Below are positions 1-64,000 of a stretch of DNA of 64,000 nucleotides, in pieces (the stretch's first letter is position 1; each line of letters starts with the position of its first letter). The position numbers were made by a program, and so were the translations under genes. This stretch comes from Tahibacter aquaticus. GTDB lineage: Bacteria > Pseudomonadota > Gammaproteobacteria > Xanthomonadales > Rhodanobacteraceae. The notes under the pieces were generated by a model that was given only the letters and a program-made list of their open reading frames with translations, did no database searches and was not told the origin of the DNA. The stretch covers positions 124,001-188,000 of the forward strand of contig NZ_SNZH01000006.1 of the NCBI RefSeq assembly GCF_004363655.1, read 5' to 3'.

Positions 1-308
1 TCGTCTTCCGAATGGGTGTGCTCGTTGAGAAATTTCTGCCGCAACGTCGCCTTGTCCGGGTGGTCGGCATTGAGGCTGATCACGTCGACGGCCTGGTAGC
101 CTTCGCTGTTCATCAGGCGGTCGATGTCATGCCGGTAGGCGGCGATGACTGCTTCGGGCGCAGCGCCGGGAACGATGTCGGCGCTGGCCTGCCAGCGCTC
201 GAAGCGCACGCCGACCTTGCCCAGTTCGGCCGCGATGGCGGGGTGATCGTCGCTGTCAAACAGCACCTGGGCGGGCTGGTCTTCGGCGAAAATGCGCAGT
301 CGGCTCAT
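1..308 (-). CDS. mtnD: Acireductone dioxygenase (5' part; gene runs off window start)
   Basis: Acireductone dioxygenase converts 1,2-dihydroxy-3-keto-5-methylthiopentene to formate and the keto acid precursor of methionine in the methionine salvage pathway. The minus-strand reading from position 308 begins [17 protein letters not shown] and reaches [10 protein letters not shown] at the window edge, which is the start of the metal-binding His-x-His-x4-Glu signature of this cupin. About 102 residues of roughly 180 are present. Its ATG overlaps the mtnB stop codon (ATGA), so the two genes are translationally coupled and mtnD lies downstream of mtnB. Only the window edge truncates it. Confidence 0.9.
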
Positions 309-946
309 GCTCTCAGTCTCCTCAGGTCCAGCTCCACCGCAAGCAGGAACTCGAATGCCTCGAGATGCCGCCGCGCTTCGGCCATGGTCCGGCCCCAGGT
401 ATAGATGCCGTGGCCGTCTATCAAGTAGCCGTGCAGCGGCTTGCCTGCATCGAGCCAGGCGTCGACCTGGTCTACCAGTTCGGGCATGTCCTGGGTATTC
501 GGGAATACCGGCAGGTCGAGCTCGCTGTCGTGCGTGGTATAGCCGGTGATGGCCTTCTGCAGTTCCAGGCCGCTGAAGCGGATCAGACCGGCCGGCGCGT
601 AAAGGCGCGAGGCTACGGTCTGGTTGTGGGAATGCGTATGCAGCACCGCGCCTATGCTGGCATCGCGCCGGTACATCTGTACGTGCAGCAGGGTTTCCGC
701 CGACGGCCGCGCGCTGGTGCCGACTGCGTTGCCGGCGAAATCGACCAGCATGATGTCATCCACGCTGAGGCGACCCTTGTCGCGGCCGGAAACCGTCACG
801 GCGGCATGTGTGTCGTCGTAGCGCAGGGAAAAGTTGCTGCTGGTCGCCGGCGTCCAGCCACGCGCGCCGAGGTCGCGTCCGGCGTCGGCGATCTCGCGCG
901 CGCAGGCGGCGAGACGTTCGGGGTCGGGAAGAGTCGTAGTGGCCAT
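305..946 (-). CDS. mtnB: Methylthioribulose-1-phosphate dehydratase
   Basis: A class II aldolase-fold, Zn-dependent dehydratase that removes water from 5-methylthioribulose-1-phosphate in methionine salvage. The 213-residue length fits MtnB. The motif SSNFSLR near residue 38, the metal-ligand stretch LHTHSHNQ (H103, H105) and [13 protein letters not shown] near the C terminus are typical. It overlaps mtnD by four bases (ATGA) and is transcribed with it. The other salvage genes (mtnC, mtnA) are not visible here and may lie beyond the left edge. The substrate assignment rests on the mtnD neighbour; otherwise it could be a generic class II aldolase. Confidence 0.9.
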
Positions 947-1123
947 GGGCTGCTGCGATCGAATGGGCGAGCACTATAACTGAGGCCCGTAAACGCATCG
1001 ACCGCGCGCTTTGCGAACGATACGCAGCGCCGCAGACCTGTGCTGCGACGATTACGATGGCGAACGCGCGGCGCCGCATGGCCTGCGCGCTTGTACGTTC
1101 CCAGCCAGGACTCAAGGATGCTT

Positions 1124-1450
1124 ATGTCTCAGCCAGAACACGTCATATCGCGCCGCCGTTTTGTGCAGATGGTGCTGCTCGGCGGTGCTGCCGCCGTCGT
1201 CCTGCCCGCCGCAGCACAGGGTGACGCACTGCCGCCGCTGAGCGGCAGCGACCCCACTGCCAGCGCGCTGGCCTATACCGAAGATGCCGCTGCCGTCGAT
1301 GCGAAGCGCTTTCCCCAGCACAAGGCTGGCGATACCTGCCTGAGCTGCAATTTCTACCAGGGCAAGTCCGCACGCGGCGCCTGCTCGCTGTTTCCGGGCA
1401 AGTCGGTAGCAGGCAAGGGCTGGTGCTCGGCCTTCGTCGCCAAGGCTTGA
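1124..1450 (+). CDS. High-potential iron-sulfur protein (HiPIP), Tat-exported
   Basis: A small periplasmic [4Fe-4S] electron carrier. The protein (108 aa) starts with a twin-arginine signal, SRRRFVQMVLLGG, which fits export of a pre-folded Fe-S protein. The mature domain carries four cysteines spaced C-x2-C-x11-C-x13-C, with the family stretches CLSCNFYQG and GKGWCSAF. The ATG at 1124 is preferred because AAGGA lies five bases upstream; the in-frame ATG at 1118 overlaps that ribosome binding site. It stands alone, divergent from mtnB, so its redox partner cannot be read from context. Confidence 0.9.
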   Translation: MSQPEHVISRRRFVQMVLLGGAAAVVLPAAAQGDALPPLSGSDPTASALAYTEDAAAVDAKRFPQHKAGDTCLSCNFYQGKSARGACSLFPGKSVAGKGWCSAFVAKA

Positions 1451-1966
1451 AATACAGGCAGCGCACTGCACCCGGAGAGGGGTGTCGGTCGGCAAGCAAG
1501 GGGGCGAAACGAAGGGCGGTGGACTGAATAGTCGCTGCCCGGATGCGCCCAGACCGAGGAGCTAACCCGTCTGAACGCATCCGAGCCGCATTCCGTGGGG
1601 CCCACTGCCAAGTGTATTTCCCGCGGACCTCGATCATAACCGCTGCGGTTGCGGGCAGCTAACACAGGGCTGTGGATAAGCCGTGGATTGCTTGTGGGCG
1701 TTCCCCACAAACCAGAGCCAGCTCAGGTGCTTAAACGATTTTTGTCGAGCGCGCCGAAACTGTGTACAGATTGCTGCCGAATCGACCCGGACTGCGAAGT
1801 GCGTCGCTAAGTGATTGAGCGCAAAGGGGCTTACGAAATTGTCCCGGCGGACAGCAACAAGGCGCTGCAAGGCAGCGCCAAGTTGTTGATTACACAGAAA
1901 CCCGGCGGTTCGTGCGCGGTTTACGGCGCGCTTGCCCCCGCACGACGCGGGGGCAAGCTGACGGAC
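1451..1966. other. Intergenic region without a gene
   Basis: About 500 bases between the HiPIP gene and the 3' end of the permease gene. Short open frames here have no coding character. It holds one DnaA-box-like 9-mer (TGTGGATAA at 1671) and the hairpin at 1931-1957. Nothing else is recognisable. Confidence 0.5.
1931..1957 (-). terminator. Perfect hairpin downstream of the APC permease gene
   Basis: An 11-bp perfect, very GC-rich stem (1931-1941 with 1947-1957) closes a 5-base loop (ACGAC). It lies nine bases beyond the permease stop codon in the direction of transcription. No T-run follows, so it may stabilise the 3' end or pause polymerase rather than act as a classic intrinsic terminator. 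Confidence 0.5.
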
Positions 1967-3436
1967 TCAGCCTTTATTGGCGAGATGGCTGTGCTTTTTG
2001 CCGAACACGAAGTAGGTGACTAGGCCGATGACGGTCCAGATCAGGAAATACTTGATGGTCGGATTCCAGCCGAGGCTAAGGAACAGCACCACGCACCCCG
2101 CCATAGCCAGCGGACCGACCACCCAGATGAACGGCGTGCGGAACGGCCGTGCGCGTCCCGGCTGAACTTTGCGCAATACCATCACGCCCAGGGCAACGAC
2201 GAAGAATGCGAACAGGGTGCCGGAGTTTGAGATGTCTGCCAGGATGTCGACCGGGAATACCGCGGCAAACAGCGATACGGCAACGCCGGTGATCAGCGTG
2301 ACCACGTGCGGCGTGTGGAAACGCGGATGCACGCGGGAGAAGGCCTCCGGCATCAGTCCGTCGCGCGACATGGTGAACAGGATGCGGGTTTGCCCAAAGA
2401 TCATCATCAGGATTACCGACGGCAGCGCGATGATGGCAGCGGCAGCAACCCAGTTGCCGACGTGTGGCCAGCCGATTTCGCGCAGCACGAAGGCCAGCGG
2501 TTCCTTGGACTGGGACAGCTCGCCACCCGGCTGTGCGCCGACGGCGCCGACCGCGGCATAGGCCACCAGCATGTAGAAGATGGTGCAGATGGCCAGCGAG
2601 CCGATCAGGCCGATCGGAATATTGCGGTTCGGGTTGCGCGTTTCCTCAGCTGCAGTGGAAACGGCGTCGAAGCCGACATAGGCGAAGAAGATCGAGGCGG
2701 CGGCGCCGAGTACGCCGGTGCCGGACATGGGCGTGCCCCAGCCGTTGGGCAGCATCGGAGTGAAGTGGTCGTGGGTGACGCTGGGTATCGCCAGCACCAC
2801 GAAGGTCGCCAGCGCGACAATCTTGATGATGACCAGAACAGCGGTGACTTTGGCTGACTTGGAGGTGCCGATGATCAGGAGCCAGGTGATGACGAGGGAG
2901 ATCAGAAAAGCCAGCAGATTGAAGCCGCCAGCCACTTTGGTCCCGTCGGCGAGCGTGACGGTATCGCGCGGTCCGGCCATAAGGGCGTGCGGCAGCGCCA
3001 GGTCGCCCTGGTTGACCAGTCCGAATAGATCGGTATGGGCGAGGAATCCGTTTACGTAGCCCGACCACCCAACGGCTACTGCACCTGCAGCGATCGCGTA
3101 TTCCAGTATCAAGGCCCAGCCCACCATCCAGGCGATGACTTCGCCCAGCACGGCATAGGAATAGGTGTAGGCGGAGCCTGACACCGGCACCATGGCCGCA
3201 ATTTCTGCATAGATCAGCGCGGTCAGCGCACAGACTACGGCGGCGATGATGAAGGAGTAGATCATGCCCGGGCCAGCCTTGTTGGCTGCCACGGCGGTGA
3301 GCACGAAGATGCCAGTGCCGATCACGGCGCCGATCCCCAGCATGGTCAGATCGAAGGCACCCAGTTGGCGTTTAAGCCCCTTCTTCTCGGCATTCTCAAG
3401 AATCTGGTCGAGCGGTTTTACACGCCAGAAAATCAT
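1967..3436 (-). CDS. APC superfamily amino acid permease
   Basis: An inner-membrane amino acid transporter of the APC superfamily, cationic-amino-acid-transporter-like branch. The 489-residue length and about 12 hydrophobic segments fit. After a short cytoplasmic start (MIFWRVKPLDQILENAEKKG), the first membrane segment holds the family motif GIGAVIGTGIFVL, followed by FIIAAVVCALTALIYAEIAA. A conserved internal stretch, FFAYVGFDAVSTAAEE, lies near residue 255. The substrate cannot be assigned from sequence; lysine, arginine or another small amino acid is possible. It is monocistronic, with a strong hairpin after the stop codon. Confidence 0.88.
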   Translation of the reverse strand: MIFWRVKPLDQILENAEKKGLKRQLGAFDLTMLGIGAVIGTGIFVLTAVAANKAGPGMIYSFIIAAVVCALTALIYAEIAAMVPVSGSAYTYSYAVLGEVIAWMVGWALILEYAIAAGAVAVGWSGYVNGFLAHTDLFGLVNQGDLALPHALMAGPRDTVTLADGTKVAGGFNLLAFLISLVITWLLIIGTSKSAKVTAVLVIIKIVALATFVVLAIPSVTHDHFTPMLPNGWGTPMSGTGVLGAAASIFFAYVGFDAVSTAAEETRNPNRNIPIGLIGSLAICTIFYMLVAYAAVGAVGAQPGGELSQSKEPLAFVLREIGWPHVGNWVAAAAIIALPSVILMMIFGQTRILFTMSRDGLMPEAFSRVHPRFHTPHVVTLITGVAVSLFAAVFPVDILADISNSGTLFAFFVVALGVMVLRKVQPGRARPFRTPFIWVVGPLAMAGCVVLFLSLGWNPTIKYFLIWTVIGLVTYFVFGKKHSHLANKG

Positions 3437-3584
3437 TCCATCCCCTCCCGCAATTTTTATAGGACCCGGCGCCGAACAGCAGCGTACCTGCTTGCGAGGC
3501 CTGGCGAGCTTTTGCGCCCCGATCAGAAGCGCGGCAAATCCGCGCTAAAATACGCGACCCTCTCTAGGCCAGCAAGCGCCCGCT

Positions 3585-4175
3585 ATGAGCTCAACCACCG
3601 ATGGCGCAGCACCCGCGCTGGCTGCCTGGCAGCATGACTGGCTGCACGAACTGGCCGCGTATGCCGTTCGTCATCCGCAGGAAGTACACGGCATTGCCCA
3701 GTTTCGCGAGTTCATGACGCAGCATGCCGATGCGGCCGAGCGCGAACTGGCCCTGGGCCATCTGACCGGCGCTGCCTGGCTGGTCAGTGCCGATGGACGC
3801 CGCGTGCTGCTGACGCATCACCGCAAATTGTTGCGCTGGCTGCAGCTGGGCGGCCATGCCGACGGCGATGTCGACCTGAAAGCCGTAGCCTTGCGCGAAG
3901 CCGAGGAAGAGTCGGGACTGCGCGATCTCGTCGTCGAAGGCGAACTGTTCGATCTCGACCGGCACTGGATTCCCGATCACAAGACAGTGCCGGGCCACTG
4001 GCACTACGACTTGCGCTACGTCGTGCGCTGTTGCGGCGATGAGCAATTCGCCGTCAGCGAGGAGTCGCTGGAGCTGGCCTGGCGCGACATTGCCGACATG
4101 ATCGGTTCGGCCGATTTCGACGAGTCGCTGCAGCGCATGGCGCGCAAATGGCTAGAAAGGGAATCTGCCGCATAG
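3585..4175 (+). CDS. NUDIX hydrolase
   Basis: Probably hydrolyses a nucleoside diphosphate-linked compound; the substrate is unknown. The 196-residue protein has an N-terminal helical extension and a NUDIX box around residues 92-115, reading GGHADGDVDLKAVALREAEE followed by ESGL. The second half (REAEEESGL) matches the consensus, but the first acidic position of the box is valine where relatives of the GGHADGDED subgroup usually have glutamate. The remaining acidic residues could still bind Mg. It stands between the divergent permease and the convergent efpL gene. The start at 3585 is the first ATG of the frame. Confidence 0.85.
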   Translation: MSSTTDGAAPALAAWQHDWLHELAAYAVRHPQEVHGIAQFREFMTQHADAAERELALGHLTGAAWLVSADGRRVLLTHHRKLLRWLQLGGHADGDVDLKAVALREAEEESGLRDLVVEGELFDLDRHWIPDHKTVPGHWHYDLRYVVRCCGDEQFAVSEESLELAWRDIADMIGSADFDESLQRMARKWLERESAA

Positions 4176-4226
4176 CGCTGCGTCATGCAGCGACGGCGGC
4201 AAGCGCCGTCGCTGCATTCCGGGCGC

Positions 4227-4790
4227 TTATTCGCGGCCCGAATATTCGCCCGTCACCGTGCTGACCAGGATGCGCGAGCCGTTGACGACGTATTCCGGCA
4301 CCTGGATCTCGATTCCGGTTTCCAGCTTGGCCGGCTTGGGCCGCTTGGTCGCGGTGGCGCCTTTCATCTCCGGCGCGGTGTCGATCACGGTCAGGGTCAC
4401 CGTCGGCGGCAGTTGCACCGCGACGGGCTGGTCTTCGATCAGCTGCACGTAGCAGGCTTCCATGCCGTCGATGATGAAGCCGGCAGAGTCGCCCAGCGCG
4501 CTGGCGTCGAGCATGTACTGGGTGTAGTCCTCCGCATCCATGAAGACGAAGGTGTCGCCTTCGCGGTAGGAATAGTTGGCCTGGCGCCGCGACAGTTCCA
4601 CTTCGCGCAGATCGTCCTCGGCGCGCAGGGACAGGTCCAGCTTCACCCCGCCCGGCACGCTGTACATGCTGAAGCGATAGGTGACGTTGCCGCCGCGGCC
4701 CTGGGGCGAGCTGCGCTCGATGTCGCGGATCTGGTAGACCTTGTTGTCGTGCTCGACGACGTTGCCTTTTCTGATTTCGCTGGCTTTCAT
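4227..4790 (-). CDS. efpL: Elongation factor P-like protein EfpL (YeiP)
   Basis: EfpL relieves ribosome stalling on proline-rich and some other difficult motifs, working beside EF-P. The 187-residue protein has the KOW-like N domain ([20 protein letters not shown]), the YeiP hallmark loop SSPQGRGGN with arginine at residue 32 instead of the modifiable lysine of EF-P, and the conserved centre [18 protein letters not shown]. The C-terminal domain ends in [20 protein letters not shown]. The ATG at 4790 is chosen because the longer open frame extends into unrelated sequence. It follows the SDR gene on the same strand with a 37-bp gap. Confidence 0.9.
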
Positions 4791-4827
4791 GGCACTGGAA
4801 TCGTGGTAGGGGAAGGGAAGGGCGAAC

Positions 4828-5595
4828 TTACTTCGGCTGCAGGCGCACGGCGCCGTCGACGCGGATGGTCTCGCCGTTGAGATAGCGGTTGCGCAGGATG
4901 AACGCGACCGTCTCGGCGAATTCCTCCGGCTTGCCCAGGCGCGACGGATAGGGAACCTGTGCACAAAGAGATTGATATACGTTTTCCGGCATGCCGTCGA
5001 CCATCGGCGTATGGAACACGCCCGGGGCGACCGTCATCACGCGTACGCCGATGCGGGCGAATTCCCGTGCCATTGGCAGGGTCATCGCGATCACACCGCC
5101 CTTGGAGGCGGAATAGGCGGCCTGTCCGATCTGTCCTTCATAGGCAGCGATCGACGCGGTGTTGACGATGACGCCGCGTTCGCCGTCCTCGCCTGCTGCG
5201 TTGTGCTGCATCAGGTCTGCAGCGCCCTTGGCGACATTGAACGAACCGACCAGGTTGACCATCACCGTGCCGGCGAAGGTCTTCAGCGGCATCGGCGCTT
5301 CCTTGCCCAGTACCCGGCCGGCACCGAGGATGCCGGCGCAGTTGATCGCTGCGTTCAGCCCACCCAACGCCTGGTGGGCGGCCTTGAGATTGGCTACCAC
5401 GTCCTCTTCGCTGGTCACGTCGGTACGGAAGAAATGTGCTTTTGGGCCCAGTGTGGCCACGGCCTCGGCACCTTTTTCCGCGTTCACGTCGAACAGCGCG
5501 ACCGAAGCGCCCTGGGCGAGCAGATGCTGCGCCACCGCATAACCCAGACCCGAAACCCCGCCGGTGATGACGGCCTTGACCTGACTCAGTTCCAT
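4828..5595 (-). CDS. SDR family oxidoreductase, 3-hydroxyacyl-CoA dehydrogenase-like
   Basis: A short-chain dehydrogenase, 255 aa. The Rossmann motif TGGVSGLG (residues 11-18), catalytic Ser148, Tyr161 and Lys165 (YSASK) and the NAG-equivalent NCAG (85-88) are all present. The pattern around [18 protein letters not shown] and [13 protein letters not shown] resembles type-II 3-hydroxyacyl-CoA dehydrogenases (HSD10-like), suggesting NAD-dependent oxidation of a short or branched 3-hydroxyacyl-CoA. That assignment is from family resemblance. The ATG at 5595 has GGAG eight bases upstream; an in-frame GTG at 5604 is less likely. Confidence 0.88.
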
Positions 5596-5708
5596 GCACA
5601 GCACTCCGCAAGCTGGGCGCCGGGGCGGCGCAAAGGCGGCGATTGTAAATCAAGCGTCGCGATCCGGCAGGGGTAGGCAGGCGGCGTGGCATGCCGCGAT
5701 CCGGCGAG

Positions 5709-5960
5709 CCCTAGAGCGTCTAAGAAAATGTCGACTTGCTAGCCCTTGAGCCCTCCCCTTCAAGGGAAGGGTTGGGAGGGGATGGTGTTGAAGTGTTTTC
5801 CCTGGCTAATAGCACAAAGCGATCTGATGGAGCTGCAGATATTCTGCGCACAACCCAATGGCAACGAGCTACACCATCCCCACTCTAGCCCTCCCCTTGA
5901 AGAGGAGGGCTTTGAACCAGTCCTGCCGGAGCCGTATTGCATTTTGTTAGACGCTTCTAC
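5709..5960. repeat. MITE-like element with terminal inverted repeats (copy 1)
   Basis: About 250 bp bounded by imperfect inverted repeats. The left end (5712-5730) reads TAGAGCGTCTAAGAAAATG and the complement of the right end (5940-5959) reads GTAGAAGCGTCTAACAAAATG with small differences. Inner inverted blocks carry GCCCTCCCCTTCAAGGG-like sequence near 5750 and 5886. No protein is encoded. A shorter relative lies at 49614-49737. The right end supplies the stop codon of the neighbouring acetyltransferase gene. It was probably mobilised by a transposase encoded elsewhere (inference). Confidence 0.65.
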
Positions 5961-6448
5961 AGATCCCGCAAGAAAAACTTGTCGCAACTGAAATGCCCGG
6001 TGCCGCCCATCGGCCCGTCGATACGGCGGAAGCCGGACTTCAGGTAAAGAGCCTGTGCCGCGTCCATGCCGCTGAGGGTTTCCAGATAACAGCGGCGGTA
6101 GCCGAATTCGCGCGCCGCATCCAGGCAGCGTGCCATCAGCGCGCTGCCGGCACCGAGGCCGCGCAGTCCCGGCAAGAAGTACATTTTGCGCAGTTCGCAG
6201 GTATCGGCATCGGCGCCGGCCAGCGCGGCCACGCCGCCGCCGCCCATGACCTGGCCGTCCTTGTCGACGACGAAATACGCGGCACGCGGGATGGAATAGC
6301 TTTCCGCCATCGTGTCGACTTCGGCGTCATGGATGGCGAAACCCGCGCCGCCGGCACCGAACTCGGGCATTACCGTGCGGATGATGCGGGCAATGTCGGC
6401 GTTGTCGGTGCTGACGGCCGGGCGGATGCGCAGGCTGGACAGAGTCAT
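5957..6448 (-). CDS. GNAT family N-acetyltransferase
   Basis: Transfers an acetyl group from acetyl-CoA to an unknown amine. The 163-residue protein has the GNAT fold: beta-4 CELRKMYFLPGLRGLGAGS contains the R/Q-x-x-G-x-G/A acetyl-CoA loop (RGLGAG), followed by a helix and YLETLSGMDAAQALYLKSGF. It starts five bases after the stop codon of the cyanophycinase-like gene, so the two form an operon. Its last codons and TAG stop lie inside the terminal repeat of the MITE-like element, so the original C terminus may have been altered when the element inserted. Confidence 0.85.
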   Translation of the reverse strand: MTLSSLRIRPAVSTDNADIARIIRTVMPEFGAGGAGFAIHDAEVDTMAESYSIPRAAYFVVDKDGQVMGGGGVAALAGADADTCELRKMYFLPGLRGLGAGSALMARCLDAAREFGYRRCYLETLSGMDAAQALYLKSGFRRIDGPMGGTGHFSCDKFFLRDL

Positions 6449-6453
6449 GAGTG

Positions 6454-7275
6454 TCAGAGCGGCCGGCGGAAATCCAGATCGTAGCGCGTGCCATGCACCA
6501 GCACGTGCAGGTGCAGGTTGGTGATGGAGATCGGCGCCTGCGGTCCGGCTTCGGTGATGTTGGTCGGGCCTACGTCGCTGGGATCGACCAGGGTAATGCC
6601 GCCGTGGCCGACCACTTCCAGCACGTTGTCCGGGCCGATGAAGGCGGCGGTGTCCGCATCCAGGCCCAGGCCCAGCGCGAACGGGTTCAGCGCCAGCGCG
6701 CCGAGCAGGCGGCCCAGGCGATCGCTGGCCGCGCCACCCTGGTCGATCACCACGCGATTGGTCAGTCCCAGCCCGGGTGCCAGCGTGACGGCGCCCATGC
6801 GCGGCGTGGTGCCGGATTCGCCGCCGGCCATCATGTGCTCGCTCAGCACCGCGGCACCGGCGCCGAGTCCGGCGATCGGCGTGCCGTCGGCATTGCGCCG
6901 GCGCAGCAGCTTGGCCAGGCCGGTGCCGCCGACCAGGGTGGTCAGCTTCAGCGGATGGATGGTGGCCAGCACGATCAGGTCGGAATTTTCCACCGCGCCC
7001 AGGGTTTCGCTGCGTTCCGCATCGGCGCGCGAGGCCAGGTTGACCCGGCGTACGCCGCCGGCGCCGTTGGCCAGCAGGGCGGTCTCGATCTCGTCAAGGG
7101 CGCGCTGGTCGAGTTCGCCGGCGACAAGAAAACAGACTTGCGCGCGTTGTGAACAGGTGGACAGTAGCCGGGAAATTATGCGTTGTTCGGTATCCAGCCC
7201 GGCGAAGACGCCGATGGCGATGAGGTGACCGCGGGATTGATCGGGAGCTAGGCGAGCAGGCACTTCGTTTTCCAC
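6454..7275 (-). CDS. Cyanophycinase-like peptidase S51 family protein, predicted inactive
   Basis: Matches the cyanophycinase (peptidase S51) fold, whose active members cut beta-Asp-Arg dipeptides from cyanophycin. Family stretches are clear: VLSEHMMAGGESG, LAPGLGLTNRVVIDQ, and GLGLDADTAAFIG. The expected catalytic residues are missing. The nucleophile motif GTSAG is GLGAG here (Gly138), the histidine after IDQ is glycine (180), and the glutamate of DENTA is alanine (207). The fold is kept, so this looks like a pseudoenzyme. The start is uncertain; GTG at 7275 or 7263 is likely. It is co-transcribed with the GNAT gene; no cyanophycin synthetase is seen in the window. Confidence 0.75.
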   Translation of the reverse strand: MENEVPARLAPDQSRGHLIAIGVFAGLDTEQRIISRLLSTCSQRAQVCFLVAGELDQRALDEIETALLANGAGGVRRVNLASRADAERSETLGAVENSDLIVLATIHPLKLTTLVGGTGLAKLLRRRNADGTPIAGLGAGAAVLSEHMMAGGESGTTPRMGAVTLAPGLGLTNRVVIDQGGAASDRLGRLLGALALNPFALGLGLDADTAAFIGPDNVLEVVGHGGITLVDPSDVGPTNITEAGPQAPISITNLHLHVLVHGTRYDLDFRRPL

Positions 7276-7436
7276 GGCAGCCGTTGACCCGCCGATGGTA
7301 GCAGCGTGGCGCAGCGCTGCGGGCGGTTCTGCCCGCGCGCTGGGTTTGATCCCGCGCGGCGCTGCTGCGGCGGCTGCGGCCGCTTGGCTATGCTTGGCGC
7401 GTGCCGCCAGTGGGCGCTGGGCCAGGAAAGCAAACC

Positions 7437-10400
7437 ATGCAGTACATCCACGACGAACTGGGCAGGCGGCTGGCGGCACAGGCTGTCGACGAAGCGACGT
7501 TCCTGGCTGCGCTGGAAGACGCCTACCGCGAAATCGGCATGTCGCCAGCGCTGGATTTCGCGGCGGTGCGCGACTACTGGCACGGCCAGGCAGCCTTGCC
7601 GGCCGCCTGGCGCTTGGCCCTGGCGCGGCCTCGCCGCGACGATCCGGGCACGCGCCGCTGGCAGAACCCGAGTACGCTGCTGCCGATGCAGGCCTGGCTG
7701 CTGCCGGGCCGGCAGGCGCGGCACTGGTTCGACCAAGGCGAGCGCGCCGTAGTCCTGCTGGCACCGCTGCTGGTGCCCGTCTGCCTGGCCGAACTGCTGG
7801 CACCGCTGCCCAGCGAGCAATTGCCTTTCAGCGATCTGGCCGATTTCTATGCGGCCAAGGGTGTGCTGCAGCTCGACCTGGCCGATCTGTACGCTGCCAA
7901 GGCCGCGGCACTGCAGGAGTGGCTGCTGCAGCTACAGACTGGCGAAGGCGAATGGGCCGCCGTGGCGGCGCTGTATCGCGATGCCGGCGTGGATACGGCG
8001 CTGCCCGCGCGCCTGCTCGCCGGCATCGGCGCGGAACAGTGGCGCAAGGACGGCCATGCGACGCGGCGCAGCCTGATCCTGCTCAACCAGCTGCAGGCGA
8101 TCGGTCTGCTGTTGCGTGAACATTTACACGTTTACGCCGTGCCGGACGGCGACTGGGCGCTGACCATATTGCGTGACTTGGCGCATCTCGCCAGCCTGCA
8201 GCGCAGCTACCAGCTATTGCCGCCCGGGCAAGTGGGCGAGCTGGTCCTCGCGCTGCTACGCCCGCTCTGCCTGGCTGCCGCACAGGCGCCGGCACTGGAC
8301 GATTTCCTGGGCGATTCCGGTGCCAACGACCGCCGTGCGCTGACCTGGACCGGGCTGATACACGTGCTGGCCGAGTCGCCGCTGCGCTGGCAGCGTTTCC
8401 TGCAGCAGTCGGCACCGCCGCTGCTACGCTACCTGGAACTGGGCGACGCCTGCGATTTCGTACAGCGTTTTCCCGCCCAGGCGCTGGCCCACGAGCAGGC
8501 GCTGTGGGCGCGCGGCGAGTGGTTCCATGGCGACCTGCTCGACACACCGGAAGCGATCGGCTGGTATCGCAGCATCCTCGACGCGATGCACGACCGCTTC
8601 AGTTTCGAGCGTGCTCTGGTGCGCGTGGCCCGGCACGGCGACGAGGCGCAGCTGCGCGGCTTGCTGCAGCGTCACGTCTTCGACCGCGGCCGCGAGATGC
8701 CGGGCGCGGTATGGGCGCTGATGCAGGACAGCGCCAGCCTGCTCGACTACGCCGGCATGGCCGATGCGGCGGTGGCCGAAGGCGCGGCATTCCGCCTGGG
8801 CCAACTCGCGCTGGCGGTGACGGCGGAAGCGCCGGCGCCGCCACGCCAGCCGCACTGGGATGCCTTGCTGCAGCTGGGCCAGGCCAGGCCCGACCTGGTG
8901 GCGCAGCGCACCGCATTGCTGGTCTATGCCAGCGTCGACGATATGGCGCGCTGGTCGGCGCTGTGGCAGGCGAGCCGCGAGGAGGCCAGCCGCCTGGCCC
9001 TGGCGGCTGGCCTCCTCGATGCGCTGGCCGCTGGTACGGACCGGGGCGAAGTGCTGGCACTGGCCGAGCAACTGTATGCGCAGCAACCAGCGCCGTTCGA
9101 AGCGCATGCGGCTGGCGGCCGTCTGCAGGTGGCCGCCTTCTGCGCGGCGCTACAGGCTGGCGATTCGCCGCTGCGCGAGCTGATCGTGTCTGCGGTAGCA
9201 CACGGCATCGCGGCGTCGGGCCGCGGTCTGCGCGTGCCGGCCGAGGTGCTGCGGTCGGCGCTGGTCGCGTTTCCCCCGGCGTTTGCGCGGTTGGAGGAAA
9301 AGTACCGACTGCGCCTGCTGCCGCTGTTCGATGGGCACGCCGTGGCGGCCTGCGGCGCCGGCCTGGCACTCACCTTGCGCGAAGCGAGCAAGACCGGCCG
9401 TAGCGCAGTGCGCGCCTTGCTCGCACGCACGCCGCTGATCGCGCTGCAGCGCAGCGGCCTGCTGGACGAAACCGAGGCGAGGGCGCGTCTGGTTGTGCTG
9501 ACTGCACTGGCCCAGCACCCGGCGGCGGAGGCGCTGCCGCTGATCGAGGCCTGTATCGGCGATGCGGCGCACGATGACTATAGCCGCGGCCTCAGCCTGG
9601 ACGCCCTGGCGCGCAGCGGCCGTTCCCTGCGCGGCCTGGACGACTGGGCGGTTGCCACGCGGGAAGAGATGCAAGCGCTGGCCGCTATGCAGAAAATCCC
9701 GGCCGCGCTGGCCAAGGCCTGGAACGACGACACGGCGCGGCTGCTGGCGCCGCTGGGCGAGACGCTGGGCCGCTATCTGCTGTACGTGCTGCAGCAGGCC
9801 GGCGAACAGCTGCCGCGGCGTGCGCGGCAGATCCTGGCCCTGCTGCCGCCAGCCCGGCGCAGCGATCTGGCCGCCTACGGCGTCAAGACCTGGGTGGCTG
9901 AGCAAGGTGTGGACAAGTTCAATTGGCTATTGTTGCCGCTGCCCGAATACGCCGACGAGCGCGTCGTCAACGACCTGGTGCGTGGCGTGAAGGCCTGGGC
10001 GGGCAAGCGCAAGCTCAAGGCGGTTGCCGCGCTGCAGCTGCTGTGCCGGGTGCCCGGCGACTACGGTGTCGCCCGCGTGCGCGATCTGTGGGAGAGCGGC
10101 AAGTTCTCTCCGTTTGTCGCCAATGCGGCGGTGCAGGCATTGGACGATGCAGCGGAAGAGCGCGGCCTGGGCCGCGAAGAATTGCTCGAACAGCTGGTGC
10201 CGGATTTCGGCTTCACTGCCGACGGCCTGCGCCTGGAACTGGGGCCGTATGCGTATACGGCACGGCTGCAGAGCGATTTCAGCCTGCTGCTGTTCGATGC
10301 TGCCGGCAAAGCCTGCAAAAGCCTGCCGCGGGCCAGGGCTGGCGAAGACGCCGAGCGGCGCGGACTGGCGGAAAACCAGCTCAAGATGCTGGCCAGGAAT

Positions 10401-11120
10401 CTCAAGCCGCTGTACCGGCAGCAGGTGCAGAGGCTGCTGCTGGCACTGCAGACCGGACGGCTGTGGAGCGCGGCGCAGTGGCGTCTGCTGTTCGCCGAGC
10501 ATGCCCTGCTGCGGGTGATCGGGCAGCTGCTGGTCTGGTCGGCCGTGGATGCGGACGAGCAGTCGCTGGCGCGGTTTCGTCCCAGCGCCAGCGGCGAACT
10601 GATAGACGCTTCCGACACGCCTTACCGGCTGCCGGACGAGCTGCGTGTGCGCGTTGCGCACCCGCTGGAAATGCCGCCCGGCGAATGTGCGGCGTGGACG
10701 GCGCAGTTCGCCGACTACGAACTGCTGTCGCCACTGCAGCAGTTGCAGCAGCCGGTATTCGAGGCGCAGGCGCAGGAACTGACGCGCGCGCGCATCGGCC
10801 GCGCCGACGGCTGCAAACTGCTGCGTGGGCGCTTTGCCGCGCTGGTGGAAAAGTGGGGCTATGCCAAGGACGAAGCAGCGGATCGCATGGTCAGCTCGCA
10901 CAGCTGGAGCCCGGACAAGCACTGGCACGTAGTCCTCGGTCACAGCCCCATTGCGGTGACCTTCGATCTGAGCGATGACGTCGTCATCGACGGTCTGCGC
11001 ATCCTGCACCGCATCGACCAGCAGCCGGCGACGCCCGCGCCGCTGGCCGATCTGCCGGCCGCGCTGCGCGCGACCTTGCTGGCCCAGGCCGAGGCACTGA
11101 AAGCGGCTGCTGTGACCTGA
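7437..11120 (+). CDS. DUF4132 (MolR/YehI-like) large protein
   Basis: A 1227-residue protein of the DUF4132 family (MolR/YehI-like). Its function is unknown; the molybdate link of MolR is historical. The N terminus (MQYIHDELGRRLAAQ...) precedes a long, leucine/alanine-rich helical middle resembling HEAT-like repeats. The conserved C-terminal domain from about residue 760 contains LPRRARQILALLP, KFNWLLLPLPEYADERVV, LVPDFGFTADGLRLELGPY, and RVAHPLEMPPGE...FADYELLSPLQQL. No signal peptide or membrane segment is evident, so it is probably cytoplasmic. The ATG at 7437 follows AGGAAAG. It is the first of three related genes in tandem. Confidence 0.85.
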   Translation: MQYIHDELGRRLAAQAVDEATFLAALEDAYREIGMSPALDFAAVRDYWHGQAALPAAWRLALARPRRDDPGTRRWQNPSTLLPMQAWLLPGRQARHWFDQGERAVVLLAPLLVPVCLAELLAPLPSEQLPFSDLADFYAAKGVLQLDLADLYAAKAAALQEWLLQLQTGEGEWAAVAALYRDAGVDTALPARLLAGIGAEQWRKDGHATRRSLILLNQLQAIGLLLREHLHVYAVPDGDWALTILRDLAHLASLQRSYQLLPPGQVGELVLALLRPLCLAAAQAPALDDFLGDSGANDRRALTWTGLIHVLAESPLRWQRFLQQSAPPLLRYLELGDACDFVQRFPAQALAHEQALWARGEWFHGDLLDTPEAIGWYRSILDAMHDRFSFERALVRVARHGDEAQLRGLLQRHVFDRGREMPGAVWALMQDSASLLDYAGMADAAVAEGAAFRLGQLALAVTAEAPAPPRQPHWDALLQLGQARPDLVAQRTALLVYASVDDMARWSALWQASREEASRLALAAGLLDALAAGTDRGEVLALAEQLYAQQPAPFEAHAAGGRLQVAAFCAALQAGDSPLRELIVSAVAHGIAASGRGLRVPAEVLRSALVAFPPAFARLEEKYRLRLLPLFDGHAVAACGAGLALTLREASKTGRSAVRALLARTPLIALQRSGLLDETEARARLVVLTALAQHPAAEALPLIEACIGDAAHDDYSRGLSLDALARSGRSLRGLDDWAVATREEMQALAAMQKIPAALAKAWNDDTARLLAPLGETLGRYLLYVLQQAGEQLPRRARQILALLPPARRSDLAAYGVKTWVAEQGVDKFNWLLLPLPEYADERVVNDLVRGVKAWAGKRKLKAVAALQLLCRVPGDYGVARVRDLWESGKFSPFVANAAVQALDDAAEERGLGREELLEQLVPDFGFTADGLRLELGPYAYTARLQSDFSLLLFDAAGKACKSLPRARAGEDAERRGLAENQLKMLARNLKPLYRQQVQRLLLALQTGRLWSAAQWRLLFAEHALLRVIGQLLVWSAVDADEQSLARFRPSASGELIDASDTPYRLPDELRVRVAHPLEMPPGECAAWTAQFADYELLSPLQQLQQPVFEAQAQELTRARIGRADGCKLLRGRFAALVEKWGYAKDEAADRMVSSHSWSPDKHWHVVLGHSPIAVTFDLSDDVVIDGLRILHRIDQQPATPAPLADLPAALRATLLAQAEALKAAAVT

Positions 11121-11439
11121 GCACAGCCTGCCCGACGGGCCGGGGTGCCCGGCGTCGCAGGCATCAGGAAAAAATAAACATTTGTATACTGTCGCAACGG
11201 TATGCGGGGTGTTCCTGGCCGCGCGCTGCAATCACTGGCAGGCCGGTTTCGACCTGGCGCAGGGGCCGCTGCTGCGGCTGCCTCGCCGGGACCTGCCTTT
11301 GCCACGCGCGCCATGGCGGATCGGCGTCGCGGCAGAAGTGCGTATGGACAGATTGTCCAGGCGCCTCCGCAGCGGCTTTGCGTATGCTTGCCCCGCTCAA
11401 ACCACCACCGCTGTTCCCGCTTTCCAGGGGGCTGTTTCC

Positions 11440-12936
11440 ATGCATGATCCGCGTGTCCAGACCGCAGGCGAACTTATCCAGCACGGCAACGACGAAGCCG
11501 GTTTCCTCCGCGTACTGCAGCATGCCTATGCCGCGCTGGGCGTGGACACAGCACGCCTGCTGCAGCCGCTGGACGAAACGCTGGGCCGCTATCTGCTGCA
11601 GGTGCTGATCGAGGCGGGCGACAGCCTGCCGCGGCGCGCGCGCCAGATTCTTGCCCTGCTGCCCGCGGCGCGTCGTGCCGACTTCGCCGCCTACGGCGTG
11701 AAGACCTGGATCGCGGAGAAGGGTGCAGACAAGTTCAATTGGTTACTTTTTCCCTTGCCGGTATACGGTGACGAGCGCGTGGCCAACGATCTGGTGCGCG
11801 CGGCCAAGGCCTGGATGAAGACCCGCAAGCAGAAGGCGAGCGTGGTGATGCACCTGCTGTGTCAGCTGCCGGGCATTTACGGTATTGCCCAGGTGCGCGA
11901 GCTGTGGGAAAGCCGAAAGTTCTCCGAGTCCATCCAGCGCAATGCCGAGGAAGCGCTGAGCGCGGCGGCGGAGCGCGAAGGCCTGGGCCTGCACGAATTC
12001 CTCGAACAGCTCGTGCCCGATTTCGGTTTCGGCCGCGCCGGCCTGGTGCTCGATGTCGGCCCGTATGCGTACACGGCGAGGCTGCGCGGCGATTTCAGCG
12101 TGGTCGTGGTCGATGCCAGCGGCAAGCCGTCCAAGACCCTGCCGCGCACCAGGGCCGGCGAAGACGCGGAACTACGCGGCGTGGCGGAAAACCAGCTGAA
12201 GATGCTGGCCAAGAACCTCAAGCCGCTGTTGAAGCGGCAGTCGCAGCGCCTGCTGCGCGCGCTGCAGACCGGCAAGGTCTGGGCGCCGCAACGCTGGCGC
12301 AGCCTGTTTGTCGATCATCCGCTGCTGGGCGCGATCAGCCAGGCGGTGGTGTGGTCGGCGCTGGATGCACAGGGCGAATCGCTGCTGCGCCTGCGGCCCA
12401 GCGAAAGCGGCGAACTGGTCGATGCGCAGGACACCGCCGTGGAACTGCCGGCCGATGCGCGTCTGCGCATTGCCCATCCGCGCGAGATCCCCGCTGCGGA
12501 ACTGGCGCAATGGCGCAGCCAGTTCGCCGACTACGAACTGATCTCGCCGATGGGCCAGTTCGATGTGGCCGTGGTCGAGCCGCATCCGGACGAACTGGCG
12601 CAAAGCGAAGTGCGCCGCGCGGACGGCGGTACCGTGAACCGCGCCCGATTCGGTGGACTGATGGAAAAGTGGGGTTATCTCAAAGGCAACGCGGAAGACG
12701 GCGCCATGATCAACGAACACAGCTGGCATCCGAACAGCGAGTGGCGGGTGAAGATCCACCACATGGGCATTTCCGCCTGGTTCGATGCGGACGAAGAAGT
12801 GACGGTCGGCAGCATCGTGCCGTGGCGCAATGCCGGCGAAGAATGGGCCGAGGTGAAACTCGGCGAATTGCCGCCGGCGTTTCTCTGCACGCTGCTGGCC
12901 CAGGCGGAAGCCTTGAAGGCGGCAGTGCCGGTTTAG
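11440..12936 (+). CDS. Shortened DUF4132 paralogue (internal deletion)
   Basis: A 498-residue paralogue of the preceding gene. Its first ~36 residues (MHDPRVQTAGELIQHGNDEAGFLRVLQHAYAALG is the region) align with the start of the large protein. The next residues, TARLLQPLDETLGRYLL, correspond to about residue 765 of it, so roughly 730 residues of the middle are absent. From there to the end the copies run in parallel: LPRRARQILALLPAARR, KFNWLLFPLP, LVPDFGFGRAGLVLDVGPY, FADYELISPMGQF, and LLAQAEALKAAVPV. The reading frame is intact and AGGGGG precedes the ATG, so it is probably expressed. Function is unknown. Confidence 0.8.
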   Translation: MHDPRVQTAGELIQHGNDEAGFLRVLQHAYAALGVDTARLLQPLDETLGRYLLQVLIEAGDSLPRRARQILALLPAARRADFAAYGVKTWIAEKGADKFNWLLFPLPVYGDERVANDLVRAAKAWMKTRKQKASVVMHLLCQLPGIYGIAQVRELWESRKFSESIQRNAEEALSAAAEREGLGLHEFLEQLVPDFGFGRAGLVLDVGPYAYTARLRGDFSVVVVDASGKPSKTLPRTRAGEDAELRGVAENQLKMLAKNLKPLLKRQSQRLLRALQTGKVWAPQRWRSLFVDHPLLGAISQAVVWSALDAQGESLLRLRPSESGELVDAQDTAVELPADARLRIAHPREIPAAELAQWRSQFADYELISPMGQFDVAVVEPHPDELAQSEVRRADGGTVNRARFGGLMEKWGYLKGNAEDGAMINEHSWHPNSEWRVKIHHMGISAWFDADEEVTVGSIVPWRNAGEEWAEVKLGELPPAFLCTLLAQAEALKAAVPV

Positions 12937-12956
12937 GCCATCGATTGTCGATTCGC

Positions 12957-13045
12957 CTGCGGCGCAATTCGCGGCGACCATCGGTGCCACACCAAAGCGG
13001 CGCAACTCGTACGGCGCGATAAGCGCCGCGAATTGCGCCGCACAG
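12957..13045. repeat. REP-like inverted repeat pair
   Basis: GGCGCAATTCGCGGCG near 12964 is repeated in inverse orientation near 13026-13043 (CGCCGCGAATTGCGCCGC), separated by about 50 bases. The right-hand arm continues into a GTACGGCGCGATAAGCG block that resembles the repeats near 34014-34113. It sits in the gap after the shortened DUF4132 gene and could fold as a large hairpin. Confidence 0.55.
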
Positions 13046-13101
13046 ACTTCCCGCAAACGGCCACGCCAGCTTTTGCTACCGCATCCACGCCGAGATTTTC
13101 C

Positions 13102-13360
13102 ATGCACGAATTGCGCGCACAGGCAATTCGAGATCTTATCGCCCGGCGGCAGCAGCGAGGCCGGTTTCTTCCACGCCCTGGCCGAGTCCTATGCAGCGCT
13201 CTACCTAGGCCAGACGCTGGATTTCGCCGCCGTGCGCGCCCAGTGGCACGGCGGCGGACTGCCGCTGGCCTGGCGCCAGGCCCTGGCCTTGCACACCGGT
13301 TACGAGGGCCGTGCAGAAAGCGAGGGTCCTGTCTCGCCAAAACCACTAACTAATTCCGGT
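13102..13360 (+). pseudogene. Broken N-terminal fragment of a third DUF4132 gene
   Basis: From the ATG at 13102 the frame reads MHELRAQAIRDLIARR. A frameshift near 13145 then moves the homology one base on, where the sequence reads SSEAGFFHALAESYAALYLG and TLDFAAVRAQWHGGGLPLAW. This matches the start of the large DUF4132 protein (EATFLAALEDAYREIG...LDFAAVRDYWHG). Similarity fades after about 13310. Only the N-terminal ~70 residues remain and the frame is broken, so it is a relic. Confidence 0.75.
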
Positions 13361-13464
13361 GTCTTCCGTCGCGATGCGTCGTTGCGATGCGTCGCCGTAG
13401 CGCTGCTACGCCTGCCTATGTCACGGAGCGCCTGCGGCTTACCCCCACCAGCGTGATCGCGTAC

Positions 13465-14358
13465 TCAGGCGGCAGCCTTGCCGACCTTGCTGCCCGTTTC
13501 GCGGCCCAGCTGGGCGGCCAGCCATTGGCCAGTTTCGATCAGCCTGGGCAGGTCGATGCCGGTGGCGATGCCCATGCCGTCGAGCATGAACACCACGTCT
13601 TCGCTGGCGACATTGCCGCTGGCGCCCTTGGCATAGGGACAGCCGCCGGTGCCTGATACGGCGGCGTCGAGCACACTGACGCCCAGTTCCAGGCAGGCCA
13701 GGATATTCGCCAGCGCCTGGCCGCGCGTATCGTGGAAATGGATCGCCAGCGCGTCCATCGGCACTTCGGCGGCGACCGCGGCGAGCATGGCCGCGGCCTT
13801 GCGCGGCGTGCCCATGCCGATGGTGTCGCCGAGGGAAATTTCGTAGCAGCCGGCGCGATGCAGGCGCGTGGCCACGCGCACCACGTCGGCCAGCGGCACC
13901 TCGCCCTGGTAGGGGCAGCCGAGCACGGTGGAAACATAGCCGCGTACTTTCACGCCGTCGGCGCGGGCGCGCTCCAGCACCGGCGCGAAGCGGGCGATGG
14001 ATTCCTCGATGCTGGCGTTGATGTTCTTCTGGCTGAAAGCCTCCGACGCGGCCGCAAACACTGCGACTTCCTCGACGCCGACCGCGCGGGCGCGTTCGTA
14101 GCCCTGCAGGTTGGGCACCAGCACCGGGTAGTTCACGCCGGGCTTGCGCGCTATACCGCTGAACACGTCGGCGGCATCGGCCAGCTGCGGAATCCATTTC
14201 GGACTGACGAAGCTGGTTGCCTCGATGCTGCGCAGGCCGGTGGCGCTGAGGCGGTCGATCAGTTCGATCTTCAGCGGCGTCGGGATGATCGCCTTCTCGT
14301 TCTGCAGACCATCGCGCGGACCGACTTCGACGATGCGCACGCTGCTGGGCATGTTCAT
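13465..14358 (-). CDS. mvaB: Hydroxymethylglutaryl-CoA lyase
   Basis: Cleaves 3-hydroxy-3-methylglutaryl-CoA to acetyl-CoA and acetoacetate, the last step of leucine catabolism. The 297-residue TIM barrel begins VRIVEVGPRDGLQNE with catalytic Arg15-Asp16. Metal ligands His207 and His209 lie in AIHFHDTRGQ, and the signature loop GGCPYAKGASGNVASEDV contains Cys240 and Asn249. It starts two bases after the stop of the lipoprotein gene, and AAGGAG lies in the end of that gene, so the pair is coupled. It is last in the minus-strand leucine cluster (liuE position). Confidence 0.95.
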   Translation of the reverse strand: MNMPSSVRIVEVGPRDGLQNEKAIIPTPLKIELIDRLSATGLRSIEATSFVSPKWIPQLADAADVFSGIARKPGVNYPVLVPNLQGYERARAVGVEEVAVFAAASEAFSQKNINASIEESIARFAPVLERARADGVKVRGYVSTVLGCPYQGEVPLADVVRVATRLHRAGCYEISLGDTIGMGTPRKAAAMLAAVAAEVPMDALAIHFHDTRGQALANILACLELGVSVLDAAVSGTGGCPYAKGASGNVASEDVVFMLDGMGIATGIDLPRLIETGQWLAAQLGRETGSKVGKAAA

Positions 14359-14360
14359 GT

Positions 14361-15170
14361 TCACTCCTTGCGCTGGCGCGCGATCAGCGCCTTCTCGTAG
14401 GCCTCGACCGACTGCTCGCTGCGCCTGAGGCTGAAAGGCTTGCTGCCGAATATGGCGTGCGCACGCACGATTTCCAGCATCTGGCCGCGATTGCCGCGCA
14501 CGTAGACGTGCAGCTCGGTCGAGGTCTTGCTGATGGTGCCTTCGATCTTGGCATCGAGGATCAGCTTGGCCACGCGCTCGCTGTCCACGTCGTACAGGTC
14601 GAGCCTGTCGCCACGCAGCGCATAGCGCGCGAAGAAGAACGACTTCTCCGGCCGCGGGTCGACCGCGAACGGCGGCCCCAGCTTGACCAAGCCCTTGAGC
14701 TGCGCATCCGACACGACAATGTAGTCGTTGCTGCCGTCGTGGACGAAGTTCAGTGGAATATGGATCTGCTTCAGCGGTGCACCGCGTTCGGGCTGGTCGA
14801 GCACATGGAAGCGGCATTCGTGATCGACGAAGAACGCGCTCGCATCGGTGTCGCCCTTGGGCGCCTCCTCGGGCAGCCACAGGCCTTTCCAGGCCACGTC
14901 GCAGGATTCGATATTGTCGCCGAGCGGCGATTCGAAGCGCGTTTCCACGCAGCCGCCCAGGGCCAGGGCGGCAAGAAAAAGCAGGCCGTAGGTTGGGATA
15001 AGCCGCCAGGTGCAGCGCAACGTCGAGGCGTTCCCGCGACGAACAACGCCGAACGACGGAATCTCCGACCTCGCCACCCGCCGAAGACCAGCAAACGCAG
15101 CAACCCCCGACTTCGCCGCCCGCCGAAGACCAACAGACGAAGGAATTCCCAACCTCGCGAATACCTTCAT
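14361..15170 (-). CDS. Putative lipoprotein within the leucine catabolism cluster
   Basis: Function unknown. The stop codon of mccA overlaps the ATG at 15170 (TGATG), which points to coupled translation from there. The first ~46 residues are three tandem 14-residue repeats (ARLGIPSSVGLRRA, AKSGVAAFAGLRRV, ARSEIPSFGVVRRG). Only after them comes a lipoprotein signal with a membrane stretch and the lipobox LALGGC (Cys at about residue 74). If the signal is used as a normal N terminus, translation would have to start lower down; a TTG at 15020 is the nearest candidate. The mature part (~195 aa) has no domain I recognise and ends ALIARQRKE. Confidence 0.65.
   Translation of the reverse strand: MKVFARLGIPSSVGLRRAAKSGVAAFAGLRRVARSEIPSFGVVRRGNASTLRCTWRLIPTYGLLFLAALALGGCVETRFESPLGDNIESCDVAWKGLWLPEEAPKGDTDASAFFVDHECRFHVLDQPERGAPLKQIHIPLNFVHDGSNDYIVVSDAQLKGLVKLGPPFAVDPRPEKSFFFARYALRGDRLDLYDVDSERVAKLILDAKIEGTISKTSTELHVYVRGNRGQMLEIVRAHAIFGSKPFSLRRSEQSVEAYEKALIARQRKE
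15033..15158. repeat. Three in-frame 42-bp tandem repeats
   Basis: Three imperfect 42-bp units lie head to tail on the minus strand: 15158-15117, 15116-15075 and 15074-15033. Each begins GCGARGTYGG, and the first two share TGGTCTTCGGCGGG near their ends. The unit is a multiple of three, so the frame of the lipoprotein ORF is kept and reads as 14-residue repeats ending LRRA, LRRV and VRRG. The third unit is the most divergent. Confidence 0.8.
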
Positions 15171-17188
15171 CACACCGCCTCCAGTCGAATCAGCACCGCA
15201 TCCGCTTCGACGAATTCGCCGGCCTGTGCCTGCACCGCTGCAATCGTGCCGGCCCGCGGCGCGCGCAGGGTGATCTCCATCTTCATCGCTTCCATGATCG
15301 CCAGCTCCTGGCCTTCGATCACGGTGTCGCCGACCTGTACCTTGGTCAGCACCACGCGGCCCGGCATCGGCGCGACGACGCGGTCGCCGCCGCCGCTCTT
15401 GCTGGCGCTGTAGGCGAAGGCTGCTGCACGCTCGAACACCTGGCGTGCGTTGCCGTCATGCAGCAGTACATGGTTGGCTTCGACCACGGCGCGCAGGCGG
15501 TATACGGTGCCGTCGATCTCGGCACTGAGCCAGCCTTCGTGCACGGCGGCGTTTTTCACTACGGCGTGCTGGCCGTTCCAGTCCAGCCGGTATTGCCCGG
15601 CATTGCCGTGCGCGGCCAGTTCCAGGCGCTCGCCGGCGTGGACCAGCGCGACCACGCGCTTGCCCGGGTGGCCCAGGCGCCAGCCGTCGGCGCGAGCCCA
15701 GGGCGAATACGGATCGTTGCCGGTCGCGGCCAGCGCCGGTGCGGCGCTTTCCTGGTCCAGCAGCACCACGCTGGCGGCCGCCGCGAGCAGGTGCGCCGGT
15801 ACCACGGCCGCTGCCTGCGGCAGGAATTCGTCCAGGTGGCGATCGAGATAGCCGGTGTCGATGGTGCCGCCAGTGACCGCCGCATGACGGACCAGGCGTT
15901 CAAGGAATTCCACGTTCGACTTCGGCCCGACGATCTCGGTTTCGGCCAGCGCTTCGCGCATGCGCTGCAGGGCTTCGGCGCGGGTTTTGTCCCAGACGAT
16001 GAGCTTGGCGATCATCGGGTCGTAGAAGATCGACACGGTGTCGCCCTGGATCACGCCGCCGTCGATGCGTACATGGCGCGACGCTGCCGGCAGGCGCAGC
16101 GTGGTCAACTTGCCCGAACCGGGCAGGAAGTTCTGTGCCGGATCTTCGGCGTACAGGCGCAGCTCGATCGCATGGCCGTCGGCCGGCACCGACTTGTTGC
16201 GCACCAGCGAGCCGGGCAGCGCTTCGCCCGCGGCCACGCGCAGCTGCAGTTCGACCAGGTCGAGGTTCAGGGTCAGCTCGGTGACCGGATGCTCGACCTG
16301 CAGGCGCGTATTGATTTCCATGAAGTAGAAATCGCCGCCTTGTCCCACAATGAACTCGACCGTGCCGGCATTGCTGTAGTCGATGGCCCGCGCCGCGGCG
16401 ATGGCCGCATCGCCCATGCGCGTGCGCAGTTCGGTGGTGACGAAGGGCGAGGGCGCTTCTTCCAGCACCTTCTGGTAGCGGCGCTGGGCCGAGCACTCGC
16501 GTTCGTTCAGATGCACGATGTTGCCGTGCCTGTCGCCGAACACCTGGAACTCGATATGGCGCGGCTTTTCCACGTAGCGTTCCAGCAGCACGCGGTCGCG
16601 GCCGAAGGCGTTGCGCGCCTCACGCTGGCAGGATTCCAGGTTGGCGGCGAATTCACCGGCATTATGCACAATGCGCATGCCCTTGCCGCCGCCGCCGTGG
16701 GCGGCCTTGATCATCAGCGGAAAGCCGATGCGCGAGGCTTCGCGCGCAAGCAGCGCCGGGTCCTGGTCTTCGCCGGTATAGCCCGGCACCACCGGCACCT
16801 TGTGTTCCTGCATGAGGATCTTGGCGCCGGCCTTGGAACCCATCTTGCGCATCGACGCCGCGCTGGGGCCGATGAAGACGATGCCGGCGGCTTCCACCGC
16901 CTCGGCGAATTCGGCGTTTTCCGACAGGAAGCCGTAGCCCGGATGAATGGCCTGGGCACCGCTGCGTTTCGCTGCTTCCAGAATGACGTCGCCGCGCAGA
17001 TACGATTCGGCCGGACGCGAGCCGCCGATCGGCCAGGCCTCGTCGGCCAGGCGCACATGCTGGGCTGTCGCGTCGGCCTCGGAATACACCGCCACCGTGG
17101 CAATGCCGAGGCGGCGGCAGGTGCGGATCACGCGGCAGGCGATCTCGCCGCGATTGGCTATGAGTACCTTGGAAAACAGTCCTTGCAT
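15170..17188 (-). CDS. mccA: Methylcrotonyl-CoA carboxylase, biotin-containing alpha subunit
   Basis: Carries biotin and the biotin carboxylase activity that, with the beta subunit, carboxylates 3-methylcrotonyl-CoA in leucine catabolism. The 672-residue protein has the biotin carboxylase N domain (FSKVLIANRGEIACRVIRTC), the ATP-grasp loop GGGGKGMRIV, the active-site stretch EINTRLQVEHPVTE, and a C-terminal biotinyl domain with EAMKMEI, the modified lysine lying about residue 636. The ATG at 17188 fits the usual MCC start. A propionyl- or acetyl-CoA carboxylase is possible by sequence alone, but liuC and HMG-CoA lyase beside it favour MCC (liuD). Confidence 0.92.
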   Translation of the reverse strand: MQGLFSKVLIANRGEIACRVIRTCRRLGIATVAVYSEADATAQHVRLADEAWPIGGSRPAESYLRGDVILEAAKRSGAQAIHPGYGFLSENAEFAEAVEAAGIVFIGPSAASMRKMGSKAGAKILMQEHKVPVVPGYTGEDQDPALLAREASRIGFPLMIKAAHGGGGKGMRIVHNAGEFAANLESCQREARNAFGRDRVLLERYVEKPRHIEFQVFGDRHGNIVHLNERECSAQRRYQKVLEEAPSPFVTTELRTRMGDAAIAAARAIDYSNAGTVEFIVGQGGDFYFMEINTRLQVEHPVTELTLNLDLVELQLRVAAGEALPGSLVRNKSVPADGHAIELRLYAEDPAQNFLPGSGKLTTLRLPAASRHVRIDGGVIQGDTVSIFYDPMIAKLIVWDKTRAEALQRMREALAETEIVGPKSNVEFLERLVRHAAVTGGTIDTGYLDRHLDEFLPQAAAVVPAHLLAAAASVVLLDQESAAPALAATGNDPYSPWARADGWRLGHPGKRVVALVHAGERLELAAHGNAGQYRLDWNGQHAVVKNAAVHEGWLSAEIDGTVYRLRAVVEANHVLLHDGNARQVFERAAAFAYSASKSGGGDRVVAPMPGRVVLTKVQVGDTVIEGQELAIMEAMKMEITLRAPRAGTIAAVQAQAGEFVEADAVLIRLEAV

Positions 17189-17371
17189 CGTGCGCCTTCC
17201 CGGTGGTGGTTTGCCTGGCGCGCGCAGCCTCGGCGTAGCGGGGCCTGCGCGCAAATGATCAGTCGGAGTTAGGGATGCGCCGATTCCGTGCCGGGCGGTT
17301 TCAGCCGGCGTAGAGCCTGCGCCTGCCTGGCCTGGTGCAGCGGATTGCTGCGCATCGGCACGGGGTTCGGC

Positions 17372-17764
17372 TTATTCGGGGCGGTGGCTGACGGCTTCGA
17401 TATTGTGTCCGTCCGGATCGATGACGAAGGCGCCGTAATAGCTCGGGTGGTAGTGCGCGCGTATGCCGGGCGGGCCGTTGTCGCGCGCGCCGGCAGCGAT
17501 GGCGGCCTGGTAGAACGCGTCGACGGAGGCGCGGTCGGGCGCGGCAAGCGCCACGTGCAGGCCGTTGCGGGTGGCGTCGCCACCGCTGCCGATCCAGAAA
17601 TCGGGCTTGTTCTCGCGCCCGAAGCCGGCATGGCGTGCATCGGTGCCGGTCATTTCCGGCGTCACTTCCATTACCAGGCCGTAGCCCAGCGGCGCCAGCA
17701 CACTGGTATAGAAGGCCAGGCTGCGGTCGAAATCGGAAACCTTGAAACCCAGATGGTCGATCAT
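17372..17764 (-). CDS. VOC family (glyoxalase-like) protein
   Basis: A 130-residue vicinal-oxygen-chelate protein with two beta-alpha-beta-beta-beta modules. It starts MIDHLGFKVSDFDRSLAFYT and ends YYGAFVIDPDGHNIEAVSH, where a metal-ligand His and Glu are normally found. The reaction is unknown; relatives include dioxygenases, glyoxalases and lactoylglutathione-lyase-like proteins. Its ATG lies one base after the stop codon of the DUF559 gene, so the two are coupled. It sits between liuC and mccA in the leucine cluster but has no proven part in that pathway. Confidence 0.85.
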   Translation of the reverse strand: MIDHLGFKVSDFDRSLAFYTSVLAPLGYGLVMEVTPEMTGTDARHAGFGRENKPDFWIGSGGDATRNGLHVALAAPDRASVDAFYQAAIAAGARDNGPPGIRAHYHPSYYGAFVIDPDGHNIEAVSHRPE

Positions 17765-17765
17765 T

Positions 17766-18155
17766 TCAGGACTCCTTGGCGCGGGGGCGAGCGAGTGGAA
17801 CGGATTGCGTGGCAATGCTGTGGATCTGGTTCAATACGGCTTCGCCGTTGGACATGGCTTCGGTGTTCCAGAAACGCAGCACGGTGAAGCCTTCTTGTTG
17901 CAGACGCCTGTCGCGCTCCGCGTCCGTCGGTGAATCCGCATGCTGGCTGCCGTCGACTTCGCGGACCCGTTTGCGTTCGAGACAGACGTCGTCGAGCACG
18001 GCATTGTAATACGGGTGCTGACGGCGGAACTTGCAGCCGTCAAGTTGGCGCAGGCGCAGGTGTTGCCATAGCTTGGCTTCAGCCTTGGTCGGGCGCTTTC
18101 GTAGCGCGCGTTGTAGCTTGTTGTCGAGAATTCCTTTGTTGGTTTGGCCGCGCAT
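17766..18155 (-). CDS. DUF559 endonuclease-like protein
   Basis: A 129-residue PD-(D/E)XK-fold protein of the DUF559 family, related to very-short-patch-repair nucleases. Visible family blocks are LRKRPTKAEAKLWQHLRLRQ, CKFRRQHPYYNAVLDDVCLE, VREVDGSQHADSPTDAERD and GFTVLRFWNTEAM. The Asp of VLDDVC and the E-x-D of REVDG match the nuclease core, though relatives usually read VIELDG. Function is unestablished. It is an odd member of a leucine catabolic cluster, inserted between liuC and the VOC gene. Confidence 0.82.
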   Translation of the reverse strand: MRGQTNKGILDNKLQRALRKRPTKAEAKLWQHLRLRQLDGCKFRRQHPYYNAVLDDVCLERKRVREVDGSQHADSPTDAERDRRLQQEGFTVLRFWNTEAMSNGEAVLNQIHSIATQSVPLARPRAKES

Positions 18156-18241
18156 GGGCGTTGTTCCTATGGCGTTGAGCGTTTGGGTGGGGATGGTGTT
18201 CTCGCCTGAGCCACACCGGCCATCATCCTCACGTCAGCCAA

Positions 18242-19036
18242 TCAACCCTGCCGCGCCCAATCCGGCGCCTTCTTGTCCAGGAACGCCGCAAGCCCATGCT
18301 GGCCCTCGGGCGATACGCGCAGTCGTGCGATCAGTGCTGCATTGTCCACATCGATAATCTGCTGGCCGGCCTCGCTCATGCCAGCCATGGCCAGGGCCAG
18401 GCGCTTGGCTTCGGCCTGGGCCAGCGGGCCGCCTTTGCCCAGCCAGTGCAGGCTGCGCTCGACAGCGGCGTCGAGTTCGGCCGGGGCGACGGTTTCGTGC
18501 AGCAGGCCGATGCGGCAGGCCTCGGCGGCGTCGAACACTTCGCCCGTGATGAACAGGCGGCGCGCCTGGCGCGCGCCGATGGCAGCGATCACATACGGCG
18601 AGATCACCGCCGGTACCAGGCCCAGCTTGACCTCGGACAAGGAGAACTTGGCACCGTCCACGCCGATGGCGATATCGCAGCAGGCGACCAGGCCGACGCC
18701 GCCGCCGTAGGCCGCGCCGTTGACGCGCGCGACGGTAGGCTTGGACAGGTAGTTGAGCCGGCGCATCAGCGCGGCCAGCTTGAGCGAGTCGGCGTTGTTG
18801 TCCGCCTCGCTGGCCTTGGCCATGGAGCGCATCCAGTTGAGGTCGGCACCGGCGGAGAACGAGGCGCCTTCGCCGGTCAGCACCACGGCGCGTACCGCGG
18901 CGTCGGCCTCGACCTGGGCGAGTACATCGCTGAGCTCGGCAATCAGCTGTTCGTCGAAAGCGTTGTGTACGCCGGGCCGTGCCAGGCGGATCTCGGCAAC
19001 GGCACCACGGCAAGTCAGCGCAACGGATGAGGTCAT
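18242..19036 (-). CDS. liuC: Methylglutaconyl-CoA hydratase (enoyl-CoA hydratase family)
   Basis: Hydrates 3-methylglutaconyl-CoA to HMG-CoA in leucine catabolism; this role is inferred from the neighbours mccA and mvaB. The 264-residue crotonase-fold protein has the oxyanion-hole regions FSAGADLNWMRSMA and NGAAYGGGVGLVACCDIAI, and FSLSEVKLGLVPAVISPYV with the expected catalytic acid in the SEVKLG stretch. The ATG at 19036 is preceded by GGAG at seven bases. It is first in the minus-strand cluster and divergent from the feo operon; the acyl-CoA dehydrogenase and MCC beta subunit usually found upstream are absent. Confidence 0.88.
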   Translation of the reverse strand: MTSSVALTCRGAVAEIRLARPGVHNAFDEQLIAELSDVLAQVEADAAVRAVVLTGEGASFSAGADLNWMRSMAKASEADNNADSLKLAALMRRLNYLSKPTVARVNGAAYGGGVGLVACCDIAIGVDGAKFSLSEVKLGLVPAVISPYVIAAIGARQARRLFITGEVFDAAEACRIGLLHETVAPAELDAAVERSLHWLGKGGPLAQAEAKRLALAMAGMSEAGQQIIDVDNAALIARLRVSPEGQHGLAAFLDKKAPDWARQG

Positions 19037-19114
19037 GACAGGCTCCGGCAAACCGCCATGATAACGGGGCAGGGCCGGGCAAGCCGAGGCCAGGCTGCGA
19101 CCAATTGCCATGCG

Positions 19115-19166
19115 TTCGCGTTTGGCCAATTGCGGATATAATCGCGAACCATTCTTATTTAGTGCC
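19115..19166 (+). promoter_or_regulatory. feo promoter with likely Fur box
   Basis: A perfect -10 hexamer TATAAT lies at 19137-19142, with a weak -35 (TTCGCG, 19115-19120) 16 bases upstream. Just downstream, 19144-19161 reads on the complement AAATAAGAATGGTTCG, which resembles half of a Fur box (AATGAGAATGATT type). Iron-dependent repression of the feo operon is the expected regulation. The box was judged by eye only. Confidence 0.5.
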
Positions 19167-19175
19167 TATCTGCCT

Positions 19176-19424
19176 GTGCGCCTTTCCGAACTGCTTCCGG
19201 GCAACACCGCCGTAGTGCATACGGTTGAGGACGTCGGCAGTGCCGATCCCATTGCCCGGCGCCTGCGCGACCTGGGCTTCGTCGCCGGCGAGCCGGTCAA
19301 GCTGGTGGCATTCGGACCGGTCGGCAACGATCCCTTGCTGGTGCAGATCGGTTTCACCCGCTTTGCCCTGCGCCGCAGCGAAGCGGCCCGGGTGCAGCTG
19401 CAGGCAGCAGGAGCCAGCGCATGA
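19176..19424 (+). CDS. feoA: Ferrous iron transport protein A
   Basis: FeoA is an SH3-like cytoplasmic protein that assists FeoB in Fe(II) uptake. The GTG at 19176 gives an 82-residue product, MRLSELLPGNTAVVHTVEDV, with IARRLRDLGFVAGEPVKLVA and DPLLVQIGFTRFALRRSEA, all typical of FeoA. A longer frame from 19110 would run through the promoter and is rejected. Its stop overlaps the feoB start by four bases (ATGA). Confidence 0.9.
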   Translation: MRLSELLPGNTAVVHTVEDVGSADPIARRLRDLGFVAGEPVKLVAFGPVGNDPLLVQIGFTRFALRRSEAARVQLQAAGASA

Positions 19425-21265
19425 GTACGGCAGAAAACGCCTTGCGCGTCGCCCTGCTCGGCAACCCCAATTGCGGCAAGACGGCGCTGTTCAACCAGCT
19501 CACCGGCAGCCGGCAGAAGGTGGCCAACTACGCCGGCGTGACGGTGGAACGCAAGCAGGGCCGCTATACCGCACCTTCCGGACGCACGGTCGAGCTGCTC
19601 GACCTGCCCGGTGCCTACAGTCTCGATGCGGCCAGTCCCGACGAGGCCATCACGCGCGATGTCTGCCTGGGCATTGCCGCGGGCGAATCGCGGCCTGACT
19701 TGCTGGTCTGCGTTGCCGATGCAACCAACCTGCGCCTGCACCTGCGCTTCGTGCTGGAAGTGCGCCGCCTCGGCCAGCCCATGGTGCTGGCGCTGAACAT
19801 GATGGATGCGGCACGGCGGCGCGGCATCGAGATCGATATCGCCGCGCTGGAGCGCGAGCTGGGCCTGCCGGTGGTGGAAACCGTGGCGGTCAAGCATGCC
19901 GGTGCGCAGGCACTGGTACAGCGCCTGGACAGGGTCGTGGCCGCACCGACCAAGCGCGACGCAGCCGATGCCGACCTGCATGCTGAAGTGCGCCAGCTGC
20001 TCGCCGCGGCGGTACGCATGCCGGCACGCACGGCGGCCTTCGACGATGTGATCGACAAGGTCGCTCTGCACCCGGTCTGGGGCCTGGTGCTGCTGGCGGT
20101 ATTGATGTTTCTGATCTTCCAGAGCGTGTTTTCCTGGGCCGAACCGCTGATGGACGGCATCGAAGGCGGCATCAAGGCGCTGGGCGACTGGGCCGTGGCG
20201 AGCATGGCGGAAGGGCCGCTGCGCAGCCTGCTGACCGACGGCCTGTTCGCCGGACTGGGCGGCGTGCTGGTGTTCCTGCCGCAGATCCTGATCCTGTTCC
20301 TGTTCATCCTCGCATTGGAGGAATCGGGCTATCTGCCGCGGGCGGCCTTCCTGCTCGACCGGCTGATGTTCAAGGCCGGCCTGTCCGGACGCTCCTTCAT
20401 TCCGCTGCTATCGAGCTTTGCCTGCGCGATTCCCGGCATCATGGCCACGCGCAGCATCCAGGATCCGCGCGACCGCCTGACCACCATAATGGTCGCGCCG
20501 CTGATGACCTGTTCGGCGCGCCTGCCGGTGTATACCTTGCTGATTGCGGCGTTTATTCCACAACGTACGGTGGCCGGCCTGTTCAACCTGCAGGGCATCG
20601 TGCTGTTTGCGCTGTATATCGCCGGCATCGCCAGCGCGCTGCTGGTTGCCTACGTGATGAAGCGCTTCAGCCGCGACCGCAGCGAGCACGCACTGCTGAT
20701 GGAGCTGCCGTCGTATCGCTGGCCGCATCCGCGCGACCTGGCCATCGGCCTGTGGGAACGCGGCTGGATCTTCATCAAGCGCGTCGGCGGCATCATCCTG
20801 GCGCTGACGATACTGCTGTGGTTTCTGTCGACCTTCCCCGGCCCGCCGGAAGGCGCGACCGGCCCGGCCATCGATTACAGCCTTGCCGGCCGCATCGGGC
20901 GCTGGCTCGAAGTCGTGTTCGCACCGATCGGCTTCAACTGGCAGATCTGCATTGCGCTGATTCCGGGGCTGGCTGCACGCGAAGTCGCCGTGGCGGCGTT
21001 GGGCACGGTCTATGCGCTGTCGGGTTCCGACGATGCCATCGCGGCGGAACTCGGACCGATGATCGCAACGCAGTGGCCGCTGGCCACGGCCCTGTCGCTG
21101 CTGGTCTGGTACATCTTCGCGCCGCAATGCCTGTCCACCCTGGCGGTGATACGGCGCGAGACCAATTCCTGGCGCAATGTCTGGATCGCCGCGGGCTATC
21201 TGTTCGGCCTGGCCTATGTCGCCTCGTTCATCACCTTCCAGGTGACGCGGATGCTCAGCACATGA
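19421..21265 (+). CDS. feoB: Ferrous iron transporter B
   Basis: Inner-membrane Fe(II) permease with an N-terminal G domain. The P-loop GNPNCGKTALFN (G1), the switch region YAGVTVERKQG and LDLPGAYSLDA (G3) are followed by a GTPase domain to about residue 165. Gate-type membrane motifs come next, including SGRSFIPLLSSFACAIPGIMATR and MVAPLMTCSARLPVY. At 614 residues it is shorter than the ~770 of enterobacterial FeoB, as is usual for xanthomonad-type proteins. It overlaps feoA upstream and the DUF6587-type gene downstream. Confidence 0.95.
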   Translation: MSTAENALRVALLGNPNCGKTALFNQLTGSRQKVANYAGVTVERKQGRYTAPSGRTVELLDLPGAYSLDAASPDEAITRDVCLGIAAGESRPDLLVCVADATNLRLHLRFVLEVRRLGQPMVLALNMMDAARRRGIEIDIAALERELGLPVVETVAVKHAGAQALVQRLDRVVAAPTKRDAADADLHAEVRQLLAAAVRMPARTAAFDDVIDKVALHPVWGLVLLAVLMFLIFQSVFSWAEPLMDGIEGGIKALGDWAVASMAEGPLRSLLTDGLFAGLGGVLVFLPQILILFLFILALEESGYLPRAAFLLDRLMFKAGLSGRSFIPLLSSFACAIPGIMATRSIQDPRDRLTTIMVAPLMTCSARLPVYTLLIAAFIPQRTVAGLFNLQGIVLFALYIAGIASALLVAYVMKRFSRDRSEHALLMELPSYRWPHPRDLAIGLWERGWIFIKRVGGIILALTILLWFLSTFPGPPEGATGPAIDYSLAGRIGRWLEVVFAPIGFNWQICIALIPGLAAREVAVAALGTVYALSGSDDAIAAELGPMIATQWPLATALSLLVWYIFAPQCLSTLAVIRRETNSWRNVWIAAGYLFGLAYVASFITFQVTRMLST

Positions 21266-21585
21266 ACAGCTCGCTGGCTTGGCAATACGCCATCATCGGC
21301 GTACTGGTCGCACTCAGCGCGCTGAGTGTGCTGCGCAAATACCTGCCTTCGGTCTGGGGCCGGGCGCTGGCAGGCATCGCCACGCTGCTGCAGTCGGGCC
21401 GTTCGCCGGGCTGGCTGCAGCGCTTGGGAACGCGCCTGCGTGCGCGCATTCCCGCGGCGGTCGGCAGCAGCTGCGGCAGTTCCGGCGGATGCAGCAGCTG
21501 CGGTGCCTGCGGCAGCGGCGACAGCAGCAGCCAGGCCAAGGCTGGCGTGCAGCCGATAACCCTGCAGCCGCCGCGTTCGCGTTAG
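21262..21585 (+). CDS. Cys-rich DUF6587-type protein of the feo operon
   Basis: A 107-residue protein with one N-terminal membrane segment (WQYAIIGVLVALSALSVL) and a C-terminal cysteine/serine/glycine cluster, SSCGSSGGCSSCGACGSG. Small Cys-rich membrane proteins of this kind occupy the feoC position in Xanthomonadales; DUF6587 is my best family guess. The cysteines could bind iron or an Fe-S cluster (inference). It is translationally coupled to feoB by an ATGA overlap and ends the operon, followed by a run of T at 21586-21594. Confidence 0.75.
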   Translation: MNSSLAWQYAIIGVLVALSALSVLRKYLPSVWGRALAGIATLLQSGRSPGWLQRLGTRLRARIPAAVGSSCGSSGGCSSCGACGSGDSSSQAKAGVQPITLQPPRSR

Positions 21586-21641
21586 TTTTTTTTTATACAA
21601 AATAACTTGTTGCGATGCGCCTGGCGCGCGTTCGGCCTTGC

Positions 21642-24080
21642 CTACGGCAATACCTGTACTTCGACCTGGGCATAGCTGCCCGCCGCGGTCATCGCCGTGA
21701 CGGTCTGCCTGCCGGCCTGGTCGAAATCATGTTCGAAGCTCTGGGCCGCATCGATTGCCGCGGCCAGGCGGCCGTTGATCAGCCATTGCACCGTGCCGCT
21801 GGCGCCCAGCGCGCGCAGGGACAGGTGCGGCGCGTGCGTGCTGCCCGGTGCGCGCACCAGGCTGGTACCCGGTGCCACCCCGGCGATGCGCAGGTTGGCC
21901 GTTGCATCCAGGCTGTCGTCGCTGCAGCCGGCCTGCAGCGGCGGCAGGCGCGCGGCCTTGCGTTGCGGCGGCGTCAGCCAGGGCTGGGCCAATGCCGGCC
22001 AGCGTGCCAGCGTGCGCTGTATTTCCTGCGCCGCATGGCAGCCGGCGCTGAGGCGTTCGCCGCTGGCTGCGTTCAGGCGCAGCTGCAGGCGGCGGTCATT
22101 CCAGGCCGCGGCCTCGCGTTCGGGCAGGGTAGGCGGGACGGCGCCGTCGAGTATCCAGGCCTTGCGTTTCTGCTGGCACAGCTCGGGCTGTTGCGGTTCG
22201 AATGCGCTGCCCAGGGGCCAGCAAATATCCACTTCGCTAACGGTGGAAGGTTGGCTGGAACCCTGCACGTCGGCAGCGGCGCGGGGCAGGCTGTCGACGG
22301 CCTGGAACAGCAGCGGCAATGCGGTGACGGCGCCGTACTGGCCGGGCACCGGCGTGCCGTCGGGCCGGCCAACCCAGACGCCGAGCGTATAGCGCCGGGT
22401 CGTGCCCAGCGCCCAGGCATCGCGGAACCCGTACGAGGTGCCAGTCTTCCAGGCCAGGCGCGCGCGCTGGCCCGGATCGAAGGTGTCGCGGTTCTGCCCC
22501 GGACGCGGATTGGCTTCCAGCATGCTGCGCACGATCCACGCGGCGCCGGGGCTGAGCAGGCGGCGCTCGCTGAGCGGCTGCTCGGGCAGCAGGCGCACCG
22601 AACCGGCCAGACCGCTGCGGTTGAAGGCGCTGTAGGCGCCGACCAGGTCCTCCAGGCTGGCACCGGTGCCGCCCAGGATCAGGGCGAGATTGGGGCTGGC
22701 GCCGCGCGGCCAGCGCAGCTGCAGCCCGGCATTGGCCAGGCGCGCGGCGAAACGCGCCGGGCCGACGCGGTCGAGCAGGTCTACCGCGGGCACGTTCAGC
22801 GACAGGCGCAGCGCATCGGCCGCGGCGACCGGGCCGTTGAAGGCCATGTCGAAATTGCCCGGCCGGTAGCCGCCGAAGGATTGCGGCGCATCCACCAGCA
22901 GGCTTTCCGAGTGGATCAGTCCATCGTCGATGGCCAGGCCGTAGAGAAACGGCTTCAGCGTTGAGCCAGGCGAACGCGACGCGCGCACCATGTCGACATG
23001 GCCCAGGCGCTGCACGTTGCCGAAGGCGCCGGAGCCGACATAGGCCAAGGTTTCCAAGGTGGAATTGTCTACCAGCAGCAGGGCGGCCGACGTGCGTTCG
23101 GGCAGGCGTGCCAGGTAGTTGGCGACGCGCGCTTCCATCGCTGCCTGCAGCTCGCGGTCGATACTGGTGGCGATGCTGCGCCGCTGCGGATAGGCGCTGC
23201 GCAGGCGCTGCGCCAGCAGTGCCGCGTCCAGTGGTGGATCGAGCTGCCGCGCGGCGACGACTTCCAGTGCGGCGTCGCGCACGGTGGCCGCGTCCCAGCG
23301 CGCCAGTGCCTGCATGCGCGCGAGCAGCTTGTCGCGATAGCGCTGCGCCGCGGCCGCATTGCGGTCGGGCCGCAGCCGGCTCGGTGCTTGCGGCAGCACG
23401 GCGAGCAAGGCGGCTTCTGCATGGCTCAGGCGCGCGGCGGGTTTGCCCAGATAGGCCCAGGAGGCGGCTTCGACGCCTTCGATGGTGCCGCCGAACGGCG
23501 CGCGGTCCAGATACAGGGTCAGGATTTCGTCCTTGCTCAGATGCGCTTCCAGCTGCAGCGCGCGCAGCATCTGCTTGAGTTTGCCCAGGGCGCTGCGCGA
23601 ATGCGGGTCGAGGATGCGCGCGACCTGCATGGTCAGGGTGGACCCGCCGGAGACAGCGCGGCCATGGCGCAGCAGCTGCCAGGCGGCGCGGCCCAGTGCG
23701 AGCGGGTTGATGCCGGGGTGCTGGTAGAACCAGCGGTCTTCGTAAGTCAGCAGTGCGTCGAGATACAGCGGCGAAACCTGCTGCGGCGTGGTCGGATAGC
23801 GCCAGATGCCGTCGGCGTTGGGAAATGCACGCAGGGGTTTGCCGTCGCGGGCCAGTACTACCGTGCTGCCGCTGTTTTCGGCGGGCAGGGGCAGGGGGAA
23901 CAGGCGGTCGAGTACGACGGCGAGCAGGAGCAGGGCGACGATGGTATAGAGCAGGCGGCGGGGCCAGCGCCAGGCGGGTTTGTTGAAAAAGAAATTAGTG
24001 GAATAAGGCTCTGGCGGTGTCGGTTGGTGCTGAGCCGCTGGCGGCAGCGAAGCAGGCGAAGGCTTGGGTGTGTCGTGCAT
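21642..24080 (-). CDS. pbpC: Penicillin-binding protein 1C
   Basis: Bifunctional peptidoglycan glycosyltransferase/transpeptidase-like protein, 812 aa. A short cytoplasmic tail precedes one membrane segment (about residues 40-60). The GT51 domain follows with EDRWFYQHPG (catalytic Glu114) and SGGSTLTMQVARILDP. The transpeptidase domain shows SPGSTLKPFLYG (S-x-x-K), SLNVPAV (S-x-N) and KTGTSYGFRDAWALG. A C-terminal BiPBP domain follows. It lies directly downstream of the alpha-2-macroglobulin gene, the common yfhM-pbpC arrangement, and probably acts with it in the periplasm. Confidence 0.93.
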   Translation of the reverse strand: MHDTPKPSPASLPPAAQHQPTPPEPYSTNFFFNKPAWRWPRRLLYTIVALLLLAVVLDRLFPLPLPAENSGSTVVLARDGKPLRAFPNADGIWRYPTTPQQVSPLYLDALLTYEDRWFYQHPGINPLALGRAAWQLLRHGRAVSGGSTLTMQVARILDPHSRSALGKLKQMLRALQLEAHLSKDEILTLYLDRAPFGGTIEGVEAASWAYLGKPAARLSHAEAALLAVLPQAPSRLRPDRNAAAAQRYRDKLLARMQALARWDAATVRDAALEVVAARQLDPPLDAALLAQRLRSAYPQRRSIATSIDRELQAAMEARVANYLARLPERTSAALLLVDNSTLETLAYVGSGAFGNVQRLGHVDMVRASRSPGSTLKPFLYGLAIDDGLIHSESLLVDAPQSFGGYRPGNFDMAFNGPVAAADALRLSLNVPAVDLLDRVGPARFAARLANAGLQLRWPRGASPNLALILGGTGASLEDLVGAYSAFNRSGLAGSVRLLPEQPLSERRLLSPGAAWIVRSMLEANPRPGQNRDTFDPGQRARLAWKTGTSYGFRDAWALGTTRRYTLGVWVGRPDGTPVPGQYGAVTALPLLFQAVDSLPRAAADVQGSSQPSTVSEVDICWPLGSAFEPQQPELCQQKRKAWILDGAVPPTLPEREAAAWNDRRLQLRLNAASGERLSAGCHAAQEIQRTLARWPALAQPWLTPPQRKAARLPPLQAGCSDDSLDATANLRIAGVAPGTSLVRAPGSTHAPHLSLRALGASGTVQWLINGRLAAAIDAAQSFEHDFDQAGRQTVTAMTAAGSYAQVEVQVLP

Positions 24081-24303
24081 GAGTGCGGCGAGGCGGCCTG
24101 CAGGCCTGCCCCCTCACCCCGGCCCATTCCGGCCCGTTGGGCGTTCGGCGGCGACAGAGCCTGTCGGCTCTGAGCGTCGCCACCTGACCCCCCGAGCGAG
24201 CTTGGAGGACAGGGATATAGAGCGGCCCGCTGCGAAACTCATTGCGGCTGTCCCCCCAGCGAGATTGGGGAGCGGGAGCTACCGTGACCGTCGACGAAAT
24301 GCA

Positions 24304-27300
24304 TTACGGCTGTACCACCGTCACACGGGCCGGTGTACTGCGCGCGATGCCGCGGATTTCCGGGCGGTACATGTCTTCCACCGTCGTTGGCGGCACCAGG
24401 TAGTTGCCTGGCGATACGGCACGGACCAGATAGAACACATGCGCCTGCTGGCCCTTGGCCAGGTTCAGCGCCGCGACGTAACGGTCGTCGCGGAATTCTT
24501 CGTGGCGCAGATTGGCGGAATAAGCGCGTTCCGACATCTGCACGCCGTCGACGACAATATCGGCCCACTGCTTGGCATCGGTCAGGTTGAAATTCTCGAT
24601 TTCCAGGCCGCCGGGCAGCAGATCGACCAGCAGGGCGTCGCGCATGTCTTCCTTGGCTTCCAGCGAAATACCGACGATCAGGCCTGCGCCTTCTTTCAGT
24701 TCGCTGCCTTCCCAGGCCGTGCCGTCCAGGGCATACCACTGGCGCTTGATCGCGACATGGCTGTCGTCGGCAGCAGGTGCATTCCTCGGAATGCCGGCCA
24801 CGTCTTCGCTCACGTACAGCGGCGTGCTGGCATTGGGTACGAAGCGCACGCCGGCGCGCAGTTCGTTCGCGTCGAAGCTGCGGCTCCAGATCGGCGCGGG
24901 TTCGACCTCGCTGCTGCTGCCGGCCAGGCTCAGGCTGCCGCCGACCTTGGCAGTGCCGTCGGCGATCAGCGCCTTGCCCAGGCGCGCGATCGCGCTTTGT
25001 TCCTGTGTGCTGAGCCAGCGCAGGGTATTCGCCGATCGGCGTGCGGCCAGCTCGCGGCCCAGGGCAATGACGCGCTCGTCGTAATCGGGCTTGCCCAGTT
25101 TGAAGTGGTGCGTCAATGCGACCATCAGCGCCGTATCGCGCAGTTCCGAGCCGTAGTCGCCCAGCCATTGCGGCCGCTGCACCTGCTTGGCGAAAGCCTC
25201 TGCCAGGGCCTGTTCGGCGCGGGTCTTGTCGCCTTGCAGGCTCAGGGCAATACCCAGGTGTACCAGCGGCAGGGCGGTGATCGACTTGGCCCGGTCGTTG
25301 TCGAACAATGTGCGCAATGTACCCAATGATGCGCGCTGCACCCGCGCCAGCACATAGGCCGACCAGGCCTGGTCGGCGAAGCGCAGGTGCTCGGCATTGT
25401 CGTAGCCGTAATACGGATGGCCGCCGGACAGCAGGTCGTCATTGAGCCGTTTCAGTGCTTTCTGCAGCACGCTTTCGGGCACGGCGAAGCCAGATTCGCG
25501 CGCATCCAGCAGGAACTCGGTCACGTACGGCGTCATCATCGTATCGACCGAGCCCTCGTCGCCCCACAGGGAGAAATGGCCGGACGGAATCTGCATCGCC
25601 GAAATGCGGCTGACCGCGTTGGCGATCATGGCGCTGCGCGCTTCGTCGGCCAGTGGTGCGATGCCGAGGTTTTTCGCCGTGTCCTTGTCCAGCAGCATTA
25701 CGCCATAGCCGCGGCTGGTGGTCTGTTCGACGCAGCCGTAGGGGTAACCGAGCAGGCCGCGCACGGAACTCGCAAACGGTAGCGGCGGCAGCGCGCTGAC
25801 GCTCAGGCTGGCAGTGACCGAATCGGCGATCAGTCCTTCCATTGCGCCGCTGCCCAGGCCCAGGCCGGCGCCGGGCTGCAGCACCTGCGGCGAGGAGCGC
25901 AGCACTGCCGGCCAGGCCGGACGCACCGCGATTTCATAGCTGCGGCGGATCTTCACCTCGCCTGCTTCGGCGATGAGGCGGAACTTGCCCACGCCCAGGC
26001 CTTCGTCGGCGGCCAGGTCGAACTGCAGGGTTTTCTTGGCGCCATCGGCGACGCGCACGCTGCGGCTGGCGTCAGCGATGCGCAGCGGCGGATCGGCTTC
26101 GAAGTGCAGCTGGAATTCGCGCTCGCTGCCGGAGAAGTTGCTCAGGTCCAGCGTGAGGCTGGCGCTGTCGCCGGGCGCCAGCACGCGCGGCGTGGAGACT
26201 TCCGCCACCAGCGGCGCACGCACAATGGTTTCCGTGTCGCTGCCGCCGTAGCGGTCGGCGCCGAATACCAGACCGCTGACGCGCAGGGTGCCGTTGAAAT
26301 CCGGTAGCGGCAATTCAATTTGCGCAGTGCCCTGGGCATCGAGTTTCACGGCACCGGAATACAGGTCTACGGTCTGCACTTTCGCCGTCGGCCGGCGCGC
26401 CTGAGGCAGGGCTGCCAGGGTCATGTCGCCGCCGTAGCGCAGCTTGGCCAGTGCACCGTCGAAACTTTCGATCAGGCGGCCGTACAGGTCGAAGGCGTCG
26501 ATGCCCAGGCGGCGCTGGCCGAAGAACCAGGCCACTGCATCGGGGCGGGCAAAGCGGGTGATATTGAGTATGCCCAGGTCGACCGCCGACACCACGACGT
26601 AGGCTTCCTGGCCGGCCAGCGCCGGTGCCTTCAGCGTGACGGGCAGGCTGGTCTCTGGCTTGCTCTGCCTGGGGGCCTCGATCTCCAGCGCGATCTTGCG
26701 CGCTTCCCGATCCATGCTCACATGGGCTACGCCGACGGCGCGGGCTGGCGTCACCTTGCTCGGCGCCGAGCCGCCGCGCAGCACCAGCGCGCTGACATAG
26801 ACATCGTGGCGCTCCCACTCCGGCGTGACCGGGATCGCGAATTCGGTCGTTCCCTTCACATCGATGCGCTGCGTATAAAGCAACTTGTCGCTTTCTACCA
26901 GAAGCAGGCCGGAACCGGCCTGGGGCGCGGTCACGCTGACTTTGAGCATGTCGCCGGCGCGGTAGTGCTGCTTGTCCAGGGACAGCTTGATCTTGTCCGG
27001 CCGCGCTTCCTTGCCGCGGTTGTCGTCGCTCCAGCTCCAGCCGGCGACGAAGGGATAGCGCAGGGTCAGTCCCGTGGCCGGGTCGAGCACATCGATGCGA
27101 TAGCCGCCCCATTCCACCGGCACGTCGAATTTCACGGCCTGGCCGGCGGCACTGGCGATGTCGCGGGTTTCCACCGTGTCGAAGCTGCGCGTGAAGTCGA
27201 AACGCCAGCCGCTGCTCTTGTCGTAGCTCCAGTGATAGTTGCGGTTTTCCCGCACCAGGCTGAGCTTCAGCCCTTGCGCCGCGAGCAGCTCGCCCTTGGC

Positions 27301-29247
27301 GTTGGCGCGGATCAGCTCGAAACCAACGCGGCCATTGGCCGTCGCGCCATCTTTGGGATCGAACAGCGGGCGTATGCCGACCAGGGCCTCGGCCGGCCAC
27401 ACGGTGCGCTTGAGCGTGCGCGTGACACTGCGGCCGCCGCTTTCGAACACGCTGCCGGAAACGACGGCGGCAATCGGCGCCTGCGCTTTGATCTCGCCGA
27501 GCACGTCGATCTGTGGCTGCAGCTTGCCGCTCGCGTCCAGCGCCTCGTCGACCACGTCGCGGGCGTCCTTGGGCAGTTCCAGGGTGGGATCGCCGAAGAA
27601 GTAGTCTTTTTGCGTATCCAGCGGATGCGCGTCGTTGGCGATGGTCAGGCGCGCGCTGAAGCGGTTGCCCGCGGCCGGTGCGCCGTAGAGATAGTCGCCT
27701 TGCACGTCCAGCGCGAGTTTTTCGCCGGGCTTGAGCTGGGCCTGAGCCGAGTTCAGGTCGAGCTTGAGGCGTTCGGGCAGGAATTCCTCGATGCGCAGGC
27801 TCAGCGCCTGGTTCGCTTCCTTGGCCGTGGGGTCGAGACGGAATTCGATCTGCCAGCGGCCAGTCGGCGCATCGGCCGGCAAGGCCTGGGTCCATTCCAG
27901 ATAGCCCAGTTCCCGCGGCTCCAGCTTGGCCTGGCTCCACTGGCGGCCGTCGGGCTGCTTCAGGGTGAGGAATACCGACTGCGGCTTGATCGGCTTGCCG
28001 TCGCTATCGCGCAGCAGGGCGGATACGCGCAGGGTTTCGCCCGGGCGGTACAGGTCGCGGCCGGACCAGGCGAACACGTCGAACCATTCCTGGCGGCGGC
28101 CGGCGACAGCGAAGTCGGACAGGTCCAGCGCCGGCTGGTTGAATGGCAGCAGCGACACGTCGCTGCCGCTGCGCGCGACCAGTACCTGCTCGGCATTCAG
28201 CGCGTAGTTGAGCAGGGCATTGCCGTCGGCGTCGGTGCGCGCATCCAGCACGCTCTGGCCTTTGTTGTCGATAATGGATAAATCCACATTGGCCAGCGCT
28301 TCGCCGCTCTTGAGCGAAGCCGCGTGCACGAACAGCTGTTCCCGGTAGGCACGCGTATGCAGGCCGATGTCGCTGACAAAGAAATAGCTGGTTTCCCATT
28401 GCTCGCGGAAGCTGCCGGCGCGCTTCATCACGACGAAATACAGTCCGGGTTCGGCCAGCTGGGCAATGTTCTGGATAGGCAGATAGGACAGCGTGCGCTC
28501 GTTTTCCTTGCCGTCGAGCACGAAGCGGCTGGCATAGACCGAATCTGCCATGTTGGTGATGGGCTTGCCTTTGCGTCCCCACCAGCCGCTGTCCGGATCC
28601 AGCTCGTAGCTGGAGCGGCGCTCGTTGCCCTGGTAGCTGGCGAAGAAATTCGACAGTTCCTTGTCGCGTACGCGCAGGAACTCGACATCGACTTCGCCGA
28701 CATTGACCGACACCACCGGAATGCCGCGCGTATCGCGCGCCGGCAGTACGCTGCCCTGGGAGGCAAAGCCGACGGCGGGCTCCAGCGGGCCGGTGAAGAT
28801 GTCTTTATTCTGGTCCGCCGGCAAGGTGCTGCCGTCGACTGCGGTCAGTGCGGCCTTGATGGTCAGGCTATAGGTCTGGTTGGCCTGTACATAGGGAAAA
28901 TGCAAAGTCTTGCCATCTTCGTCCAATGCCCAGCTGCCGCTGACCACGGCGCCCTTGGCATCCTTGACGCCGAGCAGCGGATCGAAGGCCTGCGTGCCGA
29001 CCAGGGGCTGGCTGAATTCCAGCGCCAGGGCCAGCTGGCCCTGGTACTGCGCAGCATTCGCCGAGACCAGCGCAAAGCCCTGTGGCCTGGGCGCTTCGGC
29101 GGCCCGGGGCGGTGGCGTGCCCTGTGCCTGGGGCAGCGGCGGTGAAGACCGGTCGCAGGCGGCCAGCAGCAGGCCGGCCGACAGCACGGCCAGGGCCCAG
29201 CCCCGGCACCAGCAACGATTCGGGACTGTCATGCGCATCGGTAACAT
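24304..29247 (-). CDS. yfhM: Alpha-2-macroglobulin family lipoprotein (YfhM-like)
   Basis: A periplasmic lipoprotein that traps proteases through a thioester, thought to protect the cell wall region together with PBP1C. The 1647-residue protein begins with a lipoprotein signal (VLSAGLLLAACDRSS), then tandem MG domains. It has a bait-like stretch, the thioester motif PYGCVEQTTSRG and a C-terminal receptor-like domain. Starts at 29247, 29238 and 29232 are all in frame; the ATG at 29238 has GGA at a fitting distance. The long plus-strand open frames opposite it are composition artefacts. Confidence 0.92.
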   Translation of the reverse strand: MLPMRMTVPNRCWCRGWALAVLSAGLLLAACDRSSPPLPQAQGTPPPRAAEAPRPQGFALVSANAAQYQGQLALALEFSQPLVGTQAFDPLLGVKDAKGAVVSGSWALDEDGKTLHFPYVQANQTYSLTIKAALTAVDGSTLPADQNKDIFTGPLEPAVGFASQGSVLPARDTRGIPVVSVNVGEVDVEFLRVRDKELSNFFASYQGNERRSSYELDPDSGWWGRKGKPITNMADSVYASRFVLDGKENERTLSYLPIQNIAQLAEPGLYFVVMKRAGSFREQWETSYFFVSDIGLHTRAYREQLFVHAASLKSGEALANVDLSIIDNKGQSVLDARTDADGNALLNYALNAEQVLVARSGSDVSLLPFNQPALDLSDFAVAGRRQEWFDVFAWSGRDLYRPGETLRVSALLRDSDGKPIKPQSVFLTLKQPDGRQWSQAKLEPRELGYLEWTQALPADAPTGRWQIEFRLDPTAKEANQALSLRIEEFLPERLKLDLNSAQAQLKPGEKLALDVQGDYLYGAPAAGNRFSARLTIANDAHPLDTQKDYFFGDPTLELPKDARDVVDEALDASGKLQPQIDVLGEIKAQAPIAAVVSGSVFESGGRSVTRTLKRTVWPAEALVGIRPLFDPKDGATANGRVGFELIRANAKGELLAAQGLKLSLVRENRNYHWSYDKSSGWRFDFTRSFDTVETRDIASAAGQAVKFDVPVEWGGYRIDVLDPATGLTLRYPFVAGWSWSDDNRGKEARPDKIKLSLDKQHYRAGDMLKVSVTAPQAGSGLLLVESDKLLYTQRIDVKGTTEFAIPVTPEWERHDVYVSALVLRGGSAPSKVTPARAVGVAHVSMDREARKIALEIEAPRQSKPETSLPVTLKAPALAGQEAYVVVSAVDLGILNITRFARPDAVAWFFGQRRLGIDAFDLYGRLIESFDGALAKLRYGGDMTLAALPQARRPTAKVQTVDLYSGAVKLDAQGTAQIELPLPDFNGTLRVSGLVFGADRYGGSDTETIVRAPLVAEVSTPRVLAPGDSASLTLDLSNFSGSEREFQLHFEADPPLRIADASRSVRVADGAKKTLQFDLAADEGLGVGKFRLIAEAGEVKIRRSYEIAVRPAWPAVLRSSPQVLQPGAGLGLGSGAMEGLIADSVTASLSVSALPPLPFASSVRGLLGYPYGCVEQTTSRGYGVMLLDKDTAKNLGIAPLADEARSAMIANAVSRISAMQIPSGHFSLWGDEGSVDTMMTPYVTEFLLDARESGFAVPESVLQKALKRLNDDLLSGGHPYYGYDNAEHLRFADQAWSAYVLARVQRASLGTLRTLFDNDRAKSITALPLVHLGIALSLQGDKTRAEQALAEAFAKQVQRPQWLGDYGSELRDTALMVALTHHFKLGKPDYDERVIALGRELAARRSANTLRWLSTQEQSAIARLGKALIADGTAKVGGSLSLAGSSSEVEPAPIWSRSFDANELRAGVRFVPNASTPLYVSEDVAGIPRNAPAADDSHVAIKRQWYALDGTAWEGSELKEGAGLIVGISLEAKEDMRDALLVDLLPGGLEIENFNLTDAKQWADIVVDGVQMSERAYSANLRHEEFRDDRYVAALNLAKGQQAHVFYLVRAVSPGNYLVPPTTVEDMYRPEIRGIARSTPARVTVVQP

Positions 29248-29478
29248 CCGGTGTTGACGTGGGCGGCGGCCAGTATACGGCGCGGTCTGTGGCGAACGAC
29301 GGGCAAAACCGGGTCGCGGCAGCGACGCTGCGGTTTCACTCCGTTTTCACCTCGGCCTGCACTAACCTGCGCGCTTGCAGGACCGGTTCGCACCCCATCG
29401 TCCCCACGCCGCGGGGGCGTTGGGGTGCGTTACCTCGGGCGAACTGCGTGCCACCGCCGCTCCGGGGAAAAAGCCACC

Positions 29479-30894
29479 GTGAACACTGCCATCGTCTGGT
29501 TCCGGCGCGATCTGCGCCTGGAAGACAATCCCGCTCTCGCCGCCGCGCTGCGCCAGCAGGCTGCCATCGTCGCCGTATATATCCATGCGCCGGACGAGGA
29601 AGCGCCCTGGCAGCCTGGCGCGGCCAGCTGCTGGTGGCTGCATCATTCGCTGCAGGCCTTGCGCCTGGCGCTGCGCGAGCGCGGCGTGGAACTGCAGTTG
29701 CGCTGCGGCGACAGCGCTGAGCAACTGGCCGCACTGGTTCGTCAGTGCGGCGCCGACGCGGTGTATTTCAACCGGCTGTACGAGCCGGCCATCGCAGCGC
29801 GCGACCGCCGCGTAGCGCGCGAACTGAAGGCACTGGGCTGCGCCCTGCATGGCTTCAATGCCAGCCTGTTCGCCGATCCCTGGGAAGTCGAAACCGGCCA
29901 GGGCACACCGTATCGCGTGTTCACGCCGTACTGGCGCAATCTGCGCGCGCGGCTGAAACCGCGACCGGGCAGTGCGGCGCCGCGGCGGATCGCTGCGGTC
30001 GCACTGGACGGCAATGCTGCCCTCGATGACTTGAAGCTGTTGCCGGCGATCCGCTGGGATACGGGCCTGCACGAGGCCTGGCTGCCGGGCGAGGCCGGTG
30101 CGCACGAAGCACTGGCCGATTTCTGCGACGCGGCTGTGCGCGACTACGCCGCCAAGCGCGACTATCCGGCCCAGGCAGCCACCTCGCGCCTGTCGCCCTA
30201 CCTGCATTTCGGCGAAATTTCACCGCAGCAGATCTTCTGGCGCCTGGAAGAACTGGCGCAGCAGCGCGGCCAGGCGTTTCGCGAGATGGCGGAACCGTTC
30301 GTGCGCGAGCTGGGCTGGCGCGAGTTCTCGCATCATCTGATGCATCATTTTCCGCAAACGCCGAAAAAGAACCTCAATCCACAGTTCGACAAATTCCCCT
30401 GGCGCGACACGGATCGCGCCCAGCTGCAAGCCTGGCAGCAGGGGCGCAGCGGCATTCCCATCGTCGATGCGGGCATGCGCGAGCTGTGGCATACGGGCTG
30501 GATGCACAACCGCGTGCGCATGGTCGTGGCGAGTTTCCTGTGCAAGAACCTGCGCCAGCACTGGCGCCACGGCGCGCGCTGGTTCTGGGACACCCTGGTC
30601 GATGCCGACCTGGCCAACAATACGCAGGGTTGGCAATGGACCGCTGGCACCGGGGCCGATGCCGCGCCGTATTTCCGCATCTTCAACCCGGTAAGCCAGG
30701 GTGAGCGCTTCGATGCCGACGGCAGCTATGTCAGGCGCTGGGTGCCCGAGCTGGCACGGCAGCCGTTCAAATCGATACACGCGCCGTGGAAGCAGCCCGC
30801 GCTGCTGTCCCAGAGCGGCTATCCCGCGCCACTGGTCGACCTGGCCGAATCGCGCGAGGCGGCACTGGCGGCGTATCAGCAGATGAAGGCGTGA
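29479..30894 (+). CDS. phrB: Deoxyribodipyrimidine photolyase
   Basis: Light-driven repair of cyclobutane pyrimidine dimers using FADH- and an antenna cofactor. The 471-residue protein starts with a GTG (29479) preceded by GGGGAAA and reads MNTAIVWFRRDLRLEDNPAL. The FAD domain has SRLSPYLHFGEISPQQIFW, WREFSHHLMHHFP, GRSGIPIVDAGMRELWHTGW, MHNRVRMVVASFL and WDTLVDADLANNTQGWQW, all diagnostic for class I CPD photolyases. It is convergent with the antiporter gene with only nine bases between. Confidence 0.95.
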   Translation: MNTAIVWFRRDLRLEDNPALAAALRQQAAIVAVYIHAPDEEAPWQPGAASCWWLHHSLQALRLALRERGVELQLRCGDSAEQLAALVRQCGADAVYFNRLYEPAIAARDRRVARELKALGCALHGFNASLFADPWEVETGQGTPYRVFTPYWRNLRARLKPRPGSAAPRRIAAVALDGNAALDDLKLLPAIRWDTGLHEAWLPGEAGAHEALADFCDAAVRDYAAKRDYPAQAATSRLSPYLHFGEISPQQIFWRLEELAQQRGQAFREMAEPFVRELGWREFSHHLMHHFPQTPKKNLNPQFDKFPWRDTDRAQLQAWQQGRSGIPIVDAGMRELWHTGWMHNRVRMVVASFLCKNLRQHWRHGARWFWDTLVDADLANNTQGWQWTAGTGADAAPYFRIFNPVSQGERFDADGSYVRRWVPELARQPFKSIHAPWKQPALLSQSGYPAPLVDLAESREAALAAYQQMKA

Positions 30895-30903
30895 GCTTGC
30901 TGT

Positions 30904-32094
30904 CTACGCCGGTCCCGCCGTTTCGTCGGGTGCAGGTTTTACCGCATGCCGGCGCAGCTGCCATGCCAGGATCGGCGGCGTGACCATGGCGGTGAGCAGC
31001 GACATGGCCACGATCACGGCATAGGTGCGCGGCGAGAACACGCCGGCGGTGAGGCCCAGGCTGGCGATCACCACGCCGACTTCGCCGCGCGGCACCATGC
31101 CGACGCCGACGATGCTGGCGCTGCGCTTGCCCAGCGACAGGGCGCCGAGAAAACCACCGGCGAACTTCGACGCGATGGCGATCAGCGTGACCACGGCCAG
31201 CATCCACAGGGCTTCGGCGCTGGCCAGTTCCTTCAGGTCGATCTTGCTGCCGGTCAGCACGAAGAAGAACGGCGTGAGCAGGGCCAGCAGCGGCTGGGTC
31301 TGATGTTCCAGTTTCTCGCGCTGGCTGGTTTCCGAGGCAATCATGCCGGCGAGGAACGCGCCGATGATCGCGGCCAGGCCGAATTTGGTCGACAGGAAGG
31401 CCAGGCCCAGGCATAGCGCCAGTACGATGGTCAGCGGCGACAGCGGATTGGCCGGCCGGTCCAGCCAATGCGATTTGCTCCGCATCACGCGCGTGCCGAC
31501 CCAGCCGATGATGGCGAGGAAGCCGATTGCCTCCGCCAGTACAACCAGCAGCGAGCCGACGTTGATTTCGCCGCCGGCCTGCAAGGCGACGACGACGCCG
31601 AGCAGCAGCATGGCGAGGATGTCGTCGATTACCGCGGCACCGAGAATCACGCGGCTTTCCACCCGCTGCAGCGCGCCGAGTTCCTGCAGTACGCGCGCCG
31701 TGATGCCGGCGGACGTGGCAACGAACGCGGCGGCGATGAACAGCGATTTGGACCAGTCGAAGCCGCTGGTGTGTGCCCACAGCGAGCCGAAGGCGAACGG
31801 AATCACCACGCCGAGCACGCCGACCAGCAAGGCGCTGCGGCCGACTTTTTTCAGATCGTCCAGGCGCGTTTCCAGGCCGACCGAGAACAGCAGCAGCACC
31901 ACGCCGATCTCTGCCAGCACTTCCAGCGGCTCATTCGGTACGACCAGTCCCAGCAGGGATGGGCCGACGATGCAGCCGGCGGCGATTTCGCCGACGACGC
32001 CTGGCAATTTGATCCGGGTGGCGATTTCCGCGCCGATCTGGGCGGCGACGAAAATGATGAAAAGGCTGAGCAGGATGTCGCTGGCGTGATGCAT
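30904..32094 (-). CDS. CPA2 family cation:proton antiporter
   Basis: A 396-residue inner-membrane antiporter of the Kef/NapA-type CPA2 family that exchanges K+ or Na+ for H+. About 12 hydrophobic segments are visible. Family motifs include LPGVVGEIAAGCIVGPSLLG in the first quarter, GVVLLLFSVGLETRLDDL, and the ion-binding region ILGAAVIDDILAMLLLGV with paired aspartates. It lacks the C-terminal TrkA-N/NAD-binding domain of KefB/KefC, so nucleotide or glutathione gating is not expected. Which ion it moves cannot be told from sequence. Confidence 0.88.
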   Translation of the reverse strand: MHHASDILLSLFIIFVAAQIGAEIATRIKLPGVVGEIAAGCIVGPSLLGLVVPNEPLEVLAEIGVVLLLFSVGLETRLDDLKKVGRSALLVGVLGVVIPFAFGSLWAHTSGFDWSKSLFIAAAFVATSAGITARVLQELGALQRVESRVILGAAVIDDILAMLLLGVVVALQAGGEINVGSLLVVLAEAIGFLAIIGWVGTRVMRSKSHWLDRPANPLSPLTIVLALCLGLAFLSTKFGLAAIIGAFLAGMIASETSQREKLEHQTQPLLALLTPFFFVLTGSKIDLKELASAEALWMLAVVTLIAIASKFAGGFLGALSLGKRSASIVGVGMVPRGEVGVVIASLGLTAGVFSPRTYAVIVAMSLLTAMVTPPILAWQLRRHAVKPAPDETAGPA

Positions 32095-32252
32095 TGCTTC
32101 CCTTCCTTCACCGGCGGATCGGCAATTCTAGGCCGTTCACGCGCGTTTGGCCCAGCCCGCGCCGCTGCGGCGCCGTGCATTGTGTTTTTTTCAGCCTGCG
32201 CGGATGCTAGGCGACGGAGAGCGACCGCGCCTGGCCGGTCGGGGAGATGTCG

Positions 32253-33941
32253 ATGTTCGAAGTGCTGCGGGGCAAGCGGGATGCCATGTCCAAGGTCGAT
32301 ACGGCCTGGCTGCGCATGGAGAGCCCGACCAATCTGATGATGATCACCGGTGTGCTGATGTTCGAGACCCGGCTCGATCTGGCCGCGCTCAAGGCGATCA
32401 TCGCCGGCCGCTTCCTCGCCTTTCGCCGCTTTCGCCAGAAAGCCGTCGACAACGGCAGTTCGGCCGCCTGGGAGACCGACAAGGATTTCGACCTCGACTG
32501 GCATGTGCGCCTGACCGCGCTGCCCGGCGCGGCGGACAAGCTGGAGCTGGAGCGCCTGGTCAGCCAGCTGGCCTCCAGTCCGCTGGATCATTCCAAGCCG
32601 CTGTGGCAATTCCATGTGGTGGAGAACTATCGCGGCGGCAGCGTGCTGATTTCGCGCATCCACCATTGCTATGCCGACGGGCTGGCCCTGGTACAGGTGC
32701 TGCTGTCGCTGACCGATGCCTCGCCGTCGGTGGAGCAGCAGGCGGAACTGGCCAAGGTATGGCTGAAGAAGGACCAGGGCAGTGTGATGGACCGCCTGCT
32801 GGAACCGACCCGCGCCGGCTTCGCCAAGGCGCTGCAGGCCGGCGAGAAAGTGATCGGCAAAGGTGTGGAGATGTGGAAAGATCCCGCGACTGCCGCGGCG
32901 CTGGCACGCGAAGGCGGCGAGATAACGCGCGAGCTGGCCGTTGCCCTGTCGCTGCCCGATGACCCGCCGACCGCCTTCAAGGGCCCGCTCGGCGTGAGCA
33001 AGCGTGTGGCCTGGGCCGAACCGCTGCCGCTGGAAGACGTCAAGACCCTGGGCAAGGTGCTGGGCTGTACCGTCAACGACGTGCTGCTGGCCTGCGCCGC
33101 GGGCGCGCTGCGCGGCCATCTGGTCGACGAAGGCCAGGCAGCCGACGGCATCACGATTCGTGCGACCGTGCCGGTCAACCTGCGCCCGCTGGAACATGCG
33201 AAGAAGCTGGGCAATCACTTCGGCCTGGTATTCCTCGACCTGCCCATCGGCGAAGCCAATCCGTTGCGCCGGCTCGAACGCGTCGCGGCCAACATGCGCG
33301 AGCTGAAGCGCTCGCGCCAGGCGGCGCTGACCTTCGGCCTGCTCGCCGCAGTCGGCATGGCGCCGGTGGCGGTACAGCGCGCCGCGCTGGAGCTGTTCAG
33401 CCGCAAGGCCACTGCCGTTGCAACCAATGTGCCCGGCCCGCAGATGCCGCTGTACCTGGCCGGCGCACGCGTGCGCGAGCTGATGTTCTGGGTGCCGCAG
33501 AACGGCAGCATCGGCATGGGCATTTCCATCCTGAGCTACAACGGCAGCGTGCATTTCGGCCTGATCGTTGATGCCAAGCTGGTGCCCGATCCGGAATCGG
33601 TCGTGCGGCGCTTTGCCGGCGAGTTCGAGAAACTGCTGCTGGCCACCCTGATGGAAGACTGGGACGGCGAGGTGGCTGCGGCCGATGTGGAGGCGACATA
33701 TCGGCATTATGCGGCGCCCGCGCCTGCCACGCCGGCTGAGGTGGCGCCTGCTGTCGCCAAGCCCAGGCGCAAGCCGGCCGTGAATGTCCAGCGTGCCGCT
33801 GCGGCGCGGGCGGTGACCGGCGAGCGTGTGGCAAAAAAGCCCGTGGCCAAGCCAGCTGCCAAGCCGACGGCGAAACCTGCCAAGGGCGCGGCGTTCGGCG
33901 ACCAGCTCAAGCGTTTCCGTTCCAGAGCAGGCGGTGCCTAG
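32253..33941 (+). CDS. Wax ester synthase/diacylglycerol acyltransferase (WS/DGAT)
   Basis: Makes wax esters or triacylglycerol from acyl-CoA. The condensation-domain active site HHCYADG (H-H-x3-D-G) lies near residue 132, and later blocks ATVPVNLRP and ATNVPGPQMPLYLAGARV match the family. After residue ~480 there is a low-complexity tail rich in Ala, Pro, Lys and Arg (KPVAKPAAKPTAKPAKG), unusual for the ~450-residue enzymes. The ATG at 32253 is preferred, as GGGGAG sits six bases upstream and directly abuts the alternative ATG at 32247. It is divergent from the antiporter gene. Confidence 0.9.
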   Translation: MFEVLRGKRDAMSKVDTAWLRMESPTNLMMITGVLMFETRLDLAALKAIIAGRFLAFRRFRQKAVDNGSSAAWETDKDFDLDWHVRLTALPGAADKLELERLVSQLASSPLDHSKPLWQFHVVENYRGGSVLISRIHHCYADGLALVQVLLSLTDASPSVEQQAELAKVWLKKDQGSVMDRLLEPTRAGFAKALQAGEKVIGKGVEMWKDPATAAALAREGGEITRELAVALSLPDDPPTAFKGPLGVSKRVAWAEPLPLEDVKTLGKVLGCTVNDVLLACAAGALRGHLVDEGQAADGITIRATVPVNLRPLEHAKKLGNHFGLVFLDLPIGEANPLRRLERVAANMRELKRSRQAALTFGLLAAVGMAPVAVQRAALELFSRKATAVATNVPGPQMPLYLAGARVRELMFWVPQNGSIGMGISILSYNGSVHFGLIVDAKLVPDPESVVRRFAGEFEKLLLATLMEDWDGEVAAADVEATYRHYAAPAPATPAEVAPAVAKPRRKPAVNVQRAAAARAVTGERVAKKPVAKPAAKPTAKPAKGAAFGDQLKRFRSRAGGA

Positions 33942-34011
33942 GCAGGGATGCCCTCGCTGCCGAGGCACTCTGGCAGGCGTAGATTCCTCCATGGCGCGCT
34001 CCGTGGCATCT

Positions 34012-34113
34012 CGCAGGGTGCGATGAGCACAGCGAGTGGCACCGCAATGTGCCGCGCCAGCGCTATCTGCGCGAAAGGCCGGCGCAATTCGCTGCGCTCA
34101 TCGCGCCCTACAG
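34012..34113. repeat. REP-like palindromic repeat pair
   Basis: The block GCAGGGTGCGATGAGCACAG at 34013 is followed about 70 bases on by an inverted relative, GGCGCAATTCGCTGCGCTCA, at 34081 that ends in TCGCGCCCTAC. Each arm is itself partly palindromic. The arrangement recalls bacterial interspersed (BIME) repeats and is related to those at 12957-13045. No gene lies in the 246-base gap between the WS/DGAT gene and dbpA. Confidence 0.5.
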
Positions 34114-34187
34114 GCATGCCACGGCGCTTTTCGGTGGTGCGTGGCCTCGCTACGGTAGACTAGCGTTTTGCCCGCGGGGCCCTAGCC

Positions 34188-35564
34188 ATGACCGATATTG
34201 CTTCGCTGGCCCTGCCGCCTGCGCTGTCCCAGGCGCTGCAGGCGCTTTCCTTCGACACCTTGACGCCGGTTCAGGCGCAGGCGGTGCCGCCATTGCTGCA
34301 GGGGCGCGACGTGATAGCGCAGGCGCGCACCGGCAGCGGCAAGACCGTGGCCTTCGGCCTGGGCCTGCTCGCCCGCATCGATCCGGCCCAGGGCGCGCTG
34401 CAGGCGCTGGTGCTGGCGCCGACGCGGGAACTGGCTGACCAGGTCGGCAAGGTGATCCGCCAGCTGGCGCGATTTCTTCCCAATGTGAAACTTTCCATCC
34501 TGTGTGGCGGCGTGCCGCTGCGCGTGCAGGTGGAATCGCTGGTGCATATGCCCCACATCGTCGTCGGCACGCCGGGGCGGATTCTGGAACATCTGGAAAA
34601 AGGCAGCCTGGAGCTGGGCAGCCTGCGCGTGCTGGTGCTGGACGAGGCCGACCGCATGCTCGACATGGGTTTTGCCGACGCGATTGCCGCGGTGGTCAAG
34701 TTCGCGCCGCGCGAATGCCAGACCAACCTGTTCTCGGCCACCTTTCCCGACGAGATCCGCGCGCTGAGCAACGAATTCCAGCGCGATGCGATCGAGATCA
34801 GCATCGACGGCGACTCGCAGGTTCCCGAAATCGTACAGCGCTTCTACGAAGTCGAGCCCGAACGCAAGCTCGATACCGTGGCCTGGCTGCTGTCCGAGCA
34901 CAAGCCGGTCTCGGCGATGATCTTCTGCAACACACGGCGCGACACCCAGGACGTTGCCGCGGCGCTGGACGAGCGTGGCTATTCGGTGCTTGCGCTGCAC
35001 GGCGATCTGGAACAGCGCGATCGCGACGAAGTGCTGGTGCGCTTTGCCAATCGCAGCTGCTCTGTCCTCGTCGCCACCGACGTCGCGGCGCGCGGGCTCG
35101 ATATTGAAGATCTGCCCGTGGTGCTGATGTACGACATCGCCAGCGACGCTGATACCCACGTGCACCGCAGCGGCCGCACCGGCCGTGCCGGCCGCAGTGG
35201 CCTGGTGCTGACCTTGTGCAGTTCCCGCGAGATGAGTCGTGCCAAGGTCATCGAGGAGCGCCTGGGCCAGCCCCTGCGCTGGGAGACGGCAAAGACCACG
35301 CCTGGTCGTCTGAAGACCGGCCAGCTGTCGACCATGCAGACCCTGGTCATCGACGGCGGACGCAAGGACAAGCTGCGTCCGGCCGATATTCTCGGCGCAC
35401 TGACCGGTACGGCAGGCATCGCTGCGGCCGACGTGGGCAAGATCGCGATCTTCGACGTCCGCGCCTATGTCGCAGTGACGCGCGGCATTGCCGATCAGGC
35501 CTTGCAGAAGCTGCGCGAAGGCAAGATCAAGGGGCGCAATTTGCGCGTGCGCAAGCTGGGCTGA
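34188..35564 (+). CDS. dbpA: ATP-dependent RNA helicase DbpA
   Basis: DEAD-box helicase that acts on 23S rRNA during large-subunit assembly. The 458-residue protein shows the Q motif (FDTLTPVQAQAVP), motif I ARTGSGKT, motif Ia PTRELADQV, motif II VLDEADRMLDMGF, motif III SAT and motif VI HRSGRTGRAGR. The C-terminal RNA-binding domain specific to DbpA is present: TLVIDGGRKDKLRPADILGA and VGKIAIFDVRAYVAV. It is monocistronic. Confidence 0.95.
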   Translation: MTDIASLALPPALSQALQALSFDTLTPVQAQAVPPLLQGRDVIAQARTGSGKTVAFGLGLLARIDPAQGALQALVLAPTRELADQVGKVIRQLARFLPNVKLSILCGGVPLRVQVESLVHMPHIVVGTPGRILEHLEKGSLELGSLRVLVLDEADRMLDMGFADAIAAVVKFAPRECQTNLFSATFPDEIRALSNEFQRDAIEISIDGDSQVPEIVQRFYEVEPERKLDTVAWLLSEHKPVSAMIFCNTRRDTQDVAAALDERGYSVLALHGDLEQRDRDEVLVRFANRSCSVLVATDVAARGLDIEDLPVVLMYDIASDADTHVHRSGRTGRAGRSGLVLTLCSSREMSRAKVIEERLGQPLRWETAKTTPGRLKTGQLSTMQTLVIDGGRKDKLRPADILGALTGTAGIAAADVGKIAIFDVRAYVAVTRGIADQALQKLREGKIKGRNLRVRKLG

Positions 35565-35603
35565 AACGAGCGGGTCGGGCAGACCGGATCGGGCTCTTGC
35601 GCC

Positions 35604-35912
35604 TTACTTGCTGTAGGGCGCCGGGTCGACGCCATCGTTGACCGACTGGATTTCGACTTTTCCGCTGCCGCGGCGAACGATGCACAATTTCAATTCGTCC
35701 TTTTTCCTGCCTTGCTTGCCGCGGATGAGCAGGGCAGTGCCGACCTCGTCGGAGAACAGCATCAGGCGGCCTTCGCTGCGCGGCTTCTCCAGCTGGCTTG
35801 CCTTGAGGCAGCTGGTGACGACCTGGCGGTAGTGCTGGTCCCAGGCGTCGGGCGCACTGGCCAGGGCCGGCGTGGCGACGGCGAGCAGGCAGAGCAGGGC
35901 GGATCGATGCAT
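35604..35912 (-). CDS. Small exported protein of unknown function
   Basis: A 102-residue protein with a clear signal peptide (MHRSALLCLLAVATPALASA) and a mature part of about 83 residues with two cysteines (SCLKAS and LCIVRR) that could form a disulfide. No domain is recognised. It is convergent with dbpA and divergent from kdsB. The codon use matches its neighbours, so it is probably a real gene. Confidence 0.65.
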   Translation of the reverse strand: MHRSALLCLLAVATPALASAPDAWDQHYRQVVTSCLKASQLEKPRSEGRLMLFSDEVGTALLIRGKQGRKKDELKLCIVRRGSGKVEIQSVNDGVDPAPYSK

Positions 35913-36074
35913 GCGGTACTCCCATTGGCAGTGCTGCCATAGCTAGCCGATCACGCATGAACGACAAGTGCAGGCGCCGCCGCTGCGCCCGGCGCTCTGG
36001 CTGGCCCGGCGGTGTGCGCATCTCGCGCCGGGCCTCACCTACAATCCTCGCCTGTCCTCACGATTGCGCCCGCC

Positions 36075-36833
36075 ATGCCCGAATTCGTCGTCGCCATTCC
36101 TGCCCGCTACGCATCCACCCGGCTGCCGGGCAAGCCGCTGAGCCTGATTGCCGGCGAGCCCATGATCGTCCATGTCGCACGGCGCGCGTTTGCCGCCGGT
36201 GCGCGGGAGGTGGTGGTGGCGACCGACGACGAACGCATCGCCCTGGCGCTGGCGGCGCAGCCGGTAACGGTCTGCATGACGCGCGCCGACCATGTTTCGG
36301 GCAGCGACCGCCTGGCCGAATGCGTGGAACAGCGTGGCTGGAGCGACGATACCGTCGTCGTGAACCTGCAGGGCGACGAGCCGATGGCGCCGCCCAGCGG
36401 TATCCGTGCGGTGGCCGAGGCGCTGGTGGCCAACGATGCGCCCATGGCCACCCTGGCCACGGCCATCGCCAGCGCCGAAGAACTGTTCGATCCTAATTGT
36501 GTAAAAGTGGTCTCAGCAGGTGAACTGGCCTTGTATTTCAGCCGCGCTCCCATGCCCTGGGCACGCGACGACTTCGCTGTTTCTCGTACGCAGCTGCCGG
36601 CTGCGGTGCCGTTCCTGCGCCATATCGGCATCTATGCCTACCGTGCCGGCTTCCTGCGCCGCTACAGCAGCCTGGCGCGCACGCCGCTGGAAACGGCCGA
36701 ATCGCTGGAGCAGCTGCGCGTGCTGGAACACGGCTATCGCATTGCCGTGCGCCTGGCACCGGAAGCGTTTCCCGCTGGCGTGGATACGCCGCACGACCTG
36801 GCCCGCGTGAACGCACTGCTGGCGCGCGGATGA
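36075..36833 (+). CDS. kdsB: 3-deoxy-manno-octulosonate cytidylyltransferase
   Basis: Activates Kdo as CMP-Kdo for lipopolysaccharide inner core synthesis. The 252-residue protein starts [20 protein letters not shown], the nucleotide-binding loop of the family. It also has [23 protein letters not shown] and [15 protein letters not shown]. The ATG at 36075 is chosen because the frame upstream lacks KdsB similarity. The stop overlaps the phosphatase start (ATGA). Confidence 0.95.
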
Positions 36834-37285
36834 AAATTTTATTTGTGTGCCTTGGCAATATTTGCCGTTCACCCGTATTCGAGGCAGTGCTGCGCCAGCA
36901 GCTACAGCGCAGCCGGCTGGACTGGCAAGTGGCCTCGGTCGGCACCGGCGGCTGGCATGCAGGCGACGGTGCCGACCCGCGCAGCTGCGCGTCGGCCCTG
37001 CGCCGCGGCTACAGCCTGGAAAGCCATCGCGCGCGCCAGCTGGCTGCAACCGACTATCGCGATTTCGACTGGCTGCTCGCCGCCGACCGCAGCAACCTGG
37101 CCGAGATCGAACAGCGCCGTCCCGCCGCGGCAACGGCGCAGGCCACCCTGGCGCTGCCGTTCGCCGGCATAACCGCACCGCAGGAAATTCCCGATCCGTA
37201 CTACGGCAAGCAGGCCGGCTTCGACCAGGTGATCGACCTGGCCGAAGATTTCGCCCGCCGCCTCATCACCCGCGGTAAACCGTAG
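36830..37285 (+). CDS. Low-molecular-weight protein tyrosine phosphatase
   Basis: A 151-residue LMW-PTP. The catalytic P-loop is CLGNICRS (Cys7 to Arg13), and the general acid Asp lies in [13 protein letters not shown] near the C terminus. Members often dephosphorylate tyrosine kinases that control polysaccharide export, but its target is unknown. It is translationally coupled to kdsB by a four-base overlap, a common pairing in this bacterial group. Confidence 0.92.
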
Positions 37286-37289
37286 AAAA

Positions 37290-37480
37290 ATCGTAGGTCG
37301 GGGTAGGCCACAGGTGCACCCCAGCATCGAGGTTGATCCCAATCAAAGATCCCGTGCCGAAGGAGCGCCCGGATCGCGAACAGGTGTCGTCATGGGCTTT
37401 TCGTGCGTGATGCGCCTAGATGTTGAGGTGCGCCTGGCGGCTGACCCCAACCTACCCGACCGTCGCAGCAAGTTGCGCAG
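37290..37480. repeat. Intergenic inverted-repeat element
   Basis: The left end at 37291 reads CGTAGGTCGGGGTAGGCC and the right end at 37440-37462 reads, on the complement, GTCGGGTAGGTTGGGGTCAG. They form imperfect inverted termini around ~150 bases with no gene. A related GTAGGTTGGGATAAGCC block lies inside the lipoprotein gene near 14990. It resembles the widely dispersed GTAGGTTGGGGTGAGC-type repeats of proteobacterial genomes. The 270-base gap before the NHL gene holds nothing else. Confidence 0.5.
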
Positions 37481-37556
37481 GCCTGTGACCAAGATTGACC
37501 CTTTGTCGGGCCGGATCGGGAATAATCCGCCGGCATACGCAACCGAGGCTTGATCC

Positions 37557-38987
37557 ATGGCACAGCACGTTGAGACCTTCGAGTTCCCGGCTGGGCTGGA
37601 ATGGGTCAATACCATCCAGGTGCCCAGCGCAGAGAGTCTGCGCGGGCGCGTGACCCTGCTGTATTTCTGGACCTACGACAGCGTCCATTGCGTCAACCTG
37701 CTGGCCGACCTGGCCTGGCTGGAAAATCGCTATCACGACGGCCTGTGCATCGTCGGCGTGCACACGCCGCGCTACAGCGGCCAGCGTACGGCCGCGGCGG
37801 TGCTCAAGGCAGTCAACCGCCACCAGCTGCGCCATCCGGTGGCCAGTGATCCGAATTACCTGCTGTGGCAGCGTTTCGGTGTGCAGGCATGGCCCAGCGT
37901 AGTCCTGCTCGACACCCAGGGCCACGCCGTGGCGATCTTCACCGGCGAAGGCCAGCGCCAGGAAATCGACCGGCGCATCACCGGCCTGCTCGACGACGCC
38001 ATCGCCCAGGACACGCGGGTCTACGAAGCCTGGCCGGCGGTCGGCCGGCCCGAACCGCGCCTGCCGCTGGCATTTCCCGCGCGCGTGGTCGCCACGGCCG
38101 ATCATTTGTACATCGCCGATACCGGCCATCACCGCGTGCTGGAAACCACGCTGGACGGGCGCATCCAGCGCCAGTTCGGTGCCGGCAATGCGGGCTACTG
38201 GGACGGCCGCCTGATCGATTGCGGCCTGTCCTCGCCGCAGGGCCTGGCGCTGGGCAAGGACAGTCTCTATATCGCCGATACCGGCAACCATGCCATCCGC
38301 CGCGTACGCCTGTTGTCGGGCGAGGTGGAAACCGTCGCCGGCACCGGCAAGGCCGGGCGCGACCGGCCCAACCTGCACCCCGACCCGACCGCCGTCGGCC
38401 TGTGCGCACCGGTCGACCTGGTGCTGCTTAACGAGCATCTGTATTTCAGCCTGGCCGGACAGCACCAGATCTGGGATCTGGAACTCACCCGGCGCACGCT
38501 GGACATACTCGCCGGTTCAGGCCGCTTCGGCATCGACGACGGTGCCGGTGCCTATGCCAGCTTTGCCCAGCCGGCCGGGCTGGCCAGCCTCGGTCAGGCC
38601 CTGGTCGTGGCCGATGCGGGTGCCGGGGCGATCCGGGCGATTCGCCTGGCCGACCGCAAGGTCACCACGGTGATCGGTGCCGGTCCCTGGGAGTTCGGCG
38701 ATGCCCAGGGCAGCCGCGACACCGCACGCCTGCAGCATCCCCAGGGCGTGGCCACCGATCCGCGCGGCCTGGTCTTCGTCGCCGACAGCTACAACAGCAA
38801 GCTCAAGGCGATCAACCTCAAGAGCGGCGAGACGCGCAGCTTCAGCCTGCCGTACCGCTTCCACGAGCCCGAAGGCGTCAGCCTGAGCCAGAACGCGCTG
38901 TGGATCGCCAATACCAATGCGCACGAGATCGTGCGCGTCGACCTGGCCAACAGCGGCAGCTGCCAGCGCATTGCGGTCGGCGAATAG
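37557..38987 (+). CDS. Thioredoxin-fold and NHL beta-propeller protein
   Basis: A 476-residue protein with an N-terminal thioredoxin-like domain (VTLLYFWTYDSVHCVNLLAD) and a C-terminal six-bladed NHL propeller. The blades recur as LYIADTGHHRVLE, LYIADTGNHAIRRV, LVVADAGAGAIRAI and VFVADSYNSKLKAI. This is the NHLRC2-like architecture. The usual C-x-x-C pair is reduced to a single cysteine (SVHC), so disulfide exchange is doubtful. There is no signal peptide, so it is likely cytoplasmic. Function unknown. Confidence 0.85.
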   Translation: MAQHVETFEFPAGLEWVNTIQVPSAESLRGRVTLLYFWTYDSVHCVNLLADLAWLENRYHDGLCIVGVHTPRYSGQRTAAAVLKAVNRHQLRHPVASDPNYLLWQRFGVQAWPSVVLLDTQGHAVAIFTGEGQRQEIDRRITGLLDDAIAQDTRVYEAWPAVGRPEPRLPLAFPARVVATADHLYIADTGHHRVLETTLDGRIQRQFGAGNAGYWDGRLIDCGLSSPQGLALGKDSLYIADTGNHAIRRVRLLSGEVETVAGTGKAGRDRPNLHPDPTAVGLCAPVDLVLLNEHLYFSLAGQHQIWDLELTRRTLDILAGSGRFGIDDGAGAYASFAQPAGLASLGQALVVADAGAGAIRAIRLADRKVTTVIGAGPWEFGDAQGSRDTARLQHPQGVATDPRGLVFVADSYNSKLKAINLKSGETRSFSLPYRFHEPEGVSLSQNALWIANTNAHEIVRVDLANSGSCQRIAVGE

Positions 38988-39064
38988 GCCGGAATAGCCG
39001 CGCGGCACTTGATTCTGCCGCCGCAGCGCTATAACTCCGGTTCTGCCCCGCACGTTCCGAGTTC

Positions 39065-40897
39065 ATGGATTCCAGCCACGCTACGCCCAGCCCCTTCGAC
39101 GGCAAGGACTTCGTCCGTCACCTGACCAGCTCGCCCGGCGTCTATCGCATGTTCGACGGGCGCGGCGAGCTGCTGTACGTGGGCAAGGCGCGCGACCTGA
39201 AGAAGCGCGTCGGCAGCTATTTCCTCAAGCCGCGGCTGGAGCCGCGCATCATGGCCATGATCAGCCAGATTGCGCGCATGGAAACCACGCTGACGCGCAC
39301 CGAAGGCGAGGCGCTGATTCTCGAAGCGCAGCTGATCAAGTCGCTCAAGCCGCGCTACAACATCTTGCTGCGCGACGACAAAAGCTATCCGTATATTTTT
39401 ATCTCCGCCGGCAGCGATGCGCCTCGCATGAGCTTCCACCGCGGCGCCAAGAACGAGAAGGGGCGCTATTTCGGCCCGTATCCCAGCGGTTATGCGGTGC
39501 GCGAAAGCCTCGGTCTGATGCAGAAGCTGTTCCTGGTGCGCCAGTGCGAGGACAGCTATTTCCGCAACCGTTCGCGGCCCTGCCTGCAGTACCAGATCAA
39601 GCGCTGCAGCGCGCCCTGCGTAGGCCTGATCGAGGAATCCGACTATGCCGCCAGCGTACGCCACGCGGCGATGTTCCTCGAAGGCAAGAGCACGCAGGTG
39701 ATCGACGAACTGGTTGCACGCATGGAACAGGCCAGCCGCGCGCTGGAGTTCGAGCGGGCAGCGGCCTTGCGCGACCAGGTCGGCACGCTCAAGCAATTGC
39801 AGGCACGCCACTACGTGCACGGCGCCAGCGCCGATATGGATGTGCTCGGCTGCCGTATCGACAACGGCCTGGCCTGCGTCTCGGTGCTGTTCTTCCGCAA
39901 CGGCATCAGCCTGGGCTCGCGCGATTTCTTCCCGCGGCTGTCGCTGGATGCGAGCGAGACCGACCTGCTGGCGGCGTTCGTCGCGCAGTATTACCTCGAC
40001 CGGCCGGTACCGGAGGAAATCATCGTCAGCGCGGCCGGCGAGGAAATGCCGCTGCTGGCCGAGGCGCTGGCCACCCAGGCCGGACATAAAGTGGAGATCA
40101 AGAGCAGCGTGCGTGCCGAGCGCGCGCGCTTCCTCGAACTGGCGCAGAAGAACGCCAGCGCGGCACTGGCTTCGCGCCTGGCCAGCCGGCAGACCGTGCG
40201 CGATCGTTTCGAGGCCTTGCGCGTATTGCTGCAGCGAGAGCAGCTGCCCAGCCGCATCGAATGTTTCGACATCAGCCACACCATGGGTGAGGCAACGGTC
40301 GCTTCCTGCGTGGTGTTCGGTCTCGAAGGCGCAGAGAAATCGCATTACCGCCGCTTCAATATCAGCGGCATCGTCGGCGGCGACGACTACGCCGCCATGC
40401 ACCAGGCGCTGGAACGGCGCTACAAGCGCCTGAGCGCAGGCGAAGGGTTGCTGCCCGACATCTTGCTGATCGACGGCGGCAAGGGGCAGGTGGCGCAGGC
40501 ATTGGACGTGCTGAGCGAGCTTGGCGTCAGCGGCGTCGAGGTAGTCGGTGTGGCCAAGGGGCCGGAGCGCCGCGCCGGCCACGAGACCTTGATACTGGGC
40601 AATACCGGCCGCAGCGTATGGCCAGGTCCGGATTCGCCGGCTTCCCACCTGATCCAGTCCATTCGCGACGAGGCCCACCGCTTTGCCATCACCGGCCACC
40701 GGCAGCGGCGCGAAAAAGCGCGCAAGGAGTCCAGCCTGGAAGAGATTCCCGGCGTCGGTGCGCGGCGGCGCTCGGCCCTGCTCAAGCAGTTCGGCGGCAT
40801 TGCCGGCATTGCCAATGCGGGTGTGGAGGAACTCATGCAGGTGAAGGGAGTCAGCAAGGATCTTGCCGAGCGTATCTACGCCCGGTTTCATGGTTAG
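39065..40897 (+). CDS. uvrC: UvrABC system protein C (excinuclease subunit)
   Basis: Makes the dual incisions of nucleotide excision repair. The 610-residue protein has the GIY-YIG nuclease (SSPGVYRMFDGRGELLYVGK), the Cys-rich joint CLQYQIKRCSAPCVG, the UVR motif around residues 200-235, the RNase H-like nuclease (ECFDISHTMGEATVASCVVF, LLIDGGKGQ) and a C-terminal helix-hairpin-helix pair (EEIPGVGARRRSALLKQFGG). It is followed by pgsA and then a tRNA cluster, the order known from many gammaproteobacteria. Confidence 0.97.
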   Translation: MDSSHATPSPFDGKDFVRHLTSSPGVYRMFDGRGELLYVGKARDLKKRVGSYFLKPRLEPRIMAMISQIARMETTLTRTEGEALILEAQLIKSLKPRYNILLRDDKSYPYIFISAGSDAPRMSFHRGAKNEKGRYFGPYPSGYAVRESLGLMQKLFLVRQCEDSYFRNRSRPCLQYQIKRCSAPCVGLIEESDYAASVRHAAMFLEGKSTQVIDELVARMEQASRALEFERAAALRDQVGTLKQLQARHYVHGASADMDVLGCRIDNGLACVSVLFFRNGISLGSRDFFPRLSLDASETDLLAAFVAQYYLDRPVPEEIIVSAAGEEMPLLAEALATQAGHKVEIKSSVRAERARFLELAQKNASAALASRLASRQTVRDRFEALRVLLQREQLPSRIECFDISHTMGEATVASCVVFGLEGAEKSHYRRFNISGIVGGDDYAAMHQALERRYKRLSAGEGLLPDILLIDGGKGQVAQALDVLSELGVSGVEVVGVAKGPERRAGHETLILGNTGRSVWPGPDSPASHLIQSIRDEAHRFAITGHRQRREKARKESSLEEIPGVGARRRSALLKQFGGIAGIANAGVEELMQVKGVSKDLAERIYARFHG

Positions 40898-40978
40898 GCC
40901 GGGACGGCCATGTCACACTCCAAGCCGCTCCACGCCTTGTCTGTTCTGCCACAGTCACCCCGCCATCAAGGAAGCCTG

Positions 40979-41548
40979 GTGCGACCGATCCGCTTGACCC
41001 TGCCGACGATGCTGACGCTGTTCCGCATCCTGCTGCTGCCTGTGATGGTGGTCGTGTTCTATCTGCCGTTCCGTGGTGCCAACCTGGCTGCGGCAGCGAT
41101 CTTCATTGCCGCGGCGCTGACCGATTGGCTGGACGGCTGGATTGCACGGCGCTACGGCATGACCTCGGCCTTCGGCGCCTTTCTCGACCCGGTCGCCGAC
41201 AAGCTCATGGTGGCAGTCACCCTGTTCCTGCTGGTCGAGCGCAATCCCACGCCGATGCTGGCGGTGACCAGTGCCGTCATCGTCGGCCGCGAAATCAGCA
41301 TCTCGGCACTGCGCGAATGGATGGCCGAAATCGGCCAGCGCGCCCGCGTCGGTGTTGCCACCCTGGGCAAGATCAAGACCATCGTGCAGATGGTGGCCCT
41401 GGTCGTTCTGCTGCATCAGCACGACTTCGCCGAATTGCGCCTGTACCGCATCGGCGAATACCTGCTGGTTGCAGCTGCGGCGCTGACGATCTGGTCGGCG
41501 CTGATCTACGTACGTGCGGCATGGCCGGTGCTGCGCGAGCGGGAATAG
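40979..41548 (+). CDS. pgsA: CDP-diacylglycerol-glycerol-3-phosphate 3-phosphatidyltransferase
   Basis: Makes phosphatidylglycerophosphate, the committed step to phosphatidylglycerol and cardiolipin. The CDP-alcohol phosphotransferase signature is DGWIARRYGMTSAFGAFLD followed by PVAD, and four or more membrane segments follow. The GTG at 40979 has AAGGA at six bases and gives a 189-residue protein starting MRPIRLTLPTMLTLFRI, close to the E. coli length. The in-frame ATG at 40910 would add 23 residues. It lies 81 bases after uvrC. Confidence 0.92.
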   Translation: MRPIRLTLPTMLTLFRILLLPVMVVVFYLPFRGANLAAAAIFIAAALTDWLDGWIARRYGMTSAFGAFLDPVADKLMVAVTLFLLVERNPTPMLAVTSAVIVGREISISALREWMAEIGQRARVGVATLGKIKTIVQMVALVVLLHQHDFAELRLYRIGEYLLVAAAALTIWSALIYVRAAWPVLRERE

Positions 41549-41685
41549 CGGCTGCAGCGCCTGTCAGTGCCGCGCCCTGGCCATGGCAGGCGGGTCTGCG
41601 GTTCGCCAGCGCCGGGCTGTGCGACAAACTTCGCTGCCAAGTGTTGACATCGATTCGTAATTCCCTAGAATGCGCGGTCTCCGGT

Positions 41686-41761
<76 letters not shown>

Positions 41762-41770
41762 CGATTTCCA

Positions 41771-41802
41771 CAAAACCTCGGTAAGCCGAGGTTTTGTTTT
41801 TT
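41771..41802 (+). terminator. Intrinsic terminator between tRNA-Gly and tRNA-Cys
   Basis: An 11-bp perfect stem (41771-41781 CAAAACCTCGG with 41786-41796) and TAAG loop are followed by six T. It sits ten bases after the first tRNA-Gly, so the tRNA genes beyond it may rely on readthrough or their own promoter. Confidence 0.9.
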
Positions 41803-41846
41803 CGGGAGACGCTGCGATGTGCAGCGATGGCCCGGATACGAAAACT

Positions 41847-41920
41847 GGCCTGGTGGCAGAGTGGTCATGCAGCGGCCTGCAAAGCCGTGTACGCCGGTTC
41901 GATTCCGACCCAGGCCTCCA
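41847..41920 (+). tRNA. cysT: tRNA-Cys (GCA)
   Basis: A 74-nt tRNA: acceptor GGCCTGG pairs with CCAGGCC, the discriminator is T, and CCA is encoded. The anticodon GCA at 41879-41881 lies in a CGGCC...AGCCG-type stem-loop. It occupies the conserved position between tRNA-Gly and tRNA-Leu downstream of uvrC-pgsA. Confidence 0.95.
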
Positions 41921-41941
41921 GTTTTCGGCAATACAGACAAT

Positions 41942-42017
<76 letters not shown>

Positions 42018-42024
42018 GATTCGC

Positions 42025-42052
42025 AAAAAGCTCCGCAGTGCGGGGCTTTTTT
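42025..42052 (+). terminator. Intrinsic terminator after second tRNA-Gly
   Basis: Stem AAAAAGCTCCGC / GCGGGGCTTTTT (42025-42036 with 42040-42051, one G-U pair) with loop AGT, ending in a T-run. It closes the Gly-Cys-Gly tRNA unit. Confidence 0.85.
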
Positions 42053-42123
42053 GTTGCGCGCGATTCGCACATGCGTTGGCCGCGCAGCCCCGATGCCTGG
42101 GCAGACGCAACTACCGCGTCAGC

Positions 42124-42636
42124 ATGAAAGAATCCAACCTTGCTGTTGCTCAAGAGTTCGCTCGCGAGTGGTACATGCCTCGCTACGCTGGCGAACGCCA
42201 TCCGGCCCCACCTTCCGCGATGCCGCCGAAGCATTCCTTACTGAGTACGGCATCATCACCGAAGGTGAGCGCAACGCTGCCTACGTCGCCGACAAAGGGC
42301 GACACGTAAAGAATCACTGCTCCCTTTCTTCGGCGACGGCCCAATTACAGAAGTAAGTGCTGATCGCAGCGTTGTCCTGCGTACAGCCTGCGCCACACCT
42401 GCATCGGCATGCGACTGATGGAAGGTGCGGACATTTACCAGATTGCGAAGAAATGCCGTGCCGGCGTCGAGATGATCGAGAAGCACTACGCGGCGTACAT
42501 CAAGAACACGCTCGATGCGGCAGCGATCAATGTGCGCAAGCCGAAACCGGCCAGCAAGGCTGCGGCCAACAAGGCGATCAAGCGTCGGAATGCCTGGCAT
42601 TCTTGCCGCTTGGCAGGCGAATTCCTGGTGCTATAG
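42124..42636 (+). pseudogene. Decayed tyrosine recombinase (phage/island integrase)
   Basis: Pieces of a tyrosine integrase lie in different frames. Around 42220-42320 one frame reads FRDAAEAFLTEYGIITEGER and then AAYVADKGRHVKNH. After a shift near 42318 another reads LLPFFGDGPITEVSA, the SAM-like N-terminal domain. The catalytic core is then missing, and the C-terminal part resumes near 42395 with LRHTCIGMRLMEGADIYQIA (the second Arg box) and VEMIEKHYAAYIKNTLDAAA, where HYA carries the Tyr. Frameshift and internal deletion make it non-functional. Its place beside tRNA-Gly marks an old integration event. Confidence 0.8.
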
Positions 42637-42653
42637 TGCCGCCGGTTGGTAGC

Positions 42654-42946
42654 GCGGGCGTGGCGAAATCGGTAGACGCAACGGACTTGAATCAACTTGA
42701 GTGCCCCGGTGGGAAACCCCGGGTGCAGAACTGCTCAAAGTCGGGGAAACCTTTCAACTGGCAATCCCGAGCCAAGCCCGGAGACGGGAAGGTGTAGAGA
42801 CTAGACGGGCAGCACCTACGGCGAGAGCTACGGTGAAGGGATAGTCCAGACCACAAACGCCTTCGCGGGCGGCGGCGAAAGCCGTAGCTGGTATGAAAAT
42901 CCGTCAGGCTTGTCCTATGGGGGTTCGAGTCCCCCCGCCCGCACCA
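42654..42946 (+). tRNA. leuZ: tRNA-Leu (UAA) interrupted by a group I intron
   Basis: The 5' exon (42654-42688) starts GCGGGCGTGGCGAAATCGGT, typical of tRNA-Leu, and ends in ACGGACTT. The 3' exon (42896-42946) begins AAAATCCGT and ends CGCCCGCACCA. Joined, they give an 86-nt tRNA: a 7-bp acceptor stem GCGGGCG/CGCCCGC, an ACGGA/TCCGT anticodon stem with loop CTTAAAA (anticodon UAA), a long variable arm and an encoded CCA. The position after uvrC-pgsA-Gly-Cys is that of E. coli leuZ, which supports UAA. Read without splicing, the loop would give a nonsensical anticodon. Confidence 0.93.
42689..42895 (+). ncRNA. Group I intron (IC3-like, Azoarcus type) in tRNA-Leu
   Basis: A 207-nt intron inserted between U34 and A35. 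The 5' exon end ACUU pairs with the internal guide GAGU (42698-42702 region), leaving the U-G pair at the splice site. The intron ends in G (42895). A GGAAA-capped hairpin (P2) lies near 42704-42722. The core holds GGTGTAGAGACTAGACGG, closely matching the Azoarcus tRNA-Ile intron, with P7 strands AGACTA (42798-42803) and TAGTCC (42842-42847) and a GTGAAGG block between them. No ORF is inside. It is expected to self-splice. Confidence 0.92.
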
Positions 42947-43002
42947 ACTCACTTTGCCGCGCAAGCTTTTCCCGCGACAAAGACCAGTTCATGAGGCGAA
43001 CG

Positions 43003-43536
43003 ATGACCATCCTTCGGGCTTACGTCGACGATTTCGTTCGAGGTTCCTGTAGTCGCCGGTCCTTCCGTCACTTCGTACAGCAGACTGCTCCTCGTGACCT
43101 AGCAAATCCTCATTTCGCCTGCAGTTTTGGGGTTGTTGCCGGCATTGCCCGATATGCAGCGTCACAAGGATGGACCTCACCGATCGAGTTTGTCTTCGAC
43201 CAGCAAGATGGCGTCGCAAGCGACTTTCAGTTGTTCTTCGATTACAGGGTGAAGAGTCTGCCCTCAGATGCACGAAAGCTCATCTCCGCCATTCCGACTT
43301 TTGGAGATGACAAGTTTTTTCTGCCGTTGCAGGCAGCAGACATGCTTGCTTGGCATATTCGGCAAAACCACGACAATTCATCCTACCCTGCGGGGGCAGT
43401 AGCTGCTTCACTGAAGGGATCAAGCGGCCACATGGTAACAAGGCTTGAAGATCGAGTGCTGCAATCCTGGGGGATGCATTTCACGAAGATTGCGGGAACC
43501 AAAGAAATGCGAACAAAAAACAATGGAGAAAATTAA
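43003..43536 (+). pseudogene. DUF3800 protein with large internal deletion
   Basis: A 177-residue frame that starts MTILRAYVDD, the usual N terminus of DUF3800 proteins with its acidic pair. It jumps within about 40 residues to the C-terminal half: NPHFACSFGVVAGIARYAAS, PIEFVFDQQDG, LISAIPTFGDDKFFLPLQAA and DMLAWHIRQ. Roughly 100 or more residues of the middle are missing compared with the family. The frame is open, so a product could be made, but it is probably non-functional. DUF3800 genes are frequent in mobile islands. Base composition is AT-richer than the core genes. The start could also be 42991. Confidence 0.6.
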
Positions 43537-43885
43537 AAAAAGAAATTGTCCGTGTAGCCCATCTTGGCTATATCCCGCCTCATGGAAGCAAGTGGAAGAA
43601 TGCTCTCTACCGAATCAAGGATTTGTTCTGGAGGCGCCAGTTGCCGTGCAGCCCGCTGATGTCGACGAGGTGCTCAACGGAAAAAGTGGTGGTTGGACAA
43701 TCCTTGTGTCCTGGAACGTTGTCATGAAAATCGCCGAAGCCCTGTTAAACCGTTCGGAGTCGCTGGTCTTCCGCGACTTGGGCAGCATTGCAGCCGACAA
43801 CGACATGAAGGTGTTCAAAAAAGCGTTTATGCGATGGCCTTCAAAAAACAGGTCTACGTGGTCCGTATCGTTGCCTGCGGCTTGA
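43523..43885 (+). CDS. Orphan hypothetical protein next to the integrase relic
   Basis: A 120-residue frame beginning MEKIKKRNCPCSPSWLYPAS. It overlaps the end of the DUF3800 frame by 14 bases, and its ATG follows a purine-rich AACAAAAAACA tract. Nothing in it is recognised. Composition is AT-rich at its start and differs from the chromosomal neighbours, in line with island origin. The frame is less convincing after residue ~95. Confidence 0.4.
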   Translation: MEKIKKRNCPCSPSWLYPASWKQVEECSLPNQGFVLEAPVAVQPADVDEVLNGKSGGWTILVSWNVVMKIAEALLNRSESLVFRDLGSIAADNDMKVFKKAFMRWPSKNRSTWSVSLPAA

Positions 43886-44028
43886 TCCTGGTTGGCATCC
43901 TGGACAAGAACCGTCCGCGTCAGAGGCCCCGAGGACAAGGTGATCGGCGCGGGCTAGACGCATGGTGCAGCGACTATCGTTTCTGCGGCATCTGCTAAGG
44001 TCGCTGCAAGACACAGGCGGAGACAGGG

Positions 44029-44601
44029 ATGCGGAAAAGCGACGAAGTACCGGAGGATACGATGGCCGTGTCCCGCACGGCGGAAACCCTGGTACCACTG
44101 CTGCTGGACGACCTGCGTAAACGAGCAAGCCACGAGCGCCGCCGCGTGCGGGCCGGTGAGACTCTCTGTACCACGGCGCTGGTCCACGAGGCCTACCTCA
44201 AGCTGCGCCGCAGCGAGGGCTGGCAGGGCGAACTGCATTTCCTGCGCGCGGCGGCGTTGGCCATGCGCCAGGCTCTGGTCGACCACGCTCGCCAGAAGCT
44301 TGCGGTCAAGCACGGGGGCGGCGGGTTGGAATCCCTGGAGACGATCGGGACCGAACCGTTTTGGACCTCTGACGAGCGGCTGGTGGAGTTGGACGAAGCG
44401 TTGCAGCGCCTGAGTGCGCTCAACTCACGCTTGACGCGCGTCATCGAGTGCCGGTTCTTCGCGGGTTATTCGGAAACCGACACAGCACGGGTGCTTGGCA
44501 TCACCGACCGGACTGTGCGCCGCGATTGGATCAAGGCGAGGGCTTGGCTGTATCAGCAACTGGGGGAGCACGGGGATCTGCCGGAGCCAGCCGCGACCTG
44601 A
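44029..44601 (+). CDS. ECF-type RNA polymerase sigma factor
   Basis: A 190-residue sigma factor of the xanthomonad/planctomycete-type ECF group. Region 2 runs over LVPLLLDDLRKRASHERRRV, TTALVHEAYLKL and FLRAAALAMRQALVDHARQ. Region 4 is VIECRFFAGYSETDTARVLG plus ITDRTVRRDWIKARAWL, a complete helix-turn-helix. No anti-sigma gene is present; instead a Ser/Thr kinase gene lies convergent and overlapping by 71 bases. Related ECF factors are activated by kinase phosphorylation, so this pair may be functional partners (inference). GGAG precedes the ATG at seven bases. Confidence 0.9.
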   Translation: MRKSDEVPEDTMAVSRTAETLVPLLLDDLRKRASHERRRVRAGETLCTTALVHEAYLKLRRSEGWQGELHFLRAAALAMRQALVDHARQKLAVKHGGGGLESLETIGTEPFWTSDERLVELDEALQRLSALNSRLTRVIECRFFAGYSETDTARVLGITDRTVRRDWIKARAWLYQQLGEHGDLPEPAAT

Positions 44602-47002
44602 GCGCCGCGGCCTGGGCGATCAGCCGCGCGCCTGAAGGTCCCGAGGCAGCCGCGATTCGCTCCGCCTCGTCGAGCAGCGCAGCGGCCTCGCGCGGGCGCT
44701 GTTGGTCCAGGTGCAGGCGCGCCACGGTCAGGCTGGCCAGCGCCGTGCCCACATGGTCCGGCCCCAGCGTGGCCAACGCTGCGTCCAGGGCCGTCGTGGC
44801 GTCCTTGGCGCCGGCCTCGCGGTGTCCGAGGTCGAGATGGGCTTCGGCCGTGGCCGCCAGCGCGGCGACGTGGTGCAGGCTGCCGTGACCGGCGAACTGC
44901 GCGCCCATCGCAGCGGCGTCCTGCAGCACGGGCAGGGCGGCGTCCGGACGCGACTGCTGCAACAGCAGCTTGCCGTAGTTGTTGAGCAGGGCCGCGGTGG
45001 CTGCCGAAGGGCCATAGAGCCGCCGGCGTAGCGCGACGGCTTCGCGCAGCAGCGGTTCCGCTGTCTCCAGGTTGCCGGAAGCCAGCTCCAGCGACCCCCA
45101 GTTGTTCAGGGTGTTGAGCGCATCGGGCGATTGCGCCAGTCCGGCCACACGCCACACTTCGGTGGCGGCGCGGAACGATGCGCGCGCCGCTTCGATCTGG
45201 CCGTTGGAGAACCGCGCGACGCCGAGGTTGTTGTGGAAGATGCCGGTTTCGCGGTGGTGCGGGCCGCTCAGTTCGATGCGGCGCGCGAGCGCGCCTTGCA
45301 GCAGTTCTACCGCTGCAGCGTGGTCACCGGCGCTGCGCGTCAGCTGCGCCTGCAGCAGCCGGCTGTCGATCGTGCGGCTTTCCCAGCGCGCCGGATCGTT
45401 GGCCCAGAACTGTTGCGCCTGTGCGAGGAGCGGTCGCGCACCCACGGCATCGCTGCGCCGGTAGAGCACCTGCGCCAGATCGTAGCGTGCGGCTGCGATC
45501 AACGCCGGATCGATCACCGCCGGGTCGGCTGCAGCTAGCCGCTGCAGCAGCGGCTGCGCGGCCTCGTAGTCGGTGATCAGGAAGTAGAGTTCGCCCAGCG
45601 CATGCAGGATCGGGGCAGCCTGGGCCGGGTCGCGCGCAAACTCGTCCTCAATGCGTTGGGCCGCGCCTTCGAGCACGTCTGCCGCCGTGGCCGAGCCGCC
45701 CTTGAGTTCGCCGGCGCTTCGAAACATATGGAACACCGACTGCTGCACGGCCTCCAGGCGCGCCTGTTCGCGCCGGGCCTGGTCCCGTTCGTGCGCCGCT
45801 TGATTGGCGTAACGCAGGCTCAGACCCAGACCGATGGCCAGGCTTGCGCCGATGGCGGCGGTGGCCGCCAGGGGCCACTTGAGACGCCACAGCGTGCGGC
45901 GCAGGCGGTGCCTGGGCTCGTGGCGGCGCGCAGCGACCTCGCCACGGTCCAGTGCATGCTGAAGGTCGTCGCTGAAGGCTGATACCGTCGCGTAGCGTGC
46001 CGCCGCCTCGGGGGCAAGCGCCTTGAAGAGGATCGCATCGAGATCGGCCAGCAGCGCGCGTGCGGCGCTGTATGACGGCGTGGAGAGGGGCAATGCCGCA
46101 AGCGGTGCGGGTGGCGCCTCCAAGGCCTTCACGATGGCTACGGAACCGGGCAAGCCAGTCAGGTCGCGCGGCGGCCGTCCGGCGATGAGGCGGTAGAGCG
46201 TGGCCGCGACGCCGTAAACGTCCGTCGCTGTGGAGACGGGCGCTCCTTCGATCTGCTCGGGCGCGGCGTAGGCCAGTGACAGGGGTACGGCAGCGTGAGG
46301 CGGTTCGGCGGCGTCCGCCAGGTGCACCACGCCGAAATCGATCAGGCGCGCGCGACCGTTCTCGTCGACCAGCACGTTGGACGGCTTGAGGTCACGGTGC
46401 ACCACCAGCTTGCCGTGAGCGTAGGTAAGCGCATCGCAGACCTGCACGATCAGGCGAACGCGCGCGGCACTGTCGAGGCCGTGCCGGTCGCACCAGGCGT
46501 CGATCGGCAAGCCATCGACCAGCTCCATGACCATGAACGGATGGCTGTCGTGCAGCAGGCCGCCGTCGATCAGCCGCGCAATGCCCGGATGTTCCAGCCG
46601 TGCCAGCGTAGCGCGCTCGACCTGGAAGCGGGCCCAGTCGCCAGAGCCTGCGCGGGCGATGCGCTTGAGGGCGGCACGCTGCGCGAAATGGCCGTCGGCC
46701 CGCTCGACCTCGTAGACGTCGCCCATGCCGCCGCGGCCGATGGCCCGCACGATCCGCCACGCGCCCGCGCGTTCGTCGGGCAGCATGGGCGTGGATGAGG
46801 ATTCCCGGCTGGCGGAAGGCGCATCTTGCGTGGTCAGGAACCCATCGCTGCGGCCGGCGGCGGCCAGAAGCCTCAGGACCTCGTCAAGCACGTCTGCGGC
46901 GTAGGGTTGCGCCAGTAACCAGGCGCGCCGTTCGGGCTCGGGCAGCTCCCACGCGGCGTCGAACATCGATTCGACCAGCGCCCAGCGGTCAGCTTCGTGC
47001 AC
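44531..47002 (-). CDS. Serine/threonine protein kinase with TPR repeats
   Basis: An 823-residue membrane kinase. The Hanks-type domain spans about residues 82-350: glycine loop IGRGGMGDVYEVE, Lys in AALKRIA, catalytic loop VVHRDLKPSNVLVDE, DFG in LIDFGVVHLAD and APE in AYAAPEQIEG. A single membrane segment near residue 400 (WPLAATAAIGASLAIGLGL) precedes a large, presumably periplasmic C-terminal region of tetratricopeptide repeats. The GTG at 47002 has GGGGAG at seven bases; the longer frame is not supported. Its 3' end overlaps the convergent ECF sigma gene. Confidence 0.9.
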   Translation of the reverse strand: MHEADRWALVESMFDAAWELPEPERRAWLLAQPYAADVLDEVLRLLAAAGRSDGFLTTQDAPSASRESSSTPMLPDERAGAWRIVRAIGRGGMGDVYEVERADGHFAQRAALKRIARAGSGDWARFQVERATLARLEHPGIARLIDGGLLHDSHPFMVMELVDGLPIDAWCDRHGLDSAARVRLIVQVCDALTYAHGKLVVHRDLKPSNVLVDENGRARLIDFGVVHLADAAEPPHAAVPLSLAYAAPEQIEGAPVSTATDVYGVAATLYRLIAGRPPRDLTGLPGSVAIVKALEAPPAPLAALPLSTPSYSAARALLADLDAILFKALAPEAAARYATVSAFSDDLQHALDRGEVAARRHEPRHRLRRTLWRLKWPLAATAAIGASLAIGLGLSLRYANQAAHERDQARREQARLEAVQQSVFHMFRSAGELKGGSATAADVLEGAAQRIEDEFARDPAQAAPILHALGELYFLITDYEAAQPLLQRLAAADPAVIDPALIAAARYDLAQVLYRRSDAVGARPLLAQAQQFWANDPARWESRTIDSRLLQAQLTRSAGDHAAAVELLQGALARRIELSGPHHRETGIFHNNLGVARFSNGQIEAARASFRAATEVWRVAGLAQSPDALNTLNNWGSLELASGNLETAEPLLREAVALRRRLYGPSAATAALLNNYGKLLLQQSRPDAALPVLQDAAAMGAQFAGHGSLHHVAALAATAEAHLDLGHREAGAKDATTALDAALATLGPDHVGTALASLTVARLHLDQQRPREAAALLDEAERIAAASGPSGARLIAQAAALRSRLAPADPRAPPVADTAKPSP

Positions 47003-47171
47003 GCGACGGTCTCCCCAGCTTCGCCCAACACCCGAGCATCGGCGATGCCGCACGACCAGGCAACTGTGTACGTACGACCGATGTCGCCAGGCTGGACCGT
47101 GTCCGGATCCGGCTCGACGTGCCGTAAGGGGCGGTCCCGCGGTACCGCCCGCGCTTGCACCCGGAACGTCC

Positions 47172-47894
47172 ATGCGCCGACCGATCAGCCTCCTGTTTCT
47201 CACTGTCCTCATCACGGCCTGCAGCAGGCCCGGCCCACCTCTACATGCCGGATCCCCGCTGCCGATCGTGCTGCCGCCACCGTCCGCGCCAGCGGCATCA
47301 ACAAACCCGCCCGCGGCGCGAGCGTCGTTGACGGACTGGCGCGGCCGGCTGGATCAGTTGCTGCCCGCTGCGGACATCACCGAACTGGCCGGTATGCCGC
47401 CGGACGTAGCACCCGACGCGGCGCGGCCGGACGGCCTGCGCTACCGCTGGGACGCTGGGCGGATGTTCGAGTACGCGGGAACACGGGTGAAGAAAAAGAG
47501 CCTGGTTTCACTCGGGCCGATCCGCACCGGCAGCAATGTCGAAGCATTCACGGCACTTCACTTCAATCCGCCGGACCAGCAGCACCGGGCGCGTCTCAAG
47601 GACCAAGTCACGCGCCAGGCCGAACGCCGGAATCTCGACGAGCAAAGCACAGCCATGGCGCATCAACTCGCCGATGCGTTCGCCCGCCGCGAACCGGCCG
47701 AGCGCATTGAGGGCCTCGGGGACGCCGCCGCGTGGGCAACGGGCGGTGGCGATCCAACCCTCTACGTGCTGGTCGACGGCAGCACCGTCGCGCTGGTGGT
47801 GAACGTCGCCGACGATCCCGCGGCCAACCGCAGCACGGCTGTGGCGCTGGCGCGTCGTGTGATCGAGCGCGCAATCGGGCGCGCGTGGCGGTGA
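47172..47894 (+). CDS. Putative lipoprotein beside the kinase gene
   Basis: A 240-residue protein with a lipoprotein signal (MRRPISLLFLTVLITACSRP, lipobox LITAC, Cys17) followed by a Pro/Ala-rich linker. The mature domain has no recognised family. It contains RYRWDAGRMFEYAG and a C-terminal stretch TLYVLVDGSTVALVVNVAD. It is divergent from the kinase gene and directly upstream of the beta-helix protein gene (70-base gap), so it may be part of the same module. Confidence 0.7.
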   Translation: MRRPISLLFLTVLITACSRPGPPLHAGSPLPIVLPPPSAPAASTNPPAARASLTDWRGRLDQLLPAADITELAGMPPDVAPDAARPDGLRYRWDAGRMFEYAGTRVKKKSLVSLGPIRTGSNVEAFTALHFNPPDQQHRARLKDQVTRQAERRNLDEQSTAMAHQLADAFARREPAERIEGLGDAAAWATGGGDPTLYVLVDGSTVALVVNVADDPAANRSTAVALARRVIERAIGRAWR

Positions 47895-47964
47895 GTGCGC
47901 ATCGGAATGTCCGGATCGTTGCCGCCTTCTCGTAAGGGCCGGCTCATTCCCCTGGAGATTACCC

Positions 47965-49485
47965 ATGCGTTTTTTCGTTGTCGGAGCCCGCTCCCATTCT
48001 CGGGTTCGCCGGTTTGCACGGGTCCGCGGCCTGGCTCTCGCGCTGGGTGCTTTCATGCCTTGCGCGGCCACGCATGCCGCGACCTTCCTCGTGACCTCGT
48101 CACTGGCCAGCGGCGCGGGCACGTTGCGCGACGCCATGATGCAGGCGCAAGCCACGGTGGGAGCGCCGCACACGATCCTCTTCGCGTTGCCGGCGAACAG
48201 CGTGATCGGCCTGGCTTCGCCACTGCCAACCCTGACGTCCACGCCGCTGGTGATCGACGGCAGCGCCTCGCCCGGGCTGGTCGTGGACGGGCTCGACACC
48301 GCGCGTCCGTTCGAGGTCGGAGCGTCGAGCTCGCTGACCCTGCGCGACCTGACAGTGCGCAACGGCTTCATCAACAATGATCGCGGCGGCTGCGTGCGCG
48401 TAACCAGCGATACATCGACCCTTACGCTGGACCGGGTGACGCTGCAGGGCTGCCGGGCACTCAGCATTGCGACCAACGGGGTCGCGCTCGGCGGCGCGGT
48501 GTCGACTGAAGGCGGGGCCTTCGTCTACCGCAGCACGTTCGCGGACAACCTGGCGCGTGCCTCGGGTTCGACCGCGGGTGGTGCCATGGACGTGCGCCGC
48601 AGCTTATGGATCGAAAACTCACGCTTCGAGCGCAACGAAGCAATCAGCACAGGTAACACCGGTGCTTCGGGCGGTGCCGTGATCACGGGTTCCGGCACGC
48701 TGACGGTGTTGCGCAGCCAGTTCATCGACAACCGCGCCGTACAGACGGTCACCGCGAACCTGAGCTTCGGTGGCGCCATTTCCGTGCGCGACCGCACCAA
48801 CACCACGGTCCGGCAGTCCCTGTTCCTGCGCAACGAAAGCGGTCAGGGCTCCGCGTTGTACGCAACGCTGCTGACCGTGCCCAACACGATGAACACCACC
48901 ATCAGCAACACGACCTTCGCCGGCAACCTCAGCGGTCCGTCGCTGAGCCTGAGCAACGTTCGCATGGATCTGCGCAACAACACCTTCTGGAAGAACAGCG
49001 GACGTAGCGGGCTCGGAGCGCACCTGAACCTGACCGGCGCGAACACCACCATCAACGCCGCCACGCACAACCTGTTCGCGGGCAGCGGCGATGGCAGCGC
49101 CGCGTGTTCCTCGTCTTCGCTACCGAACGGCCTGCAAGGCACGGGCTCGAACCTGATTGCCGACACGAGTTGCAGCTACCTCGACGCCTTCAGCTACATC
49201 AACGGCGGCGACCTGCGCATCCGCGGCCTGCGCGCCACCGGCAGCGCGTTGCACAACATCCCCGTCGTCGATCTGTTCGCCGGAAGTCCGGTGATCGATA
49301 GCGGCAATCCCGACGATCCTGCCATGGGCACGGTGTTCGTCTGCACGGCCGGCGATGCGCGCGACGAGACACGTCCGGCCGACGGCGACGCTGACGGGGT
49401 CGCCGTCTGCGACATCGGTGCGCATGAACTGCAGCGTGAAGCCTCGCTCTTCGCCGACGGCATGGAGCCGCTGTTACTGCGCTGA
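47965..49485 (+). CDS. Secreted right-handed beta-helix protein
   Basis: A 506-residue exported protein. After a basic leader and hydrophobic stretch (GLALALGAFMPCAATHAA), the mature part starts ATFLVTSSLASGAGTLRDAM, the usual start of parallel beta-helix / polymorphic outer-membrane-like proteins. Repeating strands follow, such as LTLRDLTVRNGFINN, LTLDRVTLQGC, LTVLRSQFIDNRAV and TISNTTFAGNLSG. The end, DIGAHELQREASLFADGMEP, resembles the IGAxE...IFxDGFE tail of many secreted Xanthomonadales proteins. It is probably surface-exposed or released. Confidence 0.8.
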   Translation: MRFFVVGARSHSRVRRFARVRGLALALGAFMPCAATHAATFLVTSSLASGAGTLRDAMMQAQATVGAPHTILFALPANSVIGLASPLPTLTSTPLVIDGSASPGLVVDGLDTARPFEVGASSSLTLRDLTVRNGFINNDRGGCVRVTSDTSTLTLDRVTLQGCRALSIATNGVALGGAVSTEGGAFVYRSTFADNLARASGSTAGGAMDVRRSLWIENSRFERNEAISTGNTGASGGAVITGSGTLTVLRSQFIDNRAVQTVTANLSFGGAISVRDRTNTTVRQSLFLRNESGQGSALYATLLTVPNTMNTTISNTTFAGNLSGPSLSLSNVRMDLRNNTFWKNSGRSGLGAHLNLTGANTTINAATHNLFAGSGDGSAACSSSSLPNGLQGTGSNLIADTSCSYLDAFSYINGGDLRIRGLRATGSALHNIPVVDLFAGSPVIDSGNPDDPAMGTVFVCTAGDARDETRPADGDADGVAVCDIGAHELQREASLFADGMEPLLLR

Positions 49486-49613
49486 TCGCCCGCTGTTCCC
49501 GCAATGCAACGCCGGGGGAAAGCGCGTCATGTGCTGGCCTTGATCGGGCACGCGCACGGTCCGCCCCCATCAAACCTCGCTCTTCGCGTCAGCGCTAAAG
49601 CCTCCAGAAACGG

Positions 49614-49737
49614 CCTAAGAGCGCCTATCAAAATGCCAGAAAGGTTTTTGGGGCACGAGCTTCAAGCCCTCCCCTTCAAGGGGAAGGAGAAAAGCCACGA
49701 TCTCGACGATCAGTTCATTCTGTTAGATGTTCTAAGG
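49614..49737. repeat. MITE-like element (copy 2)
   Basis: A 124-bp relative of the element at 5709. Left end CTAAGAGCGCCTATCAAAATG (49615-49635) and right end, on the complement, CCTTAGAACATCTAACAGAATG (49716-49737) form imperfect inverted termini. The inner block GCCCTCCCCTTCAAGGGG (near 49666) is shared with copy 1. It is non-coding. It lies between the beta-helix gene and the Tn3 remnant. Confidence 0.6.
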
Positions 49738-49848
49738 ATTCCTTATGCGTCGTGGATACTCCCTTTGTTTTTCTGTTCGCTTGCTCCTGTGTGCAGGCAG
49801 CAACGTTCGACCGTGCCGCCTTGGCCGCGGCGCGGAACAGTCGGTCGC

Positions 49849-50049
49849 GAATCCAGGGTTCGGTTCGCGTTTGAGGTCCAGCCGGTAGTCGCCGAACCGC
49901 TTGATTGAGCTGGTGAGGTACGGCGACAGGAACGCCACGTCGTGACCCGACACCTCGTGCCCTTCCTCGTGCAGCTTTAGTAGGGTCCGCATCATGTCCA
50001 CCGTATTCTGCAGGATGACCGACGAGGCGATCTGGTCGTTGTAGCGGCT
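49849..50049 (-). pseudogene. tnpA: C-terminal remnant of a Tn3-family transposase
   Basis: Read on the minus strand from 50049: YNDQIASSVILQNTVDMMRT, then LLKLHEEGHEVSGHDVAFLS and PYLTSSIKRFGDYRLDLKRE. This is the conserved end of Tn3-family TnpA proteins. Everything upstream of SRYNDQ is gone, replaced by half of an attC-like site. No resolvase or terminal 38-bp repeat was seen, so it is a dead remnant. Confidence 0.8.
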
Positions 50050-50067
50050 TGAACGAATAGTTAGCTG
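50044..50067 (-). other. Half of an integron attC recombination site
   Basis: The plus strand reads GCGGCTTGAACGAATAGTTA followed by GCTG. This is the standard attC arm (CGGCTTGAACGAATTGTTAGR type in class 1 integron cassettes), oriented as expected after a minus-strand cassette gene. The other arm is missing: the site runs directly into the Tn3 transposase remnant, sharing the bases AGCCGCTAC. It follows the NTF2-like gene stop by 13 bases. Confidence 0.65.
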
Positions 50068-50079
50068 CCAATCCCCAAA

Positions 50080-50520
50080 CTACTTCCAGTATTCGGTGAT
50101 TCTTGACACTTTGGCGCCTTGGAACTCAAACACCGCAAGATGCCTCGATGTGACCCCTTTATGAGTCTCTTGGCGCTGTACAGCAATGCTGTTGTAGCCG
50201 GAAATTGTCGTGACCAAAGTGTAACGGGGCTCAGTCTTGTTATACATGCCTCGCTCCAAGAGCCTGATTGTGTTGCCGTAGAGCTCATCTTTTGTGTACG
50301 TGCCACCATACGCAGCATGGATATAGGTGAAGTTGTCGGTGTAAAGGGAAAAAAGCTTGTCGACATCAGCCACCGATGACTCATGCATCATGACCTTATT
50401 CTGAAGATCCGTGACCTCAATCACCTTCCCGTGCAGCTCTTCAGCGGAGAGCACAGGTAGATCCGCCGATTGGGCGAAAGGCGCTGCGATTAAAGCGACA
50501 ACAAAGATTAGAGATCTCAT
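50080..50520 (-). CDS. Exported NTF2-like (SnoaL/DUF4440-type) protein, possible integron cassette
   Basis: A 146-residue protein with a signal peptide (MRSLIFVVALIAAPFAQSA) and an NTF2-like cone fold: VADVDKLFSLYTDNFTYIHA, ERGMYNKTEPRYTLVTTI and a C-terminal HLAVFEFQGAKVSRITEYW. No catalytic residues can be assigned. Its base composition is clearly AT-richer than neighbouring genes. A half attC site follows its stop codon, so it is most likely a gene cassette stranded outside an integron. No integron integrase is in the window. Confidence 0.75.
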   Translation of the reverse strand: MRSLIFVVALIAAPFAQSADLPVLSAEELHGKVIEVTDLQNKVMMHESSVADVDKLFSLYTDNFTYIHAAYGGTYTKDELYGNTIRLLERGMYNKTEPRYTLVTTISGYNSIAVQRQETHKGVTSRHLAVFEFQGAKVSRITEYWK

Positions 50521-50593
50521 TGGGTTCTCCAGTACAGGTGCAGGGGTCAGCCGGAAAGACGAGCAAGAGCGAGAGCATGACGTTAGAAGCTAG

Positions 50594-50613
50594 ATCCCAG
50601 TTTGCGTTGGGAT
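50594..50613 (-). terminator. Weak hairpin after the serine hydrolase gene
   Basis: ATCCCA and TGGGAT form a 6-bp stem around an eight-base loop, about 30 bases past the serine hydrolase stop. There is no T-run, so a terminator function is uncertain. Confidence 0.3.
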
Positions 50614-50641
50614 GTCGGCGAAAGGACAGCCGCCGATCGCC

Positions 50642-52606
50642 TCAATCCACCTCGACGTAAACATACTCATGCTGCTGATCCCGAATCGTCAGCGTCCGCT
50701 TGCCGTCACGCGTGTCCGCGAGCAGCTCCGGCGACCAGCCCGCCGCCACCGCGACGACGGTCGTGCTGCCGTCGGGATTGCGCCGCGACGCGAGTGGTGC
50801 GCGCCATGCGCCGAAGTCGAACGCGTGGCGGCCGTCGTCGAGCGTCGTCACCGCAATCGTGCCGAGTACCTCGTTGCGATAGCGTGGCGCGAGCGTCGCC
50901 ACCACGGCCGCATCGGCCGGCAGCGTCAGCGTGCGGCGCCTCGCCGCGAACGCGTTCTTCGCGGTTTCCGCCGCCGCCTCTACCGCGCTTTGCGCTTCCG
51001 GCTCGCCGTCGAACATGAGTTCGGCGACGCGCCGCGGCAGCGCGTCCATCAGCACGTTGCCGTTGTCGGCATTGGTCAGCACCACCACGCCGACACCGTG
51101 CTCGGGAAACCACGCCATGTTCGTGCGATAGCCGCGCAGACGGCCGCCGTGATACACCATCGGCGTACCCCACCGCGCGTCCACGTCGAGGCCCATGCCG
51201 TACCACGAGTGTTTGCCGGTACGCACCTGCTCGGCCTGCCGCGCCGCGAGTGCGCCCGCGGAAATGTAGCGCCGGCCGTTCGGCAGCATGCCCTGCGCCA
51301 GTTCCATCTGCACGTAGCGCAACAGGTCGTTCACATTGCTCCACGCGCCGCCGGCGGGACGCACGTTGCGGATCGGCGTGTTCTGCGCCATCGCGACCGG
51401 CGCGAGATTGCCGTCGACATCGAACGCATAAGGCCTTGCGTAGTTGCCGCGCGTCGCGCGATCAAAGTCGAGTGTCGTGCGCGTCATGCGCAACGGCTTG
51501 AACACGCGCGTCGCCATCACCCGGTCGTACGCCGCGCCGAGTTCCAGCGACGGATACGCCGAATGGCCGCCGACCAGGCCCGCGGCTGCCGCGATCGGAT
51601 TGGAGTATTGGTACATTTCTCCAAACTTGCTCGTCGGCGTCATGCGGCCGAGTATCTCGAGCGTCAGCGCCGGCGTCGCATCAGCCGGGCCGAGTATCCA
51701 CTCCAGATCGTGCCGCGGCAGGCCCGTGCACGCGCACAACAGATGCCGCACGAGTACCTTGTCGGCGGTCTCGGCATCGGCCAGCCGGAACGCCGGTAGC
51801 ACCTTGCGCACCGATGTATCCCAGGTCAGCACGCCTTCGTCGACGAGTTTGCCGAGCATCAGCGTCGTCAGCGACTTGGTGTTCGACGCGATGAGATACA
51901 GCGTGTCGGCGTCGACTTTCTGCGGCTTGCCGTGTTCACGCACGCCGAAGCCGCGCGCGAACACGACTTTGCCATTCTGCACCACACCGACCGAAACGCC
52001 GGGCACGTCGAGCGTCGTGCGCGCCTGTGCGACGAAGGCGTCGAGCGCTTCGAGACGCGCCGCATCAAGCGCGTGCGCGCGCCGGCCGGCGAAGGTTTCG
52101 CGCACATGGCCCTTCGGCAGCAGTTCGTCGAAGACGAGTGCGATCTGCGCCTCGCGCTTGCCGCTGACCGCGTGAGCGAGATCGGCGAGGCGAACCGACC
52201 AGCGTTCGCCGTACCGCATGACGCGCGCGCTGACGCTGCGACGCTCGTCGGGCGAGGTCGCGTAGGCAAATACGCGTTGCTCGCGCCAGCCGTCCTTGTC
52301 GCCGAGCGGTGTCGCCGTCGTGCGCTCGCGCTGCATGGCGGGATCGACCGCGCTCCACGCTTTCGCCGCCGCGTCTGATGCGTCTTTCGCGTCGACGTCG
52401 ATCAGCGCGATCCACGAGCCGGCTTCGGGTGCTTTGAGTACGACCGCATCGCCGCGCCGATGCTGCGACCAGCCGGCCGGCGCGACGAAGGTCGTGCCGG
52501 CGGCAGTGGCGCCTGACGTGTCGCGTTCCAGTCGCACGGGCTCGGCCGCGAGCGCGGGAAGGGTCGTGAACAGCAGGGCGATGAGCAGGCGTCGTGGCAT
52601 GAGCAT
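50642..52606 (-). CDS. Exported serine hydrolase of the beta-lactamase class C/esterase family
   Basis: A 654-residue secreted protein. Signal peptide MPRRLLIALLFTTLPALAAE precedes a ~170-residue domain of unknown type. The penicillin-binding-like serine hydrolase domain follows with SNTKSLTTLML (S-x-x-K), YQYSNPIAAAAG (Y-x-N) and YHGGRLRGY (H-G-G in place of K-T-G), then a ~110-residue C-terminal beta domain. Such proteins are usually esterases or D-aminopeptidases rather than true beta-lactamases; the substrate is unknown. ATGs at 52606 and 52600 are both in frame. Confidence 0.87.
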   Translation of the reverse strand: MLMPRRLLIALLFTTLPALAAEPVRLERDTSGATAAGTTFVAPAGWSQHRRGDAVVLKAPEAGSWIALIDVDAKDASDAAAKAWSAVDPAMQRERTTATPLGDKDGWREQRVFAYATSPDERRSVSARVMRYGERWSVRLADLAHAVSGKREAQIALVFDELLPKGHVRETFAGRRAHALDAARLEALDAFVAQARTTLDVPGVSVGVVQNGKVVFARGFGVREHGKPQKVDADTLYLIASNTKSLTTLMLGKLVDEGVLTWDTSVRKVLPAFRLADAETADKVLVRHLLCACTGLPRHDLEWILGPADATPALTLEILGRMTPTSKFGEMYQYSNPIAAAAGLVGGHSAYPSLELGAAYDRVMATRVFKPLRMTRTTLDFDRATRGNYARPYAFDVDGNLAPVAMAQNTPIRNVRPAGGAWSNVNDLLRYVQMELAQGMLPNGRRYISAGALAARQAEQVRTGKHSWYGMGLDVDARWGTPMVYHGGRLRGYRTNMAWFPEHGVGVVVLTNADNGNVLMDALPRRVAELMFDGEPEAQSAVEAAAETAKNAFAARRRTLTLPADAAVVATLAPRYRNEVLGTIAVTTLDDGRHAFDFGAWRAPLASRRNPDGSTTVVAVAAGWSPELLADTRDGKRTLTIRDQQHEYVYVEVD

Positions 52607-52721
52607 CTCTTGGCACAGTAGGACTCAGCACACTGACATCCGCGTGCGGCGCGGTAAAGCTGGTTGCCGCGAGATGTTGCCGCGCCGCGCCGGAATGTGG
52701 CGCGGCACGCGTCGCAGGTCT

Positions 52722-52980
52722 TCAGCTCACTATCGACATGTCAATCGAGAACGAAGCGTCCGGCGGGTTCTGATACCACCAGTCGGCCCACGCGTTGCCG
52801 AAATTGACCACCTTGTCGACAATGATGTGGTCGACGCGTATGCGGTTCGGCACCGAGATGTTCATCTCGTCGGTGATCACCGAGCTGGTTTTCCACACGC
52901 CGACCGCGGCCAACTGCAGCGAGATCGTCGGGAAGGTGTTCGTGTCGATCGCGACGTGAAAGACTTCTCGCTTCAAGGCA
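52722..52980 (-). pseudogene. Orphan 3' end of an unidentified gene
   Basis: On the minus strand the last ~80 codons before the stop at 52722 read like real protein: VFHVAIDTNTFPTISLQLAA, then VGVWKTSSVITDEMNISVPN and NAWADWWYQNPPDASFSIDM. Upstream of about 52980 the same frame dissolves into the antisense of the neighbouring protease relic. No start codon context or family is apparent. It is most likely the 3' end of a gene cut by a rearrangement. Confidence 0.4.
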
Positions 52981-52981
52981 C

Positions 52982-53540
52982 GCGAACGATCGCCAAGGCT
53001 TCGACCATTACCAGCAACACCGGTATCAACTGCGACCAGCACGTCGGTCATGACGGCAAGACATACCCGTACCTGCACAAGACGGCGAGCCAGCCGTATC
53101 GCAGCCCGATGGGCTATGAAGGACACTGCGAAAACTACATCGCGAGCGAGGTGAACTAGGATCTTGCGCAGTCGCCCGTGACCCGCTAGGGCGCCGCCGC
53201 CGGTTGGACCCAGATGGACAAGCTCTGGTACAAGAGCCTGACACTGTCCAATAGCGCCTATCGCCTCGTCTCCGGCAGCCAGTGCAACACGGCGGCGGTC
53301 GTCGATGGCAGCGGCTCGACCAACTGGTACACGATGTTCTTCGCCGCCGACGACAACGACGGCAATCTCGCCAACGGCACACCGAACGCCTGCCGTATCT
53401 GGGGCGCCTTCAGCGCCCACGACATCGCCTGCGGCACGCGCCCGACCTGTAATATTCGCGAGTGGTTCATGTATAGCTCGCCGTACGGGCTGGTGCCGCG
53501 CTGCCACACCGCGCTAGAAGTTTGCCGAAACCTATCCTGA
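52982..53540 (+). pseudogene. Protease-like gene remnant with two in-frame amber codons
   Basis: One plus-strand frame encodes TYPYLHKTASQPYRSPMGYE, GHCENYIASEVN, then TAG (53157), DLAQSPVTR, TAG (53187), and GAAAGWTQMDKLWYKSLTLS...STNWYTMFFAADDNDGNLAN and CRIWGAFSAHDIACG. This pattern recalls the C-terminal part of secreted metallopeptidase-like proteins of Xanthomonadales (from memory, moderate certainty). The first TAG probably replaces a Trp codon (TGG). The 5' part is missing; the frame begins next to an unrelated minus-strand remnant near 52980. Confidence 0.6.
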
Positions 53541-53541
53541 T

Positions 53542-54573
53542 CTACCCCGGGTTGGTCTGCGTACGTCGACGCCACATCCGATCGACGATCACCAGCACGA
53601 CCAACAGCGCAAACATTCCGATCCCTGCCTGCTCGGAAATCGGGATCACGCGGACCACATTGTTCAATACGGTATGCAGCACCACGGCCAGCAGTAGATT
53701 TCCACCGCTGCGGTTATAGAGCCATGTGAACAGGATGCCGAGAAACACGCAGACCCCGACCTTGGCGAACACTAAATGCTGGGGGCCGGGGAACTGGCCA
53801 TTGACGAACAGCGGATAGTGCCAGAGCCCCCACACGATCCCGAGCAGCACCGTGCTCAGCGCCGGGCTCATGCGTTTCTGCAGCTCGGGCAGCATCCAGC
53901 CGCGCCAACCCGCTTCCTCGCCGACCGCCACAACGAGCAGCGTGAAGAGGATCGACCGCAGCACGAACAAAATCCACACCGGCAGCGGCAGTCCGCCGGT
54001 GATCGATTCGATCGGCGAATCCGTCGCCGACGCGATCGCCAGGCCCAGCAACATCCAGCCCGGTGGTAGCAGCAGCGCAGCCAACCACCAGCGCAACGGC
54101 ACACGCCACTCCAGCAATGAAGACAGTTGCGATGATCGGCTGCCGGCAACCGTGGCTACGATGAACCCGGCCATTGTCGCTGCAATCAGCGCACTGACGA
54201 TGCCCACCGTCGACAGCCCCGGGGACTGGGCGACTGCGAACGTGTCGGCACTCACGCCGTCCCCCGTGAAAAGGATCGACACGTCGATCACCATGACGAC
54301 TGCAAACACCGCAGCGAAACGCATCCACCAAACCCGCCCGCCGATGGCAGCGCCCGTGCCACGCCAACGATCCATGATGATCGCGGCCAGTGCAGGCCCG
54401 AATGCCCAGCCGGTGACGATCTTGCCGAGCGCCCAGTCCGTTCCGGCCACCCATGGCACGCAAAACCACACCGTCCAGGTGATGGCAAAGGTAAGCGCGA
54501 CAAAGACGAGTACCGGATGACGCTCGGCCTGCGTGGCGAACAAGAACTGCTGGGCTGGCATGCTGGGGGTCAC
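53542..54573 (-). CDS. CPBP family intramembrane metalloprotease
   Basis: A 343-residue membrane protein with about eight hydrophobic segments. The CAAX/CPBP (ABI) active-site motifs are present: motif 1 GEEAGWRGWMLPELQKR with the paired glutamates, motif 2 GIVWGLWHYPLF with His, and a third motif with VVLHTVLNN. Members cut membrane or prenylated substrates or serve in bacteriocin self-immunity; its role is unknown. The start may be GTG 54573 (GGAA upstream) or ATG 54561. It is followed on the same strand by nothing; the AraC gene lies 80 bases upstream of it. Confidence 0.88.
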   Translation of the reverse strand: MTPSMPAQQFLFATQAERHPVLVFVALTFAITWTVWFCVPWVAGTDWALGKIVTGWAFGPALAAIIMDRWRGTGAAIGGRVWWMRFAAVFAVVMVIDVSILFTGDGVSADTFAVAQSPGLSTVGIVSALIAATMAGFIVATVAGSRSSQLSSLLEWRVPLRWWLAALLLPPGWMLLGLAIASATDSPIESITGGLPLPVWILFVLRSILFTLLVVAVGEEAGWRGWMLPELQKRMSPALSTVLLGIVWGLWHYPLFVNGQFPGPQHLVFAKVGVCVFLGILFTWLYNRSGGNLLLAVVLHTVLNNVVRVIPISEQAGIGMFALLVVLVIVDRMWRRRTQTNPG

Positions 54574-54653
54574 AATCGATCGTTCCTGATGGGAGACGAA
54601 ACTCTAGTTCCGGCCTGTAGCCCACGGATAGAACGATCGTGCGTGACCGCTGC

Positions 54654-55445
54654 TCAGGCCGGACCTGCCCATTTCCCGGGTGTCATCCCGAACGCATTGC
54701 GGAAATGACGGATGAAATGACTCTGGTCCGCAAATCGACACGCCACGGCGATATCGGCCGGCGCCTGGTTGGATGCCAGCATATTGCGCGCTTGCTCGAG
54801 CCTGCGCATGAGCAGGTAGCGATACGGACTGGTGCCGAACAAGGCCCGGAAATCGCGCGACAGCTTCCAGCGGTCGCGACCACTCACTTGCTCCAGACAA
54901 GCCAGGGTAACGTCCTTGTCCCAATGCGCGACCAGGAATTCGCGCGCCAGCTCAGCCGAGCAATAGTCCAATGGCTTGAGTTGTCGCCGTTGCGTCGAGA
55001 GCGCGTTCAGTGCAGTGGACAAGTCGTAGAGCGCGTCATCGAACTCCAGCTCGCCCAATGGCCGCTGATAGTCCGCTAGCAATACTCGCACCGCCCGAAT
55101 CAAGTGTGGATCGGTCGAAGTGCCCCCGGCAATGAAGGGAAGCTCGCGGCCGCCGAGCATCCGCTGGATGCGTCCGGGTTCAATGTGGATCCCTCGATAG
55201 CGAAAGCCGTCGCATGTACCCGGGCGGCCATCATGTCGCTCGTCCGGGTGGATCACTACCACGCCACCGGGCTGTGAATGGCGCTCGCTGCCTCGGTAGT
55301 CAAAGCTCTGCACCCCCTGGAGGGTCAATGCCACCGCGTAAGTATCGTGTCGATGCGGTGCGAACTGGCAACCGAGGAGATGCGCCTCCATGCGGTGCTG
55401 CCCACCCACTGCGTGCTGTAGCGACAGTGTTGCGTTGCCTGCCAT
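54654..55445 (-). CDS. AraC family transcriptional regulator
   Basis: A 263-residue regulator. The N-terminal cupin (AraC-binding) domain has FAPHRHDTYAVALTLQGVQS and GGVVVIHPDERHDGRPG. The C-terminal double helix-turn-helix is complete: VTLACLEQVSGRDRWKLSRD, FRALFGTSPYRYLLMRRLEQ, IAVACRFADQSHFIRHFRN and the closing FGMTPGKW. It probably senses a small molecule. It lies directly upstream of the CPBP protease gene on the same strand and may control it (inference). Confidence 0.9.
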   Translation of the reverse strand: MAGNATLSLQHAVGGQHRMEAHLLGCQFAPHRHDTYAVALTLQGVQSFDYRGSERHSQPGGVVVIHPDERHDGRPGTCDGFRYRGIHIEPGRIQRMLGGRELPFIAGGTSTDPHLIRAVRVLLADYQRPLGELEFDDALYDLSTALNALSTQRRQLKPLDYCSAELAREFLVAHWDKDVTLACLEQVSGRDRWKLSRDFRALFGTSPYRYLLMRRLEQARNMLASNQAPADIAVACRFADQSHFIRHFRNAFGMTPGKWAGPA

Positions 55446-55737
55446 CCGATCACGGACCTCCCGCCAGTTTGAACTCGATCACCGAGGAGGCCTTGTCGGA
55501 AAGCAGTCTGATGGTCTCCGCCGGTGTGACCGCTATCTGATTCCGGGGGTTCCGCCGACTCGCACTGAGTAAGATCGTATCCTCGGGAACGGACTCTCCA
55601 GCGGCAGCAGGAGCGAGGTCAGGCTGACTCCGCAGTGTGGTCCAGCGGCGACGGTATTCGTGGCATCGCGGGCTGATGGTCGAGATTTCTTGTCGTCGCC
55701 GATGGTCGTTTTCAGCGTATCGGCATGACGGCATGGC
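55446..55737. other. Intergenic region without a recognisable gene
   Basis: About 290 bases between the AraC gene and the metallophosphoesterase gene. An open minus-strand frame exists but lacks a plausible start and has no family resemblance. It should hold the AraC gene promoter, which I could not place. Confidence 0.4.
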
Positions 55738-56919
55738 TCACAGTGTCAGGCGGCGGCCGTCATCCAGCACTCGCCAGGCCTTTCCTCCCTCCAGCCACAG
55801 TCCTTCCGAACGCCGCAGCGGCAGCGTGTGGCGATGGTCGACAGGGTGTTTGACGTCGATGGCGAACACTTTGCCGTCAAACAGCGTCTTTACGCGCCAG
55901 TGCAGCGTGTGACCGACGACGACTGCCGTCGCACCGAACCGCGCCAAGGTTTTCTCCACCTGCGCCGGCGTCAGGTCGTCCTTGAAGTAGCCGCGATACC
56001 ACGACGGTCCGGTCTCGGGATTGACCAGGAAGTCCTCGCTGCTGGCCTGTTGCTTCGGATACCAGGCGCGGCGGTAGTTGTCGCGGACGAGGCGATTGAT
56101 GTCTTCCAGCGACCAGGGTTTGTCGGTCAGTGCCGGATGCAGGCCGCCATGCACGAACAAGATGCCGTTGATAACCTCGATCGTGTTCTTGCTGGCGAGC
56201 CAGTTGCCCAGGAAAGCATCATCGCCGAGCAGATCGAACGGCTGCCGGCCGAGAATCGCGGCGACGTTGAAGTACTTCTTATGGCTGGACAGGTAATTGC
56301 CCTGCAGATTCTTGATCTCGTGATTGCCCAGAATGTAGTGCACGCGTCCGTCGGCCTGCGCTGCTTCGTGTTCGAGCTTGTAGATCAGCCACAGGACCTG
56401 TGTCACCGAGGCGCCGCGATCAACGAAGTCGCCGAGCAGCACCAGATGGCCGTTGCCGAAGGTCCAGTTCAAGTTCGTGTCGATTACCCGGGAATTGATG
56501 AGGAAGTCACGGAAGGTTCTGAAATTGCCTTCGATGTCGGAGATCGCGAGGATAGGCCGGTCGCCGCGGTAGTGGATGGGTGGCGTGACGAACTGCGGCG
56601 TGGCCTGCACGGCGAAGCGGCTTTGGTCGACCGGGAAAACCACGTCCACCGCGAAAGGCTCGGCCAGTGCATGCCGTTTTTCTTCCACCTGGAAGCCCTT
56701 CTTGCCGTCGCCGCGCAGGGTTTGCGATACCCAGTGATCACCCTGCCGGAACACATGCGGACCTTCGTCGCCGGCTTTGTAGGCGGTTTCGATATGGCCG
56801 TAGTGGAAATCGGCGCCATGCCACAGGCCGAAGCCGGTGGCGATCACGGCCAATACCAGCGTTACGACGAGGAAATGCCCGACGAAAGTCGCCACGGTTT
56901 TCATGCTTGCTGTTCTCAT
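55738..56919 (-). CDS. Membrane-anchored metallophosphoesterase
   Basis: A 393-residue calcineurin-like phosphoesterase with an N-terminal membrane anchor (TFVGHFLVVTLVLAVIATGF). The metal-binding motifs appear in order: AISDIEGN (D-x-H position degenerate, D-x-E), VLLGDFVDRG (GDxxDRG), YILGNHEIKN (GNHE), FVHGGLHPAL and VVVGHTLHW (GHT). It resembles Ser/Thr phosphatase (Shewanella-type) phosphoesterases. The ATG at 56919 or the one at 56904 starts the protein; the longer frame upstream has no coding character. Confidence 0.85.
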   Translation of the reverse strand: MRTASMKTVATFVGHFLVVTLVLAVIATGFGLWHGADFHYGHIETAYKAGDEGPHVFRQGDHWVSQTLRGDGKKGFQVEEKRHALAEPFAVDVVFPVDQSRFAVQATPQFVTPPIHYRGDRPILAISDIEGNFRTFRDFLINSRVIDTNLNWTFGNGHLVLLGDFVDRGASVTQVLWLIYKLEHEAAQADGRVHYILGNHEIKNLQGNYLSSHKKYFNVAAILGRQPFDLLGDDAFLGNWLASKNTIEVINGILFVHGGLHPALTDKPWSLEDINRLVRDNYRRAWYPKQQASSEDFLVNPETGPSWYRGYFKDDLTPAQVEKTLARFGATAVVVGHTLHWRVKTLFDGKVFAIDVKHPVDHRHTLPLRRSEGLWLEGGKAWRVLDDGRRLTL

Positions 56920-57020
56920 TTCTGGCGCGAGCGAAGCCGGGCAGCCGCGCAGGCCGCCACGCACCGTTCGCAAGGGTTGGAAGCGAGCGGTGATTGGCCG
57001 CCCTCGGGAACGTGCTCCGG

Positions 57021-57587
57021 TCAGGTCAGCCCGCGTCGCAGCACCTGCAAAATCCGCATGACCCGGTGTGTCAGCACGGCACACCATGTGGAAACCAGCA
57101 GGGCGATTGGCACCAGCCAGTAGCCCAGTATTTCCTTCGCATCCTGGTAAGGCGATCCGGACCAGGTGATGGCAACGGAATGGCCACCGTTGATCGACCA
57201 GGCCCCGACCAGCGAGGGCTGCCACAGCTTCGCCACTGCCAGCAGCAGCAAGGCGATGGCGACGGAATACCCGAATGCGCCCATGGAGTAGTACAGGCCA
57301 CGCGTCACCGTCTGCGTGACGCGCTGGACGACGCGGAAGCCCGCCGGCGGAGGCGCGCCGGTGCGGATGTGGGCCACGTATTGTGCGGCCAGCATCTCCG
57401 GCAAGCCGAAGCCTTGCAGCAGCGCATCCACGTCGGGGACCTCGCCGCGTGCCTCGGTCTGCTCGATGACCTCGTGAATGTGGCTTTCGATCTCTCGAAT
57501 GACTTCCGCGGCGTCGGCCTTGTCCAGCTTTCGTAGGTGCAGGGCGAGTGCGTCCACATAGCGGCGAATCGGGTGATGCGAAGTCAT
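57021..57587 (-). CDS. HAAS/DUF1700-type membrane protein
   Basis: A 188-residue protein. The N-terminal ~80 residues form an alpha-helical HAAS-like domain (RYVDALALHLRKLDKADAAE, VIREIESHIHEVIEQTEARG, LLQGFGLPEMLAAQYV). Two or three membrane segments follow (SMGAFGYSVAIALLLLAVAK; GYWLVPIALLVSTWCAVL). Genes of this type sit directly after PadR regulators, as here: the ATG lies one base after the PadR stop. It probably works as a partner of, or target controlled by, the PadR protein. Confidence 0.82.
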   Translation of the reverse strand: MTSHHPIRRYVDALALHLRKLDKADAAEVIREIESHIHEVIEQTEARGEVPDVDALLQGFGLPEMLAAQYVAHIRTGAPPPAGFRVVQRVTQTVTRGLYYSMGAFGYSVAIALLLLAVAKLWQPSLVGAWSINGGHSVAITWSGSPYQDAKEILGYWLVPIALLVSTWCAVLTHRVMRILQVLRRGLT

Positions 57588-57588
57588 G

Positions 57589-57960
57589 TCAGTCTCCCCT
57601 GTTGATGTGTTCTGCGCTGGCCTTGGTGGCCAGCAGGGATTCGATGTCGGTGACCGACTGCCGCCACGCCCGCATGAGCGTGGAGAGTTTCTGCTTGCCC
57701 TTGGCGGTGAGCTCGTAGTATTTGCGCGGACGCTCCTCGCCTTCCTGCATCCAGTTAGCGTCCAGCAGCCCGTCACGCTTGAGACGGTCCAGCAGGGGAT
57801 ACAGCGTTCCTTCCGTGATGGCTGTGGTGGGAAATCGCTGAAGGTGGCGCAGCAGGGCCAGCCCGTAGACCGCCCCTCCCCGCAGACTGGCCAGGATCAC
57901 CAGCTCGAGCGCGCCCTTACGCAACTGGATTTGCCATTTTTCCTGTTCGTCTGGGGCCAT
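57589..57960 (-). CDS. PadR family transcriptional regulator
   Basis: A 123-residue winged-helix repressor. The family pattern is LRKGALELVILASLRGGAVY, GLALLRHLQRF, TEGTLYPLLDRLKRDGLLDA, then WMQEGEERPRKYYELTAKGK, followed by a C-terminal dimerisation helix. It is co-transcribed with the HAAS gene (one base between). A palindrome typical of PadR operators lies just upstream at 57979-57999, which suggests autorepression. Confidence 0.92.
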   Translation of the reverse strand: MAPDEQEKWQIQLRKGALELVILASLRGGAVYGLALLRHLQRFPTTAITEGTLYPLLDRLKRDGLLDANWMQEGEERPRKYYELTAKGKQKLSTLMRAWRQSVTDIESLLATKASAEHINRGD

Positions 57961-57978
57961 GGCTCTGTGTCATCCATA

Positions 57979-57999
57979 ATACCTTGCAATGCAAAGTAT
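57979..57999 (-). promoter_or_regulatory. Palindromic PadR operator
   Basis: The 21-base site ATACCTTGCAATGCAAAGTA (plus a final T) is a near-perfect inverted repeat with one mismatch per arm. It sits 19 bases before the PadR start codon and overlaps the likely -10 region. Similar TACTTTGCATTGCAAAGTA-type sites precede padR-HAAS operons. Confidence 0.65.
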
Positions 58000-58601
58000 G
58001 TTGGATGGCATGATATTGGATGTCAAGCCGCTAGCGCCCGATGGAGGCGTGTCCGTTCGATCACACCGTTCGCATGTAAGCGGACGGGCGCAAGCCGAGC
58101 GCTAATGCGCCCTTTTCGGGGTTTCGACCCAAGAGTCCGCTTTCAGGCCTATCGTGATCGATCGGGCGCTGGGCACGAATAGCCAAGTTTTTGGCGATTC
58201 TGCACGCCTAAAAGCAGATAGCAGTGCGGGAAAACTATAGTGGAATAGGCACCAAGTGGATTCTGTATCAATGCCGAAAACTTAAGGATCACGCCCTGGG
58301 CTGCAATAGTTGGCGATGCAGCGTTGTGCTTCGCGCTGTCCGCAACGGTGTGAGGGTTCTCCATATCCGTCTGTTGCTTCGCGCAGTCACCCGCCGTTGG
58401 GCTGGGTTGGCTGCACCTTGCGAGACTGTTGCCGCCTCGTGTTGCACCGAGCACGCGCAGTCTCCTGGCAAGGCCTCCCCGCGATCTGAGTCGTGGGCGC
58501 TGGCTGTATTGGATCGGAGGAACGGCCCATGGCTGGATCCAGCGCCGACGCACCATATACTCCTCGCGCGACGGCAGCGAGTCGCTTGTTTGCTGAATCG
58601 G
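58000..58601. other. Intergenic region without a gene
   Basis: About 600 bases between the PadR promoter and the 3' end of the VWA gene. No frame has convincing coding character on either strand, and no repeat or RNA gene is recognised. The nearby open frames are short and arginine/serine-rich, typical of non-coding GC-rich DNA. Confidence 0.4.
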
Positions 58602-60336
58602 TCAAGGTTTCGAACCTCCATCGCCTTGGGTCGCCGCCGAAACCGAAACCGCCTGACGCACGACCGATGCTTGACCGACGACGAAGACCAGTTCGTAACC
58701 GCCCGGCTCGGCCGGTGCGGTTACCTCGACCACTGCTTCCCCGTCTGCCCGCACCGACGCATAGCTGACGTAGTCGAGCGTTCCGGTCCGCACGAAACCG
58801 ATCCAAATCCCAGCTCCGCGCGGCCCGGTGAACGCCACGCGTAGCGGCTGTCCGACGAGCGGCGCTCCAGCCGCAGCAAGGGTGGCTTTCGCCGGCGTAA
58901 CGGTAACTCGCTGCGAAGCCGCCACGCGCTCGCCTTCGTTGAGCACGTAACGCAGTTCGTAGCTTCCCGGCTCGACAGGGGCCGACAAGACGCCGGATGC
59001 CGGTGAGGCCTCCGGCCGCGTGTAATCGCGGTAGTCACCCGGTCCACTGCCCGCCGCGGCAAACCCGATCCAATGGCGGGCGTCGACCGGCCCCCTCGCC
59101 GCGAACGGGTAGACGTCGCCCGCCATGACGCTCGCCGGACCGCTGACCTCGACCTCGCTGGGCACCACTGCAATCTGCCGGGAGGCGATCACGCGCTCGT
59201 TTTCGTTCAGCACGTAGCGCAGTTCGTAAGGTGCCAGGCTCCGCCGGCGGAATCAGCTCCACCTCGCTGACCGGCCCGGACAATCGGGCATAGTCGAGGT
59301 GGCTCCCAACGGGGCTTCCGATTGGCGCAAAACCTACCCAGTGCTGGCCGCCGTGGGGGCCTCGCGCAACCACTTTCAGACGCGAGCCGGCCATCACAGA
59401 CTCGGGCGCGTCGAGCGAGGCTTGTGCGTCCTGGACCGCAACGGGTGTGCGAGCGAGCACTGCATCTCGACGTGGGTTCACGTAGCGCACTTCGTAGGTG
59501 CCCGCCGTTGCCGGCACCAGCAGCGTGACGTTGCCCTTCGTCGTTCCGCTTTCAATCATCCGTGAGTACGTCAGGTAATCGCCGTCCTTTTGTTCCGTCC
59601 GTGCCAAAGCAACAAAATCGCCATTGTCACCGGGACCTGTCCAACGCACCGTCAGCGGTTGCGCGATGGTGACCGGCTGCTCGAAGACTAGGGTTGCCTG
59701 TGCGGGCGGCAGTGGCGGCTCGGTGCTGGCGGCGATCGCCCCCTGCAGCGCGGCAGAGAGCTCTCGCCCATCGCGCGCGTTGAAGTAACGCCCACCCGTC
59801 GCCTGGGCCAGGCAGCGCAGCTGTGCCTGGTGGGCTGCGTTGCCTACGTCAAACCCGATGACATGCGCGGTGAAATCCACACCCGATTTCTCCAGTTCGG
59901 CTCCGATCGCGCAGGGGTCGAGGTTGCAGGTTTCCTCGCCGTCGGAAACCAGGATGACCGTGGCTTTGTGTTCGGACCAGTCGAGCGCCTGCGCCGCTTG
60001 CCGGACGGCAGCCGACAGTGGCGTCATGCCCAACGCCCCGAGACCGTTGACGGTTTTCAGGTAGGCGTCCGGATCCAGCGGCCCGACCGGGATAAGTGTC
60101 TCGATGTCCGCGCAATCGCCTTTGCGCCGGTGCCCGTAGGCGACCAGACCCAGCTGGTTGCCGGGATTCCAGCCGCGGACCACGCTGGCGACCGTGGCCC
60201 GCGCGATATCCACCTTGGTACGCCCCTCGATCTTGCCGAGCATCGACCCTGAGGCGTCGAGAACCAGCAGCATGTTTTCGCCGGCCTGGGCAGTGCACGC
60301 CACGACGAGAAGGAGGGACGCAAGGGCGAGACGCAT
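58602..60336 (-). pseudogene. Secreted VWA-domain protein with Ig-like repeats, split by a frameshift
   Basis: The ATG at 60336 (AGGAAG eight bases upstream) gives a signal peptide (MRLALASLLLVVACTAQAGE) and a VWA domain with an intact MIDAS: LLVLDASGSM, GMTPL and VSDGEETC. Four related ~90-residue beta-sandwich repeats follow, each with a WxGFA..G...DY core and an EPGxYELRYV end. In the second repeat one extra base (A, 59228-59229 plus strand) breaks the frame after PPAEPGT. In the next frame the protein resumes YELRYVLNENERVIASRQIA and continues to 58602. Without the extra base it would be about 577 residues. Confidence 0.8.
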
Positions 60337-60554
60337 GGGGATCTTCCTGGATGGGTTGTTGGGTTGACTGCTGGGCTTGGGGACGCGGGCGCGTCCTCTC
60401 GGCCAGCGAGCCACGCCACCTACGGCAAACCGCGCTACAACCGGACAAGCCTTGCTGAACCATCCCTCGCTGAGGCGGCGCGCCCGCCAAACACGACGCC
60501 ATTTCGGCTGCGGCAATGTTCCCTCGGGCGAATATTCCGGCGTGCACGTTGATG

Positions 60555-61085
60555 TCCTGTCTCAAAATTCCGCCTTGAAATAACAACCTTCGCTGCCCGC
60601 CCAACCGCGTGCAGAATCGCATCGGCAGACTTGTGCCATGGGAAGGGCTTGGGATCGGCGTTGTTACGTTCGATGTTGTGAAGAATGGGTCGCTCCAGCT
60701 CCGCGACACGGGTGTGAGAACCGCGCTTAATCCACTTCTGCGTAATTTCAGCAAAGCACCGCTCGACCCCATTGAGCCATGACGCTGAAGTCGGTGTGAA
60801 ATGCACGGGGTAACGGGGACAAGCGGCAGACCAGGCACGCACCGCCTCGGTCTTGTGTGTACCTTAGTTGTCCATGCTGAGATGGACATCCAGGGTTGCC
60901 GGAACGTCCGCATCTACCGCCTTTGGGAAATAGAAGAAACTCTGCGCTTCTGTGGCGGCGCTTGACTCGCCCGATGACTTTGCCGGTTGCCACATCCAGC
61001 GCTGCAAACACGGATGTCGTGCCATGGCGCTTGTCGTCATGGGGGCGTGTTTCTGGTCTACCGAATGTCAGCGGCAACCCAGGTT
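60555..61085 (-). pseudogene. IS630-family transposase remnant
   Basis: DDE domain pieces in several frames: [20 protein letters not shown] and [20 protein letters not shown], then after a shift LDVHLSMDN, a TAA where Tyr is expected, GTHKTEAV, and [20 protein letters not shown] with the final catalytic Glu. The C-terminal part is AVGRAAKVVISRRNFETGH. The N-terminal helix-turn-helix is absent and at least one frameshift and one stop are present. It ends abruptly at about 61085, next to the truncated hypothetical gene. Confidence 0.85.
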
Positions 61086-61092
61086 GTTCGAT

Positions 61093-61404
61093 TCAATGCC
61101 GGATGACGAACTGCAGTACGCCGTAATCCAGTGACACCATGCCGTCGCCGAGATCGTCGATCCCGGCGAGGTGGTGATAGGGCATCTGGCAGCCGGTCAG
61201 CATGCCGCCGCGCGGCTCGAACTGCCGGAAATCGAGCAGCAGCGCTGGGCGCCAGCGCCCGCGCTGGATAATCCAGGGCTGACAATTGCGCGGGTCGGGT
61301 GCAGGCGCGGCCTCATCGATTGGGTCGTCGGCAATTCCTTGTGGGGTGATCGCCGCGGGCGATTCCGGTCGCCGGGGCTCGAACATGTCTTGCCCGTTGT
61401 TCAT
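61093..61404 (-). CDS. Hypothetical protein, probably truncated by the IS630 remnant
   Basis: A 103-residue frame from the ATG at 61404 (GGAG-like AGGAGC upstream) with no recognised domain. The stretch GRWRPALLLDFRQFEPRGGM and LAGIDDLGDGMVSLDYGVLQ reads like genuine protein. The frame ends within a few codons of the IS630 junction, so its real C terminus was probably lost. It follows another minus-strand gene end at 61486, suggesting a former operon. Confidence 0.45.
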   Translation of the reverse strand: MNNGQDMFEPRRPESPAAITPQGIADDPIDEAAPAPDPRNCQPWIIQRGRWRPALLLDFRQFEPRGGMLTGCQMPYHHLAGIDDLGDGMVSLDYGVLQFVIRH

Positions 61405-61485
61405 GCGGTGCGCTCCTGTGGCAGCGAGGGGGTTGGCGGTACCGGCCGCGCAACGCGCGTGCCGGAAGTGATCGGTGCGGCATCG

Positions 61486-61719
61486 TCAGCGCTCCGGGCC
61501 CGGCGGTGGATCGTGCGAGCGGTCGGCGGCCAGGTTCGGATGGGGCCGCAGCCGGTCGAGCTGGCGATCGGTCCAGTCGAAGAAGCGACCCGGTTCGACC
61601 GAACCGATCACGCCGGCACGCGGCAGCGTGTTCGACTGGCGCAAGCCGGTAGTGTGCGGCAGTTGTGGCAGCAGCTCGGCAATGCGCTGGGCTGGATACG
61701 TCGCAAGGCGGGGAAGCGA
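61486..61719 (-). pseudogene. C-terminal fragment of an unidentified gene
   Basis: An open minus-strand frame without a start codon, from an in-frame TAG at 61720-61722 to the stop at 61486. It reads LPRLATYPAQRIAELLPQLP, then GLRQSNTLPRAGVIGSVEPG and RFFDWTDRQLDRLRPHPNLA. The codon pattern looks like real coding sequence. I do not recognise the family. It lies 81 bases upstream of the 103-residue hypothetical gene. Confidence 0.4.
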
Positions 61720-61946
61720 CTAGGTCCAGCGGTCTGCGTCCATGGTCGTGTGGATCGATGGGCTGAGTGAAGTAACCGACCGCTGACAATTGTTTAGGCG
61801 GTTTCTTTGGGCATGCCTTACGTACCGATGCCGATGTTGCTATAACTCCGCGTCGAACAGATCCGTTCACGCAACTGCAATGCGATGTCCGCCACAGGAT
61901 CGTTACGCGGCCTCGCTCATCGCCGCTACTTTTTTGGGGATTCGTA

Positions 61947-64000
61947 ATGCGCAATTTTCGAATGAACGTGTTGGCTGCCGTCATTGGCGCAAGCATCTGT
62001 AGCGTGACGATCCTGCCGGTGATGGCGCAGTCGCCGCAGGGGGCGACGTCTGCCGCGACGAAGTCGTACATCATCGAATTCGACGAGGACGGCCTGTTCT
62101 ATTCCGACGTAGGCATGCGGCAGCGCAAGGTGCCGGTCGGCGAAGCCGCCGCCAGCGCGACCGATGCCGGCCGCATCGACGTCAACGCGCGGGAATCACG
62201 CGACTACCTGCTTCAGGTGCAGATGCAGCAGCAGACGCATCTGGCGCAGATCCGCAGCGCGATCGGCCGCAGCAATCTGAACATTACGCATTACTATAAT
62301 ATTACCCTGAGCGGCATATCGGCTGACCTGACCGAGGCGGAAGCCGAAGCAGTTGCAAAGGTCGCGGGCATCAAGACGATCTACGAAACCCCGATGCTCA
62401 AGCGCGACACGTTCCGAGGCCCAGCTTTCATCGGTGCGCCGTCGATCTGGAATGGCTCGGCCGTGCCGAATGGCCTCGGTACGCGCGGACAGGGCCAGAC
62501 GCTGGCGTCGCTCGATGGCGGTACCAACTCGACGCATCCGTCGTTCGCCAACGACGCGAGCTGCGGCTTCTCGATCGCCACGCCGAAGCTCAAGAGCAAG
62601 CTCGACTGCACCACCGCGTCGACCCCGACCGGCGCCTGCAACGGCCCGAATCCGGAAGACATCGAAGACGGCCATGGCGTACACACCGCAAGCACGGCGG
62701 CGGGCAACGTCGTGACGACGGCGATCGATCCGACGCTGCCGGTGGTTGCGCCGTACAGCTCGATCTCGGGCGTCGCGCCGTGTGCGGCGATCCGCGCGTA
62801 CAAGATGTGCGATTCCACCGCCTGCGGCGGCAACGCGACGCTCGCGGCGATCAACAATTTCATGGCGGCCGGCGACGTGACCGCAGTGAACTACTCGATC
62901 GGCCCGACGGCAGGCGGCACCAGCGGCACCAACCCGTGGGCGACGGGCTCCGACAAGGAGTTTCTGGCCGCCGTGCAGTCGGGCATCGTTGTCGCGGCGT
63001 CGGCTGGCAACACCAGCGCCACGCTCACTACACCGGGCGGCCGCGTGGCGCACCAGGGACCGTGGATCATGACCGTCGCGGCGTCGAGCCAGGACGAAGT
63101 GATGACTGCCGGCATCAGCGCGACCGGCCCCGGCACGCCGCCGGCCAACACGCAGGGCATCTACCTCGTACCCGGTTCGACGACGGCTCCGCTCACGGCG
63201 CAGATCGTTGCCGACATCGCGACGTATCCGGCCAACATCGAAGGCTGTACCGACCCGGTTGCGGCGAACCCGAACGTACCCGACAGCGGCACGCCGGGCG
63301 GCGGTTTCCCGGCTGGCACGTTCACCGGCAAGATCGCCCTGATCCAGCGTGGCGACTGCAGCTTCGCCATCAAGATCGACAACGCGATCGGTGCCGGCGC
63401 GGTCGGCGTGGTGATCTACAACAACATCATCAACTTTGGCACCGTGTCGATGGACATGGCCACGGTCACGTCGCCGAATGCGAAGGCGTGGTTCATCGAA
63501 GGTCCGTTCGGTCTCGCGCTGAAGAACTTCATCGCGTCCAGCGCGCCGGCTGCCGTGCCGGGCAGGATCGATCCGGTGGCCTACGGACTGCGCCAGGGCG
63601 ATGTGCTCGGCAGCTTCAGCCTGCGCGGCCCGACGGCCGGCGTCACCGACCTGACCAAGCCGGACATCACCGGGCCGGGCGTGGACATCCTCGCTGCCAA
63701 GGATCCGGGCAACAACAACTACGGCCTGATGAGTGGCACGTCGATGTCGAGCCCGCACCTGGCAGGCGTCGGCATGCTGATGAAGTCGGTGCACCCGAGC
63801 TGGACGCCGGCCGAGATCAAGTCGGCATTGATGTTGACGGCTGTTTCGGGCTTCCGCGAGAACGGCACCACCGCGTGGGTGCCGGACGATGTGGGCAGCG
63901 GCCGTGTCGACCTGACCAAGGCCGCACGCGCCGGCTTCGTTATGGACGTCGCTAACTACTTTGCGTCGAACACGACGCGGCCCAGCGTCACCGACCAGCG
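61947..64000 (+). CDS. Secreted S8 (subtilisin-like) serine protease with PA domain; runs off window end
   Basis: The ATG at 61947, with GGGGA upstream, opens a frame still open at 64000 (684 codons). It has a signal peptide (MRNFRMNVLAAVIGASICSV...), an I9-like propeptide (about residues 38-150) and the catalytic domain. Visible catalytic residues are Asp in LASLDGGTNSTHPS, His in DGHGVHTASTAAG and Ser in MSGTSMSSPHLAGVG. A protease-associated (PA) insert lies between His and Ser (FTGKIALIQRGDCSFAIKID). The C-terminal part lies beyond the window. Confidence 0.92.
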   Translation, partial: MRNFRMNVLAAVIGASICSVTILPVMAQSPQGATSAATKSYIIEFDEDGLFYSDVGMRQRKVPVGEAAASATDAGRIDVNARESRDYLLQVQMQQQTHLAQIRSAIGRSNLNITHYYNITLSGISADLTEAEAEAVAKVAGIKTIYETPMLKRDTFRGPAFIGAPSIWNGSAVPNGLGTRGQGQTLASLDGGTNSTHPSFANDASCGFSIATPKLKSKLDCTTASTPTGACNGPNPEDIEDGHGVHTASTAAGNVVTTAIDPTLPVVAPYSSISGVAPCAAIRAYKMCDSTACGGNATLAAINNFMAAGDVTAVNYSIGPTAGGTSGTNPWATGSDKEFLAAVQSGIVVAASAGNTSATLTTPGGRVAHQGPWIMTVAASSQDEVMTAGISATGPGTPPANTQGIYLVPGSTTAPLTAQIVADIATYPANIEGCTDPVAANPNVPDSGTPGGGFPAGTFTGKIALIQRGDCSFAIKIDNAIGAGAVGVVIYNNIINFGTVSMDMATVTSPNAKAWFIEGPFGLALKNFIASSAPAAVPGRIDPVAYGLRQGDVLGSFSLRGPTAGVTDLTKPDITGPGVDILAAKDPGNNNYGLMSGTSMSSPHLAGVGMLMKSVHPSWTPAEIKSALMLTAVSGFRENGTTAWVPDDVGSGRVDLTKAARAGFVMDVANYFASNTTRPSVTDQ

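What the first reader, a model, noticed from the sequence alone, without database searches (positions are those of the whole stretch)
42654..42946. Group I intron inside tRNA-Leu(UAA) of a gammaproteobacterium-like genome
The tRNA-Leu gene is split between U34 and A35 by a 207-nt ORF-less intron. Its core (GGTGTAGAGACTAGACGG, ATAGTCC) closely resembles the Azoarcus tRNA-Ile intron. The insertion point is the one used by the cyanobacterial/plastid tRNA-Leu(UAA) intron. Known proteobacterial tRNA introns sit in tRNA-Ile(CAU) or tRNA-Arg(CCU), to my knowledge. A tRNA-Leu(UAA) case in this lineage would suggest either transfer of the cyanobacterial position or independent insertion at the same site. 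Two further points make it notable: the essential leuZ gene depends on splicing, and the tRNA is downstream of uvrC-pgsA-Gly-Cys.
Basis: partly seen in the sequence, partly recalled or inferred. Interest (0 to 1): 0.88.

Follow-up and report, generated by a model that had tools for sequence, protein, structure and literature searches.

The report
tRNA-leucine gene with ribozyme intron
The only tRNA gene found in this bacterium for the leucine codon UUA is split by a small RNA that very probably cuts itself out, a kind already known from other bacteria; here the whole split gene looks as if it came from a distant class of bacteria and took the place of the native gene.

Summary
tRNA-Leu(UAA) at 42654-42946 is split between U34 and A35 by a 207-nt intron (42689-42895). 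Rfam's group I model matches it at E 1.3e-11, though 1.1 bits under the curated cut-off. P1-P9, including the P3/P7 pseudoknot, is strongly supported by covariation in 51 aligned introns. It is the only tRNA-Leu(UAA) found in the genome.

The claim that this is new for the lineage fails: a held paper reports group I introns in tRNA-Leu(UAA) of other Gammaproteobacteria.

The better story is transfer of the whole gene. Intron and exons both look alphaproteobacterial (exons 92% to Sphingobium). Four of eight same-genus genomes keep a different, intronless tRNA-Leu(UAA). The intron tree alone does not prove the donor. Relatives of this split gene sit on phages and on resistance plasmids; 635 of 5426 complete E. 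coli genomes hold a match to the plasmid type. Descent from the cyanobacterial intron was not tested. Splicing is inferred, not shown.

The parts
42654..42688 (+). 5' exon of tRNA-Leu(UAA), ending with U34 of the anticodon
   Evidence: splice scan; recount
42689..42895 (+). group I intron, 207 nt, ends in G
   Evidence: RF00028 E 1.3e-11; covariation
42685..42702 (+). P1: 42685-42688 (exon) with 42699-42702, U.G at the 5' splice site
   Evidence: U.G in 51 of 51 aligned introns; helix 94.1% paired
42731..42812 (+). P3: 42731-42736 with 42807-42812 (pseudoknot with P7)
   Evidence: 100% paired, 4 of 6 pairs change on both sides
42741..42770 (+). P4: 42741-42745 with 42766-42770, and P5 inside it
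   Evidence: 100% paired
42771..42793 (+). P6: 42771-42773 with 42791-42793, and P6a inside it
   Evidence: 100% and 96.5% paired
42799..42846 (+). P7 (guanosine site): 42799-42803 with 42842-42846
   Evidence: 100% paired, 3 of 5 pairs change on both sides
42813..42835 (+). P8: 42813-42816 with 42832-42835
   Evidence: 100% paired
42850..42892 (+). P9.0: 42850-42853 with 42889-42892, enclosing P9 and P9b
   Evidence: 96.1% paired
42896..42946 (+). 3' exon, A35 to the encoded CCA
42629..42653 (+). stretch before the gene shared with the same-genus copy in G006 (GCTATAGTGCCGCC), possible promoter
   Evidence: blastn match from 42629, 88.9% over 126; promoter role inferred
41686..42017 (+). tRNA-Gly, tRNA-Cys, tRNA-Gly: the conserved neighbours of the native intronless gene in G001

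Best explanation
A group I intron, of the small ORF-less type found in bacterial tRNAs, interrupts the only tRNA-Leu(UAA) gene found. The precursor folds into P1-P9; a guanosine bound in P7 would attack after U34, the freed U34 end would attack after the terminal G, and the exons would be joined into a normal tRNA-Leu(UAA) (mechanism from established group I biochemistry; not shown here). The gene, exons and intron together, entered an ancestor of this lineage from an alphaproteobacterium or a vector carrying such a gene, and the native intronless gene beside tRNA-Gly was lost. Shown: sequence, junction, conserved structure, single copy, intronless allele in the same genus. Inferred: splicing, direction and donor of transfer, loss of the native gene after arrival.
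For: Structure and junction. Single copy: 46 of 46 tRNAs read. Exons: 92% to the intron-bearing Sphingobium cupriresistens gene, 86.5% to Sphingomonas canadensis, 78% to the intronless gene of same-genus G001; acceptor GCGGGCG in 18 of 29 alphaproteobacterial intron-bearing Leu(UAA) genes, 0 of 12 gammaproteobacterial and 0 of 7 betaproteobacterial ones, 0 of 19 other fetched Lysobacterales ones, 0 of 16 intronless ones of the order. Intron: nearest 88% Bradyrhizobium plasmid, other near rows Alphaproteobacteria. Same genus, 8 genomes: G001, G004, G005, G007 hold the intronless gene, G002 another intron type, G000 and G006 the alphaproteobacterial-type copy, G003 (87% complete) none found. In G001 the order Gly-Cys-Gly-Leu is the same but without intron.
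Against: The intron tree places the window with no starred support: the window, G006 and five Bradyrhizobium-like rows are together in the best tree at 18/34. Holding window and G006 with the 28-row Lysobacterales/beta clade is only just rejected (AU p 0.042), holding them with a smaller gammaproteobacterial set is not (p 0.197), and the groups were named after the tree was seen. One intronless gene of the family reaches 81% exon identity, so only the 92% match and the acceptor stem discriminate well. Rfam score is under the gathering score. No integrase or island is shown: integrase-like pieces upstream have no Pfam or PHROGs match. Not all G006 tRNAs were read.
Confidence: 0.75

Rival explanations
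1. Vertical: the intron is an old resident of tRNA-Leu(UAA) in Lysobacterales, lost in relatives, and the tRNA body drifted.
For: Many genomes of the order carry Leu(UAA) introns (31 of 398 match the window query at E<=1e-10), some beside tRNA-Gly and tRNA-Cys (L007, L011).
Against: Those introns form a 28-row clade (99/99) with betaproteobacterial rows that excludes the window; their exons start GCCCGAG, not GCGGGCG; AU p 0.042 against joining.
Confidence: 0.12
2. Intron-only invasion: the ribozyme inserted by reverse splicing or homing into a resident tRNA-Leu(UAA).
For: Closely related introns sit in other tRNAs, such as Leu(CAA), Lys(UUU), Thr(UGU), Ser(UGA), so introns do change genes.
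Against: Here acceptor stem, variable arm and T arm differ from the resident gene of the genus as well, and match an intron-bearing alphaproteobacterial gene.
Confidence: 0.09
3. Direct descent from the cyanobacterial/plastid tRNA-Leu(UAA) intron.
For: Same tRNA and same junction (position in cyanobacteria by recall and PMC4033280 passages).
Against: Nearest relatives found are proteobacterial; no cyanobacterial intron was compared, so this is untested, and it does not exclude the alphaproteobacterial route as the last step.
Confidence: 0.04
4. Dead gene: the copy is never spliced and UUA is read in another way.
For: UUA is rare: 1 TTA in 2661 codons of six window ORFs.
Against: Exons make a full tRNA with CCA, the catalytic helices are intact, no other tRNA-Leu(UAA) was found.
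Confidence: 0.03

Closest known systems
Group I introns in tRNA-Leu-TAA and tRNA-Arg-TCT of Beggiatoaceae (PMC4853749, passages, citing MacGregor 2013)
   Same: Gammaproteobacteria, tRNA-Leu(UAA) interrupted by a putative group I intron
   Different: Structure and junction were not determined there; other family; no transfer of the whole gene argued in the passages seen
[quoted passage not shown] 2002; recalled, not held)
   Same: By recall: same tRNA, gammaproteobacterium
   Different: Not seen, so not compared
Azoarcus tRNA-Ile(CAU) intron
   Same: Core motifs GGTGTAGAGACTAGACGG and ATAGTCC (by recall); small and ORF-less
   Different: Other tRNA, junction after the anticodon (recalled; the CAU loci show it)
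Cyanobacterial and plastid tRNA-Leu(UAA) intron
   Same: Same tRNA and anticodon-loop position (recall; PMC4033280 passages)
   Different: Ancestral and mostly vertical there by that paper; not compared by sequence here
Recombination of the entire tRNA-Leu(UAA) locus with its intron in cyanobacteria (Rudi et al. 2002; only the title seen in a reference list; not held)
   Same: Whole intron-bearing tRNA-Leu(UAA) locus moving
   Different: Within cyanobacteria by title; here between classes
Intron-bearing tRNA-Leu(UAA) beside aac(3)-IId on enterobacterial plasmids (L003, L004)
   Same: Same tRNA, junction and intron family; 74% over the whole length
   Different: Nearest row is Enterovirga (99/85), not the window's neighbours; an additional plasmid copy

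Membership tests
Group I intron (RF00028) | covariance model match | tested here: inconclusive
   E 1.3e-11 but 48.9 bits against a gathering score of 50
Group I intron (RF00028) | P3-P7 pseudoknotted core with P4-P6 and P8 | tested here: met
   P3, P4, P5, P6, P7, P8 all 100% paired in 51 introns, with changes on both sides in each of these helices
Group I intron (RF00028) | U.G pair at the 5' splice site | tested here: met
   U.G in 51 of 51; the splice scan required the U, so the U part is by construction
Group I intron (RF00028) | terminal G of the intron | tested here: met
   G at 42895, invariant in A1; required by the scan that chose the members
Group I intron (RF00028) | guanosine-initiated self-splicing | not testable with these tools
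   needs RNA
Subgroup IC3 | subgroup features of the core | not tested
   assignment by recall of Azoarcus-like motifs only
Cyanobacterial tRNA-Leu(UAA) intron lineage | insertion at U34^A35 of tRNA-Leu(UAA) | tested here: met
   cyanobacterial position recalled
Cyanobacterial tRNA-Leu(UAA) intron lineage | common descent | not tested
   no cyanobacterial intron fetched
Azoarcus tRNA-Ile(CAU) intron lineage | host gene tRNA-Ile(CAU), junction after the anticodon | tested here: not met
   Leu(UAA), U34^A35; CAU rows fall in a separate clade (99)

The most novel reading that the evidence does not exclude
Intron-bearing tRNA-Leu(UAA) genes travel as ready-made units, tRNA plus its own ribozyme, between classes of bacteria, on plasmids and phages as well as chromosomes, and can take over as the only tRNA-Leu(UAA) of a cell. 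The window is a takeover from an alphaproteobacterium-like source; the copy beside aac(3)-IId in enterobacterial plasmids is a second, separate export from Alphaproteobacteria; phages such as Agrobacterium phage Atu_ph07 are possible carriers. That would answer how introns without a homing endonuclease spread.
Probability: 0.5. Interest if true: 0.65.

Novelty: new member of a known kind. Interest (0 to 1): 0.45.

Why it matters
An essential decoding step in this bacterium would rest on a ribozyme that arrived with its tRNA from another class. If the carriers are phages and plasmids, the old puzzle of how tRNA introns without an endonuclease spread becomes testable. Practically, standard tRNA finders miss such genes: ARAGORN missed this one, and the places seen in E. 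coli records and plasmid records carry no annotation (12 and 8 rows shown).

Tried and rejected
Novelty as 'first tRNA-Leu(UAA) intron in Gammaproteobacteria': rejected.

Genomic island with an integrase as the vehicle: pieces between 42019 and 42620 look by eye like a decayed tyrosine recombinase, but Pfam and PHROGs gave no match and no further copy of the tRNA-Gly 3' end lies in the window. In G006 the same gene lies about 15 kb downstream of Gly-Cys-Gly on the same strand with other genes between, no second att-like copy. Dropped.

Homing endonuclease beside viral intron-bearing tRNAs: HNH in 4 of 40 near ORFs (two of the four under the Pfam cut-off) against 0 of 30 far ORFs (40 of 51 near and 30 of 69 far ORFs were given); not significant, kept as a hint. 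L229 also has an HNH ORF near its tRNA but was not in that set.

The intron protecting tRNA genes from integrases: integrase ORFs lie within 400 bases of intron-bearing tRNAs in L221, L263, L264, L267 (4 of 40 near, 0 of 30 far), so at least some integrases neighbour such genes; no support.

First AU test (22 rows, p 3.7e-6) set aside, because the rows held together are interleaved with betaproteobacterial rows; one search was run instead with weaker results.

Isotypes with junctions outside 34^35 or 36^37 are probably misreadings; 16 of 119 genome and 12 of 119 viral loci gave no tRNA. L014-L016, L181, L339, L340 were read with a short loop and are taken as Leu(CAA) by eye. Rows dropped before the tree: 241 rows to 234 by score, length and junction, 234 to 165 by clustering, which lost the 484-nt G006 copy; it was put back.

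MFE folding was uninformative (z -1.63). The 14 of 30 RF00028 loci without a tRNA lay on the minus strand, which that script did not scan.

Full report
What is there. The gene runs from 42654 to 42946: 5' exon to 42688, intron 42689-42895 (207 nt, first base G, last base G), 3' exon with encoded CCA. Spliced, it is tRNA-Leu with anticodon UAA. ARAGORN does not see it unspliced and RF00028 misses its gathering score by 1.1 bits, but the E-value is 1.3e-11 and the match is the only one in the 7.27-Mb draft genome at E<=0.001. Among junctions with U before and G at the end, the best tRNA is Leu(TAA) at 122.6, the next 118.0; without the G rule two shifted junctions tie. Sixty random places gave no tRNA.

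Structure. I wrote P1-P9b for the window and counted it on 51 Leu(UAA) introns, the window, two plasmid introns and 48 genome-contig introns chosen from 61 refs by leaving out ten long or divergent rows. Of 2657 cells 96.5% pair; 33 of 53 pairs change on both sides; covariation score 0.330, shuffled 0.111 (sd 0.005), slid at most 0.057. P3 and P7 are 100% paired with changes on both sides. Less good helices are P2 (88.8%) and the inner part of P8 (83.7%). The 5' splice U.G holds in 51 of 51, but the U was required when the introns were collected.

Copy number. RF00005 finds 46 tRNAs; all 46 were fetched and read. Leu anticodons: TAG, CAA, GAG, CAG. UUA can, by the standard decoding rules, only be read by UAA. 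Demand is low: 1 TTA in 2661 codons of six window ORFs.

Neighbours. Order is uvrC, pgsA, Gly, Cys, Gly, Leu. Same-genus G001 has Gly-Cys-Gly-Leu(TAA) with no intron, about 100 bases after the second Gly; in the window about 640 bases lie between. Of eight genomes of the genus, G001, G004, G005 and G007 match the G001 gene over its full 87 bases at 92-100%; G000 and G006 match only over 31 bases of the 5' exon, apart from a G006 tRNA that is Leu(CAA); G002 matches in part and carries another intron type; G003 has no match and is 87% complete. G006 carries a copy with exons 98.8% identical to the window's and a 484-nt intron with two inserts, about 15 kb downstream of its own Gly-Cys-Gly on the same strand. 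I read the two as one event in a common ancestor; that is inference.

Where it came from. Exons: 92% Sphingobium cupriresistens, 86.5% Sphingomonas canadensis, both intron-bearing; 78% the G001 gene; best intronless gene of the order 81%. Acceptor GCGGGCG: 18 of 29 alphaproteobacterial, 0 of 12 gamma, 0 of 7 beta, 0 of 19 other fetched Lysobacterales intron-bearing genes, 0 of 16 intronless ones. Intron: 88% to the Bradyrhizobium plasmid intron; nearest rows by path are alphaproteobacterial; other Lysobacterales introns form a 28-row clade with betaproteobacterial rows at 99/99. Limits: the window's own position has no starred support; with G006 and five Bradyrhizobium-like rows it stands at 18/34; AU p against the 28-row clade 0.042, against a small gammaproteobacterial set 0.197. 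So 'not the usual Lysobacterales intron' is fairly firm, 'alphaproteobacterial donor' is likely, the exact donor open.

How widespread. A pattern of the core was scanned in genome contigs; the scan stopped at 119 stretches, so this is a sample. Of 119: Leu(UAA) at 34^35 60, Arg(CCU) 14, CAU 11, no tRNA 16, the rest few each. Hosts of the Leu(UAA) rows are mainly Alpha-, Gamma- and Betaproteobacteria, with Bacteroidota and Acidobacteriota (many are metagenome bins). In viral contigs, again stopped at 119: Leu(UAA) 81, none 12; some of these are prophage borders where the tRNA may be the host's (L263, L267, with an integrase beside it). Clearer phage cases are Gordonia phage Daredevil (tRNA-Lys(UUU), 238 nt), Agrobacterium phage Atu_ph07 (Leu(UAA), 278 nt) and the 735-kb uncultured phage LR756501 (Leu(UAA), 205 nt). 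L258 has phage tail genes and its exons, not its intron, match cyanophages with an annotated tRNA-Leu such as S-TIM5: an allele pair with and without intron.

Plasmids. 1272 plasmid records match the window gene, nearly all at about 74%. In the two records opened the gene lies near aac(3)-IId. The plasmid type is in 635 of 5426 complete E. coli genomes, 624 with at least 80% of the query, 656 of 658 records at 99% or more. Its intron groups with Enterovirga (Alphaproteobacteria), 99/85.

Print. Seen as passages: PMC4853749, PMC3984707 (in 2014 it says that phage introns known to date sit in protein-coding genes), PMC4033280, PMC8450103, PMC11835236, PMC6293099. The Atu_ph07 paper PMC6102473 reports 33 tRNAs and its main text does not contain the word intron; the huge-phage paper PMC7162821 has no match for intron or group I. 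Listings 47 and 69 showed no paper on group I introns in phage tRNAs, but only open-licence papers are held. A search with the resistance gene's name failed and was not repeated, so I make no claim on whether the plasmid copy is in print.

Verdict. A new member of a known kind, mechanistically ordinary, with an interesting history. The broader reading, that such split tRNA genes move as units on phages and plasmids, is not excluded and is worth a dedicated survey.

Noticed in passing
L003:4001-4298, L004:4001-4297: Intron-bearing tRNA-Leu(UAA) near aac(3)-IId on enterobacterial plasmids; matches in 635 of 5426 complete E. coli genomes (81 chromosomal, 589 plasmid places), no annotation in the 12 rows shown.
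   Followed up: partly
   Followed up: partly
L014, L015, L016, L339, L340, L181: Introns of the same family apparently in tRNA-Leu(CAA), where the base before the intron would be C34, so a C:G instead of a U.G pair at the 5' splice site (read by eye).
   Followed up: no
L182-L211: RF00028 matches in 54 of 233 genomes of the family (a lower bound: G002, G006, G029, G011 carry introns but were missed); 16 of 30 loci scanned on one strand are a CAU tRNA split after the anticodon.
   Followed up: partly
L060, G006:C79:90381-90949: The same-genus copy has a 484-nt intron with two extra stretches, at about P5 and P8.
   Followed up: no
L263, L267: Integrase and a carbon-nitrogen hydrolase ORF flank an intron-bearing tRNA-Leu(UAA): looks like a prophage integrated beside the split tRNA.
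   Followed up: no
42019-42620: Pieces between tRNA-Gly and this gene that look by eye like a decayed tyrosine recombinase; no Pfam or PHROGs match.
   Followed up: yes
L348:1-3000, L017: Intron of the family in tRNA-Arg(UCU), 34^35 (L348, score 122.7); L017 looks alike by eye.
   Followed up: no
L104, L105, L264: tRNA-Lys(UUU) introns of two Actinomycetota genomes and Gordonia phage Daredevil group together (98): a host-phage pair.
   Followed up: no
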